DNA of 64,000 nt from Glutamicibacter ardleyensis (lineage in GTDB: Bacteria > Actinomycetota > Actinomycetes > Actinomycetales > Micrococcaceae). Of the stretch, positions 1 to 64,000 are shown in pieces (positions within the stretch are counted from its first letter, which is position 1; the number at the start of each line of letters is the position of its first letter). The notes beneath the pieces are model-generated. The model saw nothing but the letters and a program-made list of their open reading frames with translations. It had not been told where the DNA came from and ran no database searches. The DNA lies in contig NZ_BMKX01000002.1 in the NCBI RefSeq assembly GCF_014644555.1, positions 62,001 through 126,000 of the forward strand, in the 5' to 3' direction. Both the position numbers and the translations under genes were made by a program.

Positions 1-150
1 TTTCGAGATCCGGTGAGTGATCACGTCTGCGTTAAGGCGCTAACGACGCTTGCCTACTTCGATCCCGTGGCCGGTCGAGTGCAGAGGCTCAGTAGCGACG
101 AGCGGAGTTCGCTGGCCACGATGGAAGGTGTTTCGACATTTGTGCGGTAA
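1..150 (+). CDS. C-terminal end of an unidentified protein (partial)
   Basis: An open frame runs from the first base of the window to a TAA at 148-150 and gives 49 residues ending ...GVSTFVR. The beginning lies outside the window. The composition (mixed charged and hydrophobic, no low complexity) fits a real protein tail, but I recognise no domain. It is followed by 63 bases of AT-richer DNA before the next gene, which has its own ribosome-binding site. Confidence 0.45.
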   Translation, partial: FRDPVSDHVCVKALTTLAYFDPVAGRVQRLSSDERSSLATMEGVSTFVR

Positions 151-213
151 ACATTCAACGACTAATCAAATAGGATAGATGTATCTAGCCTTATTCGATG
201 GGGGAGTGGTTTT

Positions 214-1065
214 GTGGCACGACCAGAAGGTGTGCGTCCAGTGCGCCCACAGGTAGTTTTGCAGGTTGTTAAGCGTCAACAAATTTCTGATCATCTAGTG
301 CGTCTCACCTTTGGTGGTCCTGGATATGAAAATTTTGTTGATAAGTCGGCAACTGACCGTTATATCAAGATACTTTTTGCGAAGCCAGAGCTTGGCTTAA
401 CGCCTCCCTATGACTTGGATGCGCTGCGTGAACACTTGCCGGGTGAAGACCTTCCGGTGCGAAGAACTTATACGGTACGCCGTTCGGATGCCGAATCACG
501 CACCATAGAGGTTGACTTTGTGGTGCATGGAAGTGATGGTTTGGCGGGACCTTGGGCTCGCGATGCCCAGATTGGCGATTCGGTCTGCTTCTCGGGGCCA
601 GGCGGTATGTTCGCACCGCAAAGCGACTTCGATTTTCACTTGTTTGCTGGCGATGAAACGGCAATCCCCGCTATTGCGGCATCTCTTGAGGCCATGGAAG
701 AAGGCATGGTTGGACAGGTGCTTATAGAAGTTGCGGATGCGGGGGACGAAATTGAACTCTCGGCGCCAAGCGGCGTGGGAATTCGTTGGATTCATCGTGG
801 CGCTGAATTCACTCCAGAATCATCGATCTTAGAGCCTGAAGTACGCCAGTTTCCTTGGCCTGCAGGGCGAGTGCAGGTGTTTGCGCACGGTGAGCGAGAA
901 GTGGTGAAAGCCTTGCGTTCCTACTTTTATGATGAACGTGGCGTGGACAGGCGAGACATGTCATTGTCGGCGTACTGGGCCTATGGTCGCGCCGAGGATG
1001 CTTTCCAAGCAGAAAAGCGATCGCCGGTCGGACAGATTTTTGACGAGCCGCAGGCTTCTAAATAA
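214..1065 (+). CDS. siderophore-interacting protein (FAD-dependent ferric-siderophore reductase family)
   Basis: This 283-residue protein matches the SIP/ViuB family: cytoplasmic NAD(P)H:flavin enzymes that reduce imported ferric siderophores to release iron. The N-terminal half is a ferredoxin-reductase-like FAD domain with the RxYTVR signature (RRTYTVRR, about residue 85). The C-terminal half is the SIP domain with a GDETAIPA stretch, the AHGERE segment and the closing YWAYGRAED motif. Length is usual. The start is GTG at 214, chosen because GGGGAG lies at 201-206 at good spacing. No transporter gene is adjacent. Iron-dependent control is expected for the family; a short palindrome lies downstream (1105-1118) rather than upstream. 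Confidence 0.9.
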   Translation: MARPEGVRPVRPQVVLQVVKRQQISDHLVRLTFGGPGYENFVDKSATDRYIKILFAKPELGLTPPYDLDALREHLPGEDLPVRRTYTVRRSDAESRTIEVDFVVHGSDGLAGPWARDAQIGDSVCFSGPGGMFAPQSDFDFHLFAGDETAIPAIAASLEAMEEGMVGQVLIEVADAGDEIELSAPSGVGIRWIHRGAEFTPESSILEPEVRQFPWPAGRVQVFAHGEREVVKALRSYFYDERGVDRRDMSLSAYWAYGRAEDAFQAEKRSPVGQIFDEPQASK

Positions 1066-1104
1066 ACGCATGACGCGACTGGTGGAAGTAAAGACCTTAC
1101 GTCA

Positions 1105-1118
1105 TTAGGTATGCCTAA
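1105..1118. promoter_or_regulatory. palindrome TTAGGTATGCCTAA, DtxR/IdeR-like half-site pair
   Basis: A 14-bp inverted repeat (TTAGG-n4-CCTAA). The arms equal the TTAGG/CCTAA ends of the actinobacterial iron-box family, but the spacing is shorter than the usual 19-bp box. Further TTAGG motifs occur at 1134 and near 1159. It lies after a siderophore reductase gene and before no obvious gene, so its target is unclear. Confidence 0.35.
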
Positions 1119-1188
1119 AGATTAATTTGATAAATTAGGCGACTACACCTTGACCTTATTAGGTCTCTATCAGGTAAGCTGAGATCAA

Positions 1189-1218
1189 CGCCTTCTTCGT
1201 GTGTGGTCGAAGAAGGCG
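1189..1218. terminator. 11-bp perfect hairpin, possible terminator
   Basis: CGCCTTCTTCG at 1189-1199 pairs exactly with CGAAGAAGGCG at 1208-1218 around an 8-base loop. There is no clear T-run on either side, so this may be a weak terminator or the 3' hairpin of a small transcript. Confidence 0.45.
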
Positions 1219-1340
1219 AACAAAAAGCTTGCATCGGTCGTTTGGAATTACTAGCACGGACTGCTCACCGTGGCGGTACCAAATACACCGAAAAAGCGAA
1301 TAATGTGGAGCGCCTGAATTGCTCATTCAGACGAACCCAA

Positions 1341-1388
1341 AACTGAGACATGCCGAGAACGTTCTTCGAGGCATGTCTCAGTTTTTCT
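1341..1388. terminator. strong bidirectional terminator
   Basis: AACTGAGACATGCC (1341-1354) pairs perfectly with GGCATGTCTCAGTT (1370-1383), and TTTTT follows on the plus strand. The stem overlaps the stop codon of the minus-strand alkA-like gene (1378-1380), so it can end transcription from both sides. Confidence 0.85.
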
Positions 1389-2223
1389 TTGCATCCAGAG
1401 CCCAAAGTAAAACGGTGGCTAGTGATCCGGCACCATCGGGGATTTGAAGTGTGTCGTTGTGCTTGACCCCTAGCGCGGTCAATGACCGTTTTACCACTAG
1501 ATCCGTCCGGAGAAAGATGGAATTCTGCCTCAGCCCGCGTAACGCCACGTAATCACGTGTCCAAGGGCCGACGCCTTTCAGCGTCTGTAAATCGTCGAGA
1601 AAATTCTCCTGGTTCGCGGCCAAGTATTGCCCAGTGTGGACATACCAATGAGCAACACGTTGTACGGTTTGTGCGCGCGATAATGGGCAGCGGATTATTT
1701 GTTGCAGTTCTTCGGCCGTATGTTCGGAGGTGCTAAGTGCATCAGGAAATACGTGAAGACCGCACTCGTGAAGTTGACCGATTTCTTGGACATAACGAGT
1801 TGCCAAGGTGCGGGCTGCGCTTGTTGATATTTGCTGCCCTAGGACAGTAGTCATCAAAGCCTCAAAAAGATCTGGATAGCCGATGAGTCGTAGGTGAGGG
1901 AACCGTTGAACTGCAGGCTTTAGTGCGTCGAGAGTTTCTAGTTTCGCGTAGTCTTGCTGTTGGGCCTGCTCTAGCCCCAACCAACTATTGATAATTTTTA
2001 CGAGCTCAGTTTGTAACCTCTGCGGGGCCTGAGTCTCAACGGTTATCTCGGTGGCGCTGAACCATAGCTTAGTTGCGTAGCAATCACGGCCAAGTCGTAG
2101 CACCCGTTTGATGGTCGCCTCACGAAAATCTAATATCTCTTGATTTGCCAACGAATGCACCTTGAGAACCGAGAGCGTATGCGCGATATCCAGTACCCCT
2201 GATACTGGCAACGTGAAAATCAT
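1378..2223 (-). CDS. alkA: DNA-3-methyladenine glycosylase II family (AlkA-like, HhH-GPD)
   Basis: A 281-residue base-excision-repair glycosylase of the HhH-GPD superfamily, expected to remove alkylated purines from DNA. The AlkA-type N-terminal domain spans about residues 1-95. The helical core includes GQQIS (about 130) and the helix-hairpin-helix motif LKGVGPWTRDY (about 215), followed by LRTDLVV, whose Asp is at the usual catalytic position. The ATG start lies immediately after the TAG stop of tag (TAG-ATG), so the two glycosylases form a two-gene repair operon. It ends inside the terminator at 1341-1388. Confidence 0.85.
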   Translation of the reverse strand: MIFTLPVSGVLDIAHTLSVLKVHSLANQEILDFREATIKRVLRLGRDCYATKLWFSATEITVETQAPQRLQTELVKIINSWLGLEQAQQQDYAKLETLDALKPAVQRFPHLRLIGYPDLFEALMTTVLGQQISTSAARTLATRYVQEIGQLHECGLHVFPDALSTSEHTAEELQQIIRCPLSRAQTVQRVAHWYVHTGQYLAANQENFLDDLQTLKGVGPWTRDYVALRGLRQNSIFLRTDLVVKRSLTALGVKHNDTLQIPDGAGSLATVLLWALDAKKN

Positions 2224-2820
2224 CTATGCCGCCCATATTCCAGAGGACCCACGCCGATGCGAACCGACTAGATGCGTGTCGACTATGCCCACTGCTTCCA
2301 TGAGGGCGAACATGGTTGTGGGACCAACAAACTTAAATCCACGCTTTTTTAATGCGTTAGCTAGCGCTTTTGACTCAATGCTCTGAGTCGGGATTTCGGT
2401 ATAGGTCGTCGGCTCGGGGGTGGAATCGGGTTTGAAAGACCAGATGAATTCGGACAAGCCGCCAGACTTGCGTAAATCGAGTGTTGCCTGGGCGTTGTTG
2501 ATGGTGGCGCGGATCTTGAGTTTATTTCGCACGATGCCAGGATTGCTCATGAGTCGCTGATAATCATGCTCGGTAAACCCGGCAACCAGTTGCGGGTCGA
2601 AGTCGCAGAAAGCGGCGCGAAAATTTTCTCGTTTGGCCAGAATTGTCGACCAAGACAAGCCCGATTGGAAACCTTCTAAGCAAAGGCGTTCGAAGAGCGC
2701 CTGTTCTCCGGTGACTGGCATACCCCACTCGGAGTCGTAATAATCGCGGAGCATCGCATTGGTCGAAGCCCAAAATGGGCGCGCGAGACCATCTACGCCA
2801 ATGACTAGATCTTCACTCAT
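2224..2820 (-). CDS. tag: DNA-3-methyladenine glycosylase I
   Basis: Excises 3-methyladenine from DNA. Tag-family features in order: RPFWAS and YYDSEWGMP near the N-terminus, FERLCLEGFQSGLSW, the NPGIVRNKLKI segment, FKFVGPTTMFALMEAVG and the final VDTHLVGSHR region. I prefer the ATG at 2820 (MSEDL), which gives 198 residues; the frame stays open to a GTG at 2862, but family members start close to this point. It is upstream of and abuts the AlkA-like gene. The divergent ArsR gene begins 82 bp away. Confidence 0.9.
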   Translation of the reverse strand: MSEDLVIGVDGLARPFWASTNAMLRDYYDSEWGMPVTGEQALFERLCLEGFQSGLSWSTILAKRENFRAAFCDFDPQLVAGFTEHDYQRLMSNPGIVRNKLKIRATINNAQATLDLRKSGGLSEFIWSFKPDSTPEPTTYTEIPTQSIESKALANALKKRGFKFVGPTTMFALMEAVGIVDTHLVGSHRRGSSGIWAA

Positions 2821-2902
2821 CCTTTCATCTTGCCACTTTCGGGCTGCATGAGATGGCGTCACATTAATCGCTAAAGGCGAGCTTCTGGGATACCATCGTC
2901 AG

Positions 2903-3274
2903 ATGGCGATGATAATGTCAGTTGACGATGCAGCAGATCAGGCAACACAGCGCAAAAAAATGGCCGCGCTATTTCATGCGCTGGCCGACCCTACTCGGCT
3001 GCTCATCCTGGAACACCTTAAAACTGGCGAGCACAAAGTCAAAGAGCTCACCGAACACCTGGGGCTGGCCCAAAGCACCGTCAGCGCACATTTAGCCTGC
3101 CTGCGCGAAAGCGATTTAGTCTCCGTACGCACTCAAGGCAGGGCCAGCCTTTATTCACGAACAGAAAGCACACAACTTTCTTTGCTCCTCACCCAAGCGG
3201 TGGCATTGGCAAGCGTCACCGGCAGTGAACATCATTGGCATGAAGAGCACCCGAATCAGCCAGAGGAGGTCTAA
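2903..3274 (+). CDS. ArsR/SmtB-family metal-responsive repressor
   Basis: A 123-residue winged-helix repressor. MAALFHALADPTRLLILEHL, then VKELTEHLGLAQSTVSAHLACL (recognition helix) and the wing VRTQGRASLYS give a clear ArsR fold. The C-terminal tail is rich in His and acidic residues (HHWHEEH), a likely metal-sensing site of the alpha-5 kind. It is separated by 2 bp from a CDF exporter, so it most likely represses its own operon until zinc, cobalt or a similar ion is in excess. The start could also be one of the in-frame ATGs at 2909 or 2915. No single clear operator palindrome is visible. Confidence 0.88.
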   Translation: MAMIMSVDDAADQATQRKKMAALFHALADPTRLLILEHLKTGEHKVKELTEHLGLAQSTVSAHLACLRESDLVSVRTQGRASLYSRTESTQLSLLLTQAVALASVTGSEHHWHEEHPNQPEEV

Positions 3275-3276
3275 CC

Positions 3277-4209
3277 ATGGCACACGATCACGGGTCTGGG
3301 CACGGGCATAGTCATGACCACTCGACGGTGAACCGCACCAGGCTTACCTGGGCATTCGTCATTACTGCAACCATTCTGGTCGCCGAGGTGGTCGGTGCGT
3401 TGCTGACAAATTCGTTGGCATTGCTTGTTGATGCGGCGCACATGCTGACTGATTCATTCGGACTATTACTCGCCTTGACCGCGGCTAACCTTGTCTTGCG
3501 AAAACCAACGCTCAAACGCACTTGGGGGTTCCGCCGAGCCGAGGTGCTCTCCGCGACCGTGCAGTCTGCGCTGTTACTTGCTGTCGGAATCTACGCAGCA
3601 GTCGACGCGGTGCGCCGGCTCTTTATACCGACACAAGTACACGCTGAAGGGCTGCTCATCTTCGGCATCATCGGCCTGGTTGGAAACCTCATTGCCATGT
3701 GGATTATCTCCGGTGGACGCGAAGCAAACCTGAATATGCGTGCAGCGTTTCTTGAAGTACTCAATGATGCTTTGGGGTCGGTTGCGGTCATCATTGCCGC
3801 GCTAGTAATCCATTTCACTGGCTGGACGAGTGCCGACTCGGTCGCCGCGATCGTCATCGCAGCATTGATCGTGCCACGAGCGGTTAAACTACTGGGCGAG
3901 ACCACACATATTTTGCTTGAATCGACTCCGCGAGGGTTGGATCTGGAAGCTGTTCGGGCGCACTTGGAACAACAGGGCGGAGTGATCGCGGTCCACGATC
4001 TCCATGCTAGCCAGATTGCGTCAAACCTGCCGGTACTGACCGCGCACATCGTTGCCGAAGACCGAATGTTTACCGCCGGCGCCACGGGCCAACTACTTCG
4101 CGATCTGCAGCAATGTGTTGCCGACCATTTTGAGGTAAGTATTGAGCATTCAACTTTCCAAATTGAACCGAAAAGCCACCGAGACTCGTCGTATCACTCG
4201 CAATGCTAG
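3277..4209 (+). CDS. cation diffusion facilitator exporter (CzcD/ZitB-like)
   Basis: A 310-residue CDF antiporter that should export divalent metal across the membrane in exchange for protons. It has a His/Asp-rich N-terminus (HDHGSGHGHSHDH), six predicted membrane segments, and a cytoplasmic C-terminal domain (about residues 215-300). The TM2 site is intact (H55xxxD59 in AAHMLTD). At the TM5 site the usual HxxxD is ExxxD (E160, D164 in LEVLNDALGS), which may change metal preference. AGGAGG lies 8 bases before the ATG. It is the second gene of an ArsR-CDF operon, with a 2-bp gap. Confidence 0.9.
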   Translation: MAHDHGSGHGHSHDHSTVNRTRLTWAFVITATILVAEVVGALLTNSLALLVDAAHMLTDSFGLLLALTAANLVLRKPTLKRTWGFRRAEVLSATVQSALLLAVGIYAAVDAVRRLFIPTQVHAEGLLIFGIIGLVGNLIAMWIISGGREANLNMRAAFLEVLNDALGSVAVIIAALVIHFTGWTSADSVAAIVIAALIVPRAVKLLGETTHILLESTPRGLDLEAVRAHLEQQGGVIAVHDLHASQIASNLPVLTAHIVAEDRMFTAGATGQLLRDLQQCVADHFEVSIEHSTFQIEPKSHRDSSYHSQC

Positions 4210-4321
4210 CGGCTGTAAATGCTAGATGTTGAGTTAAGACCATGCGTTCTCATCCCTGGGTATGATTTGCCTACCGAAGATACAGACCTTCTGGCCGATC
4301 CTGAATTGGCTAGGAGATTTA

Positions 4322-4327
4322 TATAAT
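4322..4327 (+). promoter_or_regulatory. candidate -10 element TATAAT for the ABC transporter operon
   Basis: A perfect TATAAT ends 6 bases before the ATG at 4334. AGGAGA at 4312-4317 is too far away (16 bases) to serve as ribosome-binding site, so the message may be leaderless, starting at or near the A of the ATG. No clear -35 hexamer. Confidence 0.45.
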
Positions 4328-4333
4328 TGAGTC

Positions 4334-5083
4334 ATGACATCAGAAACGCACCAAGTAACCGACTACGCAGTTCAAGCGCGAGGACTTACTAAAACCTATG
4401 GGCACGACAGCACCCGAGTAGAGGCACTACGCGGAGTTGACGTGGCATTTGCTCGCTCACGCTTTACTGCCATCATGGGGCCCTCCGGCTCCGGTAAATC
4501 GACCTTGATGCATTGCCTGGCAGGCTTGGACAACGCCGATGCTGGAGAAATCATCATTGGTGGCAAGAACCTCACCGAGCTAAATGATGATCAGTTAACC
4601 ACCATGCGCCGTGAACAGATCGGCTTCGTCTTTCAGTCCTTCAACTTGGTTCCCACGCTTAATGCCAAAGACAACATCCTGCTTCCATTGTCGTTAGCCG
4701 GCAAAAAGCACGATCGTTCATGGTTCAATGTGGTCATCGATGCGCTGGGCTTACGCGACCGTCTCACACACAAACCACATGAGCTTTCCGGTGGTCAGCA
4801 ACAACGTGTAGCGGTGGCCCGAGCCCTGCTCACTCGCCCAGAGGTAGTCTTTGGCGATGAACCTACCGGAAATCTGGATTCCCGCACCGGCGCGGAAGTG
4901 CTCTCCTTGATGCGCACCTCGACCCGTGAAATGGGACAAACCATCATTATGGTGACCCACGACCCGGCAGCAGCATCCTACGCTGACACCGTGTTGCTTA
5001 TGAAGGATGGAACCCTCGTCGGTTCTCTAGAAAATCCCACCGTCGCCAGCGTCACCGAGGCACTCGCCTCCCTAGCGGAGTAG
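4334..5083 (+). CDS. ABC transporter ATP-binding protein (MacB/LolD type)
   Basis: A 249-residue ATPase. Walker A GPSGSGKST (about 52-60), Q-loop VFQSFNLVPT, signature LSGGQQQRVAVARAL, Walker B VVFGDEPTGNLDS and the H-loop VTHD are all present. The GNLDSRTG ending of Walker B is typical of the MacB/LolD group, whose partner permeases have FtsX domains, and such a permease follows 4 bp later. The pair should export lipids, peptides or drugs, or extract lipoproteins; the substrate cannot be told from sequence. Confidence 0.93.
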   Translation: MTSETHQVTDYAVQARGLTKTYGHDSTRVEALRGVDVAFARSRFTAIMGPSGSGKSTLMHCLAGLDNADAGEIIIGGKNLTELNDDQLTTMRREQIGFVFQSFNLVPTLNAKDNILLPLSLAGKKHDRSWFNVVIDALGLRDRLTHKPHELSGGQQQRVAVARALLTRPEVVFGDEPTGNLDSRTGAEVLSLMRTSTREMGQTIIMVTHDPAAASYADTVLLMKDGTLVGSLENPTVASVTEALASLAE

Positions 5084-5087
5084 GACC

Positions 5088-7574
5088 ATGCTTCAGGTAG
5101 CTTTAGCCAACATCAAAACTTATGCTCGGCGATATATCGCTGTGCTTCTCGCAGTAGCCATTGGTACCGCCTTCCTCGGTGCTACCCTCGCGGTAGATTC
5201 CTCTACTCGTGCAACACTCAAAAACAGCGTCGGCGATGCCTACAAAAACGCCGATTTAGTCGCCTCCGTAGATTGGCAATTGACGCCTGCGGATGCTGAG
5301 ACGAGCAGTCTGACCATGGATGTGGTTCGTGAGGTTCGTAAACTTCCGGACACTTCCGGGGTCTACGGCAACGGTTTCTTCGGCGCGGACCTCCACACCG
5401 GGGAAAACAGCTACAGCGTGATGATGCAGCCGATCTCTCCCGAGCACAAACTTTCGGGTATGACTATGCTTGAAGGCCGCGCTCCACTGGGAGCGGAGGA
5501 AGTGGTTCTCGATGAGAAACATGCAGAGCAAATGGGTGTCTCGATCTCCGATACCGTGGCGGTCACCGCGATGGATGAGGCGAACAAGACGCGTGAACTG
5601 AAGGTGGTCGGGATCGTTGAGACGACCACAGACCCAATGTTTTCTTCCTATGCGCAACTAGCCATGGAAGAAAGCGCCTGGGAGCGACTAGCAGGCAAAG
5701 ATTTTGGAATGAACCTGCTCATGATCGATGCGAAGGGGGACATCGCTCAGACGAAATCCACGATCGCACAGTATTTTAGTGACAAGGGTATGGCTGACGT
5801 GGTGGTCAATACCGCCGACGAGCAGGTGCTGAAAGATGTGGCGAGCATGACCGGTGGAACCGATCAGCTGACCATCATCCTCCTGGTCTTTGCTTTGGTG
5901 GCCTTGGTGGTCACCGGCTTAGTCGTCATGAATACATTCTCGGTAGTTATCGCTCAGCGCACCCGTGAGCTCGCGCTTCTTCGTACTCTTGGCGCAAAAC
6001 GTGCACAGATTCGAAAGTCGGTACTGATCGAGGCGTTGCTGATCGGCATCATTGCTTCGGTAATCGGCATGATGATGGCCATTGCGCTCATGGCTGGGTT
6101 GATCCAGCTATTGCGCAGTTTCGTGCCGGAAATGTCCTACGCAACATTAGCCTTGGACGCACGCGGTATTATCGTTCCGCTCGTAGTCGCAATCCTCATG
6201 ACGGTGTTGGCTGCATGGGTACCTGCACGCCGCGCTATGGGCCTGGCACCGCTTGCGGCGTTGCGTCCATTCGATGCGGCGAGCGTGAAGAATCGTGCGG
6301 GACTAGTTCGAATAATCTTTGGAGCGTTACTTACTTTGGCCGGGGTGGCACTATTGGGCTTCGGAGCGTACAAAGGTGACCTGCTCATCGCTTTTGCCGG
6401 AGGACTGCTTTCTTTCCCAGGCATCCTCATGCTTGCCTCACTGTTTGTCCCTGCCACCGTCTTCGGCGTAGGCAAGTTATTAGCTGGGCGTTCAGTAGCT
6501 GGAAGATTAGCTTCGCTTAACGCAGTTCGAAACCCTGGAAGAACCACCGCGACTGCCACAGCATTGTTGATCGGAGTCACCCTGGTGTCGATGATTATGG
6601 TCGGAGGACAGAGTGCAAAAGCCACGCTCAACGGCAGCATTAGCGGTGAATACCCTATTGATTTGCAAGTACAGCAAGATACGAAAAATAGTGATGAGTT
6701 GGCAGCTAAGCTCGCCAACGTCGAGGGTATTGAATACGCCGCTGCTTACCAAATGCGCACAGTCAATATCGACTTCCTAAACGGTTCGACGAGCGAAGAA
6801 TACGCAATGATCGTTGATCCACAGTCATACTCATCGGTGGTGCTTGACCAAAAGATCGTTCCGAAGGATGGCGAACTGCTCTCCACCTGGTGGCAGAACG
6901 AATCAAAATTTGCCGAAGTGAACGGCAACGAAGTGAAACTGAAAACTACCTCGGCCAGTTTTGTCGAAAATACCTTGACCGAAGCAACAGCAAAGAATCT
7001 GGGAATTTCAGACAAAGACGGAATGTCCGGGGTGGCAATCAAAGTTGACCCATCGCTGTCCAACACGGAAATTAATACGCTGGTGGAGACCATCGCCGAT
7101 GTCGCTAATGTCGAAAACTCTCGGGTCAGCGGAGGCGTCATGGAAAAATTCATGTTCTCCCAGGTTATCGATGTGTTGCTGATGATTGTCTCGGGGCTTC
7201 TAGCTGTAGCCGTGCTCATCGCGTTGATTGGCGTGGCCAACACACTGAGCCTTTCGGTACTTGAGCGAACACGAGAGAACGCACTCCTTCGGGCACTGGG
7301 TCTGAAAAAGAAGCAGTTGCGTTCCATGCTCGCTACTGAAGCAGTACTCATCGGCGGAGTTGCGGCATTATTGGGATTGATCTTGGGCGCCATCTACGGC
7401 CTGCTCGGAGCACATTCGGCCCTGTCCAGTTTGGGAAGCATGCAGTATGAAATCCCGTGGGCTCAGCTGGCAGCAGTTCTAGCTGTGAGCTTGGTTGCGG
7501 CGTTGCTTGCCTCGATTACCCCAGGGCGTCGAGCGGCGAAGCTTTCCCCAGTAGAGGGACTCGCCACCGAATAA
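5088..7574 (+). CDS. ABC transporter permease with two FtsX domains
   Basis: An 828-residue membrane protein. A membrane anchor (about 15-35) is followed by a large extracytoplasmic domain, a first FtsX domain (about 255-390, with RTRELALLRTLGAKRAQ), a middle pair of membrane spans, a second extracytoplasmic domain (about 510-690), and a second FtsX domain (about 695-820, with RTRENALLRALGLKKKQ). This duplicated architecture is standard for actinobacterial MacB-like permeases. It starts 4 bp after the ATPase stop, and the two form the transporter. Confidence 0.92.
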   Translation: MLQVALANIKTYARRYIAVLLAVAIGTAFLGATLAVDSSTRATLKNSVGDAYKNADLVASVDWQLTPADAETSSLTMDVVREVRKLPDTSGVYGNGFFGADLHTGENSYSVMMQPISPEHKLSGMTMLEGRAPLGAEEVVLDEKHAEQMGVSISDTVAVTAMDEANKTRELKVVGIVETTTDPMFSSYAQLAMEESAWERLAGKDFGMNLLMIDAKGDIAQTKSTIAQYFSDKGMADVVVNTADEQVLKDVASMTGGTDQLTIILLVFALVALVVTGLVVMNTFSVVIAQRTRELALLRTLGAKRAQIRKSVLIEALLIGIIASVIGMMMAIALMAGLIQLLRSFVPEMSYATLALDARGIIVPLVVAILMTVLAAWVPARRAMGLAPLAALRPFDAASVKNRAGLVRIIFGALLTLAGVALLGFGAYKGDLLIAFAGGLLSFPGILMLASLFVPATVFGVGKLLAGRSVAGRLASLNAVRNPGRTTATATALLIGVTLVSMIMVGGQSAKATLNGSISGEYPIDLQVQQDTKNSDELAAKLANVEGIEYAAAYQMRTVNIDFLNGSTSEEYAMIVDPQSYSSVVLDQKIVPKDGELLSTWWQNESKFAEVNGNEVKLKTTSASFVENTLTEATAKNLGISDKDGMSGVAIKVDPSLSNTEINTLVETIADVANVENSRVSGGVMEKFMFSQVIDVLLMIVSGLLAVAVLIALIGVANTLSLSVLERTRENALLRALGLKKKQLRSMLATEAVLIGGVAALLGLILGAIYGLLGAHSALSSLGSMQYEIPWAQLAAVLAVSLVAALLASITPGRRAAKLSPVEGLATE

Positions 7575-7589
7575 TAAATGGCGTGCAAA

Positions 7590-7630
7590 AGGGGGCCGGA
7601 TGAGTTGCAAATCAGTTCGCTCGGCCCTCT
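7590..7630 (+). terminator. imperfect hairpin after the ABC permease
   Basis: AGGGGGCCG (7590-7598) can pair with CGGCCCTCT (7622-7630) with one G-T pair and a 23-base loop. No T-run follows. A weaker terminator than the one at 7776-7813. Confidence 0.4.
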
Positions 7631-7775
7631 GCTGACGGATAAGACTATTCGTGCAAACTAGTCACTGTCACGGTGGAATATTGCTAGGTTCGACTGGATA
7701 CAACTGATGATCTACACCTTCGAGTTTCTCTGATTTCAGTGCACCTACGCGAACACCTAACATAGTCAAGGAAGT

Positions 7776-7813
7776 AAAAAGGGAGGCAACGCAATTGCGT
7801 TGCCTCCCTTTTT
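7776..7813. terminator. perfect 38-bp palindromic terminator
   Basis: AAAAAGGGAGGCAACGCAA is followed directly by its exact reverse complement, giving T-runs on both strands. It lies 9 bp beyond the stop of jetC and about 200 bp beyond the ABC permease, and can stop transcription from both directions. It shows that the Jet operon ends at jetC. Confidence 0.92.
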
Positions 7814-7822
7814 CGTCCCTGA

Positions 7823-10800
7823 CTAATTACGCAAGGTAATACTTGTCGCCATGGCGGGGGACCGTCCGGTGGTGACAAAACCAGAAATGTTAGAACCAGG
7901 ATGCTTGATGATGTCGGTAATAGAACCCAAATGACGGCTCAAATCGATCTTGTCCTCTGGTGCCGCAAGCACCAGATGAAAACCGAACTCTTGCAAGGCT
8001 CGTATGCCGGCCGCGGCATATTCGGAGTTAGCCTGAATGAACGCCTCATCAATCATTACCGTGCCATAGGAAGTGAAACCAGCCGAGGCGAACCCCAACT
8101 GATAAGCCAAGGCAGCGCCCATAATGAAGGAGGTAAAGCGTTGACCCTCACCACCGGAAAGCGTGCCCGGTTCCAACCCTGTTTCGATTTCACCGTTCGG
8201 TTTGTGCTCGTTACAGCTAATCACCACGTGTTGACGAACATCCAAGACCGTTGAACGCCATGCATTGAGTCCAGGGTCGCTTAGCGCCGAAACCAACGAC
8301 TCAAGAGCCTGATAGGACTTCGCCAACGTGCTTTCTTCCTTCGTCGTGTAAGCATCGTAGAGCGCTGCCTTCAATTCCTTGCGGAACGTCCCTGCCTCGA
8401 CAGGTATGGAGTTTTCAACCTCCAGACGCAGAATAGAACCGTGTTCGAAGGTGACGTCAGCAAGAATCTGGTTCAACGGCTTGATACGCTCAGAAATCAT
8501 CCGACGTTCCTCATCGAGCAACTGCAATAAATCGCTGAAACGCTCGTAGGAACGATTCGCGAAGTATTCACGGAACTGTGCCTCATGGTGCGGTAACCCG
8601 TCCGCGACAATCTGCCCGTGCAGGGTGGCGTAGTGTTCCGCCGCCTCCGGGCTCGTACCGTGTGTTTGAGCGTGGGAAGTTCCAAACTCGCGAGCAAACC
8701 GTTTAAAGGTTTCGCTCAATACCCCGCCGACTTCATGGCGTTGCGAGCTGAGGTCATTGAGCTGGCCGCCGAGTTGGATCTTTACTTCAGCGAAGGCTTC
8801 AGCGATGGCGTCAGCGGGTGGGCATTCACCTGCGGCAACTTGGTGCAGAACCGGACCAAGAATTGCATGTTCGCGTAAGTGGCTAGGCACTGACTGGACC
8901 CAGTCACTGGTCGCTTCTGCGACATCAATTGAGGCGAGCAACTGCTTGGCTCGGTCTATCTGAAGTTCCAAATCACCAACCCGCGAACGAACCAACGCGA
9001 GTTCGCCAACTAACTGATCCGACGTAGCCTTGGCGCTGTCAATCTGTTGCCGGATCTTTGAAGAATCTCCTGAAAGTACTAGCGCATCACCGAGCTTCTG
9101 CTCACTTCGGCGAAGTGTTTCTAAAGCCGGCGAGGCATCGAGCTGGGCGAAATTACGTTCGTCCGCCACGATAGCTGCCAAGCTCTGGGACTTAGCGAGC
9201 ACCTTATCTTTTGCCGCGGTCCGTTCATCCGCGGACTGGTGAGCCTTCTGGATCTTCTCCTGAAGGAGTACAGCTTTATTTTGCAGTTCCGAGATTTTGG
9301 ATTCATTAGTGAAACCGAGCAGGTAGTCCGAAGCCGGAAGATTGCGGGTATCGCGTTCAAAGCTGCCTGTGCCGGTTTTTATTGTTCCTGCAGGGGTGAT
9401 GGCTTTGGGATGGACGTGCATTGCCGCATCATTTTTAACACAAACCAACGGGTAATCGGCGGTGATCTTGGCACGCAACCACCTACCAGCTTCACCGGAA
9501 GCAAAATCTAGCTTAGCTACTAGATCGGCTGGTCCAGCTTCGGTTTGCCGAGGCTTGACGGAAATATCAGCCCAACGGACTCGTCCCAACCCATCGAGCT
9601 CATCGATAGCGTGCGTGACTTGGTTCAGGAATTCGCCGGGAACTAAAATCGTTCGGGCCAAAGACTGTAAGGCCTTTTCCGCAGCTAATCTCCAAATGGT
9701 GGAATCGGCTGCTACATCCATCAATTCGCCAGCGAACGGTAGCTGCTCTTCGCTCAGCGAGCAGGCCGAAGCGATCGCGCGGCGGGCTGCCACCGAACGA
9801 TCATCGATGTTGGTGCCACGACGTTGATAGGAACGAATCTGTTCGTCTAGGGTCTCTGCTCGTTTGCGCAGCGACATCAGCGAAGCCATAGCCTCGTATT
9901 CGACGGTTTGCGCGTCCTTGGTGATGGAGGCAAGTTGCTGCATGGTCCGGGTCGCGTTGGCACGTAGGTCATCAAGTCCGGTGGCGCTGAATTCCAAATT
10001 CAGGCCCGCTTCGGCCGCCTGTTGCTGAAGTGCGCGTAATGCTGACTCTTTCTCAGACAGTGCTTTACGGGCCGAATCGGCTTCGCGTTCCAAAAGCATG
10101 AGCGAGGCAGAACCAGTAGAGTCATGAGCCGCTTCAAGGGTTCGAAGCTGCCCTTCGGTCTGGCTCTTCCGCTCCAGGAGGTCTTGTTCTTGGTCCTTAA
10201 GCTGTGACAACTCATCCTGATGGCGCGACATGTCGTTGCGCAATAGGTGGTGACGAACCTTAGTTTCAAGTTCCTGAATGTCGTTGTGGAGCAACTGCTC
10301 GGTTGCTCCGATGCGCTCGGCCAGGGTGCGATAGGTTTTGTCTTGTGCCGGTACCTGCGCCAAGACATCGCGTTGCGCGCGTGCAGTATCCAACTGGCGA
10401 TAGATGCCGCGCAGGTGCGCGAAGTCTTCGACCGCGGCGGCGGCCGCTTTTAATGTGGTGGGTTCTTCTAATACTTCATGGCGGAAGAACTGGTTAACGC
10501 CCTTGGCCAGGCCCTTACCGTTTTGTAAGGTGCGGAGCAGAGCAAAGGCCTTATCACTTTCGACACCTAGGCGACGGCGCACACGTTCGATAAAAGCCTT
10601 ATGTGTGTCGAATGCTTCGGTTGGTTCTAAAGATTTAGACAACGAGGAGACAGTAAAACGTCGAGGACCGTGGTGTTCCAGTTGTGCAATATCTAGCGAG
10701 GACTCGGAAAGCAGGTAATGCTTGGACACCTGATTCTCTAGACCAGCATCAGGTAGATCGAAGACGGCACCAAGGCTCACGGTATTGCCTAAACCGTCCT

Positions 10801-11155
10801 CGTAGCCCAACAAGATCGCGCTCCACGTGGCGCCGGGGCGTTGATATACGGTACCCGAGCTGGTTTTGAACTTGCGTCCACGCATGTAGGAGAAAGTTGT
10901 TCGACGGTCAGCACGCGCTGTCGCGTCGTTGGCTGACTCGTTGAGTTTTGGTGTTGCGAAGAATACGTGTCCCATGGCATCAAACAAGGTGGATTTACCC
11001 ACGCCTGGATGACCGGTCACTAGAGTTCCGGCTCTGTCAATGGCTAGATCGTGTAGGCCGTGAAAAGTGCCCCAGTTAACGATTTGAATCCGCGATAGTC
11101 GATGCTGTCCGGGATTAGTCGCCCCACCGAGCGGGAGCGTCATTTCAATACTCAT
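7823..11155 (-). CDS. jetC: JetC/MksB-like SMC-type ATPase
   Basis: An 1110-residue ATP-binding protein of the MukB/MksB/JetC group. The Walker A motif GHPGVGKST is at residues 48-56. Long coiled coils follow (about 270-400 and 640-770, rich in Glu/Gln/Leu heptads) around a hinge-like middle. The head closes with the signature LSGGEGQRFTSFIMGAAL and Walker B YGTVMIDEAF. Relatives load on DNA as condensin-like loop extruders; in Wadjet systems they detect small circular DNA. It is the last gene of jetA-jetB-jetC, 3 bp after jetB. No jetD follows. Confidence 0.85.
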   Translation of the reverse strand: MSIEMTLPLGGATNPGQHRLSRIQIVNWGTFHGLHDLAIDRAGTLVTGHPGVGKSTLFDAMGHVFFATPKLNESANDATARADRRTTFSYMRGRKFKTSSGTVYQRPGATWSAILLGYEDGLGNTVSLGAVFDLPDAGLENQVSKHYLLSESSLDIAQLEHHGPRRFTVSSLSKSLEPTEAFDTHKAFIERVRRRLGVESDKAFALLRTLQNGKGLAKGVNQFFRHEVLEEPTTLKAAAAAVEDFAHLRGIYRQLDTARAQRDVLAQVPAQDKTYRTLAERIGATEQLLHNDIQELETKVRHHLLRNDMSRHQDELSQLKDQEQDLLERKSQTEGQLRTLEAAHDSTGSASLMLLEREADSARKALSEKESALRALQQQAAEAGLNLEFSATGLDDLRANATRTMQQLASITKDAQTVEYEAMASLMSLRKRAETLDEQIRSYQRRGTNIDDRSVAARRAIASACSLSEEQLPFAGELMDVAADSTIWRLAAEKALQSLARTILVPGEFLNQVTHAIDELDGLGRVRWADISVKPRQTEAGPADLVAKLDFASGEAGRWLRAKITADYPLVCVKNDAAMHVHPKAITPAGTIKTGTGSFERDTRNLPASDYLLGFTNESKISELQNKAVLLQEKIQKAHQSADERTAAKDKVLAKSQSLAAIVADERNFAQLDASPALETLRRSEQKLGDALVLSGDSSKIRQQIDSAKATSDQLVGELALVRSRVGDLELQIDRAKQLLASIDVAEATSDWVQSVPSHLREHAILGPVLHQVAAGECPPADAIAEAFAEVKIQLGGQLNDLSSQRHEVGGVLSETFKRFAREFGTSHAQTHGTSPEAAEHYATLHGQIVADGLPHHEAQFREYFANRSYERFSDLLQLLDEERRMISERIKPLNQILADVTFEHGSILRLEVENSIPVEAGTFRKELKAALYDAYTTKEESTLAKSYQALESLVSALSDPGLNAWRSTVLDVRQHVVISCNEHKPNGEIETGLEPGTLSGGEGQRFTSFIMGAALAYQLGFASAGFTSYGTVMIDEAFIQANSEYAAAGIRALQEFGFHLVLAAPEDKIDLSRHLGSITDIIKHPGSNISGFVTTGRSPAMATSITLRN

Positions 11156-11158
11156 GGA

Positions 11159-11845
11159 TTACTCCTGCACCAGTTCGGTCGAGTCTAAGGACAGCTCATC
11201 GGAGCCCTCAGATAACAGATTTAGAGTCGATTCATTGGCATCAATAGCGGCAATGTATCGGGGGATATCTTCGATCCGTGTAATAGGAAGTGCCATTGCC
11301 AGCGCCGGGGAAATGCGAAATTCGTCAACCAATTCGGTTCCGGTCAGCAACCGTAAGGCGCTAAGGCGAGCTATCGCGGCATCGCAAGATTCAGCAAACC
11401 GCTTATCATCACGGTCCGAGGCGCTTCGGTGCTCAGCCAAAATTTCATGCATTGCATTCCGGGAAAGGACAGCGTCACTTCCGGTACCAGAATGCTGTTC
11501 CAATAGCAGACGAAGACGCAGTGCCAGCAATGTTTCGTCTCGTTTGAGCGCGCGGCGTGGGGCGATCGGGGTGGTATGCACCTGATCGATCTGTGCAGGG
11601 GTGAGCATCGCGATTTTTCGATCCGTATCCAAGGTTACGGAGAGGAAGATTTCCGAAACATAAGCGCTGACGACCTCTTGCTGATCCAGCAACAACTGCC
11701 ATGCAGCCGGATCGACTGACCCATCCAGATACGGGCCGCGCAATAGACGCACTAGCAACTGACGTAACTCTAAGGAGAAATTTCCGAGATCCCCGTCGAA
11801 GAGCGGATCGGTGATGGGTGCAGCATACGAGCTGGTGCTGGTCAT
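11159..11845 (-). CDS. jetB: JetB/MksE-like subunit (DUF4194 family)
   Basis: A 228-residue acidic protein with tandem winged-helix character; FSLELRQLLVRLLRGPYLDG near the N-terminus and the RALKRDETLLALRLRLLL helix are typical of the DUF4194/MksE family. In the complex it bridges the kleisin (JetA/MksF) and the ATPase heads. The assignment rests on length, motifs and position between JetA-like and JetC-like genes. Its ATG overlaps the stop of jetA by 4 bases (ATGA), and it ends 3 bp before jetC. Confidence 0.8.
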   Translation of the reverse strand: MTSTSSYAAPITDPLFDGDLGNFSLELRQLLVRLLRGPYLDGSVDPAAWQLLLDQQEVVSAYVSEIFLSVTLDTDRKIAMLTPAQIDQVHTTPIAPRRALKRDETLLALRLRLLLEQHSGTGSDAVLSRNAMHEILAEHRSASDRDDKRFAESCDAAIARLSALRLLTGTELVDEFRISPALAMALPITRIEDIPRYIAAIDANESTLNLLSEGSDELSLDSTELVQE

Positions 11846-13302
11846 AGCGGCTCCTTCGTGAAAGTCAGGGCGGGAAGAATAGCGGTACGTTCGGTGCCAT
11901 CAACCTGTTTGAAGCTGAGGGTCATCATTTGTGTTTCACTCACCGATTCGCCATTTGTACGGCCAATCTCAATTAAGGCTCGCACCGTATTCAAATGGCG
12001 ATGCGTCTCAGGCAGAACGTGGAACAGCTTATCTAGCGGTACTCGTTCGTGCGGGCTAGCACCGAGATGCTCGGTGACCGCTTCGCGCAGGAACGACATA
12101 TCTGCTTCGGGAGTCGACGGTGTACGCACGATATCGGAGACACTGTATTCCGGTGCCGCCGCCAATGGCGGTGGGGCCACATGCTCGGAAGGGTCGAATA
12201 CTCCGAGTCCCGCTAGGGTCATAAATTGCGGGGCGAATAACTCAAGCGGTGCCAAACCACTGCGCGGTTTGAGCGTCACTGACTTCATGATCGCAGTCTC
12301 CGCGTTACGTACCGCGTGGCGTAGCAATTGCGCCTGTTGGTAATCCTCTGATTGCACGAAGGCATGCAAAGATTCGGAGAGTTTGCCGTAGGAAGTATGA
12401 ACTTCGGCCGCTTGGCGACGCAATTCACGCAACAAATTGGTGAGAATCTGACGTTCAGGGGTGTCGAGGTCGTCAACAAAATCGCGCTCAAGTACTTCGG
12501 AGAGTGCGGCACGGAACCGCTGTTGTGCATCCGGAGAGTTGAGGAACTCGGTGAATCCGCGGAAGGTTTCGCCTTCGGAGGTAGAACGAAGTTGCCGGTC
12601 GGCTTCCAGCACCTGACCGATGGCTACACCCTTAGCAGTGGACGCATCCAAGATATCTTCACGTAAGGAGTACAGCATCTCCTGAACGCCGTCGCGCATA
12701 CGACGGAAATCTGCCGGAAGGCTAGAAGCCAAATCAAGGACAGATCGTGCAGCCGAGAGGGCGGTGGCACGAGACAACACGGCCGGGTCATCCCCGGTGC
12801 GCAACTCATCAATTTGTGCCTGGCGTAGGGCAATCTGCGATTCTAAAGCTCGGATTCGCGCTTGTGGATCTGGGTCTGTTTCGTGGGCCAAAGATTCCAG
12901 CGAAGACAACAACGTGTTCAGTCGAGAGGAGTTCAGATGTGAGTCATCGGTAGAAAAGTCCGCTAAGAAGCGCAATGTTCGTAAGGTCTGGGCACTTGGC
13001 TCATACACAAAACGTCCGTCAATCAAGGGTCGGGTCAAGAGCCCTTGTTTAACCCATGACTCCGCGAAGTCTTGGGCAGAGTAAGTCTGCGGGATCTGTT
13101 CATCACTGGTACGAGCTAATTTCAGAAACGAATCCAACGAAGCATGGAAAAGTTCCATGGCGACACGTGGCTTGTCTGCAGTAAATTCCGAGCGAATAAA
13201 GGCCACGGCCCAAGGCTGCGCGGTGAGAAGCCGATATGATGCCGAACTCTTGAACTGCTGGGACTGAAGCCACAAGCTATTCGCGCGATGCGAGGGCTGC
13301 AT
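11842..13302 (-). CDS. jetA: JetA/MksF-like kleisin subunit (DUF3375 family)
   Basis: A 486-residue protein that fits DUF3375/JetA: an N-terminal winged-helix region (about 15-130, with FIRSEFTADKPRVAMELFHASLDSF in two parts), a long helical middle (130-330), and a C-terminal domain ending in TLSFKQVDG. It would be the kleisin of the SMC-type complex. I start at the ATG at 13302, which has AAGGA 6 bases upstream; an ATG at 13308 is also in frame but sits against the AAGG. First gene of the operon, divergent from the gene at 13527. Confidence 0.8.
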   Translation of the reverse strand: MQPSHRANSLWLQSQQFKSSASYRLLTAQPWAVAFIRSEFTADKPRVAMELFHASLDSFLKLARTSDEQIPQTYSAQDFAESWVKQGLLTRPLIDGRFVYEPSAQTLRTLRFLADFSTDDSHLNSSRLNTLLSSLESLAHETDPDPQARIRALESQIALRQAQIDELRTGDDPAVLSRATALSAARSVLDLASSLPADFRRMRDGVQEMLYSLREDILDASTAKGVAIGQVLEADRQLRSTSEGETFRGFTEFLNSPDAQQRFRAALSEVLERDFVDDLDTPERQILTNLLRELRRQAAEVHTSYGKLSESLHAFVQSEDYQQAQLLRHAVRNAETAIMKSVTLKPRSGLAPLELFAPQFMTLAGLGVFDPSEHVAPPPLAAAPEYSVSDIVRTPSTPEADMSFLREAVTEHLGASPHERVPLDKLFHVLPETHRHLNTVRALIEIGRTNGESVSETQMMTLSFKQVDGTERTAILPALTFTKEPL

Positions 13303-13526
13303 GTACATCCTTGATCTTTCGACGCCTAACCTACTAATTCTAAGTCATTGAGCGTGAAGGTTCATATGAGAATTTCTGCATCAAAAAATGTAATCAAGTT
13401 GTTGCCCTAGGATGCACGTCACAGGGTTCAATGCTTTGAGAAGAGTGTGTAAGGTCAAAAACAAGGTGATGGCATGGATAAATCGTTGATCCACGGGGAT
13501 CGTCGTCTTCAAGGAAGGGGCGCATA

Positions 13527-14792
13527 GTGAAGCTCATCAAGATCGCGATGGTGGCTGCAGTCATCTTGGCTTTAGCCGGTTGTAGTGACCAAAGTGACCC
13601 CGAAGTTTCAATGAACAGTGCATCTCAGGAGGCCGAAGCCTCACAGAAGGCCGAAGCGGAAGCGAAGCGCGAACAAAGCATTTTGGCGCAGATCAATAAG
13701 CTGGCAGACGGTTATGACTATGCCAAGGCGATCAAGCTTGCCAAAGACGACCCCAGCAAAAAACTTAACGAGCTTGTGCGCGGGTTAGAAACGGAAAAGA
13801 AAGACGCTCATGCGTGGGAACATCCGGATCAAATCCCGCATTTGTTCTTCCATTCATTAGTGGTTGATCCAAAGCGCGCCTTTGACGATGAAAGCACGGC
13901 TCAGGGTTATGAAGATTACATGGTGACGCAAAGAGAGTTCGAAGCCATCCTTGACGAGCTTTACAGCCGTGATTTTGTTCTGGTGAATCCGGCTGATTTT
14001 GCGGGCTTGGATAAGAAGAAGAACATGAGTTACCGAAAGATCATGATTCCGGCCGGGAAGAAGCCCATCGTCCTATCGCTCGATGATTTGAGCTATTACG
14101 AATATATGCAGGGTGATGGATTCGCAGACCGGTTGGTCTTGGACAAGAAGGGCAAAGTCCGTAACGAATATGTAGATGCTTCCGGGAAAAAACACGTTGG
14201 CGCCTACGACATGACTACGATCCTAGACGACTTCGTTACTGAACATCCTGACTTCTCCTATCGAGATGCTCGCGGAATTATCGCTATGACTGGATACAAC
14301 GGAGTTTTCGGTTACCGTACCTCACCAAGCCAATATCCTGATAACAAAAATCTTAAGAAGGATCGCGAAACTGCAATCAAGATCGCCGACGCAATGAAGG
14401 AAGAAGGCTGGGTCTTTGCTTCACATTCGTGGGGGCACATTGCGACGGGCACAGTTGACCTCGGACGTTTTAAACGGGATATGAAGCTGTGGAAAGACGA
14501 AGTTGAACCGATCATAGGCAAAACAGACCAGTTTATTTACCCCTTCGGTTCAGATATTGCGCGTACCGGATCTTATTCAGGGGCTAAATACGAGCTGCTG
14601 AAAGAAGAAGGGTTCAAATATTTCTACGGAGTTGATGGGACCGTTACTGCTTGGATGCAACAACGAGATGACTATCAACGACAAATGCGAATCAACATTG
14701 ATGGTTTGCAATTCGCCAAAGAACAACGTGGAGACCGCCCCGTGTTGGATAGCTTCTTCGACGTTGAAAAAGTGATCGACCCAGCACGTTAG
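13527..14792 (+). CDS. secreted lipoprotein with polysaccharide-deacetylase (CE4-like) domain
   Basis: A 421-residue lipoprotein: positively charged start, hydrophobic stretch and lipobox LAGC (Cys at 19), then a Lys/Glu-rich helical segment. From about residue 105 there is a NodB/CE4-type fold: PHLFFHSL, SLDDL as the metal/catalytic Asp pair (usually FDD), and HSWGH as the metal-binding HxxxH, then FIYPFGSD. It should be anchored outside the membrane and act on cell-wall or capsule sugar chains. The GTG start has AAGGAAGGGG just before it. It is divergent from the Jet operon and stands alone. Confidence 0.82.
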   Translation: MKLIKIAMVAAVILALAGCSDQSDPEVSMNSASQEAEASQKAEAEAKREQSILAQINKLADGYDYAKAIKLAKDDPSKKLNELVRGLETEKKDAHAWEHPDQIPHLFFHSLVVDPKRAFDDESTAQGYEDYMVTQREFEAILDELYSRDFVLVNPADFAGLDKKKNMSYRKIMIPAGKKPIVLSLDDLSYYEYMQGDGFADRLVLDKKGKVRNEYVDASGKKHVGAYDMTTILDDFVTEHPDFSYRDARGIIAMTGYNGVFGYRTSPSQYPDNKNLKKDRETAIKIADAMKEEGWVFASHSWGHIATGTVDLGRFKRDMKLWKDEVEPIIGKTDQFIYPFGSDIARTGSYSGAKYELLKEEGFKYFYGVDGTVTAWMQQRDDYQRQMRINIDGLQFAKEQRGDRPVLDSFFDVEKVIDPAR

Positions 14793-14824
14793 GCAGTGAG
14801 CAGGGTCGATCCGTGCCGTATTGG

Positions 14825-17800
14825 CTAAAGCGCCATAAATGCGCCAAGCTGTGAGAGCGCCGCAGGATTTGAGGGAAGGAAATCCGTCAATCGTTCGCTA
14901 CGTACAATCACTGCTTTCCATTGACCGCGCGAGATCGCCACGTTGATACGGTTTCGGTTGAGCAAGAACTCGATGCCTCGGGACGCGTCTTGGGCGCTGG
15001 AACAAGCCATAGTCACCAGTACTACCGGGGCCTCCTGGCCTTGGAATTTATCCACCGTGCCGACTCTCACCTCAGCAAGATTTTCGGCCTCCAGCACATC
15101 ACGCACCAAATTTACTTGTGCATTGTAGGCAGCGACGACGAGAATATCGCGCGGGGCCAGCGCCCGTGCTGGTTCGGCGCTACCAGGATTCCACGTTTTG
15201 CCCAGCTGTTCCCGAACAAGCTCCACAATGGCAGTAGCTTCTTCGATGCTGCTGGTCGTATTGCCTTGGTGGTGCACAAAATGTGTTTCAACGCCTGGAA
15301 GCGATTCGTCAAGCTCACGGCGCCCGGCGGCTGGTGCGGAAAACAACTTGTGGTCGTAGCTCAATGCCGAGACTTTTTGGCATAGTTCTGGATGCATCCG
15401 CCAAGAGGTTGCTAGGAAATATCCCAACTCTTCAGGGAGGACCGCACGGCCCTCAGAGAGCCAACCTAAAGCCGACTCATCTACCGGTTGTGGGTGAGTC
15501 CCTTGGGTGACCTGAGGTAACTGCTGTGGATCACCGAGCAGTAACAGGTTCCGGGCTGCCCTCGAGACCGCCAGGGTATTGGCCAAGGAAAACTGTCCGG
15601 CCTCGTCGATAACGAGCAGATCTAAACTTCCGGCGGGTATTCGCTTGCCTGTCATGGTCCACGACGTGCCACCGACTAAAGCACCGTCCGGTGAACTCAA
15701 AGCCTCATCAAGTGAGGCAGGGCTTATACCCGTCCACGGAACTGGATCTTTATGTTTGACTTCCTTAGCTACCTGATCCGGGTGCACACCAGCCTCAATG
15801 GCTTTACGTAGGACGTTCTCAACCACGGCGTGGGATTGGGCGACAACGCCAATCTTCCATCCTTCATTGACCAGAGCATGGATCACATGTGAAGCAACAA
15901 AAGTCTTTCCGGTGCCTGGGGGACCTTGAACGGCAAGATATGAGTGATCAAGATCCTTGAGGGTTTGAACCACAGCGGGGTATACCTGAGCGTTACCCTC
16001 CATGAGCAAAGGGGCGGCTGGTGCCGGAAGAGTTTTCAGGCGTGGCGGGATGCGCCGCAGAATATCGATCCCTGGCTGTTGGGGCAGCGCAGGAACCATC
16101 GATCCAACTTCTTGGGCGATTTGGGTGAGTGCTTCGTCGATACTTTTGGTCGCAATGGGTTGTCCCGGGGTCAGTGCCACCGGGAAGGACCCATACTCGG
16201 GGATCTTGCCACTAGTCTTTTCTGCCAGACTGATCCATCCTTCACCGACCTCTACGACCGTGGCGTTGAAGGCACCTCCACGTAATGCATCCTCGTCTAC
16301 TTCCATGCCCTCGGGTAGAGGTCCGGCGTACATCGCAAAGACTCCGGACCCCGGGCTAAGCAGTGAACCTTCGGCAAGAGTTCCATAGATCTTACTCACG
16401 CGCGTTAGGGTGCGAGCACGATCCGTGGCTTTGTGCCAATCTTCGAGAATTTCGGCTGAGTCTACGAGGAACACTCCACGCACATCGGACCAATCGTCCA
16501 TGGGCGCGGACAAGCGATCGAAGTGCTCCCACCAGAATTGCTTCTTTTCACGTCGGTTATATCCGGTGGCCGCAGCCACCATGGCGATGGCGCGGTCATC
16601 ATTGCTTAGTACTTGGTTCGGCGGAAGTTGAGCTAAATAGTCTTGGAGGCGTACTTCTTCTTCGGTGGGTTCGTATTCATCTGGGACCTCATCTAAAAGC
16701 GAAACCTCAGGGAGGGTCTGGGGCTGGAAGTTGACCAGTGAGAGAAGCCAATCACGCAGGCGCAGTGTTGAGAGGCAATCGTATTCGTTGTAATCGGCAA
16801 TAGATTCGAGAATTTGGGCGGCCTGTTGATCTGAAGAAGAGTCCAACGCTGACATGTATTGGGCGTAAGCCACCACCGAGGCCCCAGCATCGGTGACGTC
16901 ACCGGAACGCAGATGCTCTTTCATATACAGGGGTTCGAGCTTCTTGATCGAATAAGAACGGGTAGAAACCACCAGCGAGTTGCGAACTGTCTCGTAGAGA
17001 TCAATCAGTAAATTTTCACGCAGCCATTGGTCAACTTCTTCTTCGCCAGCAATATGGATCTGGGAGAGTTTACGCAATGCACTTTTTTCGTAGGCAGCGT
17101 AATGGTAGATCTTCATATGCGGGAATTGTTGGCGGCGTTGTTGAACATACTCAATGAAGTCGAGGAATGCCTGTCGTTCTTCGGCTCGGCTGTGCGCCCA
17201 AAACGGACGGAATACCGGCGAACCCGTGTCATGTTCAACGACGCCAAAAAGATATTCCAGACCCCAGGTCTGATCCACGGGTTCCTGATATAACGGATCC
17301 CCTTCGAAGTCGAAGAAGATATCTCCTTGATCCGGATTGGGCAGGGCAGTAATCGTTTGGGTAGATTTCACCCGGTACGAGACGCCATGTTCGGTTCCAT
17401 CGATTTCGCCAATACCCAGTTGCATCCGTGCTTGATCTACAGTGCGCGCCAGAGATGTGCCTTCCATCGCAGTGAGACCGGCCAGTTGGTCAATGGTGTA
17501 GACACCTTGGCGGCGTAACTTTTCACGTTGCACCATGGACATGTTGGCTACCAGTAATACGTCGCGTGTAGCAGCGACCTGCTCGGCACAGAAATCGCAG
17601 CGTCCACACAGCCGAACTGAATCTGAGTCCCAATCGGCTTGATGGTTGGACTCGATATGGTTTTTGACCAGAGTGGTGAATCGTTGCCGCTGGGCGCGGA
17701 ACACAGGCAAGATCTCGTCGATGCGATGCACCGAATGGGTGCCGTCACCTAGGACCAGAGTGGTTTGGGGATGTACGTCGATGTTTTCTGCTTGAAGCTG

Positions 17801-18301
17801 GTCGGCATATGCAGCGACCTGCAGTAACGCTGAGACCCTGGCATGGCGTGCAAGTTTGGTGTCCCACACGGCCCAACTGCCATCTGGCTGACGGACTAAG
17901 AAGTCAGCAAATCCGATGAAGTTTCCGTCAAAAAAAGTGGCCTGGAAAATTACGTCAGCACCCTGACGCATGGTCTGAATAGTTTCGCGGTGCGCCGCTT
18001 TAAGCGCTGCTTCATTGATCTCGGGCCGGCCCAAGAACTGTTTCACACCCGTGCCGGTATGAGGGTCGTAATCGCCATACTTTTCGATCAGTTCAGCGAG
18101 CACCTTATGCTCGTGAACGTCGCCAAGCTCGGCAGTTCGTTGAAGCATCTGATCGGTGACCTTCGCAGGCTTTTCACGACGTCCGAGCCTCACATCGAGT
18201 AGGAACAACGACTGATACTGGCACTCGACGGCGACCGTTAGATCACTAGCGGAAAAGACGAACTGATCACCAAGGAAGAACACGGGGCCGGTGCCTTTCA
18301 C
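14825..18301 (-). CDS. RecB-like nuclease / RNase H-like / SF1 helicase fusion (TM0106 family)
   Basis: An 1158-residue multidomain protein. The N-terminal RecB-type nuclease has GFADFLV, VWDTKLAR and QVAAYADQL (about 125-170). A Cys cluster (LCGRCDFC, about 240) follows, then an RNase H-like domain opening with DIFFDFEGDP (about 330). The C-terminal SF1B (Upf1/Dna2-like) helicase has Walker A QGPPGTGKT (about 795), VIDEAGQF (about 895), GDPQQLP (about 925) and the end motifs VGTVDKFQGQEA and NVAISRGQWK. Such proteins are presumed to process branched DNA or RNA-DNA in repair; the role is not established. No operon partner. Confidence 0.88.
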   Translation of the reverse strand: MKGTGPVFFLGDQFVFSASDLTVAVECQYQSLFLLDVRLGRREKPAKVTDQMLQRTAELGDVHEHKVLAELIEKYGDYDPHTGTGVKQFLGRPEINEAALKAAHRETIQTMRQGADVIFQATFFDGNFIGFADFLVRQPDGSWAVWDTKLARHARVSALLQVAAYADQLQAENIDVHPQTTLVLGDGTHSVHRIDEILPVFRAQRQRFTTLVKNHIESNHQADWDSDSVRLCGRCDFCAEQVAATRDVLLVANMSMVQREKLRRQGVYTIDQLAGLTAMEGTSLARTVDQARMQLGIGEIDGTEHGVSYRVKSTQTITALPNPDQGDIFFDFEGDPLYQEPVDQTWGLEYLFGVVEHDTGSPVFRPFWAHSRAEERQAFLDFIEYVQQRRQQFPHMKIYHYAAYEKSALRKLSQIHIAGEEEVDQWLRENLLIDLYETVRNSLVVSTRSYSIKKLEPLYMKEHLRSGDVTDAGASVVAYAQYMSALDSSSDQQAAQILESIADYNEYDCLSTLRLRDWLLSLVNFQPQTLPEVSLLDEVPDEYEPTEEEVRLQDYLAQLPPNQVLSNDDRAIAMVAAATGYNRREKKQFWWEHFDRLSAPMDDWSDVRGVFLVDSAEILEDWHKATDRARTLTRVSKIYGTLAEGSLLSPGSGVFAMYAGPLPEGMEVDEDALRGGAFNATVVEVGEGWISLAEKTSGKIPEYGSFPVALTPGQPIATKSIDEALTQIAQEVGSMVPALPQQPGIDILRRIPPRLKTLPAPAAPLLMEGNAQVYPAVVQTLKDLDHSYLAVQGPPGTGKTFVASHVIHALVNEGWKIGVVAQSHAVVENVLRKAIEAGVHPDQVAKEVKHKDPVPWTGISPASLDEALSSPDGALVGGTSWTMTGKRIPAGSLDLLVIDEAGQFSLANTLAVSRAARNLLLLGDPQQLPQVTQGTHPQPVDESALGWLSEGRAVLPEELGYFLATSWRMHPELCQKVSALSYDHKLFSAPAAGRRELDESLPGVETHFVHHQGNTTSSIEEATAIVELVREQLGKTWNPGSAEPARALAPRDILVVAAYNAQVNLVRDVLEAENLAEVRVGTVDKFQGQEAPVVLVTMACSSAQDASRGIEFLLNRNRINVAISRGQWKAVIVRSERLTDFLPSNPAALSQLGAFMAL

Positions 18302-18366
18302 AGACTGAATGCTTACCTAGTCAACGTAGCACTCGGCCCCGACAGTTTGAGGTATATTGCCCCGAC

Positions 18367-18675
18367 TTACTGGCCCTTCTTAGCTCCACCCAAGATCAAC
18401 GAAAGCACGCCTACAGCTGCAGTTACCGAGTTAACCGCTGGCCATGCGCCAATTTTCTTAGACAGTGGATGTGATGCGCCAAAAGCAACGAGATAGGTCG
18501 TGACTAGGGCGGTTGCTTTCACAGTTCCAGCATCCTTCTTCCAGAGCAAAAATGCTCCAGTACCAGCAACTGCCAGGACCACCGCAGCCAGCGGGCGCTT
18601 CTCGGTGATGCGGCCAGTGGCGTAGCCGCCGGTCAAACCGGTGACTGCAATAGCGGTAGAAGCCAAACGAGACAT
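18367..18675 (-). CDS. small hydrophobic membrane protein of unknown function
   Basis: A 102-residue protein with three or four predicted membrane segments (AIAVTGLTGGYATG, AAVVLAVAGTGAFLLW, ALVTTYLVAFGASH, AVGVLSLILGG) and a basic C-terminus. The frame extends upstream to 18882, but GGAGG lies 5 bases before the ATG at 18675, and family-like length and hydrophobicity begin there. It is divergent from the M50-like gene at 18835. I do not recognise a characterised family. Confidence 0.7.
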   Translation of the reverse strand: MSRLASTAIAVTGLTGGYATGRITEKRPLAAVVLAVAGTGAFLLWKKDAGTVKATALVTTYLVAFGASHPLSKKIGAWPAVNSVTAAVGVLSLILGGAKKGQ

Positions 18676-18834
18676 CAAAACCTCCATAGATAAAACTCTT
18701 ACATTGACGTGCTCAAGGCTATGACCGTCACCTGTGACGATCCCCAGAAGTTTCGACATAGACGAAGTGGCAACCGGGCGAATCGTGCGGGGATTGAAAG
18801 AATGGTGACACTTGGCGAGCGAAGGACTTTGGGA

Positions 18835-19560
18835 ATGGACATGACCGTAAACTTCAACGATGCCTGGGACCGTTTGTGGCAACCGCAGATTGTCGACTTG
18901 GCTACCGGACAGTGGGTTGTACTTTTAGTCTTGGTGCTGGGACTGGTTCTTCCACGACCGATTTGGCGTATCACTGGAATGTATTCAACTTTGGTACATG
19001 AATTGGGCCATGTCATCAGTGCGTTGTTTACCGGACGCTTTGTCACCGGACTCCGTTTGGGATGGGATCACTCTGGAGAAGTGGTGAGTAGAGGCCGTGG
19101 CAAAGCCTCGATTATCATCTCAGGGATCTTTGGGTACCCCGCGCCGCTGTTAATCTCAGCTGCATTACTCTGGGCTACTGCCACAGGATATGCAGGCAGG
19201 GCCTTAGGGATTTACGCCTTATTCTTCGTGCTCGCTCTGGTGTTCGTACGTAATTGGCCAGCATTTGTGGTGTGTAGTGCAAGTGCCGTGATTGCACTCG
19301 GAGTGGTTTTCTTTGCGCCTTCCAGTGCCTATATTTATCTGGCTCTACTCCTGGGCGGTTTTCTCTTCTGCTCAGGATTGCGCGATTTCATCAAACTTCT
19401 CGCAGTGCATACCTGGCGGCGCCAAGATATTGAGCAATCCGACGCCTATTTAATTGCGCGTTCTACCGGAACTTTTGCCACCCTGTGGTTACTGGTCATT
19501 ATGCTTCTTGGGGCCATCGGAATATTTCTAGGATTCCAAAGTATCGTGAGGCTGCTGTAG
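18835..19560 (+). CDS. M50-family (site-2-protease-like) membrane metallopeptidase homologue
   Basis: A 241-residue polytopic membrane protein. STLVHELGHVISALFTG contains the HExxH-type zinc site (HELGH) inside a membrane segment, as in the M50B-like group. Seven or so hydrophobic segments follow. Canonical M50 proteases have a second metal ligand Asp in a later NxxPxxxLDG motif; I see no clear copy, so proteolytic activity is uncertain. Start: ATG at 18835 with GAAGGA 8 bases upstream, although the frame is open from 18709. Its 3' end overlaps the convergent BrkB-like gene by 33 bp. Confidence 0.7.
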   Translation: MDMTVNFNDAWDRLWQPQIVDLATGQWVVLLVLVLGLVLPRPIWRITGMYSTLVHELGHVISALFTGRFVTGLRLGWDHSGEVVSRGRGKASIIISGIFGYPAPLLISAALLWATATGYAGRALGIYALFFVLALVFVRNWPAFVVCSASAVIALGVVFFAPSSAYIYLALLLGGFLFCSGLRDFIKLLAVHTWRRQDIEQSDAYLIARSTGTFATLWLLVIMLLGAIGIFLGFQSIVRLL

Positions 19561-20706
19561 ATTTTTGACCACTCGACGGCGTGAAATGAGCCAAGCTGCA
19601 GATGCTGCGATGCCAATAGGAAGCCATTTGGCCTTCCGCTTGGTACGCCCGAATGGGTCAATTTCCATGTCCTGCAGAGGATCGCCACCGTGACTAATTC
19701 GAATGTCTTGAGCGCGAACCAAGTCCTTATATACAGCGAGTTGTTCACGAGCCACCATAGTGTCATCGCGTAGTGGAAGCTGTACTTCTTCTGCGGAAGC
19801 CATTCCAGTTCGCAATTGCCGCAGGCGAGTGAACTCAATGTCGACTAGCGCTCCAATGATCAAAGCGATATTACTGATCCAGCAGGCAAGTACAAGAACG
19901 ATGACGCCACCGATTGCGCCGTAGGTAGCTGAGTAACTTGCAAACGTGGAAAGGTAAACGGCGAAGCCAACCGCCGAAAGACCCAGTACAATCAGCGCGG
20001 TGAAAGTTCCCGGGGAGAACCAACGAAATTTCAGGCGTTTAACGTTGGGAGTGAAGTGATAGAGCAAAGCCAGAACCAATAAGATCATGACAAAGAGCAC
20101 TGGCGGTTTAGCAAGGTTGAGGATCAGTACAAAGCTGTCACCCAAACCAAAAATATTTCCAATGCCGTGTGCGACGGAACCAGAAGTTACTAGTAACGCT
20201 AGCGAAATGACTGCGACTATCATGATGAGCACAGTGATGGCGAACATCTGTGGTCGGCGCTTCCATTGGGGTCGTCCCTCACGAACCCCATATAGCCGGT
20301 TCATTTGTCGGCTAAACGCAGTGACGTAACCGGAAGTGCTCCACAGCGCACCGAGTGAACCGATGAGAATGGCCCAGAAAGTACCTTGGGTGGAGGTAGC
20401 AAGCCCCGTAAGAAGTTGTTCGGCTGTTTCCACAAGTTGCTGTGAGTCGCTAGTTTGTTGTCCGCTCGCAGCGAGGCTCTGTTGCAACAAATCCAACATC
20501 CACTGAGTACTGCTCTCGCTGGCTCCCACTAGTGACAGCAGAGATATTAATGCCAAGAGTCCGGGGAACATTGCAAGCACCATATAGTAAGAAAGCGAAG
20601 CTGCACCGTCGAGCCCGTCGTTACGGAAGAACTCACGCATAGCGCGTGGGTAACAACTCATCGCTTCGCTCATTCGTTGCTTGGTGAATCGGTCTCTCAG
20701 TGCCAT
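19528..20706 (-). CDS. YihY/BrkB-family inner-membrane protein
   Basis: A 392-residue protein with six predicted membrane spans and the BrkB/YihY hallmarks: DGLDGAASLSYYMVLAMFPGL at the first span, GALWSTSGYVTAFSRQMNRLYGV and, later, SYSATYGAIGGVIVLVLACWISN. The C-terminal 100 residues are cytoplasmic and basic. The molecular role of the family is not established; older RNase BN naming is wrong. Start at the ATG at 20706, preceded by AAAGGGAT. The end overlaps the M50-like gene by 33 bp (tail to tail). Confidence 0.85.
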   Translation of the reverse strand: MALRDRFTKQRMSEAMSCYPRAMREFFRNDGLDGAASLSYYMVLAMFPGLLALISLLSLVGASESSTQWMLDLLQQSLAASGQQTSDSQQLVETAEQLLTGLATSTQGTFWAILIGSLGALWSTSGYVTAFSRQMNRLYGVREGRPQWKRRPQMFAITVLIMIVAVISLALLVTSGSVAHGIGNIFGLGDSFVLILNLAKPPVLFVMILLVLALLYHFTPNVKRLKFRWFSPGTFTALIVLGLSAVGFAVYLSTFASYSATYGAIGGVIVLVLACWISNIALIIGALVDIEFTRLRQLRTGMASAEEVQLPLRDDTMVAREQLAVYKDLVRAQDIRISHGGDPLQDMEIDPFGRTKRKAKWLPIGIAASAAWLISRRRVVKNLQQPHDTLES

Positions 20707-21130
20707 CGGATCCCTTTGAGTATCGGCTTGCAGAAGCACATTTCATCCTTCTGCGTTCCAGACTACCTAAATAGTGTGCGGTGGGGCGCGAGTTGAAAGC
20801 CGATTGCCATCTTCCTGATCATCGTGAAAGGAGCTGACGGTATTTGCCGGATTGCTTGTCCAGCAGTTTTCGTTCCTGAGCGACGTATTATCTAAAGTTT
20901 TAAGAGGCCGGTGTGAATGCTGAGAAAATAATGCAACGTTTATCACAAACAGCTGATCGATTTCCACCTAAAGAGCGTAACGTTTTGGTCGGCAGAACCC
21001 TCGAAGTTGATCCAAAAACTGGTTCTCTGAAAATTTTTTTGAGTGTTTTGACCTGTAAATACGGTCTTTCTGGGTGGTTCCTGAGTTGCGCTGGGTGTGG
21101 GGTCATGCGCTATGGTCATTTATAACGTTT
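20707..21130. other. long intergenic region before the rpf leader
   Basis: From the BrkB-like start to the rpf gene there are 576 bases without a convincing gene. Short open frames (for example 20913-21125 on the plus strand) have no recognisable product. The region is AT-rich and probably carries the promoter of rpf; TATGGT or TATAAC near 21110-21125 could be a -10, but no good -35 is visible. The foldable leader at 21133-21256 follows. Confidence 0.4.
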
Positions 21131-21132
21131 CG

Positions 21133-21256
21133 ATAACACTCGCTGTGTTATGGGGAAACACGCACTGCGGGGACTTCCAAACCGCTCGCCATGGCAGTGC
21201 TTCAGAAAAGTCGAAATGCGACGCTGAGCGGTGCACGAGGATGGCCTAGGAAGGCC
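21133..21256 (+). promoter_or_regulatory. structured leader of rpf, candidate riboswitch
   Basis: Paired segments in order: ATAACAC/GTGTTAT (21133-21139 with 21145-21151), GCACTGC/GCAGTGC (21162-21168 with 21194-21200), a possible pseudoknot CCGCTC (21182-21187) with GAGCGG (21236-21241), and GGCCT/AGGCC (21243-21247 with 21252-21256). The last hairpin covers AGGAAGG, a ribosome-binding-site-like sequence. Actinobacterial rpf genes are known to carry c-di-AMP (ydaO-type) riboswitches; the conserved core of that class is not clearly visible here, so the class is open. Confidence 0.4.
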
Positions 21257-21282
21257 TGAGCGTGGAAGAGCACTGGAGAATC

Positions 21283-22023
21283 ATGATCCAGCAGAAGACC
21301 AAGAACATCATTCGTCGTGGCGGAGCCACCTTGGCTGCCGTGGCAGTTGCAAGCACCGCGGTAGTCGCTTCGACCGTGCCAGCCTCGGCTGCAAGCACCT
21401 GGGACAAGTTGGCTCAGTGTGAGTCCGGCGGAAACTGGTCCATCAATACCGGCAACGGTTACTACGGTGGTCTGCAGTTCTCAGCTTCGACTTGGAAGGC
21501 ATTTGGTGGCTCAGGTATGGCCCACCAGGCTTCGAAGGCCGAGCAGATCCGTGTTGCAAGCAAGGTTCAAAAAGCCCAGGGTTGGGGTGCATGGCCAGCA
21601 TGTACCGCGAAGCTAGGTATTAGCGGTTCCCCTTCGGGCAGCTCGACCCAGTCAGCGCCGAAGCAGTCCGCTCCTAAGCAGCAGGCTGCTCCGAAGCAGC
21701 AGAGCACTCAGAAGGCCGCTCCAAAGCAGAGCACCCAGAAGGCTGCCCCATCGCAGTCGCTGGAGCGCACCACCAGCTCTAAGAAGGTTGCTCAGCCAAA
21801 CGCGGGCAAGCATGTCGAAGCAGCTCCAAAGGCACCAGTGTTCAATATCAAGGTTTCCGACTCGGGTAAGAACTACACCGTGAAGTCCGGCGATACCTTG
21901 GCAGAGATTGCTGACAGCTTGGGCGTAAAGGACTGGCGTGGCCTGTTTGTCTTGAACGATGATCAGCTGACCAACCCAGACGTGATCATGGTCGGACAGA
22001 CCTTGAACGTTCCAGCGAACTAA
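21283..22023 (+). CDS. rpf: resuscitation-promoting factor with LysM domain
   Basis: A 246-residue secreted muralytic protein. The signal peptide ends at about ...TVPASA. The Rpf domain follows (STWDKLAQCESGGNWSIN, with the catalytic Glu in CESGG; YYGGLQFSASTWKAFGG). A Lys/Gln/Ala/Pro-rich linker of near-repeats (APKQ, TQKA) leads to a C-terminal LysM domain (YTVKSGDTLAEIAD to VGQTLNV) that binds peptidoglycan. It cleaves cell-wall glycan and wakes dormant cells. The ATG at 21283 gives a normal signal peptide; a GTG at 21262 with AGGAAGG 7 bases upstream would add seven residues. Confidence 0.93.
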   Translation: MIQQKTKNIIRRGGATLAAVAVASTAVVASTVPASAASTWDKLAQCESGGNWSINTGNGYYGGLQFSASTWKAFGGSGMAHQASKAEQIRVASKVQKAQGWGAWPACTAKLGISGSPSGSSTQSAPKQSAPKQQAAPKQQSTQKAAPKQSTQKAAPSQSLERTTSSKKVAQPNAGKHVEAAPKAPVFNIKVSDSGKNYTVKSGDTLAEIADSLGVKDWRGLFVLNDDQLTNPDVIMVGQTLNVPAN

Positions 22024-22037
22024 GTTCGCTTTCCGCA

Positions 22038-22081
22038 TTGAGCTCATGTCATTCCCCGGTTGGGGAATGACATGAGCTCAA
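22038..22081 (+). terminator. 20-bp perfect hairpin after rpf
   Basis: Bases 22038-22057 (TTGAGCTCATGTCATTCCCC) pair exactly with 22062-22081 around the loop GGTT. No T-run follows, but the stem is very stable and is placed 15 bp after the rpf stop. Confidence 0.8.
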
Positions 22082-22165
22082 AGTGTTTAATCGGTGAAAG
22101 AATTTCTCTTGCCTGACTACCAGGAATTGCTTGATTGCTCTGGATCCTGATGACATCCTAGATGA

Positions 22166-23554
22166 ATGCCTCCTAAGCGGTTTCCGACACATCAGTTCAC
22201 CGAAGGCTCAGGGCGATTGCCACGCCTCGACACGGATTTTGTTCATGAGGGTCTCGTTGATGGGCAGCGGGCTCAGCACTGGCAAGGACCTCGTCGCTGG
22301 TGGGGTGGCCCGCTGGATGTTGAAGGATTAGCGCTGGCGGCTACCGAACTGTGCGTCGCAGCGATTAATAAATTGATCGATGTCGAGGGTATGTACTCGG
22401 TCGATGCTCACGGGGTTGCTCAAGTTTTTGCTTCATCCGAGCATCTGAGCGTTGATGGTCGGCAAATACCATCGTTCGGCGTGAACTCCAGATTCTTTCG
22501 CACTCGTGATGGGTGGATACGCACTCATGCTAACTATGAACATCATCAGCGGGCATTGCATCGAGCGATAAATTTTGAGCCATCGGAAAATTTATCGAAG
22601 TACCTTCTGACTCGGTCGGCTGAAGATGCGGCGGCAGATATTACCGAACATGGCGGAATTGCCGCCAGCGTTCGGTCAAGGGTGCAGTGGAACAATACTG
22701 AGATGGGAAAATGCGCGTCGCGTGGCCCCTGGGCGGACTTCACAATGAGTGAAGTGACCCAAGGGCGGCTTTGGACGTACTCTGATGACCCAGTTAAACC
22801 ACTTCGAGGGCTGCGCGTCTTGGACTTTACGCGCGTAATCGCCGGCCCGACGGCGTCGCGCACCTTGGCCATGTGGGGCGCCGAGGTGCTCCGGGTAGAC
22901 CCGCCGCACATGCCCGAACTCAGTGGTCAATATATTGTGACGGGATTCGGCAAGAAGAGTATTGAGGCGGATCTGCGCGAGGCACACCAGCTTAGTGAGG
23001 TCCACAACCTGCTTGCAGGTGCTGATGTTGTATTGCTCGGATATCGACCAAGAGCGTTAGAGCCCTTTGGACTAAATGAGCATTTGCTGCGCGAAAAGTA
23101 TCCGAACCTCATCATTGGCGAGCTTTGCGCTTGGGGGTATGACGGACCCTATGCATTTAATCGGGGATTCGACAGTATCGTCCAAGCCGCCTCTGGGATC
23201 GCCGAAATTTACCAGGATGTCCGTGGCAGGCCGGGAGCTTTGCCGGTGCAAGCGTTGGACCATTCGGTCGGTTATGGGTTGGCTGCAGCCATTATCGCCT
23301 TAGCCGATGCCCGGCATATCCAAAGGCGAACTGGACATGTGCGTTTTTCGCTGGCGCGGACCGCCGCAAGCTTGCTTGACCTACCCGTCACGAAGGCTCC
23401 ACTTGAACCTCTGCGCAAGCCCATCCTGCGGACCATGGGCAGTACCTTCGGAGTGCTGAGCTACGTCCCGCCACCATTCCGTGTCTCGGGAATTTCAATG
23501 GACTATTTGTCACCGCCGCCGGCGTACGGTGCCAGCGCCCCAGTTTGGTCATGA
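22166..23554 (+). CDS. class III CoA transferase (CaiB/BaiF family)
   Basis: A 462-residue protein whose second half is a clear family III CoA transferase: LRGLRVLDFTRVIAGPTASR (about 212), WGAEVLRVDPP, a central Gly-rich region and VQALDHSVGYGLAAAIIAL, where the Asp is at the position of the catalytic residue. The first 200 residues look like a second, degenerate copy of the fold, as in long family members. The CoA donor and acceptor are unknown. The ATG lacks a good ribosome-binding site. It ends 20 bp from the convergent PaaX-like gene; both sit beside tryptophan and aromatic-acid catabolic genes. Confidence 0.82.
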   Translation: MPPKRFPTHQFTEGSGRLPRLDTDFVHEGLVDGQRAQHWQGPRRWWGGPLDVEGLALAATELCVAAINKLIDVEGMYSVDAHGVAQVFASSEHLSVDGRQIPSFGVNSRFFRTRDGWIRTHANYEHHQRALHRAINFEPSENLSKYLLTRSAEDAAADITEHGGIAASVRSRVQWNNTEMGKCASRGPWADFTMSEVTQGRLWTYSDDPVKPLRGLRVLDFTRVIAGPTASRTLAMWGAEVLRVDPPHMPELSGQYIVTGFGKKSIEADLREAHQLSEVHNLLAGADVVLLGYRPRALEPFGLNEHLLREKYPNLIIGELCAWGYDGPYAFNRGFDSIVQAASGIAEIYQDVRGRPGALPVQALDHSVGYGLAAAIIALADARHIQRRTGHVRFSLARTAASLLDLPVTKAPLEPLRKPILRTMGSTFGVLSYVPPPFRVSGISMDYLSPPPAYGASAPVWS

Positions 23555-23574
23555 GCCAAGTCCGCTACGTTGAG

Positions 23575-24432
23575 CTAGCGGCCCAATAGTAGGGAAGCGT
23601 ACCTTTGCGCCCTGACCTTGCAGGATTCTGATATTTCCAAAAAACGCTGTCGGCTTTCCTGTCCGGGCCAGCTCTCGGGAAGCATTGCTTCGGGAAGCCC
23701 CGGGTCTAGGTAAGGTATAGCGCGCCACGCATCGATGAGAGTGACGTAGCTTCGGTAGGCGATGTGTTCGCCAGCAGAGGCTGCGTCGAGTCCTGCGGTA
23801 GTTGCTAGGAATGCATGATGCAGCTTTGAAATCTTTGCTAGATCCCACCACTGCGCTGCGGCTTGCCGGGCATCTCCGGGGTACTGAGGACTTTGGGCAA
23901 CAAAAAGTGTCGCATACCTTCGCGCTTCGAGCGCATTGAGCACTTCTAATACTTCAGCATGAAGGTATTCGGGAAAGATCCAAAGGCCTGCCGAGACAAG
24001 TCCGCCACCGAGCTGAATGAAATGTTTGCGTAGCTGATGGCGTAGTGCGCGCAGCGACTCGGGCACGGAGAAGGCAACTAACACCCAGTGATCTGCGTTC
24101 GACATGTTCCGCGGCGTAAAGATTCGTCTATTGCCACGGGCAAACATCGCCTTGGCGGGAGCAGTGACCGTCAGCTCGCCCGTTTGCACCGGTTCTAGCA
24201 GTCCGCGGTCGATGAGCCGAGAGATCGCTGTTTGTGCTGCGGGAGAGGAAATTCCTGCCGCGCAGGCCAGCTCGATAGCTCGAGGCCGGGGGATAGGGGC
24301 GCTCTGGTGGCGCAGATAGAGACCGGCGATGGTTCGCACCACCGATGCTGCGCTGCCAGAGCGCGACTCAAAATCATCGAGGGCGAACGCGGCCAGGGAG
24401 CTAGCTGGCGCCAATTTCGGTGCGCACCGCAA
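23575..24432 (-). CDS. PaaX-family transcriptional regulator
   Basis: A 285-residue regulator with a winged-helix N-terminus (SPAAQTAISRLIDRGLLEPV, about 58-77), a central DHWVLVAFSVPESLRALRHQLRKH segment in PaaX style, and the C-terminal DPGLPEAMLPESWPG motif. PaaX proteins repress phenylacetate or related catabolic genes and bind CoA esters. The frame starts at TTG (24432), inside the last 32 bases of kynA, and no later Met gives a full domain, so it is probably translated by coupling to kynA. Its target may be kynA or the nearby CoA transferase. Confidence 0.75.
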   Translation of the reverse strand: MRCAPKLAPASSLAAFALDDFESRSGSAASVVRTIAGLYLRHQSAPIPRPRAIELACAAGISSPAAQTAISRLIDRGLLEPVQTGELTVTAPAKAMFARGNRRIFTPRNMSNADHWVLVAFSVPESLRALRHQLRKHFIQLGGGLVSAGLWIFPEYLHAEVLEVLNALEARRYATLFVAQSPQYPGDARQAAAQWWDLAKISKLHHAFLATTAGLDAASAGEHIAYRSYVTLIDAWRAIPYLDPGLPEAMLPESWPGQESRQRFLEISESCKVRAQRYASLLLGR

Positions 24433-25270
24433 ATAGTTCCGGGAAGAACGTCAGATCTAGAGCTCGCTTGAGGAAGCTCACGCCGGAGGATCCTCCGGTA
24501 CCTGTTTTGAACCCGATGGTTCGTTGCACCACGCGCATATGGCGGAATCGCCAAGCCTGGAAGTTGTCTTCGACATCAACCAAATCTTCGCAGGCCTGAT
24601 AGAGGTTCCACGCGGTATCTTCGGACTCATAGATTTCCTTGAACACCGGAAGCAGCGATTCTTGGTATTCCCAGGGTTTGGTGACATCACGTTCGAGGAT
24701 TTCGGCAGGAATTTTATATCCCTGACGCGAGAGTGCGGCTAAGAACGCGTCGTACAGTGTCGGCTCGTGCAGCAGCTGTGTGAGTGTCGCATGGGCCTGT
24801 GGATCTGCCTCGTGCACCTTGAGCATTCCTTCGTGCTTGTTGCCGAGAATGAATTCCACCGCCCGGTACTGGAATGACTGAAAGCCTGAAGATGAGCCAA
24901 GGAACCCGCGGAACTGTGCATACTCGCGCGGCGTCAGCGTGGCCAGCACGGACCATTGTTCGGTCAGGGTTTTCTGAATGTGCTTGACACGGGCGAGGCA
25001 TTTGAGCGCCTTGCTCAGGTCATCGGCCTCGATCAGCCGGCGCGCTTCGAGCAGTTCATGCAGCATCAGCTTGAGCCAGAGCTCGCTGGTTTGGTGCTGG
25101 ATGATGAACAGCATTTCATCGTGGTGCTCGGGAACGCTTACCGGATGCTGTGCGGAAAGAATTCGTTCCAGATCCAGGTAGCTTCCGTAGGACATGGCAT
25201 TTCGGAAGTCGGTACGGACTCCGGACTCGATATCACGCTGATTTACGGGCTTAGCTTGTTCATTGCTCAT
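24401..25270 (-). CDS. kynA: tryptophan 2,3-dioxygenase
   Basis: A 289-residue haem dioxygenase that opens the indole ring of L-tryptophan to N-formylkynurenine, the first step of the kynurenine route. Recognisable blocks: MSYGSYLDLERIL, HDEMLFIIQHQTSELWLKLMLHEL (in two parts), FRGFLGSSSGFQSFQYR, and RFRHMRVVQRTIGFKTGTGG with the proximal haem His. Length is usual. No formamidase or kynureninase lies nearby, so the rest of the pathway must be elsewhere. It heads a two-gene unit with the PaaX-like regulator and is divergent from the FMN reductase. Confidence 0.93.
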   Translation of the reverse strand: MSNEQAKPVNQRDIESGVRTDFRNAMSYGSYLDLERILSAQHPVSVPEHHDEMLFIIQHQTSELWLKLMLHELLEARRLIEADDLSKALKCLARVKHIQKTLTEQWSVLATLTPREYAQFRGFLGSSSGFQSFQYRAVEFILGNKHEGMLKVHEADPQAHATLTQLLHEPTLYDAFLAALSRQGYKIPAEILERDVTKPWEYQESLLPVFKEIYESEDTAWNLYQACEDLVDVEDNFQAWRFRHMRVVQRTIGFKTGTGGSSGVSFLKRALDLTFFPELFAVRTEIGAS

Positions 25271-25420
25271 GAGCTTGATTATATCAATTTCTTGGCGAGC
25301 GTCACAATACTGAAAATCCGCGAATGTGAGTTCGCAAACTTTCCGGAATTCTGGAATAGATTCTGCGATACTCTCGTTATTACATGCATACGCATATAAA
25401 TTTGAATCGAGGATGAGAAA

Positions 25421-26107
25421 ATGAGCAAGTCAATCGTGGTCATCTCTGGTGGTCTGGGTAACCCTTCGAGCACTTCACTTTTGGGGCGTCAGATTGGCGA
25501 AAGTGTCGCTACTGAACTTGCCGTCGCTGGCATCCAAGCTGATGTGCTTAACGTAGAACTACGTGAGTACGCCCACGAGATTGTAAACAACATGCTCACC
25601 GGCTTCGCTCCTCCGGCGCTGCAGAAGATTATCGATGCGGTGGTCGCATCGGATGTATTGGTGTCCGTCACTCCGGTCTTCTCTGCTTCAGTATCGGGAC
25701 TGTTTAAATCCTTTATCGATATTCTGGATCCGCGGTCATTAGAAGCAAAACCAGTTGTTCTGGCCGCAACCGCCGGTTCGCAGCGTCATCAGCTCGCCGT
25801 TGATTACGCCATGCGGCCAATTTTCTCCTACCTGCGTACTCAGGTTATGCCGACCACTGTATTTGCCGCCTCCGAAGACTTTGGCGGCCAAGGGCTTGCC
25901 GGAACCCTGTCCGAGCGAACCCGCCGAGCAGCTCGCGAAGTCGTTGTAGCCTTGTCTGCCGATGAGGGAACCCTGCAGGCCGATAGTGATTTAGGTGATA
26001 CGCGTTCAATTGCGCCATCGGTCAGTGACACCGCCAATCCCAACGATCCGCTGACAACTCTTCCTTTTGAAGCCTTGCTAGCAAGTGTGCAAGGAAGCAG
26101 AAGCTAA
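25421..26107 (+). CDS. NAD(P)H-dependent FMN reductase (CE1759-like)
   Basis: A 228-residue flavodoxin-fold reductase. SIVVISGGLGNPSSTSLLG is the phosphate-binding loop, SDVLVSVTPVFSASVSGLFKSFID the FMN-site segment, and AATAGSQRHQLAVDYAMRP the third block. Such enzymes supply reduced FMN to two-component monooxygenases. The last 35 residues after VVVALSADEG are low in conservation. It is divergent from kynA with a 150-bp promoter region, and it precedes HpaH/HpaI-like genes, so it may serve an aromatic monooxygenase encoded elsewhere. Confidence 0.85.
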   Translation: MSKSIVVISGGLGNPSSTSLLGRQIGESVATELAVAGIQADVLNVELREYAHEIVNNMLTGFAPPALQKIIDAVVASDVLVSVTPVFSASVSGLFKSFIDILDPRSLEAKPVVLAATAGSQRHQLAVDYAMRPIFSYLRTQVMPTTVFAASEDFGGQGLAGTLSERTRRAAREVVVALSADEGTLQADSDLGDTRSIAPSVSDTANPNDPLTTLPFEALLASVQGSRS

Positions 26108-26262
26108 AGCATGGATTTGGCATCATCGCGCTAAATATTAGGGGTGTGAATGTTAGTACGATGTGCCAGAAGCCTTGAAGCTCGATAGCATTATTCCTTG
26201 TGAGCTACATCATCCAGGGTGCTCACATAGATGTAACTCGAAAGCGAAAGGTGTAGCCGTCG

Positions 26263-27048
26263 ATGCTATCCGAGGAAACTATCACGGCGATTGCCGATGA
26301 ACTTGTCGAAGCAGGAGCCACCCGCACTCCGGTTCCGCGACTAACTGCGCGCTACCCAGAGATGACGGTGGAGGATTCCTACCGCGTCCAGAACCTCTGG
26401 CGTCAGCGCTCGGAAGCCGCAGGGCGCAAACTCGTAGGACGCAAGATCGGGTTGACCTCGCGGGCCATGCAGATGGCTACAGGCATTACCGAACCGGATT
26501 ACGGGATCATCTTCGATGACATGCTCTACGACTCGGGCGCGAGTTTTAAATGGTCTGACTTTACCGGTGCACGCGTCGAGATGGAACTTGCCTTCAAGCT
26601 GAAGAAGGATATTGAGGGCCCTAACGCCAATATTTTTGATGTACTCGAAGCCACCGAATATGTCATTCCAGCCCTAGAAATCCTCGATGCCCGCGTGGAA
26701 ATGGAAGGGCGCACCATCGTCGACACCATTAGCGATAACGCGGCCATGGGTGCGATGGTCATGGGCGGAAATCCCATGAAGCCTGATGCAATTGACCTGC
26801 GTTGGGTCTCTGGAATCCTCTTCAAGAACCAGACGGTGGAAGAAACCGGCGTCGCCGCAGGTGTGCTCAACCACCCGGCAGCCGGCGTGTACTGGCTGGC
26901 TAACAAGATCGCCCCGCACGGCGACAAGCTTAAAGCCGGAGAGATCATCTTGGCCGGTTCATTCACCCGACCTATGTGGGTCAATGAAAATGACACAGTC
27001 TTTGCCGACTACGGACCGATGGGAACAGTGACATGTCATTTCGAGTAG
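26263..27048 (+). CDS. hpaH: 2-oxo-hept-4-ene-1,7-dioate hydratase
   Basis: A 261-residue member of the MhpD/HpaH hydratase family, which adds water to 2-oxohept-4-ene-1,7-dioate in homoprotocatechuate (4-hydroxyphenylacetate) degradation. GRKIGLTSRAMQMATGITEPDYG, RVEMELAFKLKKD and SDNAAMGAMVMGG are strongly HpaH-like (each quoted in part). GAAAGG lies 10 bases before the ATG. It overlaps hpaI by 16 bp, so hydratase and aldolase are made together. Confidence 0.9.
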   Translation: MLSEETITAIADELVEAGATRTPVPRLTARYPEMTVEDSYRVQNLWRQRSEAAGRKLVGRKIGLTSRAMQMATGITEPDYGIIFDDMLYDSGASFKWSDFTGARVEMELAFKLKKDIEGPNANIFDVLEATEYVIPALEILDARVEMEGRTIVDTISDNAAMGAMVMGGNPMKPDAIDLRWVSGILFKNQTVEETGVAAGVLNHPAAGVYWLANKIAPHGDKLKAGEIILAGSFTRPMWVNENDTVFADYGPMGTVTCHFE

Positions 27049-27842
27049 ATCCTGACCGGTCACTGAAAGACGCCTTGCGCGGTGCTGACCATGCTCTAAC
27101 CGGCATTTGGGTTTGCTCTGCCTCAGCACTGAATGCAGAAATCTGTGCGGGTGCCGGCTTTGACTGGCTCTTCATAGATGCTGAACATTCCCCCAACGAT
27201 CTGCAAAATGTGCTTGCACAGCTCCAGGCGGTCCGCGGTTACCCTACAATTCCTGTAGTTCGCCCTCCGGTCAATGACCCGGTGATTATCAAGCAGTTCT
27301 TAGATCTTGGGGTGCAATCACTGATCATCCCGATGGTCAATGACGCACAGCAGGCCGCCGCAGCGGTAGCGGCTTGCAATTACCCGCCGCTTGGCGTTCG
27401 TGGTGTCGGTTCGGCCTTGGCTCGTTCGGCCCGCTGGAACCGCATACCGGACTACCTCACCCGCGCGGCGGAGACTATCACCGTGATGGTGCAGATTGAA
27501 TCCGCCGAGGCGGTAGGCAATGTTGCGGATATCGTGGCCACTGAGGGAATTGACGGGATCTTCATCGGCCCGTCAGACCTTGCCGCCTCCATGGGGGTTA
27601 TCGGACAACAAGGTCATCCAGACGTGGTCGCTGGGGTCATAAAGTCGATTCAGGCTGCAAAGTCCGCCGGAAAATACGCAGGCGTTAATGCTTTCGATCA
27701 AGCCAGCGCACGCAAGTACATCGAAGCAGGTGCCGACTATGTGGGCGTCGGCGCCGACGTTGCACTGCTGGCCCGGGCTACCGAGGCACTCGCAGCCAGT
27801 TTTAAAGGCGAGTCGCAAAGCTCCGCCCCGGCGAGCTACTGA
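27033..27842 (+). CDS. hpaI: 4-hydroxy-2-oxoheptane-1,7-dioate aldolase (HpcH/HpaI family)
   Basis: A 269-residue class II aldolase that splits the HpaH product to pyruvate and succinate semialdehyde. GIWVCSASALNAEICAGAGFDWLFIDAEHSP (substrate and base region, quoted across two motifs), RPPVNDPVIIKQFLDLGVQ, VQIESAEAVGN with the metal-binding Glu, and FIGPSDLAASMG are family blocks. Its ATG lies within the end of hpaH (16-bp overlap). The upstream hpa genes (dioxygenase, dehydrogenase, isomerase, monooxygenase) are not in the window. Confidence 0.92.
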   Translation: MSFRVDPDRSLKDALRGADHALTGIWVCSASALNAEICAGAGFDWLFIDAEHSPNDLQNVLAQLQAVRGYPTIPVVRPPVNDPVIIKQFLDLGVQSLIIPMVNDAQQAAAAVAACNYPPLGVRGVGSALARSARWNRIPDYLTRAAETITVMVQIESAEAVGNVADIVATEGIDGIFIGPSDLAASMGVIGQQGHPDVVAGVIKSIQAAKSAGKYAGVNAFDQASARKYIEAGADYVGVGADVALLARATEALAASFKGESQSSAPASY

Positions 27843-27863
27843 TACCTGCATCGGTGAGGTGAT

Positions 27864-29234
27864 GTGCCACCGTTGCGCGTCGATTCTCAACGGGCGACGC
27901 CAATGGTGGCACCATTGAAGATGATGAGCCGCGAAAAGAAACCCATGAAAGCCGTGATGTTGCGTCTGCGCAACGGATGGCCGATGCCTCTTGCCCTGCA
28001 GGGTGTATTCGAAATTGTACAGTCCATCGTTTTCTGCATGGCACTGTTAACCGTGCCTCTGGTCGCGGTGTATTTCAGCGGTGGTTTCCTCGAAAATTCA
28101 TTTGAGACGATCCTGCAATTTGGTGGGTTACTGTGGCTGCTCATTCATGGGGTACCGCTTGAAGTGCTAAATCTCGGCCCGGAAGCGGATCCGAGCGCGG
28201 TTTCGGGTTTGCTCACCTTGCTGCCTTTGGGCCTGAGCCTATTGCCCTTCATCTTTTGTTGGCGTGCCGGCCGGCGCATTGCCAGAGCCTCCTACACCGA
28301 CCAGCTTTGGCAGGGTTTGGCCGGAGCTTTTATCACCTACGGAGCTATCGGCACCGGAATCGCATTTTTGGCTAGTAACTCCTATGCCAAGGCCAACCTC
28401 ATATCGGCCACGTTTATCCCTTTGATCATCGCTTTTATCGGGCTGATTTTTGGTGCTCGCCGTGAGGCAGGCTCGTGGGGCAGGCTGATCGGTGTAGACG
28501 TCGCGGCGCATATTTCGCGTATTTCCCCGCACCGGCGATGGGCCGGAACCTATGTATGGCACGTGATCGTGGCAGGGTTCATTGGATATATGGCCGCGGT
28601 AGCCATTTCCGGAATTCTCATGAGCATCACCGTTGGCTTGCACTGGGCCGATGTCGCAAATATTTACCAGGAACTGCGCCCAGGGCCTATCGGATCCTTC
28701 GCGCTGACCTTACTGCAGCTCGGACTTATCCCGAACGCGGTTTTCTGGGTACTTTCTTGGATCAGCGGTGGCGGGTTCAGCATTGGCACCGGCAGCACTC
28801 TCTCAACACTCGAAACGACCGTGGGTCCGCTACCTTCGATGCCGCTATTCGCCGCCTTGCCATCGGGTGAGGCAGGAAATCAATGGCTATTCCTGTTGTT
28901 GCCGGTGCTCGCAGGAATCGTTGCCGGTTGGTACTTCCTTCGCGTGGGCGAAAATCACCTCGAGGATTGGTTTGCCCGACGTATCCCCTTCAACATTCTT
29001 TCGCTTGGCGTCTCGACACTGTGCTTGGCAGTGTTCACCGGAATCGCTGCAGGGCTGGTGAGCCTCGCCGGTTCGTGGCTGTCCTCGGGTTCTTTGGCCA
29101 TCGGAAGGCTGACCGAGCTAGGGCCACATATGTGGGTCACGGCCGGTGCTCTAGCGCTGCAAATTGGACTCGGCACAGCTATTGGCTATCTAGTGGCCCC
29201 ACTGTTCGAAACCGATCCAGTACTGGAAGGCTAG
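27864..29234 (+). CDS. DUF6350 polytopic membrane protein
   Basis: A protein of up to 456 residues with about ten membrane segments. Late in the sequence are GGGFSIGTGSTLSTLETTVGPLPSMPLFAALPSG-type blocks (quoted in part as GFSIGTGS and GPLPSMPLFAALPS), which mark the DUF6350 family of Actinobacteria, often found close to purN and purH as here. Function unknown; some members are described as cell-division or cell-envelope related. The start is uncertain: GTG 27864, ATG 27903, ATG 27921 and ATG 27945 are all possible and none has a good ribosome-binding site. Confidence 0.78.
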   Translation: MPPLRVDSQRATPMVAPLKMMSREKKPMKAVMLRLRNGWPMPLALQGVFEIVQSIVFCMALLTVPLVAVYFSGGFLENSFETILQFGGLLWLLIHGVPLEVLNLGPEADPSAVSGLLTLLPLGLSLLPFIFCWRAGRRIARASYTDQLWQGLAGAFITYGAIGTGIAFLASNSYAKANLISATFIPLIIAFIGLIFGARREAGSWGRLIGVDVAAHISRISPHRRWAGTYVWHVIVAGFIGYMAAVAISGILMSITVGLHWADVANIYQELRPGPIGSFALTLLQLGLIPNAVFWVLSWISGGGFSIGTGSTLSTLETTVGPLPSMPLFAALPSGEAGNQWLFLLLPVLAGIVAGWYFLRVGENHLEDWFARRIPFNILSLGVSTLCLAVFTGIAAGLVSLAGSWLSSGSLAIGRLTELGPHMWVTAGALALQIGLGTAIGYLVAPLFETDPVLEG

Positions 29235-29258
29235 CTGCTCCTGCTTGTGGCTGAGGTT

Positions 29259-29894
29259 TTAACGGATCGGGCGTAATGTCAACGAATCACCGTTGGCCCG
29301 CGGGAGCTGAAACTCGCCCAGTTGCTGAGATGTTTGCGAAGTCATCACGAGCAAGACCGCTGAATCAGCGGAGATGATCTCGACCGGAGGACGCAGATCA
29401 CTGTGATTTTCAGGGACCAGCTCCCTAATGGCTTCGGTAGCGCTCTGCTCAGAAATATCCGGTGGCAGCAAGTAGCTGACAACATCAAAGCTTGATTCAC
29501 CCCCGGTGGTTTCCAGCAGAATGCCGTTGTCCAACACGTGCTGAACAGGCGGGCAGGTAGACGAAGCAATCTCGGGGTCGCCACCTTGTTCCTTGGGAGC
29601 TGCGAGTGTCAGCAGGCACAACTCACCGCCTTCGCCTTCCGCCACAAAATGCTCTCCATATCCCGAACTGGCAAGGTGGCGTTGCGAGTCCACAGCGTAG
29701 GTGCCGCTGGCTTCAAATCCTTCGGGAAGTTGATCCTTGTCGGTTACTTCGTCAACGAGTCGCGGCATGAGCTCGGCCGCGGACGGTGGAGACTGTGATT
29801 CTTCGACCCTGGAATCCTGGCTAGAACACCCGGAAGCCATCAGGAGGCCGGTGAGAGTTAACGCAAAGACCTTAGTGCCGCGTCGAATCTTCAT
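29259..29894 (-). CDS. putative lipoprotein of unknown function
   Basis: A 211-residue protein with a basic start, a hydrophobic stretch and lipobox MASGC (Cys at 23), so it should be attached to the outer face of the membrane. The rest is acidic and Ser/Glu-rich with two Cys (in ELCLLT and STCPP) that could form a disulfide. I recognise no domain. It is convergent with the DUF6350 gene (24-bp gap). Confidence 0.7.
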   Translation of the reverse strand: MKIRRGTKVFALTLTGLLMASGCSSQDSRVEESQSPPSAAELMPRLVDEVTDKDQLPEGFEASGTYAVDSQRHLASSGYGEHFVAEGEGGELCLLTLAAPKEQGGDPEIASSTCPPVQHVLDNGILLETTGGESSFDVVSYLLPPDISEQSATEAIRELVPENHSDLRPPVEIISADSAVLLVMTSQTSQQLGEFQLPRANGDSLTLRPIR

Positions 29895-30004
29895 ATTTTT
29901 TCAGTTCCTTGATCGGTGACGGTTTGAGTGCCTAGCTAGAAGTCTAAACATCGAGAATCGCCGAACCAAAATATCGAATGAAATAAATATGACCTAGTAA
30001 ATCT

Positions 30005-30526
30005 CTATGCCTGCAAGTCCCACATATGGTGCAATACGTCGTGCCAGGCATATTGGTTTAGGGTTGCGACGGTAAATGCCGCGCCATTTGAGCGCAATCC
30101 TTGACGGCCATAGGCAGTCGGATCGATGGCTGCCAAATTCTGAATGTAAAGCGACGCAGAGGCTCGCAACCGGGTGGCAGCCGTGTCGGTATCCAGATCG
30201 TTGTAGTGACCTTTTTCGGCGGCTTGATCCTGATCCCAATCAGGGAAGGTCGGATCATCTTGGTTCGTCATCAGCTTCAGGCGTTCGGTCATCGTCACTA
30301 ACATGTCGGCGACATGAACCACATACTCTTGATCGCTCCAGCGCGCAGGATCGGTTCGGACTTTTGCTTGCGGACGGTGCAGAGCAAGTAAATAGCGGTC
30401 TACGAATTGGGGCAGCTGCTCAATCACCTGTGCCGGGGACACCTCACGCACATCATGATGGCACTGGGTGCAGATAGATTCCAGAACGAAGGTCCAGTTC
30501 TTCCCATCGGGGATGATCTCTGTCAT
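30005..30526 (-). CDS. DinB-superfamily protein (possible mycothiol-dependent enzyme)
   Basis: A 173-residue helical protein with the DinB metal-site pattern: His in EYVVHVADML (about 72) and the HxxxH pair in YAWHDVLHHMWDL at the C-terminus. DinB-like proteins in Actinobacteria include thiol-dependent transferases that use mycothiol, but the substrate is unknown. The N-terminus has CTQCHHDV, a possible extra metal or thiol site. It is divergent from purN. Confidence 0.75.
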   Translation of the reverse strand: MTEIIPDGKNWTFVLESICTQCHHDVREVSPAQVIEQLPQFVDRYLLALHRPQAKVRTDPARWSDQEYVVHVADMLVTMTERLKLMTNQDDPTFPDWDQDQAAEKGHYNDLDTDTAATRLRASASLYIQNLAAIDPTAYGRQGLRSNGAAFTVATLNQYAWHDVLHHMWDLQA

Positions 30527-30641
30527 GACAAGCTCCTAGGCTGGTTGCTCTTGAACACAGTCTAGGCGCAGCGAATTGGCAGGTGTGAGCACTGTTACTT
30601 CACCCGTCGTGCAGTATGCAAAGTGAGCGCACCGCGAACCG

Positions 30642-30647
30642 TAGAAT
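30642..30647 (+). promoter_or_regulatory. candidate -10 TAGAAT of purN (leaderless)
   Basis: TAGAAT ends 7 bases before the ATG at 30655, and no ribosome-binding site is visible, which fits a leaderless message. The same AACC/AACGTAGAATGG context recurs before the SDR gene at 31242. Confidence 0.4.
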
Positions 30648-30654
30648 GGCTAGT

Positions 30655-31224
30655 ATGCGCATTGTTGTACTTGTCTCAGGAACTGGTTCGAATCTTCAGT
30701 CGGTTATCGACGCCGTCGCCAGCAAGCAATTAGCTGATGTAGAGATCGCAGCGGTTGGTGCTGACAAGCATGGGACCTACGGTGTAGAACGTTCCGAAGC
30801 TGCTGGCATCGAAACATTTGTGGTCAATTTTAAAGACTACGAAGACCGTGGAGAATGGAACCACGCATTGACGCAAAAATGCCAGTCCTATCAGCCTGAT
30901 TATGTGGTTTCCTCGGGATTCATGCGAATTGTGGGCGAAGAGTTCATCAACGCATTTGACGGGACCTACATCAACACTCATCCGGCGTTGCTTCCATCGT
31001 TCCCAGGTGCGCACGGAGTGCGCGACGCGCTTGCGTACGGTGTTAAGGTCACCGGGTGCACGGTACATATTGCCGATGCAGGGGTGGACACCGGCCCGAT
31101 TCTGCGTCAAGAATCCGTGGCAGTTCTCGATGAGGACACCGAAGAAACCTTGCATGAGCGCATCAAGGTGGTCGAACGCCGACTGCTCATCGCCACCCTG
31201 GGCGACTTGGCCCGGAACAAATAG
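30655..31224 (+). CDS. purN: phosphoribosylglycinamide formyltransferase
   Basis: Transfers a formyl group from 10-formyl-tetrahydrofolate to GAR in purine synthesis. The protein of 189 residues has RIVVLVSGTGSNLQS, the catalytic Asn/His/Asp set (YINTHPALLPSFPGAHG and DAGVDTGPI), and normal length from the ATG at 30655. A nearby ATG at 30646 would add three residues. purH lies 10 kb downstream instead of directly after it, with unrelated genes between. Confidence 0.95.
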   Translation: MRIVVLVSGTGSNLQSVIDAVASKQLADVEIAAVGADKHGTYGVERSEAAGIETFVVNFKDYEDRGEWNHALTQKCQSYQPDYVVSSGFMRIVGEEFINAFDGTYINTHPALLPSFPGAHGVRDALAYGVKVTGCTVHIADAGVDTGPILRQESVAVLDEDTEETLHERIKVVERRLLIATLGDLARNK

Positions 31225-31241
31225 CTAACCGTAAGCCAACG

Positions 31242-31247
31242 TAGAAT
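31242..31247 (+). promoter_or_regulatory. candidate -10 TAGAAT of the SDR gene
   Basis: TAGAAT lies 10 bases before the ATG at 31258 in the context GTAGAATGG, nearly the same as in front of purN. It supports a separate promoter for the SDR gene and a start at 31258 rather than the ATG at 31246, which lies inside the element. Confidence 0.35.
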
Positions 31248-31257
31248 GGATGGCGAT

Positions 31258-32772
31258 ATGAGCGAACATCCAGACTTGGCCGAACCGACTGGCAACGAGC
31301 CCCTTTTCACCGACGCCGAATTGATGACCGCGCTGAAAGTGCTGGGAACAGTGCATCAACTTCCCAGTGACGACGAGCGGCATATTGCCGTGCGCCGTGC
31401 CACGAGCAATATGTTCAAGGCAGCCAAGCGTTACCGGAAGTCGCAGAAGCGCGCGGAGATCACCGCGGCAGACCGTGCAGCGATCGAACGGACCGCCACG
31501 GGCTCCCCGCAACGCCTGGATGACGAAACCCTTGGGCTTGATCTGAGTTCCGGCACCGAAGAACTTACCGCTGGACAGTACCTGCGTCCGCGCGGATGTT
31601 ATATCTGTAAAAAGCGGTACACCACAGTTGATGCCTTCCACCACTACCTGTGTCCGGACTGCGCGGCAGCAGGCCGGGAGCGTCGGGACGCCCGCGCAGA
31701 TCTCCGCGGCAAACGTGCGCTGCTAACCGGCGGACGAGCAAAAATTGGTATGCACATTGCACTTCGCCTATTACGTGATGGCGCGCATACGACCATCACG
31801 ACCCGCTTCCCCAGAGACGCTGCACGACGCTTTGCAGCGGTGGAAGACGCTGCTCACTGGATCCACCGGCTACGGATCGTTGGTATTGATCTACGTGACC
31901 CTGCTCAGGTGATCTCCCTGGCTGACCGAGTTGCTGCCGAGGGAACCTTGGACATCTTGATCAACAATGCCGCTCAAACGGTGCGCCGCACCTCGAACTC
32001 CTATCAGCACCTGATCGAGGCGGAAGCTCAGCAACTACCCGCAGAACTTGAAATGTCCCAAGGCGGCCCTGAAATCTGGGGCGAAGCCAACCCGCCGGCC
32101 GTCCATCCCAAGGCGCTGGCCAGCGCGTTGGGACTCGAAGGCTCTTTGCTGCTCGCGGTTTCGGAGAACTCGCACTATGACGCGCAAGCGCTCGCCGAGG
32201 CAGCAATGACCGCTGGGTCGGCAAGCTTAGAACGCATTAGCGCTGGAACTGCCATCGATGCTGGCGGTTTGGTCCCCGATGTGGTCACCGAAAATTCTTG
32301 GACCCAGATCCTTGGAAACGTGGATGCCCTGGAGATGCTCGAAGTGCAGTTGTGCAATGTCACTGCTCCCTTCTTGCTGGCCTCCCGGCTGCGTCCGGCC
32401 CTGGCGGCTTCGGATGCGCACCGTAAATATATCGTGAATGTCTCCGCTATGGAGGGACAGTTTTCACGTCGGTACAAGGGTGCGGGTCATCCGCATACCA
32501 ACATGGCCAAGGCCTCGCTCAATATGCTCACCCGCACGAGCGCGGAAGAAATGCTGCAGACCGATCGAATTTTGATGTCTGCCGTGGATACCGGGTGGAT
32601 TACCGATGAACGGCCCCACGATTCAAAGGTTCGGATGGTGGCCGAAGGGTGGCATGCGCCGTTGGATCTGATCGATGGTGCGGCACGTGTTTACCAGCCG
32701 ATAGTTGATGGCGAACGCGGTATTGATCTGTACGGCTGTTTTCTCAAGGATTATGAACCATCACCCTGGTAA
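31258..32772 (+). CDS. zinc-ribbon SDR-family protein with altered active site
   Basis: A 504-residue protein. The first 110 residues are helical and basic; a four-Cys zinc ribbon follows (C-YI-C ... C-PD-C, about 114-135). From about 150 there is a short-chain dehydrogenase fold: LLTGGRAKIG (NAD-binding turn), DILINNAA, IVNVSAMEGQF with the catalytic Ser, and HTNMAKASLNML around the catalytic Lys. At the position of the usual Tyr (YxxxK) stands Thr. A stretch of about 100 residues is inserted between NNAAQ and the Ser strand. Function unknown; it may be a binding or non-classical enzyme. Its 3' neighbour is convergent. Confidence 0.75.
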   Translation: MSEHPDLAEPTGNEPLFTDAELMTALKVLGTVHQLPSDDERHIAVRRATSNMFKAAKRYRKSQKRAEITAADRAAIERTATGSPQRLDDETLGLDLSSGTEELTAGQYLRPRGCYICKKRYTTVDAFHHYLCPDCAAAGRERRDARADLRGKRALLTGGRAKIGMHIALRLLRDGAHTTITTRFPRDAARRFAAVEDAAHWIHRLRIVGIDLRDPAQVISLADRVAAEGTLDILINNAAQTVRRTSNSYQHLIEAEAQQLPAELEMSQGGPEIWGEANPPAVHPKALASALGLEGSLLLAVSENSHYDAQALAEAAMTAGSASLERISAGTAIDAGGLVPDVVTENSWTQILGNVDALEMLEVQLCNVTAPFLLASRLRPALAASDAHRKYIVNVSAMEGQFSRRYKGAGHPHTNMAKASLNMLTRTSAEEMLQTDRILMSAVDTGWITDERPHDSKVRMVAEGWHAPLDLIDGAARVYQPIVDGERGIDLYGCFLKDYEPSPW

Positions 32773-33027
32773 ACGGCTGTTCCGTCACCGCGGCAAGGCG
32801 AATTTCGGGCCAGCGCCTGCCGAGCCCTTGCTGGTCACGGGGAGATGCCCGGTTCCTTCGCCAGGAGACAAAGAACAGCCAATAGCAGCGCCCGCTGAGG
32901 TTTACGCCATCCCAGCATGGCGGACGCGTGCAATCTGCCGTTGGTTGCCTCGATGCAGCTCGTCGACAGGTTGCCGCAGCCAGGCGGATGGCCGGAACTT
33001 GGTACCCATGCGAGGCGATACCTTCTG

Positions 33028-33696
33028 CTAGCTTGACTGGGACGCGGCCTGGGCAGGTAATTGCACCTCAGCGAGAACCTTCGAGTCGACATCGCGTAAC
33101 TGGATCGAGGAAATTTCGTCCAGCTGTGCTGGTACGGCCCCGGTCATTTGTGTTTTGCCCGTTTTAGTAGCGCGCCAAGCTCCTGCCTGTTGCACGGCAC
33201 CGGAGGAATTGACCACCCAGAGCGACAGCGTGCCCTGAGTCGGGAGTCCGCTCCCGTCGAATTGAAGTTCGGTGCCCCACGCTTTGGCGTTCAATCCCAG
33301 CCCGACCTGCTGACCGGCAACGCCAACGACTTCATAACTGGCATCCGGTGCCGGCGCGGGGCGCACAACCGGGGCGAGGAAGACTCCGGCGGTCACCGAA
33401 GCTGCTACCGCGGCGGCGACTGCCGAGCGTTGCAGGATGCGCCGCGAGCGACGCCGGGCGCGCAAGGCTTCCAGCAAATCATTTTCTGGACTCACCGCGG
33501 GTTCTGTGGGACGAGACTCCAGTAACGCGCGGGCAGTTCCCGCATCCACCGCACCGAGCCGGCTGGCCATGGGAGCGAAGGCTGCCATTTCCTTTCGGCA
33601 TTCCGGGCATCCGGCGAGGTGCGATTCGAAGGCAACCTGCTCATCGGAGTTCAACCCGCCCAGGGTGTATGCTCCAAGATCAATGTGCTCGTTCAT
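33028..33696 (-). CDS. zinc-binding anti-sigma factor (RskA-like)
   Basis: A 222-residue single-pass membrane protein. The cytoplasmic N-terminus has the ZAS motif (His near residue 4, then HLAGCPEC as HxxxCxxC), one membrane span lies at about 90-110 (SAVAAAVAASVTAGVFLAP), and the outer part is an RskA-type beta domain (GTLSLWVVNSSGAV). It should hold the co-encoded ECF sigma factor until a signal at the envelope releases it. The ATG overlaps the sigma stop (ATGA). Confidence 0.88.
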   Translation of the reverse strand: MNEHIDLGAYTLGGLNSDEQVAFESHLAGCPECRKEMAAFAPMASRLGAVDAGTARALLESRPTEPAVSPENDLLEALRARRRSRRILQRSAVAAAVAASVTAGVFLAPVVRPAPAPDASYEVVGVAGQQVGLGLNAKAWGTELQFDGSGLPTQGTLSLWVVNSSGAVQQAGAWRATKTGKTQMTGAVPAQLDEISSIQLRDVDSKVLAEVQLPAQAASQSS

Positions 33697-34268
33697 TGCC
33701 CAACCCCCATCTCCTCCAAGATCCCGCGCAGGGAACGCATTGCGTAGTATGCCCGTGATTTCACCGTGCCCTGCGGTATTCCAAGGTCCTGTGCTGCCTG
33801 TGCCACCGTGGAACCCAAATAATGAAGATGCAAAACAACCGTGCGGTGTTCGAAGGTTAAGCGCGATAGTGCTTCTTCCATCAGTATCCGGTCCAGTGCC
33901 TCTGATATTTCCCGTGAGGAGCTGCTAGCCTCCGGATCGGTTTCGCCCAAGGGCGAGGCCGAAATTCGGGCCGTCGCACGGCGGTGCCGATCGATTATCA
34001 CATTGCGCGCAGTCGCAAACAGGTAACTGCGCAGCGAACCGGTCAATACCGGGGCAGCCTTCCAAACCCTTAACACGGTCTCCTGCACAACATCTTCGGC
34101 CTCGTCTGGATCATTGGCGACACGCAAAACGAAGCGCCGCAGAGCCTGGCCATGCTCGCGGTAGATGTCAGAGACCACCTGTGCATCCAGTGGCACTTTT
34201 GCTCCAGTCAGTCGTCTTGCGGACAAAGCTTCACTCCCTAAGACGCGCCGCTGCACAAAATGGTTCAT
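33693..34268 (-). CDS. ECF sigma factor (SigK/SigL-like)
   Basis: A 191-residue ECF sigma factor. Region 2 (IYREHGQALRRFVLRVANDPDEAEDVVQETVLRVWK) and region 4 (LSRLTFEHRTVVLHLHYLGSTVAQAAQDLGIPQGTVKSRAYYA) are both intact (given here only as landmarks: DEAEDVVQETVLRVW and IPQGTVKSR). GGGAA lies before the ATG. It is followed by its anti-sigma factor and diverges from a COG4315 lipoprotein that is probably its target, as in SigK/RskA-type modules. Confidence 0.9.
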   Translation of the reverse strand: MNHFVQRRVLGSEALSARRLTGAKVPLDAQVVSDIYREHGQALRRFVLRVANDPDEAEDVVQETVLRVWKAAPVLTGSLRSYLFATARNVIIDRHRRATARISASPLGETDPEASSSSREISEALDRILMEEALSRLTFEHRTVVLHLHYLGSTVAQAAQDLGIPQGTVKSRAYYAMRSLRGILEEMGVGQ

Positions 34269-34307
34269 TCACATTCCCAGTATGCCCAGAAAAATTTCTA
34301 AAAACAT

Positions 34308-34332
34308 GAACCAGAACACATTTCCCTGCGTC
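34308..34332 (+). promoter_or_regulatory. candidate ECF-type promoter of the lipoprotein gene
   Basis: GAAC at 34308-34311 and CGTC at 34329-34332 are 17 bases apart, matching the common GAAC-N16/17-CGTC layout of ECF promoters. It lies about 100 bases upstream of the lipoprotein ATG and beside the divergent sigma gene. Confidence 0.35.
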
Positions 34333-34438
34333 TTAGACAACGAGGGCAATCTTCGGGCAAGACGGTTTATTGGTCTCACATGGTTTAGGTTTTGGTAGGT
34401 ACCAGACCGCTCAGTCCGTCTGATGAAAGGAATGCATC

Positions 34439-34957
34439 ATGAATAAGATCAACCGCAGGAAAATAATTGCTCCGACCGCGGTGTTGTTTGGCGCGGCCTT
34501 GCTGCTGGCCGGTTGCGGTGGAGGTGCGGGCACCGATGGTGGAAATGACGGTGGCCCGTACAGCGGGGACAAGAGCGCATCCGAAGCACCCCAGGAATCC
34601 ACTTCGGGCGCTGATTTGGGTGTTGCTTCCACAAGTCTCGGTGATGTCGTCGTGGACGCGAACGGCATGACCTTGTACTACTTCACCAAGGACACGGCAG
34701 GCGCCACGACTAGCGCCTGCACCGGTGAATGCCTGGTCAATTGGCCGATCGCCACGACCACCAGTGACAGCCCGACCTTGGAGGGGGTTACCGGCGAGGT
34801 TGGAACGATCCCCAGCCCCGAAGGAGAGATGCATCTGACGCTCAACGGAATGCCGCTTTACACCTTCATCAAGGACACCAAGCCTGGCGATGTCACCGGC
34901 CAGGGTGTTAACGATGTCTGGTACGTCGTCGCACCCGATGGGACGATGATTCAGTAG
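34439..34957 (+). CDS. secreted COG4315-repeat lipoprotein
   Basis: A 172-residue lipoprotein with lipobox LAGC (Cys at 26), a Gly/Ser/Glu-rich spacer, and two copies of the COG4315 (Lipoprotein_15) repeat: VVVDANGMTLYYFTKDT with CTGECLVNWP, and LTLNGMPLYTFIKDTKPGD with GVNDVWYVVAPDG. The family is outside the membrane; some members are linked to haem or redox proteins, but no function is settled. The divergent ECF sigma/anti-sigma pair suggests regulation by envelope stress. Confidence 0.85.
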   Translation: MNKINRRKIIAPTAVLFGAALLLAGCGGGAGTDGGNDGGPYSGDKSASEAPQESTSGADLGVASTSLGDVVVDANGMTLYYFTKDTAGATTSACTGECLVNWPIATTTSDSPTLEGVTGEVGTIPSPEGEMHLTLNGMPLYTFIKDTKPGDVTGQGVNDVWYVVAPDGTMIQ

Positions 34958-34994
34958 CGCAGCAATATGTTGCGGTCCTAAGACCGAGCGGCAA

Positions 34995-35038
34995 GGGGCA
35001 CCCGGTTCACGCGAGGCAACGCGTGGACGAAGTGCCCC
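34995..35038. terminator. two-level hairpin between convergent genes
   Basis: GGGGCAC (34995-35001) pairs with GTGCCCC (35032-35038), and inside it CACGCG (35008-35013) pairs with CGCGTG (35020-35025). It lies between the lipoprotein stop and the mannosidase stop and could serve both. Confidence 0.6.
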
Positions 35039-35052
35039 GTGCCTGCCGGAGA

Positions 35053-38000
35053 CTACTTGGCCAGTCCGAAGCGAACCGTGCGTACCTCGAAGGCACCCAA
35101 GCCAAGATTCACCTGACCGTTTACCAGTTGAGCGCAATCCTCGACGAGCGCATCTTCCAGCAAGCTCACGGTGCTCACCGTCGCGATTGCTGCGTTGATT
35201 TTCAAGGTGCCGCGCGCTCGCCGTCCCAGCGACTCATATACCCGAACCACCAGATCACCGGAGTGATCCGAGGCAAGCTTCACGCTGGAAACCACGAGGC
35301 CTTCGCCCTCGAGCGTGACCAGCGGAGCCACCGGTTGGGCACCCTGGATGATCCGCTCGGCGCTGTTCAGCAACGCACCGGCTTCGGTCGCGGAGGCGAT
35401 ATCCGCACCGATAACCAAACCATAGCGGTGGGTTTGCAGACCCTGGTCGGTTTCCGGGTCCGGGAACCTAGGCGCTCGCAAGAGCGATAAGCGCAAGGTG
35501 GTGGAAATACCTGCCGCAGTGGAATCGCGGGTGACATCAAAACCGTAGATGGAATCGTTGATCAGCGCCGCACCGAAGCCAGGCTCTTGCGCGAGCACGA
35601 AGCGGTGCATGGAGGTCTCAAACTTGGCCGCTTCCCAACTGGTGTTCACATGGGTGACCCGTTGGTGATAGCCGAACTGTGTCTCGGCGATCGTGTGTTC
35701 CGCACGAATATCCAAGGGGAAAGAAACCTTGAGGAACTTTTCCGCTTCGTGCCAGTCGGTGCTCTGCTTAATCTGCAAGGTGCGTGAGCCCGGAGCCAAA
35801 ACGAGCTGTTGAGCAATCTTGGAATTCGAGAAACTGCGCAGAATTGTCAGCTGCGCACTTCCATCCGCTTCACGGGAGAGTTCCATCGAGTCCAACGCGC
35901 GGAGGTCAGTGACCTGGTTGCGATAATACTTGTCCACGTCCCAGGCGTCCCACATATTCGGGAAGTCCTGATGCAGCTGAAATAGGTTCGCCACTTGCCC
36001 TGGAGCGATGGCATCCCGACCGGTGGCCAGATCAATCGCGGAGCTCACCAGGCCTTCGGCGGTGACGGAAATACGCACGAGAGAGTTCTCCAGCAGGTAT
36101 CCGCCCTCGTGTTCAGCAACCTGAACCGCGTCATCTATGGCTGCCTCAATTTCCCCGGCGGCGCCGAACGGTATGCCCGCTCGGGAGAAAGCTGCGCCGT
36201 TGAAGGTCAGCGGCTTTGTGCCGGTTCCGCCGAGCGTTTGCTGGGCTGCGGCAATGAGCGCTTCTGCTTCTGCGGTGACCTGTGCGTATCGGGCTACCAC
36301 CTCCCGGTGCACCCAGGCGATCGAAGTGCCCGGAAGGATATCGTGGAATTGATGCAGCAACACCGTCTGCCACAGCGTGTCAATCTGTTCGTAGGGATAT
36401 TCGGCACCTGCATAGATGGTGGCGGTGGCGGCCCACAATTCGGCTTCGACCAGCAGCTGCTCGGTGCGCCTGTTACCCTGCTTCGTCTGGTGCTGGCTGG
36501 TGAGAGTGGCCCGGTGAAGCTCAAGATAGAGTTCGCCCACCCAAACCGGAGGGCTCGGCAGCTCTTGCTGGGCACGGTCAAAGAAATCGTTGGGATGCTC
36601 CCACTTCACCGTGGCGCTACCTTCAAGATTTGCCAGACGGCGCGCCTTTCCGGTCATTTCACGCGTGGTTCCGCCGCCTCCGTCGCCCCAACCTACCGGC
36701 GCGATCGAATTGTTGGTCAGCCGTGCCTCGCGGAATTGGCGAGAAGCCTTGGCGACTTCCTCGCCGGAGAGTTGCGAGTTGTAGGTATCCATGGAGGGGA
36801 AGTGGCTGAATATTCGCGAGCCGTCGATTCCCTCCCACAAGAACGAGTGGTGCGGGAACTTATTCTGCTGGTTCCAGGAGATCTTTTGGGTGAAGAACCA
36901 TTCAAAGCCTGCCCGGCGCATCAGCTGCGGCAGCGCGGGCGAGTAGCCGAAGGAATCCGGAAGCCACACCCCGGCCGAGGTGATGCCGAATTCGTCGCGG
37001 AAGAACTTCTGTCCATAGAGGAATTGACGGACCAAAGACTCCCCGGAAGGCATCACCGTGTCCGATTCGACCCACATTCCGCCTAGCGGCAGGAAACGGC
37101 CGTCGGCCACCGCCTTTTTCACGCGGTCCCACACTTCGGGGCGGTGTTCCTTCAGCCAGGCGTACTGTTGGGCGCTGGACATTCCGTAAAGGAATTCATC
37201 ATCGTAATCCAGCAGTTCCACCATGGATGAACAGGTGCGTGATACCTTGCGGATGGTTTCGCGTAGGGGCCACAGCCAGGCAGAGTCAATATGCGAGTGG
37301 CCGATCGCCGAAATCCGATGGGCGCTGTGCTCTGCCGGGGCGGCGAGCACCTGGGCCAGCTGGTCGCGTGCGGTCTGCGCGGTCTCAACGATGCGTTGCA
37401 GGTCCAGCACGTCCATTGAGTTATCCAGCGCCTGCAGAATCTGCATGCGTCGCGGACCTTCGGGCAGCTGTGCTTGCAGATCCAGCAGCACTTCAAGGTC
37501 GAGGACCAGATCGTGGACGACGGGTTCGAATACGGCTAAATCCATGCGGCGGGTGGTGTAGAGCTTGCGCGGGGACGAAGTCAGGATATCGCCCTGCTCG
37601 GTGGGCAAGAACGGGTGGTAATCAAGGAGCACCGGATTGGAAGCTGCCTCCAAAAAGAGCTCGAGTTGTTCACCGCCCTCGGCGGACTCGCTTACCGGGA
37701 CCCATTGATTGCGCGGGTTCAGCGCCTTGATGGTGATCCCATCGGGACGATAGATTAACCCTTCGCACTGAAATCCGGTCATGTTGATGTCGAAGCCTAG
37801 ATCGATGACCGCTTCCACGCGGCGTCCGCCCCAATTTTCCGGGATCTGCCCTCGCAACCTGAACCAGGTGGTGCCCCATGCGGCACCCCACGCGGTGCCT
37901 ACCTGAGTCGGCGTGTAGTCAAGTGCAATACCTTCCACTGCGGGGATCGGTTCACCTGACAGTTCATGCCACGAGACCTCCAGCGGAACCGAATCTGAAT

Positions 38001-38073
38001 ACACAGAAGGACGGATTCGTTCATCCAGAACGCGTTTAACGCGTCCTGTGGTCAGCGCGATGTCATCATGCAT
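35053..38073 (-). CDS. alpha-mannosidase, glycoside hydrolase family 38
   Basis: A 1006-residue GH38 enzyme without signal peptide, so it should trim imported alpha-mannosides in the cytoplasm. The catalytic domain has the zinc-binding HSHIDSAWLWPLRE, GGMWVESDTVMPSGES, and WLPDSFGYS with the nucleophile Asp (about 372). A three-helix region and the C-terminal beta-sandwich domains follow. GAAAGG lies 5 bases before the ATG. It diverges from a sugar kinase and lies near a sugar-porter permease, which together make a glycan-use cluster. Confidence 0.93.
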   Translation of the reverse strand: MHDDIALTTGRVKRVLDERIRPSVYSDSVPLEVSWHELSGEPIPAVEGIALDYTPTQVGTAWGAAWGTTWFRLRGQIPENWGGRRVEAVIDLGFDINMTGFQCEGLIYRPDGITIKALNPRNQWVPVSESAEGGEQLELFLEAASNPVLLDYHPFLPTEQGDILTSSPRKLYTTRRMDLAVFEPVVHDLVLDLEVLLDLQAQLPEGPRRMQILQALDNSMDVLDLQRIVETAQTARDQLAQVLAAPAEHSAHRISAIGHSHIDSAWLWPLRETIRKVSRTCSSMVELLDYDDEFLYGMSSAQQYAWLKEHRPEVWDRVKKAVADGRFLPLGGMWVESDTVMPSGESLVRQFLYGQKFFRDEFGITSAGVWLPDSFGYSPALPQLMRRAGFEWFFTQKISWNQQNKFPHHSFLWEGIDGSRIFSHFPSMDTYNSQLSGEEVAKASRQFREARLTNNSIAPVGWGDGGGGTTREMTGKARRLANLEGSATVKWEHPNDFFDRAQQELPSPPVWVGELYLELHRATLTSQHQTKQGNRRTEQLLVEAELWAATATIYAGAEYPYEQIDTLWQTVLLHQFHDILPGTSIAWVHREVVARYAQVTAEAEALIAAAQQTLGGTGTKPLTFNGAAFSRAGIPFGAAGEIEAAIDDAVQVAEHEGGYLLENSLVRISVTAEGLVSSAIDLATGRDAIAPGQVANLFQLHQDFPNMWDAWDVDKYYRNQVTDLRALDSMELSREADGSAQLTILRSFSNSKIAQQLVLAPGSRTLQIKQSTDWHEAEKFLKVSFPLDIRAEHTIAETQFGYHQRVTHVNTSWEAAKFETSMHRFVLAQEPGFGAALINDSIYGFDVTRDSTAAGISTTLRLSLLRAPRFPDPETDQGLQTHRYGLVIGADIASATEAGALLNSAERIIQGAQPVAPLVTLEGEGLVVSSVKLASDHSGDLVVRVYESLGRRARGTLKINAAIATVSTVSLLEDALVEDCAQLVNGQVNLGLGAFEVRTVRFGLAK

Positions 38074-38183
38074 GAATGCCTTTCTCGGAACAATGGTTCC
38101 TTGAGAACAAGAAGCTTGCTTTTAGACTATCCAATAAGCAGAATGGTTGAGCTCTCCACCGCGCTCTCACGTGGACGGTTCTG

Positions 38184-38218
38184 AAACATCGCTCCGTATT
38201 CGGAAGTTTTTGATGTTT
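38184..38218. promoter_or_regulatory. palindromic candidate operator between mannosidase and kinase
   Basis: AAACATC (38184-38190) and GATGTTT (38212-38218) form an inverted repeat with CCGTATTCGG inside. It is in the divergent promoter region and could bind a sugar regulator encoded elsewhere. Confidence 0.35.
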
Positions 38219-38292
38219 TCTTGTCCGTGGGCAATCGCGATGAAGAGATAAAGCTAGGTAAGAGCCTGAAGAGAGGGCATGCAAAGGCCGCC

Positions 38293-39207
38293 ATGGAATC
38301 GACGAACTCAAGCAAACCCGTACCGCTTCGACTGATCGCGCTCGATATCGGTGGAACAAAAACGCATGCGGTGCGCTATCTCGGCAACCAGGTAGTTGCC
38401 GAGGTCCGTACCGGCAGCGCCAACGTGCAAAACGTCAGCATTGACGAAGCGCAGCAGGCACTATGCGATGCATTCGCAGGCCTCGGCGAGCAGCCAGTTG
38501 ATTTGGTGATCGCCGGTGCTGGCGGGATCGATACGGACGCCGATAGTCTGGTGCTGCGCAAGCTCATCGAACCTTTCGTGCCAAAGGTGGAAGTCCAGGT
38601 GGTGCACGATACGCGGCTGATTCTCGCCGCCGGGCAAACTCATGCGGGGGTCGCCGTCATTCTGGGAACAGGGTCAGCAATTTGGGGTCTGAACTCCTCC
38701 GGGCAGACGGCAAGGTACGGGGGATGGGGCTACCTGCTGGGCGACGAAGCAGCGGGCTACTGGTTTGGTCGCGAGGCGGTGCGCCACGCCCTGGACGAGT
38801 TCAACCGAGGCCAGGCTAAGTCCGCTCTGACCGCGTCCTTGCTGGAGCATACCGAGTGCGCAACTCCCGAAGATCTCATTGCCTTCTTCCACAAGCAGAG
38901 CTCGCGCGAATACTGGGCTCGTTGCGCACCGGTGATTTTCGAAGCTATTAGGTCGGGGGATGCGGCGGCCGAAGAAATTCTTCAGCGGGCCATCAGCTTT
39001 GTGGTGTCCAAGGTGGGTGTAGTCGCCGGCCAGCTGGGAATCTCCGGTCCCATAGTGCTCGGCGGCGGAGTGATTGAGCATCAGTTGATTTATCAAGAAC
39101 GCCTCCGCCGCGCATTGGCCGCCGAAGGGTTCGAAGACCTTCGCTTCTTGGCGCGGAGCCCGGTGCATGGGGCGGCGTTCCTTGCCGGTCTAACGGATGA
39201 TGTCTAG
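38293..39207 (+). CDS. BadF/BadG-family sugar kinase (N-acetylglucosamine-kinase-like)
   Basis: A 304-residue ASKHA-fold kinase. ALDIGGTKTHAV is the phosphate-1 loop, GAGGIDTDADS and VQVVHDTRLILAAG follow, then GTGSAIWGLNSSG (phosphate-2) and GGWGYLLGDEAAGYWFGREA, a block typical of GlcNAc kinases of the BadF group. GGPIVLGGGV-type adenosine motif near the C-terminus. It probably phosphorylates an amino sugar or hexose released from glycans. The frame is open from 38221, but AAAGG lies just before the ATG at 38293 and the family begins here. Confidence 0.85.
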   Translation: MESTNSSKPVPLRLIALDIGGTKTHAVRYLGNQVVAEVRTGSANVQNVSIDEAQQALCDAFAGLGEQPVDLVIAGAGGIDTDADSLVLRKLIEPFVPKVEVQVVHDTRLILAAGQTHAGVAVILGTGSAIWGLNSSGQTARYGGWGYLLGDEAAGYWFGREAVRHALDEFNRGQAKSALTASLLEHTECATPEDLIAFFHKQSSREYWARCAPVIFEAIRSGDAAAEEILQRAISFVVSKVGVVAGQLGISGPIVLGGGVIEHQLIYQERLRRALAAEGFEDLRFLARSPVHGAAFLAGLTDDV

Positions 39208-39271
39208 GGTTTTCACTTGGAATGCGCCACCCAGCGCGAAGCCGTTGTGCTCCTTTTGGATTTGTTGGTTA

Positions 39272-40609
39272 CTAGTGGAGGTCGAGCCCGCGGGTTTCCG
39301 GGGCGAAACGGGCCATGAACAACACCGCGAGGATCACCAGGGCGGTAGCTCCAGCAAAGAGCCAAGGCAGTCCCACAATCGGCCACAGTGCTGCAAAGAG
39401 CAACGGACCAAAACCCGCCGCGAAGCGGGACATGGTCGATGCCCAACCGAAGCCGCTTGCACGCAGCTCGGTCGGATACAGCTCGGAGACGTAGGCGTAC
39501 AACACTGGAATCGCCACCTGGACCACAACCCCAAACACGAGAATCCAGGCCACTGCGGTAGCCGGTGCATCGAGGCTGACTGCGACGATAATCAGCACGA
39601 TTCCCGCCAGCGGCGCGGAGATGCCGAGCAGCCATTTGCGGCCCACTCGCTCTACCAGCAGGGCTGCGATCACCACGCCAAGCAGACCCATGAGCGCCAT
39701 CACCGCGGTGGCGAAGAAAGATGCGGACTGCGCCATGCCCGCTTCGGTCAAAATGGTAGGCAACCAGGTTAAAGCGAGGTAGTAGACCAGCAGCACGGTG
39801 ATGAATAGCAGCCAGCTCGTGGCGGTGAGCTTGGCCGAATAACGCCATAATTCAACTACTTGCTCCCACCAGCGTGGACCCCTGCCCGTGGGCGCAGCTT
39901 CGATGGCGTAGTCCCTGGGCGTCGCTCCGGTACGTCGAACCAAGTCATCGATGACCGCGCGAGCTTCGGCCTCTCGTCCCTTCGCGGCGAGAAACAACGG
40001 GGATTCGGGCATTTTTAGACGCACCAAGAACACCATGAACGCCGGCAGAATCATCACGGCAAGGATGAGTCTCCAATTCTCCGCAGTTGCCATGACCCAG
40101 CCGGAAACAAAGAATGACAGTGCCGCGCCGATGGGCCACCACCCATCCATGGCGGTCAGCACACGTCCGCGGAGTTTTGATGGAGTGAATTCACCGACTA
40201 AGGCATAATCCACTGGAATGCAGCCACCTAAGCCAACTCCGGCGAGGAACCGGAATGCGACAAAAAAGCCAAAGTTCGGAGAGAGCGCACCGAGTACGGT
40301 AAACACCGAAAACATCAGCAAGGTCAGCGAGAAAGCGTTCTTTCTTCCGTACTTATCTGCTATTCCGCCCCAAAGGAAAGCGCCGATGGCCATACCCACC
40401 AGATTTGAGGTCCCCAGCAACGCAGCGGTGGGCCGATCCAAGCCCCACTCGGCGGCCACCAATGGAATCAGCGCGCCGTTGAGGGTTACGTCCCAAGCAT
40501 CAAACATGAAACCTAGGCCACCGATGATGAAGATGGTTCCCTGGACTTTCCACTTGAAGGGGAGCTCCTGCACAACTTGTGTGCCGGAGGGAATGGTGGC
40601 AGTTGGCAC
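39272..40609 (-). CDS. MFS transporter, sugar-porter-like
   Basis: A 445-residue permease with 12 predicted spans. Motif A appears in both halves (GGIADKYGRKNAFS and LLVERVGRKWLLG), with PESPLFL after span 6 and PETRGL at the C-terminus, marks of the sugar-porter/aromatic-acid symporter branches. The GTG start at 40609 is preceded by GGAAAGG. It lies tail to tail with the sugar kinase. The substrate could be a sugar or a carboxylic acid; the neighbours favour a sugar. Confidence 0.83.
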   Translation of the reverse strand: MPTATIPSGTQVVQELPFKWKVQGTIFIIGGLGFMFDAWDVTLNGALIPLVAAEWGLDRPTAALLGTSNLVGMAIGAFLWGGIADKYGRKNAFSLTLLMFSVFTVLGALSPNFGFFVAFRFLAGVGLGGCIPVDYALVGEFTPSKLRGRVLTAMDGWWPIGAALSFFVSGWVMATAENWRLILAVMILPAFMVFLVRLKMPESPLFLAAKGREAEARAVIDDLVRRTGATPRDYAIEAAPTGRGPRWWEQVVELWRYSAKLTATSWLLFITVLLVYYLALTWLPTILTEAGMAQSASFFATAVMALMGLLGVVIAALLVERVGRKWLLGISAPLAGIVLIIVAVSLDAPATAVAWILVFGVVVQVAIPVLYAYVSELYPTELRASGFGWASTMSRFAAGFGPLLFAALWPIVGLPWLFAGATALVILAVLFMARFAPETRGLDLH

Positions 40610-40758
40610 CTTGGGTAGCCTTTCCTAGGGGTCTCACAAAGTGTGGCACGTTCGCCACGAAGCATACCGAAACCTAGAGTCTCACGCACCTCATTACGCT
40701 TATTCCGTAGCTTCGTCAAGGCCTGTTATGACAGGGCATATGGGAGTATTCTCTGGTC

Positions 40759-41514
40759 ATGGGAGTAGATTGGACCGCTCTCGAAGAGGCAATACGGGTA
40801 GCTGCCCTTCGACACGCTGCAGAAGTGATTGCTGAGCACCCGGAGCAGAATTTTTATGCCATCGCCCTGCACGGGGTCAGCACCACAGAGAGTGAAAATA
40901 TCTCTATGCCGTTGCTGGCGCTCAATTCTGTGGAAGCACTCGAACGGGACCGGCAAAGCGAGTCACGCGAACTGCTCGTGGAGCGCGGCGAAGACCTCGA
41001 CGAGGATGCCGACTACGAGGACCGTTCGGATGCGCAAAGCGAGGAACAACAGCGCGGCGAAGGACTCATGGACTCCGATAACGAGCAGGAAGAAGAGTCC
41101 GAACAATCGGCAGACGATAGTGATGAAGACACCGAAGACCTTGACCAGGTCTTAGAAGCCATCGAAGCGGATCTCGAAGCCGACGACAACGACAGTTTCT
41201 ACTCGGATAAGTGGGAGCCAAGCGATTGGCATTGGTCTTCCATTGAACTATGCCAAGATCCAGCGGCACAAATCTGGTCTGATGCAATGACCGAGCAAGC
41301 CACGCAAGAGGGATGGGAAAATACGATCAAACGTTATTATCACACCCTCGTCGCGGTAGCTCATTCGATTCGTGAAGAGTTGAATGAACGCACCAAGGTG
41401 GATCTGGTTGCCTACGTTGCCGATGATGATCATGCAGAAAAACTCCTAGAACTCTGTCTGACCCCACAACAACTTGATGAGCATTTTCCGCAGCTAGAAC
41501 AGCCAGTTCAATAG
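40759..41514 (+). CDS. DUF4303 protein with a highly acidic insert
   Basis: A 251-residue protein. The N-terminal EAIRVAALRHAAEVIAEHP and FYAIALHGVSTTES and the later DKWEPSDWHWSS segment fit DUF4303. Between them, about residues 75-145 are almost only Asp, Glu, Ser and Gln (for example DEDADYEDRSDAQSEEQQ, EQSADDSDEDTEDLDQ), a disordered acidic block unlike other members I know. Function unknown; the acidic block could mimic DNA or bind metal ions or basic proteins. Single gene upstream of purH. Confidence 0.75.
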   Translation: MGVDWTALEEAIRVAALRHAAEVIAEHPEQNFYAIALHGVSTTESENISMPLLALNSVEALERDRQSESRELLVERGEDLDEDADYEDRSDAQSEEQQRGEGLMDSDNEQEEESEQSADDSDEDTEDLDQVLEAIEADLEADDNDSFYSDKWEPSDWHWSSIELCQDPAAQIWSDAMTEQATQEGWENTIKRYYHTLVAVAHSIREELNERTKVDLVAYVADDDHAEKLLELCLTPQQLDEHFPQLEQPVQ

Positions 41515-41551
41515 CCCCGACATGAACTGCTCAGTCTTTAGCTTCCGGCGC

Positions 41552-41557
41552 TAGAAT
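41552..41557 (+). promoter_or_regulatory. candidate -10 TAGAAT of purH
   Basis: TAGAAT 60 bases upstream of the GTG start of purH. A start of transcription near 41564 would lie downstream of the in-frame ATG at 41560 and so supports the later start. No good -35 is visible. Confidence 0.35.
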
Positions 41558-41616
41558 AGGTGCGGCGGTCTATGGCCGCCCGCCCCTTTTCATCTCACCG
41601 CCGGGAGAGCATTTTC

Positions 41617-43287
41617 GTGAGTAAGACCGTCTTGGACCGTGTAGCTATTCGCCGCGCGTTGATTTCCGTGTATGACAAGACTGGGCTGGAGGAACTGGCC
41701 GCTGGGTTGCATAAAGCTGGCGTGCAGTTGGTCTCCACCGGTTCGACCGCGAAGAAGATCGCGGCGGCAGGAATTCCAGTCACCGAAGTAGAGCAGGTTA
41801 CCGGCTCCCCGGAAATGCTCGATGGCCGGGTGAAGACCTTGCACCCACGCATCCATGGTGGCATTCTTGCCGACCGCCGCGTGAGCGAGCACATGGACAC
41901 CCTGTCCTCCATGGACATCGACCAGATCGACCTAGTCGTGGTGAACCTCTACCCCTTCGTGCGGACCGTCGCCTCGGGCGCCAGCCAGGACGAAGTGGTT
42001 GAGCAGATCGATATTGGCGGTCCAGCTATGGTCCGCTCGGCTGCAAAGAATCACGCAGCAGTGTCCATCGTGGTTGACCCATCGTTCTACTCACAGGTCG
42101 TCGAGGCCGCTGCAGAGGGTGGCTTCGATCTGAAGACCCGTCAGCGTCTCGCCGCTAAGGCTTACGCACACACCGCAGCCTACGACACCGCAGTGGCATC
42201 ATGGACCGCCAGCCAGTTCTTGGATGAAGACGGCGACGGCGTGATCGATTGGCCAGCTTACTCCGGTGTTGCCTTGCAGCGCGCCGAGGTGCTGCGCTAC
42301 GGCGAAAACCCACACCAGCAGGCAGCCTTGTATGTTGATGAGGCAGCTCCTGCCGGCATCGCACAGGCTGACCAGTTGCACGGCAAGCCGATGAGCTACA
42401 ACAACTATGTGGATGCCGATGCGGCATTGCGTGCGGCTTTTGATTTTGAGCAGCCAGCGGTAGCGGTCATCAAGCACGCGAACCCTTGTGGTGTCGCGGT
42501 AGCTTCCCCAGATGCCGTAGATCCAATTGCTGACGCGCACGCCAAGGCACATGCCACCGACCCGGTTTCGGCCTTTGGTGGCGTTATCGCCGCCAACCGC
42601 ACTGTCACCAAGGCGATGGCAGAAACGGTTAAGGGCATCTTCACCGAGGTTGTTATCGCACCTAACTTCGAGCCAGAAGCCGTGGAAATCCTTTCGGCTA
42701 AGAAAAACATCCGCCTGCTGGCCCTGCCAGAAGGTTATGCACGTAATGCCAATGAATTCCGTCAGGTTTCCGGTGGCATGCTGGTACAAGCTGGGGATCA
42801 GATCACCGCAGCCGGTGACGACGTGGCTAACTGGACTCTTGCAGCCGGCGCGGCAGCGGATGAAAAAACTTTGGCAGACTTGGCCTTTGCTTGGCGTGCG
42901 GTGCGCGCAGCGAAGTCCAACGCAATTCTGATTGCTAAGGACGGCGCAGCCGTTGGTATTGGTATGGGCCAGGTCAACCGCGTGGATTCGTGCAAGCTTG
43001 CGGTCGAGCGTGCTAACACCCTCGGGGTGAAAGTTGAATCAGGTGCAGATGCAGCCGGCGGCGCAGAAAACGTCGACGGCGCACAGTCTGAGCAGCGCAG
43101 TCAGGGAGCCGTCGCGGCTTCGGATGCGTTCTTCCCATTCGCTGACGGTCTGCAGATTCTCTTGGATGCCGGTGTTACGGCAGTCGTGCAGCCAGGTGGA
43201 TCGGTTCGCGACGAGGAAGTAGTTGCCGCCGCTAACGCGGCCGGCATCACCATGTACTTCACCGGGGCACGCCACTTCTTCCACTAA
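41617..43287 (+). CDS. purH: bifunctional AICAR formyltransferase / IMP cyclohydrolase
   Basis: Catalyses the last two steps of IMP synthesis. The N-terminal cyclohydrolase domain has [24 protein letters not shown] and [17 protein letters not shown]; the C-terminal AICAR transferase domain has [25 protein letters not shown] and the end [11 protein letters not shown] with HFFH. From the GTG at 41617 it has 556 residues, with GGGAG 9 bases upstream; the frame is open from 41560. It ends at a strong terminator. Confidence 0.96.
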
Positions 43288-43302
43288 GAGGTTCCCCGCG
43301 GC

Positions 43303-43355
43303 ACGGGCCGCTCAAGTTATCGGTAGACGATGACTTGAGCGGCCCGTCGTCTTTT
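43303..43355 (+). terminator. terminator of purH
   Basis: ACGGGCCGCTCAAGT (43303-43317) pairs perfectly with ACTTGAGCGGCCCGT (43333-43347), then CGTCTTTT. Confidence 0.9.
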
Positions 43356-43380
43356 AACACAGGTTACGCATTACTAATAT

Positions 43381-43395
43381 TGAGAATCGTTCTCA
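43381..43395 (+). promoter_or_regulatory. Zur-type box TGAGAATCGTTCTCA
   Basis: A palindrome with 6-bp arms (TGAGAA/TTCTCA) and a 3-base centre, of the same build as Fur-family zinc boxes (TGAnAAT-type). It lies directly after TAATAT (43375-43380, likely -10) and 16 bases before the ATG of the COG0523-like gene, a good place to block transcription. The operon it controls carries a zinc-free ribosomal protein, which supports Zur. Confidence 0.75.
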
Positions 43396-43411
43396 TGTAA
43401 GCTCTAGTGCT

Positions 43412-44515
43412 ATGAAGCTTATTTTTGTCTCATCCTTAGAAGTTCACTGCCGTGATGCAGCGGTCCAGCGCCTGCTGAGCGAGTACCCCCAGGCGCTGGT
43501 GATCAGCCACGATCTCCTCGAGGGAAATCGTGTACTGCGCCGGGTGGAAGGAAACACCAACGCCAGTGAACGCGCAGAATCCGTGCTCGAACATGGATGC
43601 GTCGGTTGCGCGGTCCGGTTTGAAATCCTTCCGACCCTATTGCGCCTGTTGCCCCAGAACGAGGATGCGGTAATCATTCAGTCGTTGCCGGCGACTTGGC
43701 ATAGTGATCAAGTTTTGGACATCGTGAGCACCGAGCTCGAAGGGCGTGGCGTTGCGATCGACCAAGTTGCTCTGGCTCTGGATCCCGCCGCCGTGGAAGA
43801 CCAGTTCTGGGACCGCAGGAATCTGTGGGAATCGGGATTTAATGCCATGGCCAATGATGAGCGCACTGCCGGAGAGTTCCTGATCCGCGAAATTGCGCTG
43901 GCTGACAGCCTGTTGTTCGTCGAAGGGTTGAGTGTTGCACTACTAGGCGAATCCGCCGGGCACTTGAATTCTTCCGGCGAGCAATTCAGGCGTGGAATGA
44001 AGCTAATACGTGATTCGGCACCGCACGCCACGCTCACCTCCGCGCAGGGCAAGGTCGCGTTGGGTGCCTATGACCGTGACGACGCGCTTCGCAGATCCCG
44101 CCCCGGCCACTTTCAGCACGGCTCTGGCGCCACGGATGTGGGTGGTACAAAGATCCTCATCAAGGTTGAACGGCCGCTAGATGCCGATCGGTTCCGTGAG
44201 GTACTGCCGGATCTTGCAGCTACGTGCATGTGTATTCGAGGGACGCTCTGGATGGCCAGTTGTCCCGGTGTGCGCGTGGCCCTCACTGGGGCCGGACCTC
44301 GAATCTGGCTGGAATCAACCGGCGCCTGGGAAGGCGATATTGCCTGCACCCACCTTGAGCTGACTGGTTCGGAGCACTGCGAAGCCGAGGTGAGGGCGCT
44401 GCTGGAGCCTTGTGAACTCAGCGATAGGCAGCTCTTGGCTCTGCATGGTGCTTCGGGTGCATTGGATCCAGGGCAGCAACAGCACAATGAATGGAAGCGA
44501 GGTGAAAATGAATGA
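43412..44515 (+). CDS. COG0523/CobW-like protein lacking the Walker A motif
   Basis: A 367-residue protein whose C-terminal part ([18 protein letters not shown] ... [19 protein letters not shown]) is the CobW C-terminal domain and whose N-terminal part keeps the Cys motif in shortened form ([10 protein letters not shown]63 and C66). The GxxGxGKT nucleotide loop expected near residue 8 is absent ([14 protein letters not shown]). It resembles the GTPase-like proteins encoded with alternative ribosomal proteins in Actinobacteria, such as mycobacterial Mrf, which recruits a hibernation factor to zinc-starved ribosomes. That role is inferred. Preceded by a Zur-type box; overlaps rpmJ by 4 bases. 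Confidence 0.8.
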
Positions 44516-44634
44516 AAGTTAGGAATTCGATCCGGGCGCTGAAAAAGATGCCCGGTGCTCAAGTGGTCCGCCGCCGCGGCAGGATATTTGTGATCAATAA
44601 GAAGAATCCACGGATGAAGGCTCGCCAGGGCTAA
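44512..44634 (+). CDS. rpmJ: type B (zinc-free) ribosomal protein L36
   Basis: A 40-residue protein beginning [17 protein letters not shown] and ending [12 protein letters not shown]. The normal L36 has a C-C-C-H zinc ribbon; this copy has no Cys at all, the mark of the type B (YkgO) paralogue that replaces the zinc form when zinc is short, setting zinc free. The start overlaps the end of the COG0523-like gene (ATGA), so its translation is coupled. A terminator follows. Confidence 0.93.
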
Positions 44635-44647
44635 ATCCATCCGGGAA

Positions 44648-44705
44648 ACACCTCGGTTCTCGAAAGCCAGAAAATGTGCTTTTGCGTGCCGAGGTGTCGT
44701 TTTTA
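44648..44705 (+). terminator. terminator of the zinc-starvation operon
   Basis: ACACCTCGG (44648-44656) pairs with CCGAGGTGT (44689-44697), followed by CGTTTTTAAA. The loop is 32 bases and can fold further (GAAAGC with GCTTTT). Confidence 0.75.
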
Positions 44706-44778
44706 AACGATTCTTGTGCGATTGTTTTTGGTATGTAGGTTCTGGTCAGACGGGCGCTTCGAGTTGCCCGGAATAGGA

Positions 44779-44789
44779 TTGTTCAACAA
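44779..44789. promoter_or_regulatory. operator copy 1, TTGTTCAACAA
   Basis: A perfect 11-bp palindrome (arms TTGTT/AACAA) in the GntR/FCD operator style. Identical to the copies at 44803 and 54081. Confidence 0.75.
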
Positions 44790-44802
44790 CCCCTTGCGCA
44801 GA

Positions 44803-44813
44803 TTGTTCAACAA
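44803..44813. promoter_or_regulatory. operator copy 2, TTGTTCAACAA
   Basis: Second identical copy, 24 bp from the first centre to centre (ATTGTTCAACAACC is repeated in both). The two copies lie 68-102 bp upstream of the NRAMP-like gene start and suggest cooperative binding by the GntR regulator encoded at 49200-49886. Confidence 0.75.
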
Positions 44814-44880
44814 CCTGTAATGTACTACTCATCACTCGCGAAGGTGAGCGCAATCACCACCGATAGTTATGGATGGAACC

Positions 44881-46098
44881 ATGGCAAATTCAGAGATCAA
44901 GCCGCAGATGAGCTCCAAAGCTCGGCGGACCGCCCTTATGGGGGCAATGTTCCTCATGGCCACAAGCGCCATTGGGCCGGGTTTCATCACCCAGACGTCG
45001 GAATTCACGGTCAAGCTCGGCGCGTCCTTCGCCTTCGCGATTGTCGTTTCGATTTTGGTTGATATTGCAGTCCAGCTCAACGTCTGGCGTGTTATTGGCG
45101 TCTCCGGAATGCGTGCCCAAGAACTGGGCAATAAGGTACTTCCAGGCGTTGGATGGTTCCTCGCAGCACTCGTCTTTGTCGGCGGTGTGGTCTTCAACAT
45201 CGGAAATATCGCCGGAACCGGCCTTGGGCTGAACGCGATGCTGGGCGTTGACGCGAAAATCGGTGGAGCAATCTCGGCGCTTATCGCCATTCTCGTCTTC
45301 TTGTCTAAAAAAGCCGGGATGGCACTGGACCGGATTGTAGTGCTCCTCGGAGCGTTGATGATTCTCTTGATGCTTTACGTAGCAATCGTTGCCGCGCCAC
45401 CTGTTGGTGAAGCATTGAAGAACACCGTGATGCCTGAAAATATTGACTTCTTGGTCATCACCACGCTGATCGGTGGCACCGTGGGCGGTTATATTACATA
45501 CGCCGGAGCGCACCGCATGATCGATTCGGGCACCTCCGGTGTTGAGCACGTCAAAGCAGTCAGCCGCACCTCGGTAGTCAGTATCATCATCACCGGCGTC
45601 ATGCGAGTTCTGCTGTTCCTCGCGATCTTCGGCGTAGTCGCCGGTGGTGTCGCATTGACCAGTGATAACAAAGCAGCAGAGGCATTCGGAGCAGCTGCCG
45701 GAGAAATCGGCATACGGACTTTCGGCGTGATCCTCTGGTCTGCTGCGCTGACATCAGTTATCGGTGCCGCATATACGTCGGTATCCTTCGTCACCAAGTC
45801 CACGACCAACGAACGCACTCGCAACCTGATCACTGTCGCATTCATTGCAGTCTGCGCGGTAATCTACCTGTTCCTCGGACAGGCTCCACAGACCCTGCTG
45901 ATCTTCGCCGGGGCTTTCAACGGACTGATCCTGCCCGTCGGATTTGCGGTTCTCCTCTGGGTTGCCTGGCGTCGCCGCGACCTTCTGGACAACTACAAAT
46001 ACCCGGCATGGCTACTGATCATCGGTGCATTGACTTGGGTGCTGACCATCTATCTTGGGTGGATGTCACTAACCGGCCTAGCCAAGCTCTGGGTCTAA
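44881..46098 (+). CDS. NRAMP-superfamily transporter without the metal-binding motif (YcsG-like)
   Basis: A 405-residue transporter with 11 predicted spans. Span 1 keeps the GPGF turn of NRAMP proteins, but the DPGN metal motif that should follow is missing (GPGFITQTSEFTVKLGA), and span 6 has no MPH motif. So a divalent metal is an unlikely substrate. Relatives (YcsG) sit in 5-oxoprolinase gene clusters, as here, so import of 5-oxoproline or a related compound is a reasonable guess. The ATG at 44881 has GGATGG before it; an in-frame ATG lies at 44869. First gene of the left pxp arm, behind two operators. Confidence 0.8.
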   Translation: MANSEIKPQMSSKARRTALMGAMFLMATSAIGPGFITQTSEFTVKLGASFAFAIVVSILVDIAVQLNVWRVIGVSGMRAQELGNKVLPGVGWFLAALVFVGGVVFNIGNIAGTGLGLNAMLGVDAKIGGAISALIAILVFLSKKAGMALDRIVVLLGALMILLMLYVAIVAAPPVGEALKNTVMPENIDFLVITTLIGGTVGGYITYAGAHRMIDSGTSGVEHVKAVSRTSVVSIIITGVMRVLLFLAIFGVVAGGVALTSDNKAAEAFGAAAGEIGIRTFGVILWSAALTSVIGAAYTSVSFVTKSTTNERTRNLITVAFIAVCAVIYLFLGQAPQTLLIFAGAFNGLILPVGFAVLLWVAWRRRDLLDNYKYPAWLLIIGALTWVLTIYLGWMSLTGLAKLWV

Positions 46099-46127
46099 AA
46101 ACCAACTAACTCGGAGAGGCAGACATC

Positions 46128-46934
46128 ATGAAACTCGAACAACCAGAACGCAGCACACGAGCAGGACTGACACCTAAGGAAGCGCGTGAGCTATTCCGAG
46201 CGGGTCTGAGCGTACCAACAGCTGGCTACAGTGCCGGCTACGCACAAGCTAACCTGATCATCGTTCCGAAAGACCTGGCATTTGATGTCCTCCTCTTCGC
46301 CCAGCGCAATCCCAAATCATGCCCCATTCTGGGAGTACTTGAAGCAGGGCAGACCAGTAATGAACTACTGGTTGACGGAGATATCCGCACCGACCTGCCC
46401 AAGTACACGGTCTATGAAAACGGCGAGAAGATTGCCGAACCGACAGATCTCACCGAATACTGGCGGGATGATCTGGTGACATTCATTGTCGGGTGCTCCT
46501 TCACTTTCGAAGCAGCCCTGATCGAAAATGGCATCAGTATTGCGCACATCGACCACGGCACTAACGTGCCTATGTATAAGTCGAGCATCCGCAGCGCTTC
46601 GGCCGGGAGCCTCACCGGGCCGATGGTGGTTTCAATGCGTCCGATTCCGGCCGCTCAGGTGGCCGACGCAGTGCGCATTACCTCCCGCTATCCAGCGGTT
46701 CATGGGGCCCCAGTTCACGTGGGAAACCCCGAAGAAATCGGCATCACAGATCTGGGAAAACCAGACTTCGGCGATGCCCCCCTTATGCCGGACGGAGCGA
46801 TTCCAGTTTTCTGGGCATGCGGCGTGTCCCCACAGGCCGCTGTCATGGAATCCCGTCCTACGCTGGCGATCGGACATGCCCCCGGGCATATGCTAATCAC
46901 CGACGCCAGGGACTCGCAATATCAGGTGCCGTAA
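46128..46934 (+). CDS. DUF1445 family putative hydro-lyase / D-glutamate-cyclase-like (YcsI)
   Basis: A 268-residue protein with the family blocks REAGLTPKEARELFRAG-like start, PTAGYSAGYAQANL, DLAFDVLLFAQRNPKSCPILGV and CGVSPQAAVMESRP (each in part). The family includes Bacillus YcsI and the D-glutamate cyclase of mammals, which forms 5-oxo-D-proline from D-glutamate. That links it to the 5-oxoprolinase genes of the right arm. GGAGAGG lies before the ATG, 29 bp after the transporter. Confidence 0.85.
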   Translation: MKLEQPERSTRAGLTPKEARELFRAGLSVPTAGYSAGYAQANLIIVPKDLAFDVLLFAQRNPKSCPILGVLEAGQTSNELLVDGDIRTDLPKYTVYENGEKIAEPTDLTEYWRDDLVTFIVGCSFTFEAALIENGISIAHIDHGTNVPMYKSSIRSASAGSLTGPMVVSMRPIPAAQVADAVRITSRYPAVHGAPVHVGNPEEIGITDLGKPDFGDAPLMPDGAIPVFWACGVSPQAAVMESRPTLAIGHAPGHMLITDARDSQYQVP

Positions 46935-46962
46935 CCCCAAGTACTAGCAACGGATTGAGTCC

Positions 46963-46998
46963 AGTGCCGCGATTCCGCCCCCAAGGAATCGCGGCACT
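46963..46998 (+). terminator. terminator of the left pxp arm
   Basis: AGTGCCGCGATTCC (46963-46976) pairs perfectly with GGAATCGCGGCACT (46985-46998), loop of 8. It lies between convergent genes and ends 14 bp before the adenine-deaminase-like gene's stop. Confidence 0.85.
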
Positions 46999-47012
46999 TC
47001 TAATTTGAACGC

Positions 47013-48023
47013 TTAGTCTCTGCGCGTGGTATCCAATTGCAGAGCCAACCAAGCATCCACTTCAGCTAAACGTGACTTCCTTGCAGCCTCATCAAGAAAT
47101 GAGCCTTCAAAGGAGTTGCGGGCCAGCGTAGCCAGATCGCTGACAGTCAGGCTGAACTGTTCGGCCACCGCAGAAATATTGGCGTCTAAATAGCCACCAA
47201 AGTAGGCCGGGTCATCGGAGTGCAAGGAAACCTTTAAACCAGCTTCGAGCATCTGTGGCAAGGGATGATCGGCTAGAGTCTCTACCGCACGCAAACGCAC
47301 ATTAGACAAGGGGCATACGGTCAGTGGCATCTGCTCTTTGACCAAGCGAGCCACCAGCTCAGGATCGTCCATGCAGCGGATACCGTGGTCGACACGCTCA
47401 ACCTTCAAGACGTCCAGTGCTTGGCGGATGTAATCAGCTGGGCCTTCTTCGCCGGCATGGGCCACGACATGCAGGCCGTGCTCGCGTGCGTAGCTGAAGA
47501 CCTCTTCGAAGAGCTCTGGCGGGAATCCCAGCTCGGAGGAGTCCAAGCCGATCCCGTCGATGGCATGGTTTTCGGTGACAATCATTTTCAGGATTTCCAT
47601 GGCTGAAGCAGCCGGAGCATGACGCCAGAAGCAGGCGATAAGTTTATGGGTCACACCCCATCGTTGCTCGGCCTCTTCGAGCCCAGCGCGTATCCCGGAA
47701 ATGACCTCGGACAGCGACAGGCCGCGTTCAATGTGTGCCTGCGGATCAAAAAATAGTTCCACATGCCGCACACCGGAAGCGTGCGCGCGGTTCAGGTACG
47801 CGGTCGTGATTTCTTTGAAATCTTCGCTTGTGCGTAGTACTGCCATATTGGCGTAGAAAAGATCGAGGAACGACTGCAGGTTGTTGAATTCGTAGTGTGC
47901 GCGTAGTTCTTCGACGGACTCATAGGGCAGGTCTATCCCATTCTTGGAAGCCAAAGCGAAAATAGTCTCCGGTTCCAGAGATCCTTCCAAATGGATATGT
48001 AATTCAGCAAGGGGCAATATCAC
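47013..48023 (-). CDS. adenosine-deaminase-superfamily enzyme, probably adenine deaminase
   Basis: A 336-residue zinc hydrolase. LAELHIHLEGSL carries the HxH zinc site; AHAGEEGP and RVDHGIRC follow; LHSDDPAYFGGYL gives the Asp pair. The SDDPAYFGGY form and VELFFDPQAHIERG are typical of the adenine deaminases of this superfamily (Aah1 and bacterial relatives) rather than adenosine deaminases. It would turn adenine to hypoxanthine in purine salvage. GTG start at 48023 with GGAAGGAA just before; the frame is open to 48098. Single gene. Confidence 0.82.
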   Translation of the reverse strand: MILPLAELHIHLEGSLEPETIFALASKNGIDLPYESVEELRAHYEFNNLQSFLDLFYANMAVLRTSEDFKEITTAYLNRAHASGVRHVELFFDPQAHIERGLSLSEVISGIRAGLEEAEQRWGVTHKLIACFWRHAPAASAMEILKMIVTENHAIDGIGLDSSELGFPPELFEEVFSYAREHGLHVVAHAGEEGPADYIRQALDVLKVERVDHGIRCMDDPELVARLVKEQMPLTVCPLSNVRLRAVETLADHPLPQMLEAGLKVSLHSDDPAYFGGYLDANISAVAEQFSLTVSDLATLARNSFEGSFLDEAARKSRLAEVDAWLALQLDTTRRD

Positions 48024-48247
48024 GAAGGTTCCTTCCAAGGAATCACAATTTTGAATACCTGGGTCTGATGCGTTTTGGATGCGATGAATTATTGGCACAA
48101 GATGGCAACGCTTCGAGGAGAGAAACGAATCGAAGTCCCCATCAGTCTATTTTAACGATACCCGTGTGATTGATCAGGACCAGCGGCATTATCATGCGGT
48201 GCTCCTCACCGTCTCAGGGAGCAACCAAGGGCTTGAAAAGGACAACT

Positions 48248-48685
48248 TTAGACTCCTGACAGGATCATAATGATTCGCTGGCGCAATTGATGTGGATTTA
48301 CGCCGAGGTCCTTGAGGCATTGGAATGCCCGTCCGTCACCCATGCGGAGCAATGCCAAAAGTAGATGCTCGGTACCCACCAGTCCATGGCCTAGCTCCTT
48401 GGCTTCGCGTAGCGAAAGGCGAAGAAGCTTTTTGGCATGTGGGGTTAGCCGGACTTCGTCACCCGGTTCAAGCGGACTGGCCTTGGACACTTGATGCAGC
48501 TGCGCGAGGATCGCGTCAGGGGAAATCTCAAGGGCCTGCAGGGCTTGCGCAGCTACCCCCTGCCCTTCGCGGTGCAAAGCTAGCAGCAGATGCTCGGTAC
48601 CCAGATGGCCTTCGTTGCGAGCAGTCGCCGCTTGCTGAGCCAAGACGAGTACCAAACGTGCCGGTTCGGTGAACTTCTCAAACAT
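48248..48685 (-). CDS. free-standing double Clp-N domain protein
   Basis: A 145-residue protein made only of two Clp_N repeats (FTEPARLVLVLAQQAATAR...LGTEHLLLALHREG, and LTPHAKKLLRLSLREAKE...VGTEHLLLALLRMGDG; shown in part). It looks like the N-terminal domain of ClpC without the AAA+ modules. It may bind ClpC substrates or adaptors, or, as in MecA-like control, compete with ClpC. Not known for certain. Single gene, minus strand. Confidence 0.82.
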   Translation of the reverse strand: MFEKFTEPARLVLVLAQQAATARNEGHLGTEHLLLALHREGQGVAAQALQALEISPDAILAQLHQVSKASPLEPGDEVRLTPHAKKLLRLSLREAKELGHGLVGTEHLLLALLRMGDGRAFQCLKDLGVNPHQLRQRIIMILSGV

Positions 48686-48748
48686 GTCTTCACGTCCTCT
48701 GGGACTCCATGCTCTGATGCTACGCGCATTCTGAAGCCAAATAGCTGG

Positions 48749-49192
48749 CTAAAGTGCAAGGAGCGAACGTACATAGCTGTACTTTTTCGCCAACCGTTCA
48801 CGGGTCGCCTCGGCTAATAGTGCGGTCCGTTCAGGCGAAGTATTATCGGCAAGATCTGCATGCTTGACGAGCAGTCCTATCGGGTCTGAACGGACCCTCG
48901 CGCAATAGTCCTCGACGCTTTCGCCCTGGCGCTTAGTCACTGAATCGACTGCCCTCACGACCTCCTGAGTGATTCCCGCGGCCAGGAGATCCGAGGTAGT
49001 AACGTCGCAGTCTTCGATCACATCATGAAGCCACGCCGCAGCAACAGCCGCGTCGGTACCGCCCCGTTCGTAAACCCTCGCTGCTACGCGAGCGGGATGA
49101 GTAATATAGTCTGCTCCGGACTTGTCTAATTGGCCCCGATGGGCACGTCGAGCAATAGCTTCGGCGATGACGGGCAATGAAGAATCAGGCAT
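48749..49192 (-). CDS. HD-domain hydrolase, small alarmone hydrolase-like
   Basis: A 147-residue HD phosphohydrolase. YITHPARVA (His), AAWLHDVIEDCD (HD) and VKHADLADNT (Asp) give the metal site in the order seen in RelA/SpoT hydrolase domains and in Mesh1-like small alarmone hydrolases. It has no synthetase or regulatory part, so it could degrade (p)ppGpp or a similar nucleotide; the substrate is not proven. AGGAG precedes the ATG. Last gene after the GntR regulator, 7 bp away. Confidence 0.78.
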   Translation of the reverse strand: MPDSSLPVIAEAIARRAHRGQLDKSGADYITHPARVAARVYERGGTDAAVAAAWLHDVIEDCDVTTSDLLAAGITQEVVRAVDSVTKRQGESVEDYCARVRSDPIGLLVKHADLADNTSPERTALLAEATRERLAKKYSYVRSLLAL

Positions 49193-49199
49193 GTTGCTC

Positions 49200-49886
49200 C
49201 TAGCGGAGTTGTGAGGACTCGTAGTGGTCCAAGAGTTCGGCCTCAGCGGTATTCAAATAATCCTGCAAGGTATCGGCCGCCTTCATCCGTTGCCCGGCGC
49301 TAAGCAGGTCGACTAGGGAGCTATTTCGCGAGACGTAGTGTGAATGGAAGTCCGGGGCATCGCTCATCGCATGGAACACCAGACGCATTTTCGCCAGTAC
49401 CCGGCTCATCAACTCGAGCAGGTGAGCACTTCCGGTGGCACGCACTATAGTTTCGTGGAATTGCTGGTTGGCGTCTGCCATGAGGGTAATATTTCCAGCT
49501 TCGGCCGCGGCACGGGCCTGCCCAATGATCCGCGACAGCTCATCAATATCCAGCTTTGGACCCCAAGCTAACGCGGCGGGTTCGATAGTTCGACGAACAG
49601 CATAGATTTCCCTGATATCCGCTGCATCGGGGGAAGCGACAAACACCCCGCGATTCGGAATGCGCGAAATAATCAGGTCACTATCTAGCAGTGTGAATCC
49701 TTCACGCAACGTATTCCGAGAGACTCCCAATGCACTGGACAACGCTTGTTCGGAGAGCTTGGAACCTGGAAGTAAACGCCCCTCGGCGATTTCTTGGCGC
49801 AACGTCGAGGCCACCCAAGTGCTGGTGTGCGCATGGGTGGACCCGTCGCCTAATGGAATTGAAGTGTAAATCTCGCTCACGTTCAT
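49200..49886 (-). CDS. GntR-family regulator (FCD type) of the 5-oxoproline genes
   Basis: A 228-residue regulator: N-terminal GntR winged helix (STLRQEIAEGRLLPGSKLSEQALSSALGVSRNTLREGF in part: LSSALGVSRNTLRE is the HTH) and C-terminal FCD ligand domain (about 85-215) with His residues for a metal-assisted carboxylate site. FCD regulators bind palindromes of the TTGT-n-ACAA kind, and exactly such sites (TTGTTCAACAA) lie before both pxp arms. It is transcribed with pxpA-pxpBC-carboxylase and so is probably part of its own regulon. Confidence 0.87.
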   Translation of the reverse strand: MNVSEIYTSIPLGDGSTHAHTSTWVASTLRQEIAEGRLLPGSKLSEQALSSALGVSRNTLREGFTLLDSDLIISRIPNRGVFVASPDAADIREIYAVRRTIEPAALAWGPKLDIDELSRIIGQARAAAEAGNITLMADANQQFHETIVRATGSAHLLELMSRVLAKMRLVFHAMSDAPDFHSHYVSRNSSLVDLLSAGQRMKAADTLQDYLNTAEAELLDHYESSQLR

Positions 49887-49927
49887 TCCCCTAATTTAGT
49901 TCAGCTTCCCAGTGTATTCCGCATTGA

Positions 49928-51664
49928 CTAAGCGATACTTCCCAGCACATCGCCACGAAGCACGCTTTGTCCGGCACTGAAATCTGCGGAAGTGAAGATG
50001 CCATCGCGGTGGGCGGTAACCGGGGATTCCATCTTCATAGCTTCTAAGACGGCCACTGTTTGCCCCTTGGTCACCGAAGCGCCATCCTGTGCCGAGAATG
50101 AGACCAAATTACCTGCCATGGGGGACACGATGGAACCTTCGTCGGTGTCGGCACCGTGAACGGCTGCTGACCCCGCTGAGGTTGATCCGCCGTGACGGAT
50201 TGCATTGACCAAGGCAACGGGCAAGCCAAGAGCCATGGCCTTGCCATCTAGGTCAATGGTCAGTACCTCGCGTTCCGCACCGGCCTCGATGGTGGCAATC
50301 TCATCGCTATTAGCCAGCTCATCAGCAAACTCTGATTCAATCCACGTCGTGTAGACGCCAAAACGCTGTTCGGCGACGAAGTCCGGATGCTTGGACACCG
50401 CACGGTGGAACGGCAGGACCGTAGGAACCCCTTCAATGGTGAACTCTGCCAACGCCACTTGGGCGCGGCGCAATGCCTGCTCGCGGGTAGCACCATGAAC
50501 AATCAGCTTGGCCATTAACGAGTCGTACTGGCCAGGGATCACCGAGTTGCTGCGGACACCGGCGTCCACGCGGATGCCGGAGCCGGTAGGCGCCTCAAAC
50601 CGGGTGATGGTGCCAGGCCCTGGCAGGAAGCCACGCGCGGGATCCTCGGCATTGATACGGAATTCGAAAGCATGACCCACCGGAGTAGGGTCTTCGAGCA
50701 CCGAGAGTTCCTTGCCATCGGCAATACGGAACTGTTCGATGACCAGGTCCAGACCTGATGTCTCTTCGCTGACCGGGTGCTCAACTTGCAACCGAGTATT
50801 GACCTCAAGGAATGAGATGAGGCCATCTGGTGCTACCAAGTATTCAACGGTACCTGCGCCCACATAGCCGGCTTCACGGCAGATCCGTTTGGCTGACTCG
50901 TGGATTTCGCTGCGCTGCTCATCGGAGAGGAACGGTGCAGGGGCCTCTTCTACCAATTTCTGGTGACGACGCTGCAAGGAGCAATCGCGGGTGCCGACCA
51001 CAATGACGTTGCCATGGGTATCTGCAAGGACCTGGGCTTCCACATGCCGCGGCTTGTCAAGGAAGCGCTCCACAAAGCATTCGCCGCGACCGAACGCGAC
51101 GGTGGCTTCACGGACTGCAGATTCAAAAGAATCTTCGATATCTTCCATGGTGTGTGCGACCTTCAGACCACGTCCACCGCCGCCGAAGGCTGCCTTGATG
51201 GCAACAGGTACTCCATATTTTTCGGCAAAGGCTCGAACCTCACCAGCGTTAGCTGCTGGGGCATCGGTGCCGGGCACCAAGGGAGCGCCGGCACGAACCG
51301 CGATTTCACGCGCGGTGACCTTATTGCCCAAAAGCTCAATGGCTTGTGGTGACGGGCCAATCCAAGTCATTCCGGCGTCGATGACTGCACGAGCAAAGTC
51401 GGCGTTTTCGGAAAGGAAACCATAACCTGGGTGAACCGCATCCGCACCGGCGCGCTGGGCAATGGCGATGATCTTGGAAATATCCAAGTACGTTTCGGCA
51501 CTCGAAGACCCTTCAAGGGAATATGCTTCATCGGCGCGACGCACATGCAATGCGTCGGCGTCCGGATCAGAGTAGATGGCAACCGATTTTAGGTTGGCGT
51601 CGGAGGCGGCTCGGGCGATACGAACAGCGATTTCGCCGCGGTTGGCGATCAAGACCTTTTTCAT
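49928..51664 (-). CDS. biotin carboxylase-BCCP fusion protein
   Basis: A 578-residue acyl-CoA-carboxylase alpha-type subunit: biotin carboxylase domain ([31 protein letters not shown] as ATP-binding loop; [16 protein letters not shown]) and a C-terminal biotinyl domain with [10 protein letters not shown], where Lys is biotinylated. No carboxyltransferase gene is adjacent. In this setting it sits 2 bp downstream of the pxpBC fusion, whose C part was earlier annotated as biotin-dependent carboxyltransferase, so the two may cooperate. Confidence 0.93.
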
Positions 51665-51666
51665 GC

Positions 51667-53271
51667 CTAGTTTCCTTCGGTGCTTGGAGCGGATTCGGAA
51701 AGTTCAAAACGGATATGGCTACCCGGCGGTAGTTGTGCGGCAGCAGATAAGTCTTCGGCGATCACGGTAGCAATGACCGGGTAACCTCCGGTGACCGGAT
51801 GGTCGGCGAGGAATAAGACCGGCAATCCGGATGGTGGGACCTGTAGCGAGCCCAGAGCTACACCCTCACTGGAAAGTTCTCCAGTGCGGACTCGTTCCAG
51901 GGCGCTTGCTTCACCTTCCACGCCTAAGCGCACTCCGATGCGGTTCGATTCACTAGTAACCAACCACTGCTGATTGAGCAGTTTCTCCACACCCACCGGG
52001 CCAAACCAGTCATCTCTAGGCCCCACGCTGACGCGTAAGACGAAGCACCCATCGGTGTCTTGAATCGGTAAGGTACTAGGCTCGCGCTCTCCGACTACTT
52101 GGAGATTCTCTGGTGGTGCAACCGGCAGGAAAGTTCCTGTAGCCAATGGGGCAGGACCAACACCGGAGAGTGTGTCGGTAGCTAAAGAACCGAGAATTTT
52201 CGGCAGTTGGATGGTGCCGCGTACCGAGATGTAGCTGCGTAAACCGTTACCTGTAGGTGCTAAATCCAAGCGCTCGCCGTTCAACAGCGCGAATGGTGCG
52301 TCCATATAGGCTTCACGTTCGGTGCGGACGAGATCCTCGGGTGCTGGAGTGATGCTCAGTTTAGCTTCCGCGCCGCTGACCGCTAGGACTTGATCTCCAT
52401 GGGCTTGCAAGCTCATACGGCCAGTCAAATTTTCAATACACGCTTGGTTGGGGGTATTCCCGACCAGCCTGTTTGCCTGATACAGCGAGGTTGTATCTGC
52501 GGCGCCACTGGCAGGTACGCCAAGCGCACCAAAGCCGTAGCGGCCGGCGTCTTGTAGCAAACTTTGCAAACCGGAATCGAGCACTTCGAGTCCATCGCCA
52601 CGAGGCGCGTCGGCGACTTGGGCGGTGGGTGTTTCGGTGTGGAGATTTAAGGCGTTGCGCGAGGCGACAAACTGCACCCGATCCTGTGGACGGATAAGGG
52701 CCGGGTTCTCCCGGTCCAAATCCCACAGCGCCGAGTCGGTGTGGCCTAGTAGCTGCCAACCTCCGGGGGATTGACGCGGGTATACGGCGGAGTATTCCCC
52801 AGCCAGAGCGACCGATCCGGTGGGTACCGAAGTGCGTGGCGTTTCACGGCGAGGCACTTCCAGTACCTTATTTTCACCGAGCAGGTAAGCGAAGCCAGGA
52901 GCGAAGCCACCAAAAGCGGCCCGCCACTGCTGGCCGGTGTGCGCATTGACCACGGCCTGTGCGCTCAAACCGGTGAGCTGAGCGACGGTATCGAGGTCTT
53001 CGCCGTCATAGTAGACCTCGATAGTGACAAGTTTTCCGGAAGCCACAGCTGCCGTGTTGAGCTTCAGCTGGGGCAGATGTTTGACGGCGACTCGAGCATG
53101 CTCGCTGGTTTTGAACTTCACCATGACCGTTTGGGCTGCAGCCAAAACATCGCGTTGGCCAGGTAGCGGCTGGGCTTGTAGGAATGCGTCGAGAGCTAGG
53201 ACCGATTCTAGGTCTTCTAACTCGACAAGGACATCATGGCTTCCGGCGGCAAATATATTGGTAATGCTCAT
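51667..53271 (-). CDS. PxpB-PxpC fusion, 5-oxoprolinase subunits (KipI-KipA)
   Basis: A 534-residue fusion. The first 210 residues are the KipI/PxpB (allophanate-hydrolase subunit 1) domain, with [13 protein letters not shown] and [13 protein letters not shown] and [11 protein letters not shown]. From about 225 the KipA/PxpC (subunit 2) domain begins ([30 protein letters not shown] in part). With PxpA they form the ATP-dependent 5-oxoprolinase that opens 5-oxoproline to glutamate. Two-gene organisation is more common; the fusion is known in some Actinobacteria. The ATG overlaps the pxpA stop by 4 bases. Confidence 0.92.
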
Positions 53272-54026
53272 ACGAAGCTCTTGATCTGCACTCCGGCGGA
53301 TTCTAGCCCGGCGCGCACCGCCGCGGCCATGGCTACGGATCCGGCGGTATCTCCGTGAACGCAGATGGATTCGGCCGGCATCTGGATAACCGATCCGTCG
53401 ATGGCTTTGAGCGTGCCGTCACTTGCCAGACGAATCATATTTTCGGTCACCTGGGCACTGTCATGGAGCACCGCATTGGCTTCGCGACGAGAAACCAAGG
53501 TGCCGTCGGGGTTGTAATTACGGTCCGCAAAAGCTTCGGCTACTGGGCGCAATCCGGCGTGTTCTGCCTTCGCTAACGCCACCGAACCAGGAAGTAAGAG
53601 CACGGGGAGATCTTCGCCAAAGGCCTTAATTGCATCGATGACGGCCTGGGCATGAACCTCATGATGAACAATCGTGTTGTACAACGCCCCATGGGGTTTG
53701 ACGTATTTGATATTGGAACCTGCTGCGCGCGCCAGGGCCTGGAGCGCCCCGAGCTGGTAGAGCACATCGTCTGCTAGCTCGGTGGCCGAGCAGTCTAGGA
53801 AGCGACGGCCGAATCCGGCCAAATCCCGGTAACCGACGTGAGCGCCAATGATGACTCCCGCGCTGACCGCGTCACGACAGGTCTGCGCGATACCGCTTGG
53901 ATCGCCTGCGTGGAAACCACAGGCCACATTAGCCGAGGAGACCGAGGTGAAGATTGCTGCATCATCACCCATGGCCCAGTTGCCAAAGGACTCGCCTACA
54001 TCAGAATTAAGGTCGATATACGTCAT
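53268..54026 (-). CDS. pxpA: 5-oxoprolinase subunit PxpA (LamB/YcsF family)
   Basis: A 252-residue protein of the YcsF family: [49 protein letters not shown] and VKPHGALYN are the diagnostic blocks (in part), then [11 protein letters not shown] near the end. It is the subunit of 5-oxoprolinase that carries the amidase-like site. It is the first gene of the right arm, with a TTGTTCAACAA operator 55 bp upstream. Confidence 0.95.
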
Positions 54027-54080
54027 CTGTGATCCCCGTCTCTCCGCGTCGTTTATCTAAGCATGCACCAAAAACGCATA

Positions 54081-54091
54081 TTGTTCAACAA
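54081..54091. promoter_or_regulatory. operator copy 3, TTGTTCAACAA
   Basis: Same 11-bp palindrome as at 44779 and 44803, placed 55 bp upstream of pxpA (minus strand). It makes the right arm a second target of the GntR regulator encoded in that arm. Confidence 0.75.
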
Positions 54092-54154
54092 TCTTTCTTG
54101 GCTTCGCGCAAAATATTAATGCGTAGCCAGGTGAAGGCAATTATTAAACGCAGC

Positions 54155-54185
54155 AGGGGTCCGCAGCCACTGGCTGCGGACCCCT
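54155..54185. terminator. terminator of the DHA2 MFS gene
   Basis: AGGGGTCCGCAGCCA (54155-54169) and TGGCTGCGGACCCCT (54171-54185) pair fully around one base (in practice a small loop), 34 bp after the stop of the minus-strand gene. Confidence 0.85.
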
Positions 54186-54218
54186 ATTCAGCGCTTCAAC
54201 CGAAGTTGCTAGCTGACA

Positions 54219-55676
54219 TTAGGCGCGCTTTTCGACCTTGATGAAGAACGAGAGCACCACGCCGATTGTGCCCAACAATGCGCCCACGATAAAGGCGGCA
54301 TGCGCACCGGTGAAGAGCGACTGCGCCAGGTCGGAGCCCTGGGCGAGTTCGTTGTTGGATAGTACTGACATCACGGTGATGAAGATCGTGGTGCCGATGG
54401 CGCCGCCGAGTTGCTGACCGGTGCTGAAGATCGCCGAACCGTGTCCGTAAAGGCGGGGATTGACCGAGGCCATAGCCGAGGACATCAAACCGGTCATCAG
54501 CAATGCCAGACCGATCGAGAAGATGACGTGGCAGATCATGAACATCCACAGTTCGGTTTCGGTGGTGACCGTGACGTACATCCACTGGCCCAAGGCCAGC
54601 ATGATGGCGCCGGGGATCAAGACTGGGCGAGGGCCGTGCTTGTCGTAAATGCGGCCGAAAATTGGTGAAACGATGGCCTGTGCGAGACCGCCTGGCAATA
54701 ACATCATGCCAATGGCTAGAGCGCTAATGCCCTTGCCTGATTCGAGAATGATGGGAACCATCATGATCGTGCCGAGCAATGTGCCGAAGGCAATCATGAT
54801 CAGCACGATTGCAAAGGTGAAGTTGCGCGAGGCGAAGGGGGTGAGGTTCAGTAGTTCCTTCCCCTCGCGGGTCAAGCGAATCTGACGCTTGATGAACAGT
54901 GCCAAGGAGGCCAGGCCGACAACAAAGGTTGCCACGGTCAAGCCCATATTTTCGCTGGCCTTTTCAATGCTGGCGATGCCGTAGACCAGCAAACCAAAGG
55001 CGAGCGCGGAAAGGATCACCGAGAAAATATCGACCGGAAGCTTGCGTGCGTTTGATGGAAGCTTGATGAAAATAATGCCCAAGATTAAGGTGATCACTGC
55101 CAACGGAGCCATCAGTACGAAGATGTAGTGCCATCCCCACGCGTGAACAATTGCGCCGGAGACGGTCGGGCCAACGGCAGGACCGACTGAGATCACGATG
55201 GAGTTCAGGCCCATGACCATGCCGCGCTTGTGCACCGGGACTAAGGACAAGGTGGTAGTCATCAACAATGGCAAGACGATAGCGGTGCCAACGGCCTGAA
55301 TGATTCGAGCGAGCAGCAAGAAAGCGAAACTCGGGGCGAAAATTGCAATCAATGTGCCGACCAAGAAGCTGGACAGCGCGAAGACGAACAACGAACGACT
55401 GCTGAAGCGCTGCAGTAGGAAGCCGGTGGTCGGGATAACTACGGACATTGTCACGAGGAATCCTGTGGTGAGCCACTGCCCGGCCGAAGCCGAAATGTCC
55501 ATATCCGCCATAATGGCTGGGAGAGCCACCGTCAGGACAGTTTCGTTCATAATCATCAAGAACGCGGCTAGCGCCAGTGCTCCGATGATTCCGGTGAGCT
55601 GCTTAGTGGGCAGTACCGGATTTTTGGGTCGTGAAGGCGCGGTTTCGGCCTTGATTTCGGTGCGCTCAGGAGCCAC
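54219..55676 (-). CDS. DHA2-family (14-span) multidrug MFS exporter
   Basis: A 485-residue proton antiporter of the EmrB/QacA type. Motif C-like GPAVGPTVSGAIVHAWGWHYIF after span 5, TTGFLVTMSVVIPTTGFL near the start, and 14 spans are clear. It is divergent from a TetR regulator; the palindrome TGTCACAAGGTGACA in between is the likely operator. Substrates unknown. Confidence 0.9.
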   Translation of the reverse strand: MAPERTEIKAETAPSRPKNPVLPTKQLTGIIGALALAAFLMIMNETVLTVALPAIMADMDISASAGQWLTTGFLVTMSVVIPTTGFLLQRFSSRSLFVFALSSFLVGTLIAIFAPSFAFLLLARIIQAVGTAIVLPLLMTTTLSLVPVHKRGMVMGLNSIVISVGPAVGPTVSGAIVHAWGWHYIFVLMAPLAVITLILGIIFIKLPSNARKLPVDIFSVILSALAFGLLVYGIASIEKASENMGLTVATFVVGLASLALFIKRQIRLTREGKELLNLTPFASRNFTFAIVLIMIAFGTLLGTIMMVPIILESGKGISALAIGMMLLPGGLAQAIVSPIFGRIYDKHGPRPVLIPGAIMLALGQWMYVTVTTETELWMFMICHVIFSIGLALLMTGLMSSAMASVNPRLYGHGSAIFSTGQQLGGAIGTTIFITVMSVLSNNELAQGSDLAQSLFTGAHAAFIVGALLGTIGVVLSFFIKVEKRA

Positions 55677-55713
55677 GGATTCCTCTTTCTAGAATTGTTC
55701 AACTTTCAAATTC

Positions 55714-55728
55714 TGTCACAAGGTGACA
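55714..55728. promoter_or_regulatory. candidate TetR operator TGTCACAAGGTGACA
   Basis: A 15-bp palindrome (TGTCAC/GTGACA, 3-base centre) between the divergent MFS and TetR genes. A further TGTGACA half-site lies at 55755-55761. Confidence 0.65.
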
Positions 55729-55828
55729 CAATTTCGTAAGCGAAACTGGCAGAGTGTGACAGAAAACAACTCTGCGCTGGAGGGTCGTAGGATGATGACT
55801 AGAGGCAGAACAACAAGTAGGAAATTTA

Positions 55829-56428
55829 ATGGGAATTCGTGACGATCATAAAGCCGCTACCAAGCAGGCTATTCAGGCAGCGACCCTAGATCTCATTGAA
55901 TCTTTGGGGCTTGAGGCAACTACCGTGGCGCGAATTGCCGAACGCGCGGGAATCTCCGAGCGTACATTTTTCCGTTACTTCGATTCGAAAGAATCGGCCA
56001 TCGTCCCGGGCCAAGGCGATCTCATCGCCGCGCTCGCCGGAGCTGAAATTGTGGCAGGAAAATCCTCCTCTGAAATTTTCCATGCACTGCTTGAAGTGTG
56101 TCGAATGCATTTCAGTGTCGAGGTTCGTCACCATGAAATCCGACGGATCTCCCGGCTCATGCGTCAAGACCCCAAATTGCTGGTGATCGCCACGCGCCGC
56201 GAGCAAGAACTAGTCGTTTCACTGAGTCAGTCATTGATCGAACGCGAAGTGCTAGACGTGATGCAGGCGATGCTGGTCGCTGAATTGGTGGCAACTGCTT
56301 GGCGTGTTGCGTGGCAGTGTTTTGCGTATGAAGAAGCTGCTGGGCTGACCTCAACGCCAGCTGAACTTTTCGAGAAGGCAATCATTAGTCTCTCGCAGAT
56401 AGCGTCGATAGATTCCCGTGGGGCCTAA
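55829..56428 (+). CDS. TetR-family repressor
   Basis: A 199-residue TetR regulator: HTH EATTVARIAERAGISERTFFRYFDSKESAI (in part: VARIAERAGISERTFFRYF, about 31-49) and a helical ligand domain. Divergent from the DHA2 exporter, so it most likely represses exporter and itself until a toxic compound binds. Confidence 0.9.
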   Translation: MGIRDDHKAATKQAIQAATLDLIESLGLEATTVARIAERAGISERTFFRYFDSKESAIVPGQGDLIAALAGAEIVAGKSSSEIFHALLEVCRMHFSVEVRHHEIRRISRLMRQDPKLLVIATRREQELVVSLSQSLIEREVLDVMQAMLVAELVATAWRVAWQCFAYEEAAGLTSTPAELFEKAIISLSQIASIDSRGA

Positions 56429-56578
56429 ACCTTCTCGTTTGCACATTGAGTTACTGCTCATTAACTTAAGTGTGACAAAGTGCTCGGGCACTATTCATCG
56501 CGGTATTTCAGGGAAAAAGCGTGAAATTTAGCTATAAAGTAAACGCCCAAAAGTGTGGTGCAGGACAAAATCAGGTAA

Positions 56579-58867
<2,289 letters not shown>

Positions 58868-58886
58868 TCTCAAGCTAGTCAACGAG

Positions 58887-58925
58887 GGCCGCGTAACTAC
58901 CGATTGGTAGTTACGCGGCCTTCGT
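58887..58925 (+). terminator. terminator of icd
   Basis: GGCCGCGTAACTACC (58887-58901) pairs perfectly with GGTAGTTACGCGGCC (58906-58920), loop GATT, then TTCGT. Confidence 0.9.
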
Positions 58926-59053
58926 CGTTAACATTTGCAAATCACTTGGGCCACCCGTTCAATGTCATTTTGTTGAGAGCTTATCCGTGTAGTCAGCCAA
59001 TGCGCGCAGAGCCTGATGTTGTCTCTGGTCGGCCGAACTGGAAGACTCAATTT

Positions 59054-59665
59054 ATGAGTCAGATCTGGGAACTAGTACATGCCGAACGCAAAGCACTGAT
59101 CAAGGATCTCGCCGAACTGAGCGAGGAACAATGGGCCACACCGTCCTTATGCGCCGGCTGGACGGTTCAAGATGTTGCCGCGCATCTGATTGATAACGCG
59201 CGCACTACAACGCCTCGACTTGCGATAGCCATGGCAAAAGCCCGCTTTGATTTTGACCAACAGAACGCAAACGGTGTCGCCGCAGAAAAAGGCGCGAGCG
59301 CCCAGGAGACCCTCGCAGCACTCCGCGAAGTGGCCGAACGACGCAGCGGGCCACCGGCCCCACTCGCCAGCCGCTTGGTAGAAGAAATCGCGCACGGCGA
59401 AGACATCCGGCGTCCGCTGGGAATTGAACGCAACTACCCGCCACAGTCAGTGCAACTAGCCATTAGCTACCAGACGCGCACGAGCAAAGCCTTCGGTGGC
59501 GCAAAAGAGTTGGCGCGCCGGGTCACCTTGGTCGCCGAGGATGACAACTTCAACCTTGGCACTGGGATGGAAATTAGGGGCCCGCTGATTGAACTGTTGA
59601 TGCTGGTTACCGGGCGTGAGGAACGAAGAGGTTCTATACACGGCCCCGGCGTCGCCTTTATCTGA
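59054..59665 (+). CDS. maleylpyruvate-isomerase-like (DinB/MDMPI) protein
   Basis: A 203-residue protein of the mycothiol-dependent MDMPI N-terminal family: ELVHAERKALIKDLAELSEEQWATPSLCAGWTVQDVAAHL (in part: SLCAGWTVQDVAAHLID, with metal His) and later LVEEIAHGEDIRRPLG (His). Such proteins use mycothiol as cofactor for isomerase or transferase reactions. The frame is open from 58904, but the ATG at 59054 with GGAAG 9 bases before it matches the family start. Confidence 0.85.
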   Translation: MSQIWELVHAERKALIKDLAELSEEQWATPSLCAGWTVQDVAAHLIDNARTTTPRLAIAMAKARFDFDQQNANGVAAEKGASAQETLAALREVAERRSGPPAPLASRLVEEIAHGEDIRRPLGIERNYPPQSVQLAISYQTRTSKAFGGAKELARRVTLVAEDDNFNLGTGMEIRGPLIELLMLVTGREERRGSIHGPGVAFI

Positions 59666-59700
59666 TCCTTAGGTCCAAACATCCGAGGAGCCGCGCGGGC

Positions 59701-61233
59701 TTAAAGCCCGCGGCCGGCCTCCCACAAATTATCTGCCGTACCCGCCAACAGGGCGTTCAACGAGACCGCCTGCGCATCGGTAAACGAGGCAATGTAATCC
59801 ACGATCGCGCGGGCCTGGCCTAAGCGCTGCACCTCATTCGGGCCGGCCTGCAAGAACAGCTCGGGGGAGTGCGCGCGCAACTGCCGGTATTCCTCGGTGG
59901 CGGCCTGAACGGAGTCCAGAAGGCGGCGCGGCGCACGCGCCGCATCATCGGGGTCATTAAGCCATGAGTTAAATCCTTCGGCCAAGGACTTGATGATGCG
60001 AGTCTGCCCGCGCTGGTACACGGCTAAGTCCGAGCGATCCAAGACGAAGCGCGAGTGCACAAACTTCAGCACGCCCACATCATGCCACGCCTCCTTGGTG
60101 AGCCGCACATGTCCGCTGCGGATCGTTGGCGTACGTTCCACGGTCACCGATTCTTGCAACCGGTCGATCCACCGGCGGGTAAATGCGGTCACGGCGCGGT
60201 CAGCTTCTAACCCTCCATCGTAAGGAACCGCCAGCAGCCCCTCAACCAGGTCATGTCCTACACGCTGCACCGAGTCACGGAAAGCATCCGCGTCGGCAAT
60301 CCATGGATCCTTGGCGAAGGCGCGACGCCAGGTCATTTCCAGTGCATGGCCCGGCTTGCGCTGGTCCAGATCTGCTTGGCGCAAGGCGGCCAACTGTTCG
60401 GTCTGCTCCAGCCAGGCCCGGAATTCGGCGGACACCGTGGTGTACTGCAAAATTCCCGCGCGGTAAAAATCATCCAGATCATGAACCGCGTAGGCGATGT
60501 CATCGGCGATATCCATGACCGAACTTTCAACGGTCTGCTGGTACTTGGCGACGGCGGGGAACACCGAGAGCACGTCACGCATCTCGGCGGCTTCAATATC
60601 GTAGGCAGAATACTTGATGGCGCCTGCCGCTGGATCGGGACCCACCCCGCGGGGAAGCAACTCCGAGGAAATCGGTGCCATGGTGCGCCACTCGTTTCGC
60701 GTCCAAGGATATTTCAGCACCGCGGCACGTACCGCACGGGTCAGATTCATCCCACGCGCCGTAGCACCACAACTATCCAGCGCGGTCAAAATACGGAAGG
60801 TTTGCGCGTTGCCCTCAAAACCGTCGGGCAACCCCAAAATGTTGCGGGCCACCCGGTCCAGTTCTTGTTCGCCCAAATGTCCGAAAGGAGGGTGGCCCAA
60901 ATCGTGGGCGGCAGCCGCCGCCTGGACGACGACCGGATCGCAACCGCCTAGTTCCGCGACAAGGTTGCGGGTCTCCTCGTCTGCGGTGCGCAACCGGATG
61001 GCGATGCTGCGTGCCACGGCGGAAACCTTCAATGAGTGAGTCAGCCGGTTATGCACCGTGGTGCCCGAGCCGGCCTGCGGAATAACCTGGGTGACCGCGG
61101 AGAGGCGTGAAAAGTACGGGGAAAAGCGGATGCGTTCGATATCGATGCGGAAATCGTCCTCGTCGGTACGATTCTGCTCGATGATTGCGCGTTCTCGGCC
61201 GCCGGTGTCATGAGTTTTCTGCCTGATATCCAT
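59701..61233 (-). CDS. dgt: dGTPase-like HD triphosphohydrolase
   Basis: A 510-residue HD protein that hydrolyses dNTP to nucleoside and triphosphate. FSRLSAVTQVIPQAG, VHNRLTHSLKV (His), AAAAHDLGHPPFGHLGE (HD) and MDIADDIAYAVHDLDDF (Asp) form the family's metal site. It lies 62 bp downstream of the D-2-hydroxyacid dehydrogenase gene on the same strand. Confidence 0.92.
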   Translation of the reverse strand: MDIRQKTHDTGGRERAIIEQNRTDEDDFRIDIERIRFSPYFSRLSAVTQVIPQAGSGTTVHNRLTHSLKVSAVARSIAIRLRTADEETRNLVAELGGCDPVVVQAAAAAHDLGHPPFGHLGEQELDRVARNILGLPDGFEGNAQTFRILTALDSCGATARGMNLTRAVRAAVLKYPWTRNEWRTMAPISSELLPRGVGPDPAAGAIKYSAYDIEAAEMRDVLSVFPAVAKYQQTVESSVMDIADDIAYAVHDLDDFYRAGILQYTTVSAEFRAWLEQTEQLAALRQADLDQRKPGHALEMTWRRAFAKDPWIADADAFRDSVQRVGHDLVEGLLAVPYDGGLEADRAVTAFTRRWIDRLQESVTVERTPTIRSGHVRLTKEAWHDVGVLKFVHSRFVLDRSDLAVYQRGQTRIIKSLAEGFNSWLNDPDDAARAPRRLLDSVQAATEEYRQLRAHSPELFLQAGPNEVQRLGQARAIVDYIASFTDAQAVSLNALLAGTADNLWEAGRGL

Positions 61234-61295
61234 CGTAGGAACTAGCCTAAGTCATGCACCCCAAACGAGCAGGTAAAACCGGTGATTGGGAGTTT

Positions 61296-62303
61296 CTAAT
61301 TCGCCGGACCAACCACACGCACCAGATGAAGTGGTTCCTGCCCGACGGCCAAGCGCTTGACCTGTTCCACGGCCAAGTTCATCGCAAGATCGATGAACTT
61401 CGACGTATTTCCAGCTATATGCGGGGTGATCAAGCAATTTGGTGCCGTCCACAAGGGGTGTGCTTCGGGTAGCGGTTCCGGGTCGGTGACATCCAGCGCC
61501 GCGCACAGTCTTTCTGACTGGAGCTCGAAGAGCAGTGCCTCGGTGTCGACCACGGGTCCGCGTCCGACATTCACCAGCAGGGATCGATCTGGCATGCTCG
61601 CTAAAAATTTATCATCGACGATTCCGCGCGTGGACGGGGCGTCTGGCAGGGCCACGATCACGAGCTGCGCTTGTGGCAGAAGATCTGGCATCTCATCGAT
61701 CCCATGGACCTGTGTGCCGTCGTCGAGCTGCCGAGCACTGCTGGCTACCGCGAACACCTCCTTGGGTTTGAAGGGCAGAAGGCGTTGGTAGATCTCTTGT
61801 CCAACCCCGCCAAATCCCAACAATAAAACGGTGGCTCCGTGCAGAGTGCCACCCCACAGCGGATTCCAAACTTGCTTTTGTTGTTGAACTCCTGCTGCGG
61901 GAAGCTCGCGCAGAGAAGCCAGCACCAGAGCCAGCGTGTGCTCAGCAGTGGCATCTTCTACCGCACCGCGGGAATTGCTCAAACTAACGTCGGGAGGCAG
62001 ATGTTCCAGAACCCATTCGTACCCGAGGGAGAGCAGATGCACGTGGCGCAATCCCGGAATTCGAGAGACCCGAGCGCGCCGTTCGACCAACAACGGACGT
62101 TCGGTAATCAGCACATCTGCTTCCGGGGCTTCCTCGACCGAGTCGTTGAGGTGCCAGTAGATCGGAGTGACGCCGGGTACGTCGAGTTTCGCCAAGAGCC
62201 GGCCATTGGGGACGAGCACGCGTAAAGTCAAAGGGTTCCTCCCGTATGGATCGTACCGGGGCCGTAGTTGTCCGGGGTGAGCCTCAAAGCTCATTCTGCG
62301 CAT
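61296..62303 (-). CDS. D-2-hydroxyacid dehydrogenase
   Basis: A 335-residue NAD-dependent dehydrogenase. VLLLGFGGVGQEI is the nucleotide loop, NVGRGPVVDTEAL carries the catalytic Arg, DVTDPEPLPEAHPLW the Glu region, and TPHIAGNT the His. Substrate not predictable. The start is uncertain (ATG at 62303 or 62294; frame open to 62345). Confidence 0.87.
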   Translation of the reverse strand: MRRMSFEAHPGQLRPRYDPYGRNPLTLRVLVPNGRLLAKLDVPGVTPIYWHLNDSVEEAPEADVLITERPLLVERRARVSRIPGLRHVHLLSLGYEWVLEHLPPDVSLSNSRGAVEDATAEHTLALVLASLRELPAAGVQQQKQVWNPLWGGTLHGATVLLLGFGGVGQEIYQRLLPFKPKEVFAVASSARQLDDGTQVHGIDEMPDLLPQAQLVIVALPDAPSTRGIVDDKFLASMPDRSLLVNVGRGPVVDTEALLFELQSERLCAALDVTDPEPLPEAHPLWTAPNCLITPHIAGNTSKFIDLAMNLAVEQVKRLAVGQEPLHLVRVVGPAN

Positions 62304-62411
62304 CTTTGCCCCGCCGTGCAAGTGCCCAGTCCTAGTGTGAAGCACGAGTTGATTAGGCGAATCGGTCGCTTCATGAGGACAATCTGATTATCAAGATGTT
62401 AGAGTTTAGGC

Positions 62412-62621
62412 ATGTCGCAGCCTGTAGAAAACGTGAAAATGTCCGGAAAAACTCAGGCGAATACCAGCTCGTCGATCTTCATGTATTTGGGATGCACAGT
62501 GATGGTTCTCGGCCTCGCCAGCCTCATCTTGGGCGGTGGAATCACCGGTGGACTGGTACTTCTTTCCGGCGCTGTGCTCTATGTGGGAACCACTATCACC
62601 GAGGCAATACGCACCAAATAG
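62412..62621 (+). CDS. small two-span membrane protein
   Basis: A 69-residue protein with a polar N-terminus of about 20 residues and two hydrophobic segments (IFMYLGCTVMVLGLASLILG and GLVLLSGAVLYVGTTI) joined by a Gly turn. It ends TITEAIRTK. Unknown function. Its last codons form the left copy of a 57-bp repeat whose other copy is at 63944-64000. Confidence 0.65.
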   Translation: MSQPVENVKMSGKTQANTSSSIFMYLGCTVMVLGLASLILGGGITGGLVLLSGAVLYVGTTITEAIRTK

Positions 62622-62643
62622 CAACGCCGACCGTGTGGCACAT
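62587..62643 (+). repeat. left copy of a 57-bp degenerate direct repeat
   Basis: Covers the last codons of the small membrane protein gene and 22 bases after its stop. It aligns without gaps to 63944-64000 with 10 mismatches in 57 bases by my count. Confidence 0.75.
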
Positions 62644-62763
62644 CGTGGCCGGGGGAGCGGCTCAGCCGCCGCAGGTACTCGCACCGACCAACTAAAACAC
62701 AGATCCGGAAGTGTCATCCCAGCCTTGCCGTTCTGATTGGCCCTGCAGGTAGTTCTGCGATCT

Positions 62764-63747
62764 TTATCTTGTGATATCTCCTGCGGAATCTTCCATAACC
62801 TGTGAGAGCATCGATTCGACGATTTTCAAATCTTCGCTCGGCTTCCGAACGATCTTGCCGCGCTTGTTGCTGAAGTTCTTAAAATCAATGATGACAAGCT
62901 TCAAATTGTGCTCCGGGATGAGTTCTGCTTTACGGGCATCGTAGATCCTGCGCTGGTCGCCGCGTCGCCGTCCGCTCGCCGTCATCTTGTCGTCGAAAAA
63001 TGGCACCGATTCGGTGTGCTGCCTTTCGTGATATTCCACGACTATTCCGAGTTCAGCCCAATAACCGTCCACCGGAAGTGGCTTAACTTTTCCGTTCGTT
63101 ATCGATGGGTCGCCGACCAGCCAGGGGAACGTTTGCTGGCCTGTCCGCTTTGCCGCCAGCACCTGATCGCAGAGCTCGAGCACGTAGTGCTCGTCGCTGT
63201 CGGCACGTTTACTGGGCTTGGGTGCCGGCAGATGCTTCGGTGGCTCGGGCACACGCCGCGTGCTTCCCCAGCCCAGCTCCCAGCCGAGTGAATCGTCGAA
63301 GTAATCGGCATAGGCAACGGGGAGATCAGCCAGGCTATGAACTTGGGACAAAAGCATCGCGTACCAGTTGGTGTATTGCTGGTTTCCGCTCTCTTGACCC
63401 GTACTGCGCTGCAGCGAGGGCATCGCCTCAAGAATTGCTTCCGCAACGCTCACATGGCTGACGTCTTCGGGAAATTGGACGTCATTATTGAAAACGTTTT
63501 GGCCAGCCGTGGAGTACAGGCAGCGCTCTTCCGCGTTATAGGGGTCGCCGAACTCATCCTCGAAATTCCATTCCGTGACGTTGAAAATAACAATCCGCCA
63601 GGCCGTACCTGAGGCATTGATTCCGGGCAAAATACGCAGAGCGTAGTAGCCCAAACGGTGCAGCAGCCCAACGGCTTCAAGTATTCGCAGAGGAAGCTGA
63701 GAGTCCAATTGACATCCTTCGATCGAGGTTCTAATAAATGCTGACAT
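62764..63747 (-). CDS. uncharacterised protein with a nuclease-like C-terminal domain
   Basis: A 327-residue protein. The C-terminal 120 residues have VDGYWAELGIVVEYHERQH, a polar loop with SGRRRGDQRRIYDARK, and LKLVIIDFKNF, an arrangement of Glu, Asp, Arg and beta strands that looks like a PD-(D/E)XK or Vsr/DUF559-like nuclease. I cannot name the family with certainty. The N-terminal 150 residues (LRILEAVGLLHRLGYYALRI) may be a recognition domain. It lies alone, between two copies of a direct repeat. Confidence 0.65.
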   Translation of the reverse strand: MSAFIRTSIEGCQLDSQLPLRILEAVGLLHRLGYYALRILPGINASGTAWRIVIFNVTEWNFEDEFGDPYNAEERCLYSTAGQNVFNNDVQFPEDVSHVSVAEAILEAMPSLQRSTGQESGNQQYTNWYAMLLSQVHSLADLPVAYADYFDDSLGWELGWGSTRRVPEPPKHLPAPKPSKRADSDEHYVLELCDQVLAAKRTGQQTFPWLVGDPSITNGKVKPLPVDGYWAELGIVVEYHERQHTESVPFFDDKMTASGRRRGDQRRIYDARKAELIPEHNLKLVIIDFKNFSNKRGKIVRKPSEDLKIVESMLSQVMEDSAGDITR

Positions 63748-63943
63748 GTCCTACCGACGGTTGGGGCCAACGCCGTTCGCGCAAGGACTCATCGGCGCTA
63801 CATTTGCTCCTCGGCGCTCAACTAATGACTGCGCTCCTTCTAACTACACGTTCCGCTCAATAACTTGATAACCCAGGGAACCAGATGAAATGACAGAATC
63901 GCCGGTGCTCTGATACCTCGCACCAGTGCCGCGCCCTTCGTCT

Positions 63944-64000
63944 GAACCGCCATCACCGAGGCGAGCCGCACACAATAGCAGCGCCGACCGTTTTGCACAT
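63944..64000 (+). repeat. right copy of the 57-bp degenerate direct repeat
   Basis: Reads T-A-I-T-E-A-S-R-T-Q-stop in the frame matching the end of the small membrane protein (TTITEAIRTK), with a stop directly upstream, so it is a relic of that gene's 3' end. The repeat runs to the window edge and may continue. The 196 bases from the nuclease-like gene's start (63748) to here hold no gene that I can support. Confidence 0.7.

Follow-up and report, generated by a model that had tools for sequence, protein, structure and literature searches.

We identified a compact two-gene locus within a 64,000-nucleotide stretch of DNA (the window) from Glutamicibacter ardleyensis, the genome of which spans 3.94 Mb in 28 contigs and is 100% complete; a near relative by name, Arthrobacter sp. 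MYb213, is 84% identical. The locus lies entirely on the + strand, and opens with a perfect 7-1-7 palindrome of the Zur type, TGAGAATCGTTCTCA (43381..43395), an exact match situated in the presumed promoter spacer. This box is abutted by a -10-like hexamer, TGTAAG (43396..43401), and after a further 10 nt, placing the box 16 nt from the ATG, by a gene for a COG0523-like protein of 367 aa without GTPase motifs, which we term Mrf-like (43412..44515). A Fur-family palindrome had originally been predicted to lie over the start region of the operon; the palindrome itself stands, as an exact Zur-type site, but upstream of the start codon and not over it. The second gene encodes a zinc-free (C-) ribosomal protein L36 of 40 aa, hereafter L36C- (44512..44634), which shares an ATGA with the gene before it and has a Shine-Dalgarno-like GAGGTG, read from the sequence, 7 nt 5' of its start (44499..44504). 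A stem-loop followed by CGUUUUU begins 14 nt 3' of the L36 gene (44648..44704), and is a probable intrinsic terminator by RNA folding (-32.4 kcal/mol, z -5.3, with equally good structures in 0/200 shuffles); it was absent from the output of a terminator scan with a loop limit of 8. The two-gene operon is real, conserved and very probably functional, and of a kind already known.

Two further features were noted in the surrounding DNA. At positions 44869-46934 of the window, a D-glutamate-cyclase-family gene (PF07286) comes immediately after a divergent Nramp-family transporter gene (PF01566), and the two resemble a transport-and-metabolism pair. On the - strand, 3.6 kb from the operon, a stand-alone Clp N-terminal-domain protein of 145 aa is encoded at 48248-48685 (PF02861). 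The mycobacterial protein Mrf is turned over via ClpC1/ClpS, and a link between this Clp-domain protein and the operon is only a guess by analogy.

Pfam recognised a CobW_C domain in the COG0523-like protein (PF07683, residues 249-334, 44156..44413; 34.7 bits against a cut-off of 22), and the nucleotide-binding cobW domain fell below its Pfam cut-off (11.5 bits against 20.7). In an alignment with five COG0523 proteins that contain Walker A, the sequence GxLGAGKT is replaced by SLEVHCRD, with the lost loop position at residues 7-14 (SSLEVHCR; 43430..43453), and the NKxD position, which reads NKxD, GKxD or TKxD in the five references, is gone. The metal motif, NGCICC in the references and GGCVCC in one of them, has become HGCVGC (residues 61-66; 43592..43609), converting CxCC to C63-x-x-C66. 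The protein therefore has none of the Walker A, NKxD-type and CxCC motifs of a canonical COG0523 GTPase, and the absence of Walker A and the presence of CxxC for CxCC bear out the original prediction. The alignment by itself suggests that the nucleotide loop is missing; structure prediction from two sequences reached a mean pLDDT of 33.6, and a search of solved structures gave no match with the protein alone and two matches, at E 0.79 and 0.97, with the genus profile. Residues H61, C63 and C66 are invariant in 13/13 genus members, as are C272 and C334. We rejected the reading of a broken gene, because both the motif losses and residues H61, C63 and C66 are conserved, and because the frames are open in 68 of the 70 places in Micrococcaceae genomes considered below, with one stop inside the matched stretch in the other two (G013 and G226). 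Lack of GTPase motifs is characteristic of the family rather than a sign of gene decay. A separate COG0523 protein, with both CxCC and Walker A, is encoded elsewhere in the genome (L017).

The L36 of the operon is of type B, scoring 74.5 bits with the NCBIfam model NF002021 (cut-off 70), which we take to correspond to ykgO. It contains no Cys, and hence none of the Cys ligands, as originally predicted, and has a zinc-type second copy in the ribosomal gene cluster of the genome (L015), beside ORFs that are presumably S11, S13 and RpoA-like. As a zinc-free paralogue alongside a zinc-type L36 elsewhere in the genome, it agrees with type B L36; the protein is an ordinary member, and only its operon partner is unusual. 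We found one copy of L28, zinc-free with a single Cys, adjoined by Cys-free L33 and S14, and one Cys-free copy of L31; L36 was the only zinc/zinc-free pair in this search, which covered L36, L28, L31 and the L33 and S14 copies beside L28. The genome additionally contains one S30AE/HPF gene, coding for a long, MPY-like protein that scores 128 bits to chains of the structures 5zep and 6dzk, which we take to be from M. smegmatis. The zinc-free set of M. smegmatis numbers five proteins: S18, S14, L33, L28 and L31 (PMC7174638).

We investigated the conservation of the box and of the promoter around it. Of the 13 genus loci examined, 12 have a box with at most one mismatch, as do 29 of the 33 other Micrococcaceae loci, which were drawn from 57 non-genus places, while 855 of 920 random windows from the same loci, some of them overlapping the real box, scored 3-5 mismatches. 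Across the whole genome, a loose pattern with at most one mismatch occurred 31 times on the forward and 28 times on the reverse strand, against 11 and 9 times for the reversed control. With up to three mismatches allowed, the window contained three box matches (chance mean 1.66, equalled by 21/100 shuffles), which is within chance, and it is therefore the exact match and the conservation that carry weight for the box. We discounted a box-like site at 47576-47590, which fits the looser pattern with three mismatches to the window box, and which lies inside an ORF, presumably adenosine-deaminase-like.

The promoter layout was compared over 44 of 46 Micrococcaceae loci; L110 and L119 were omitted as they offered no usable box, in L110 owing to an ORF start far upstream. 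A TTGn[TA]A element lies within 9 nt 5' of the box in 30/44 loci, at least 4/6 TATAAT matches lie directly 3' of it in 24/44, and an in-frame start codon follows 12-16 nt past the box in all 44. The conserved layout suggests that the Zur operator occupies the promoter spacer and that the operon mRNA is probably leaderless. A strict promoter scan did not list the TGTAAG hexamer as a -10 element, and listed another site in its place. Elsewhere in the genome, the same motif precedes a ZnuA-like gene by 53 nt and an ABC-3 permease gene by 21 nt. Of three Fur-family proteins in the genome, the one that was compared matches 3mwm, 7vo0 and 2o03 most closely among solved structures; 2o03 bears the name zinc uptake regulation protein FurB. 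A promoter box, a Zur-like protein and a box common to zinc uptake genes would together place the operon in a Zur regulon.

The losses seen in the COG0523-like protein are known from mycobacteria. According to Haas et al. (2009, PMC2770081), Rv0106 is missing Walker A as well as the second Cys of CxCC, and Rv0106 is the MPY recruitment factor, Mrf (PMC13418864), also designated MSMEG_6069/Rv0106 (PMC7174638); the stability of mycobacterial Mrf is zinc-controlled through Clp (PMC13418864). Because Rv0106 shows the same losses, the odd motifs of the window protein are a mark of the known actinobacterial Mrf group. The NCBIfam MRF model (NF047431) matched the protein at E 5e-18, with 65.2 bits, well below the equivalog cut-off of 375, and matched 13/13 genus members. 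A profile comparison gave E 1.4e-19 to MRF vs 1.2e-15 to canonical COG0523, in keeping with the kinship to Mrf first proposed from the sequence. In a tree of 62 chosen rows, 54 Walker-less rows (MRF, Streptomyces-type, Micrococcaceae and others) are split from canonical COG0523 with branch support of 95/87, a clade of MRF and Micrococcaceae only is rejected (AU p 6.7e-6), and the window protein is placed nearer to Streptomyces-type relatives than to MRF proper. Given the low MRF score and the rejection of an exclusive clade, the protein is, as judged from its sequence, a divergent Mrf-like protein and not a proven Mrf orthologue, and for the same reasons its function may have drifted from that of Mrf.

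The protein has in common with Mrf, and with the Walker-less COG0523 group in which both are found, the absence of Walker A, a CxxC motif where canonical members have CxCC, a 5' Zur-type box and zinc-free ribosomal protein genes nearby, one of which adjoins it. It is unlike Mrf in its identity of 24% over the profile alignment, in reaching 65 of 375 bits, and in having L36 as its partner. The Streptomyces-type relatives (L122-L129, so labelled by inference) are likewise without Walker A, and several have zinc-free S14-, S18-, L33- or L32-like ORFs close by, identified by eye; in none of the scanned loci does L36C- lie downstream. Unlike the window protein, three aligned Streptomyces-type rows (L122, L123 and L126) retain CxCC as DCACC, indicating that the losses of Walker A and of CxCC are separable in evolution. 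The canonical Zur-regulated COG0523 GTPases ZigA and YciC share CobW_C with the window protein, and their zinc-starvation control (PMC6103462) would be a further common feature, but they have the Walker A, NKxD-type and CxCC motifs that it is without.

We identified the Mrf-like gene together with L36C- in 13 of 18 genomes of the genus, the other five having neither. The genes are adjacent in all 13, which fall into three neighbourhoods: on the purH side (3), beside genes that we take to be FAH-hydrolase-like and AGCS-like (9), and one other (1). A survey of 295 family genomes gave 68 with a match, 120 with L36C- and 66 with both (Fisher p 1e-29, uncorrected for shared descent). In 66 of 70 places, a same-strand L36C- follows no more than 700 bp downstream, a count that omits three rows representing extra pieces of two genes (one in G249, two in G280). 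The exceptions are G099 and G046, in which no L36C- was found, G280, with a fragmented match and L36C- elsewhere, and G087, in which the match is a weak one to a second COG0523-like family. Among open-licence papers, we found none on this pairing in Micrococcaceae. The ATGA overlap is present in the window but not conserved, as the offset is -4 in 4/13 genus loci and ranges from -11 to +38. The original prediction took the tight coupling to suggest one complex or one step for the two products, which does not follow since the overlap is not conserved. L36C- occurs without a Mrf-like protein in 54/120 genomes, and therefore does not require it.

Two individual loci depart from this pattern. In L164 (3724-4034), a short N-terminal Mrf-like remnant lies between an intact Zur-type box and L36C-, the first gene having been lost and the second kept. 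L119 (G046) is the only examined Micrococcaceae locus without both a Zur-type box and L36C-, and its protein sits on the longest terminal branch of any Micrococcaceae row in the tree (1.41), as if constraint had been lifted.

Outside this family, other partners were found. L36C- lies downstream in 1 of the 25 over-cut-off MRF loci examined (27 places listed), and in none of the 16 further Actinomycete loci that were chosen. The Pfam-confirmed neighbours of MRF genes are L33, S14 and S18 (L134) and L32 (L138), and L28, likewise confirmed, adjoins a below-cut-off MRF relative (L131); further zinc-free ribosomal neighbours of MRF genes were identified by eye, and no ribosomal-protein neighbours of the kinds filtered for were seen at L133, L140 and L141. 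The pairing pointed out in the original prediction is conserved in Micrococcaceae, but, as Mrf-like genes elsewhere adjoin other zinc-free ribosomal proteins, L36 is not the general partner. The one MRF locus with L36C- belongs to G657 (L092/L139), in which an MRF of 527 bits is followed by L36C- 303 nt downstream, and this genome bridges the MRF and the L36-paired arrangements.

We additionally examined 19 of the 54 L36C- genomes lacking a Mrf-like gene, plus G087, and identified a second COG0523-like gene divergent from L36C- in 8 of these 20 (7/19 and G087; L148, L150, L154, L158, L162, L165, L166, in two pieces, and L167). A box with at most two mismatches lies between the divergent genes in 7/8 loci. 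Three aligned members of this second family have neither Walker A nor CxxC, and their scores favour ZigA over MRF (103 vs 71, 110 vs 68 and 83 vs 65 bits), which suggests, on these scores, that the family degenerated separately.

The reading that we favour, to which we give an even chance of being correct, is of a Zur-repressed two-gene zinc-starvation operon that provides both an exchange of L36 and a zinc-gated protein recruiting the hibernation factor. Zur repression and replacement by C- paralogues are well-known biology, as set out in PMC6103462 and PMC13418864. When zinc is present, Zur would occupy the box, which lies between -35 and -10, and block transcription, as the position of the box suggests, and as zinc falls a probably leaderless mRNA would be made. 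An L36 without zinc ligands would then replace or supplement the zinc L36, sparing zinc and marking new ribosomes. The Mrf-like protein would have abandoned GTP-driven metal transfer and kept its His-Cys-x-x-Cys as a zinc sensor, being inactive or degraded with zinc bound; at very low zinc it would bring the single MPY-like HPF to the remodelled ribosomes, as mycobacterial Mrf does, a step proposed by homology only. We infer repression, zinc gating, action on the ribosome and HPF recruitment alike. For mycobacteria, Tobiasson (2019) reportedly contests that hibernation is a direct result of zinc loss.

Other readings explain parts of these data. The protein might act at the L36 site itself, helping to install the zinc-free form or to remove the zinc form, without any relation to hibernation. 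The constancy of the L36 partner in Micrococcaceae, the standing of L36 as the only zinc/zinc-free pair found in the genome, and the second, separately degenerate COG0523 family beside L36C- in 8/20 further loci are in keeping with such an exchange factor, which we nonetheless consider unlikely given that L36C- does without the Mrf-like protein in 54/120 genomes and lies downstream in just 1/25 MRF loci and 0/16 other loci. It is similarly improbable that the HxCxxC and further conserved Cys simply hold zinc, as a buffer or nucleotide-free metallochaperone, with the nearby L36 reflecting shared Zur control. The descent from COG0523, the invariance of C272 and C334 in the genus and the similar box near the ZnuA-like gene would fit this role; however, the absence of Walker A and NKxD speaks against GTP-driven transfer, ribosomal protein genes adjoin the gene in Micrococcaceae and in many MRF and Streptomyces-type relatives, and the genome encodes another COG0523 protein that has both CxCC and Walker A.

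It is less probable still that the two are independent zinc-starvation genes kept together by a common promoter and without functional link. The variable gene overlap, and several solitary L36C- genes with their own box, would be expected of mere co-regulation, but the pair is kept across the three genus neighbourhoods and is jointly present or absent in 18/18 genomes, and the Micrococcaceae end branch is longest for L119, where both the box and L36C- are absent. A more speculative possibility, which we regard as rather doubtful, is that the ribosomal zinc switch of these Micrococcaceae is L36 alone, with Walker-less COG0523 proteins tied to it repeatedly and reading the L36 site, so that a single zinc-free protein serves as the hibernation mark. 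These repeated ties may comprise the Mrf-like gene in cis and the ZigA-like gene that is transcribed away from L36C- and has degenerated separately.

Mycobacteria turn on several zinc-free proteins together with Mrf, making the change that marks the ribosome hard to single out. Here, the copies of L28, L33, S14 and L31 that were found are already zinc-free, and L36 was the only pair seen among these proteins. This soil-type actinobacterium, which also has a Zur-like regulator, a Mrf-like protein and an MPY-like HPF, would offer a natural minimal system for recognition by Mrf, and such a pared-down variant could help to reveal what Mrf-type proteins recognise on the ribosome.
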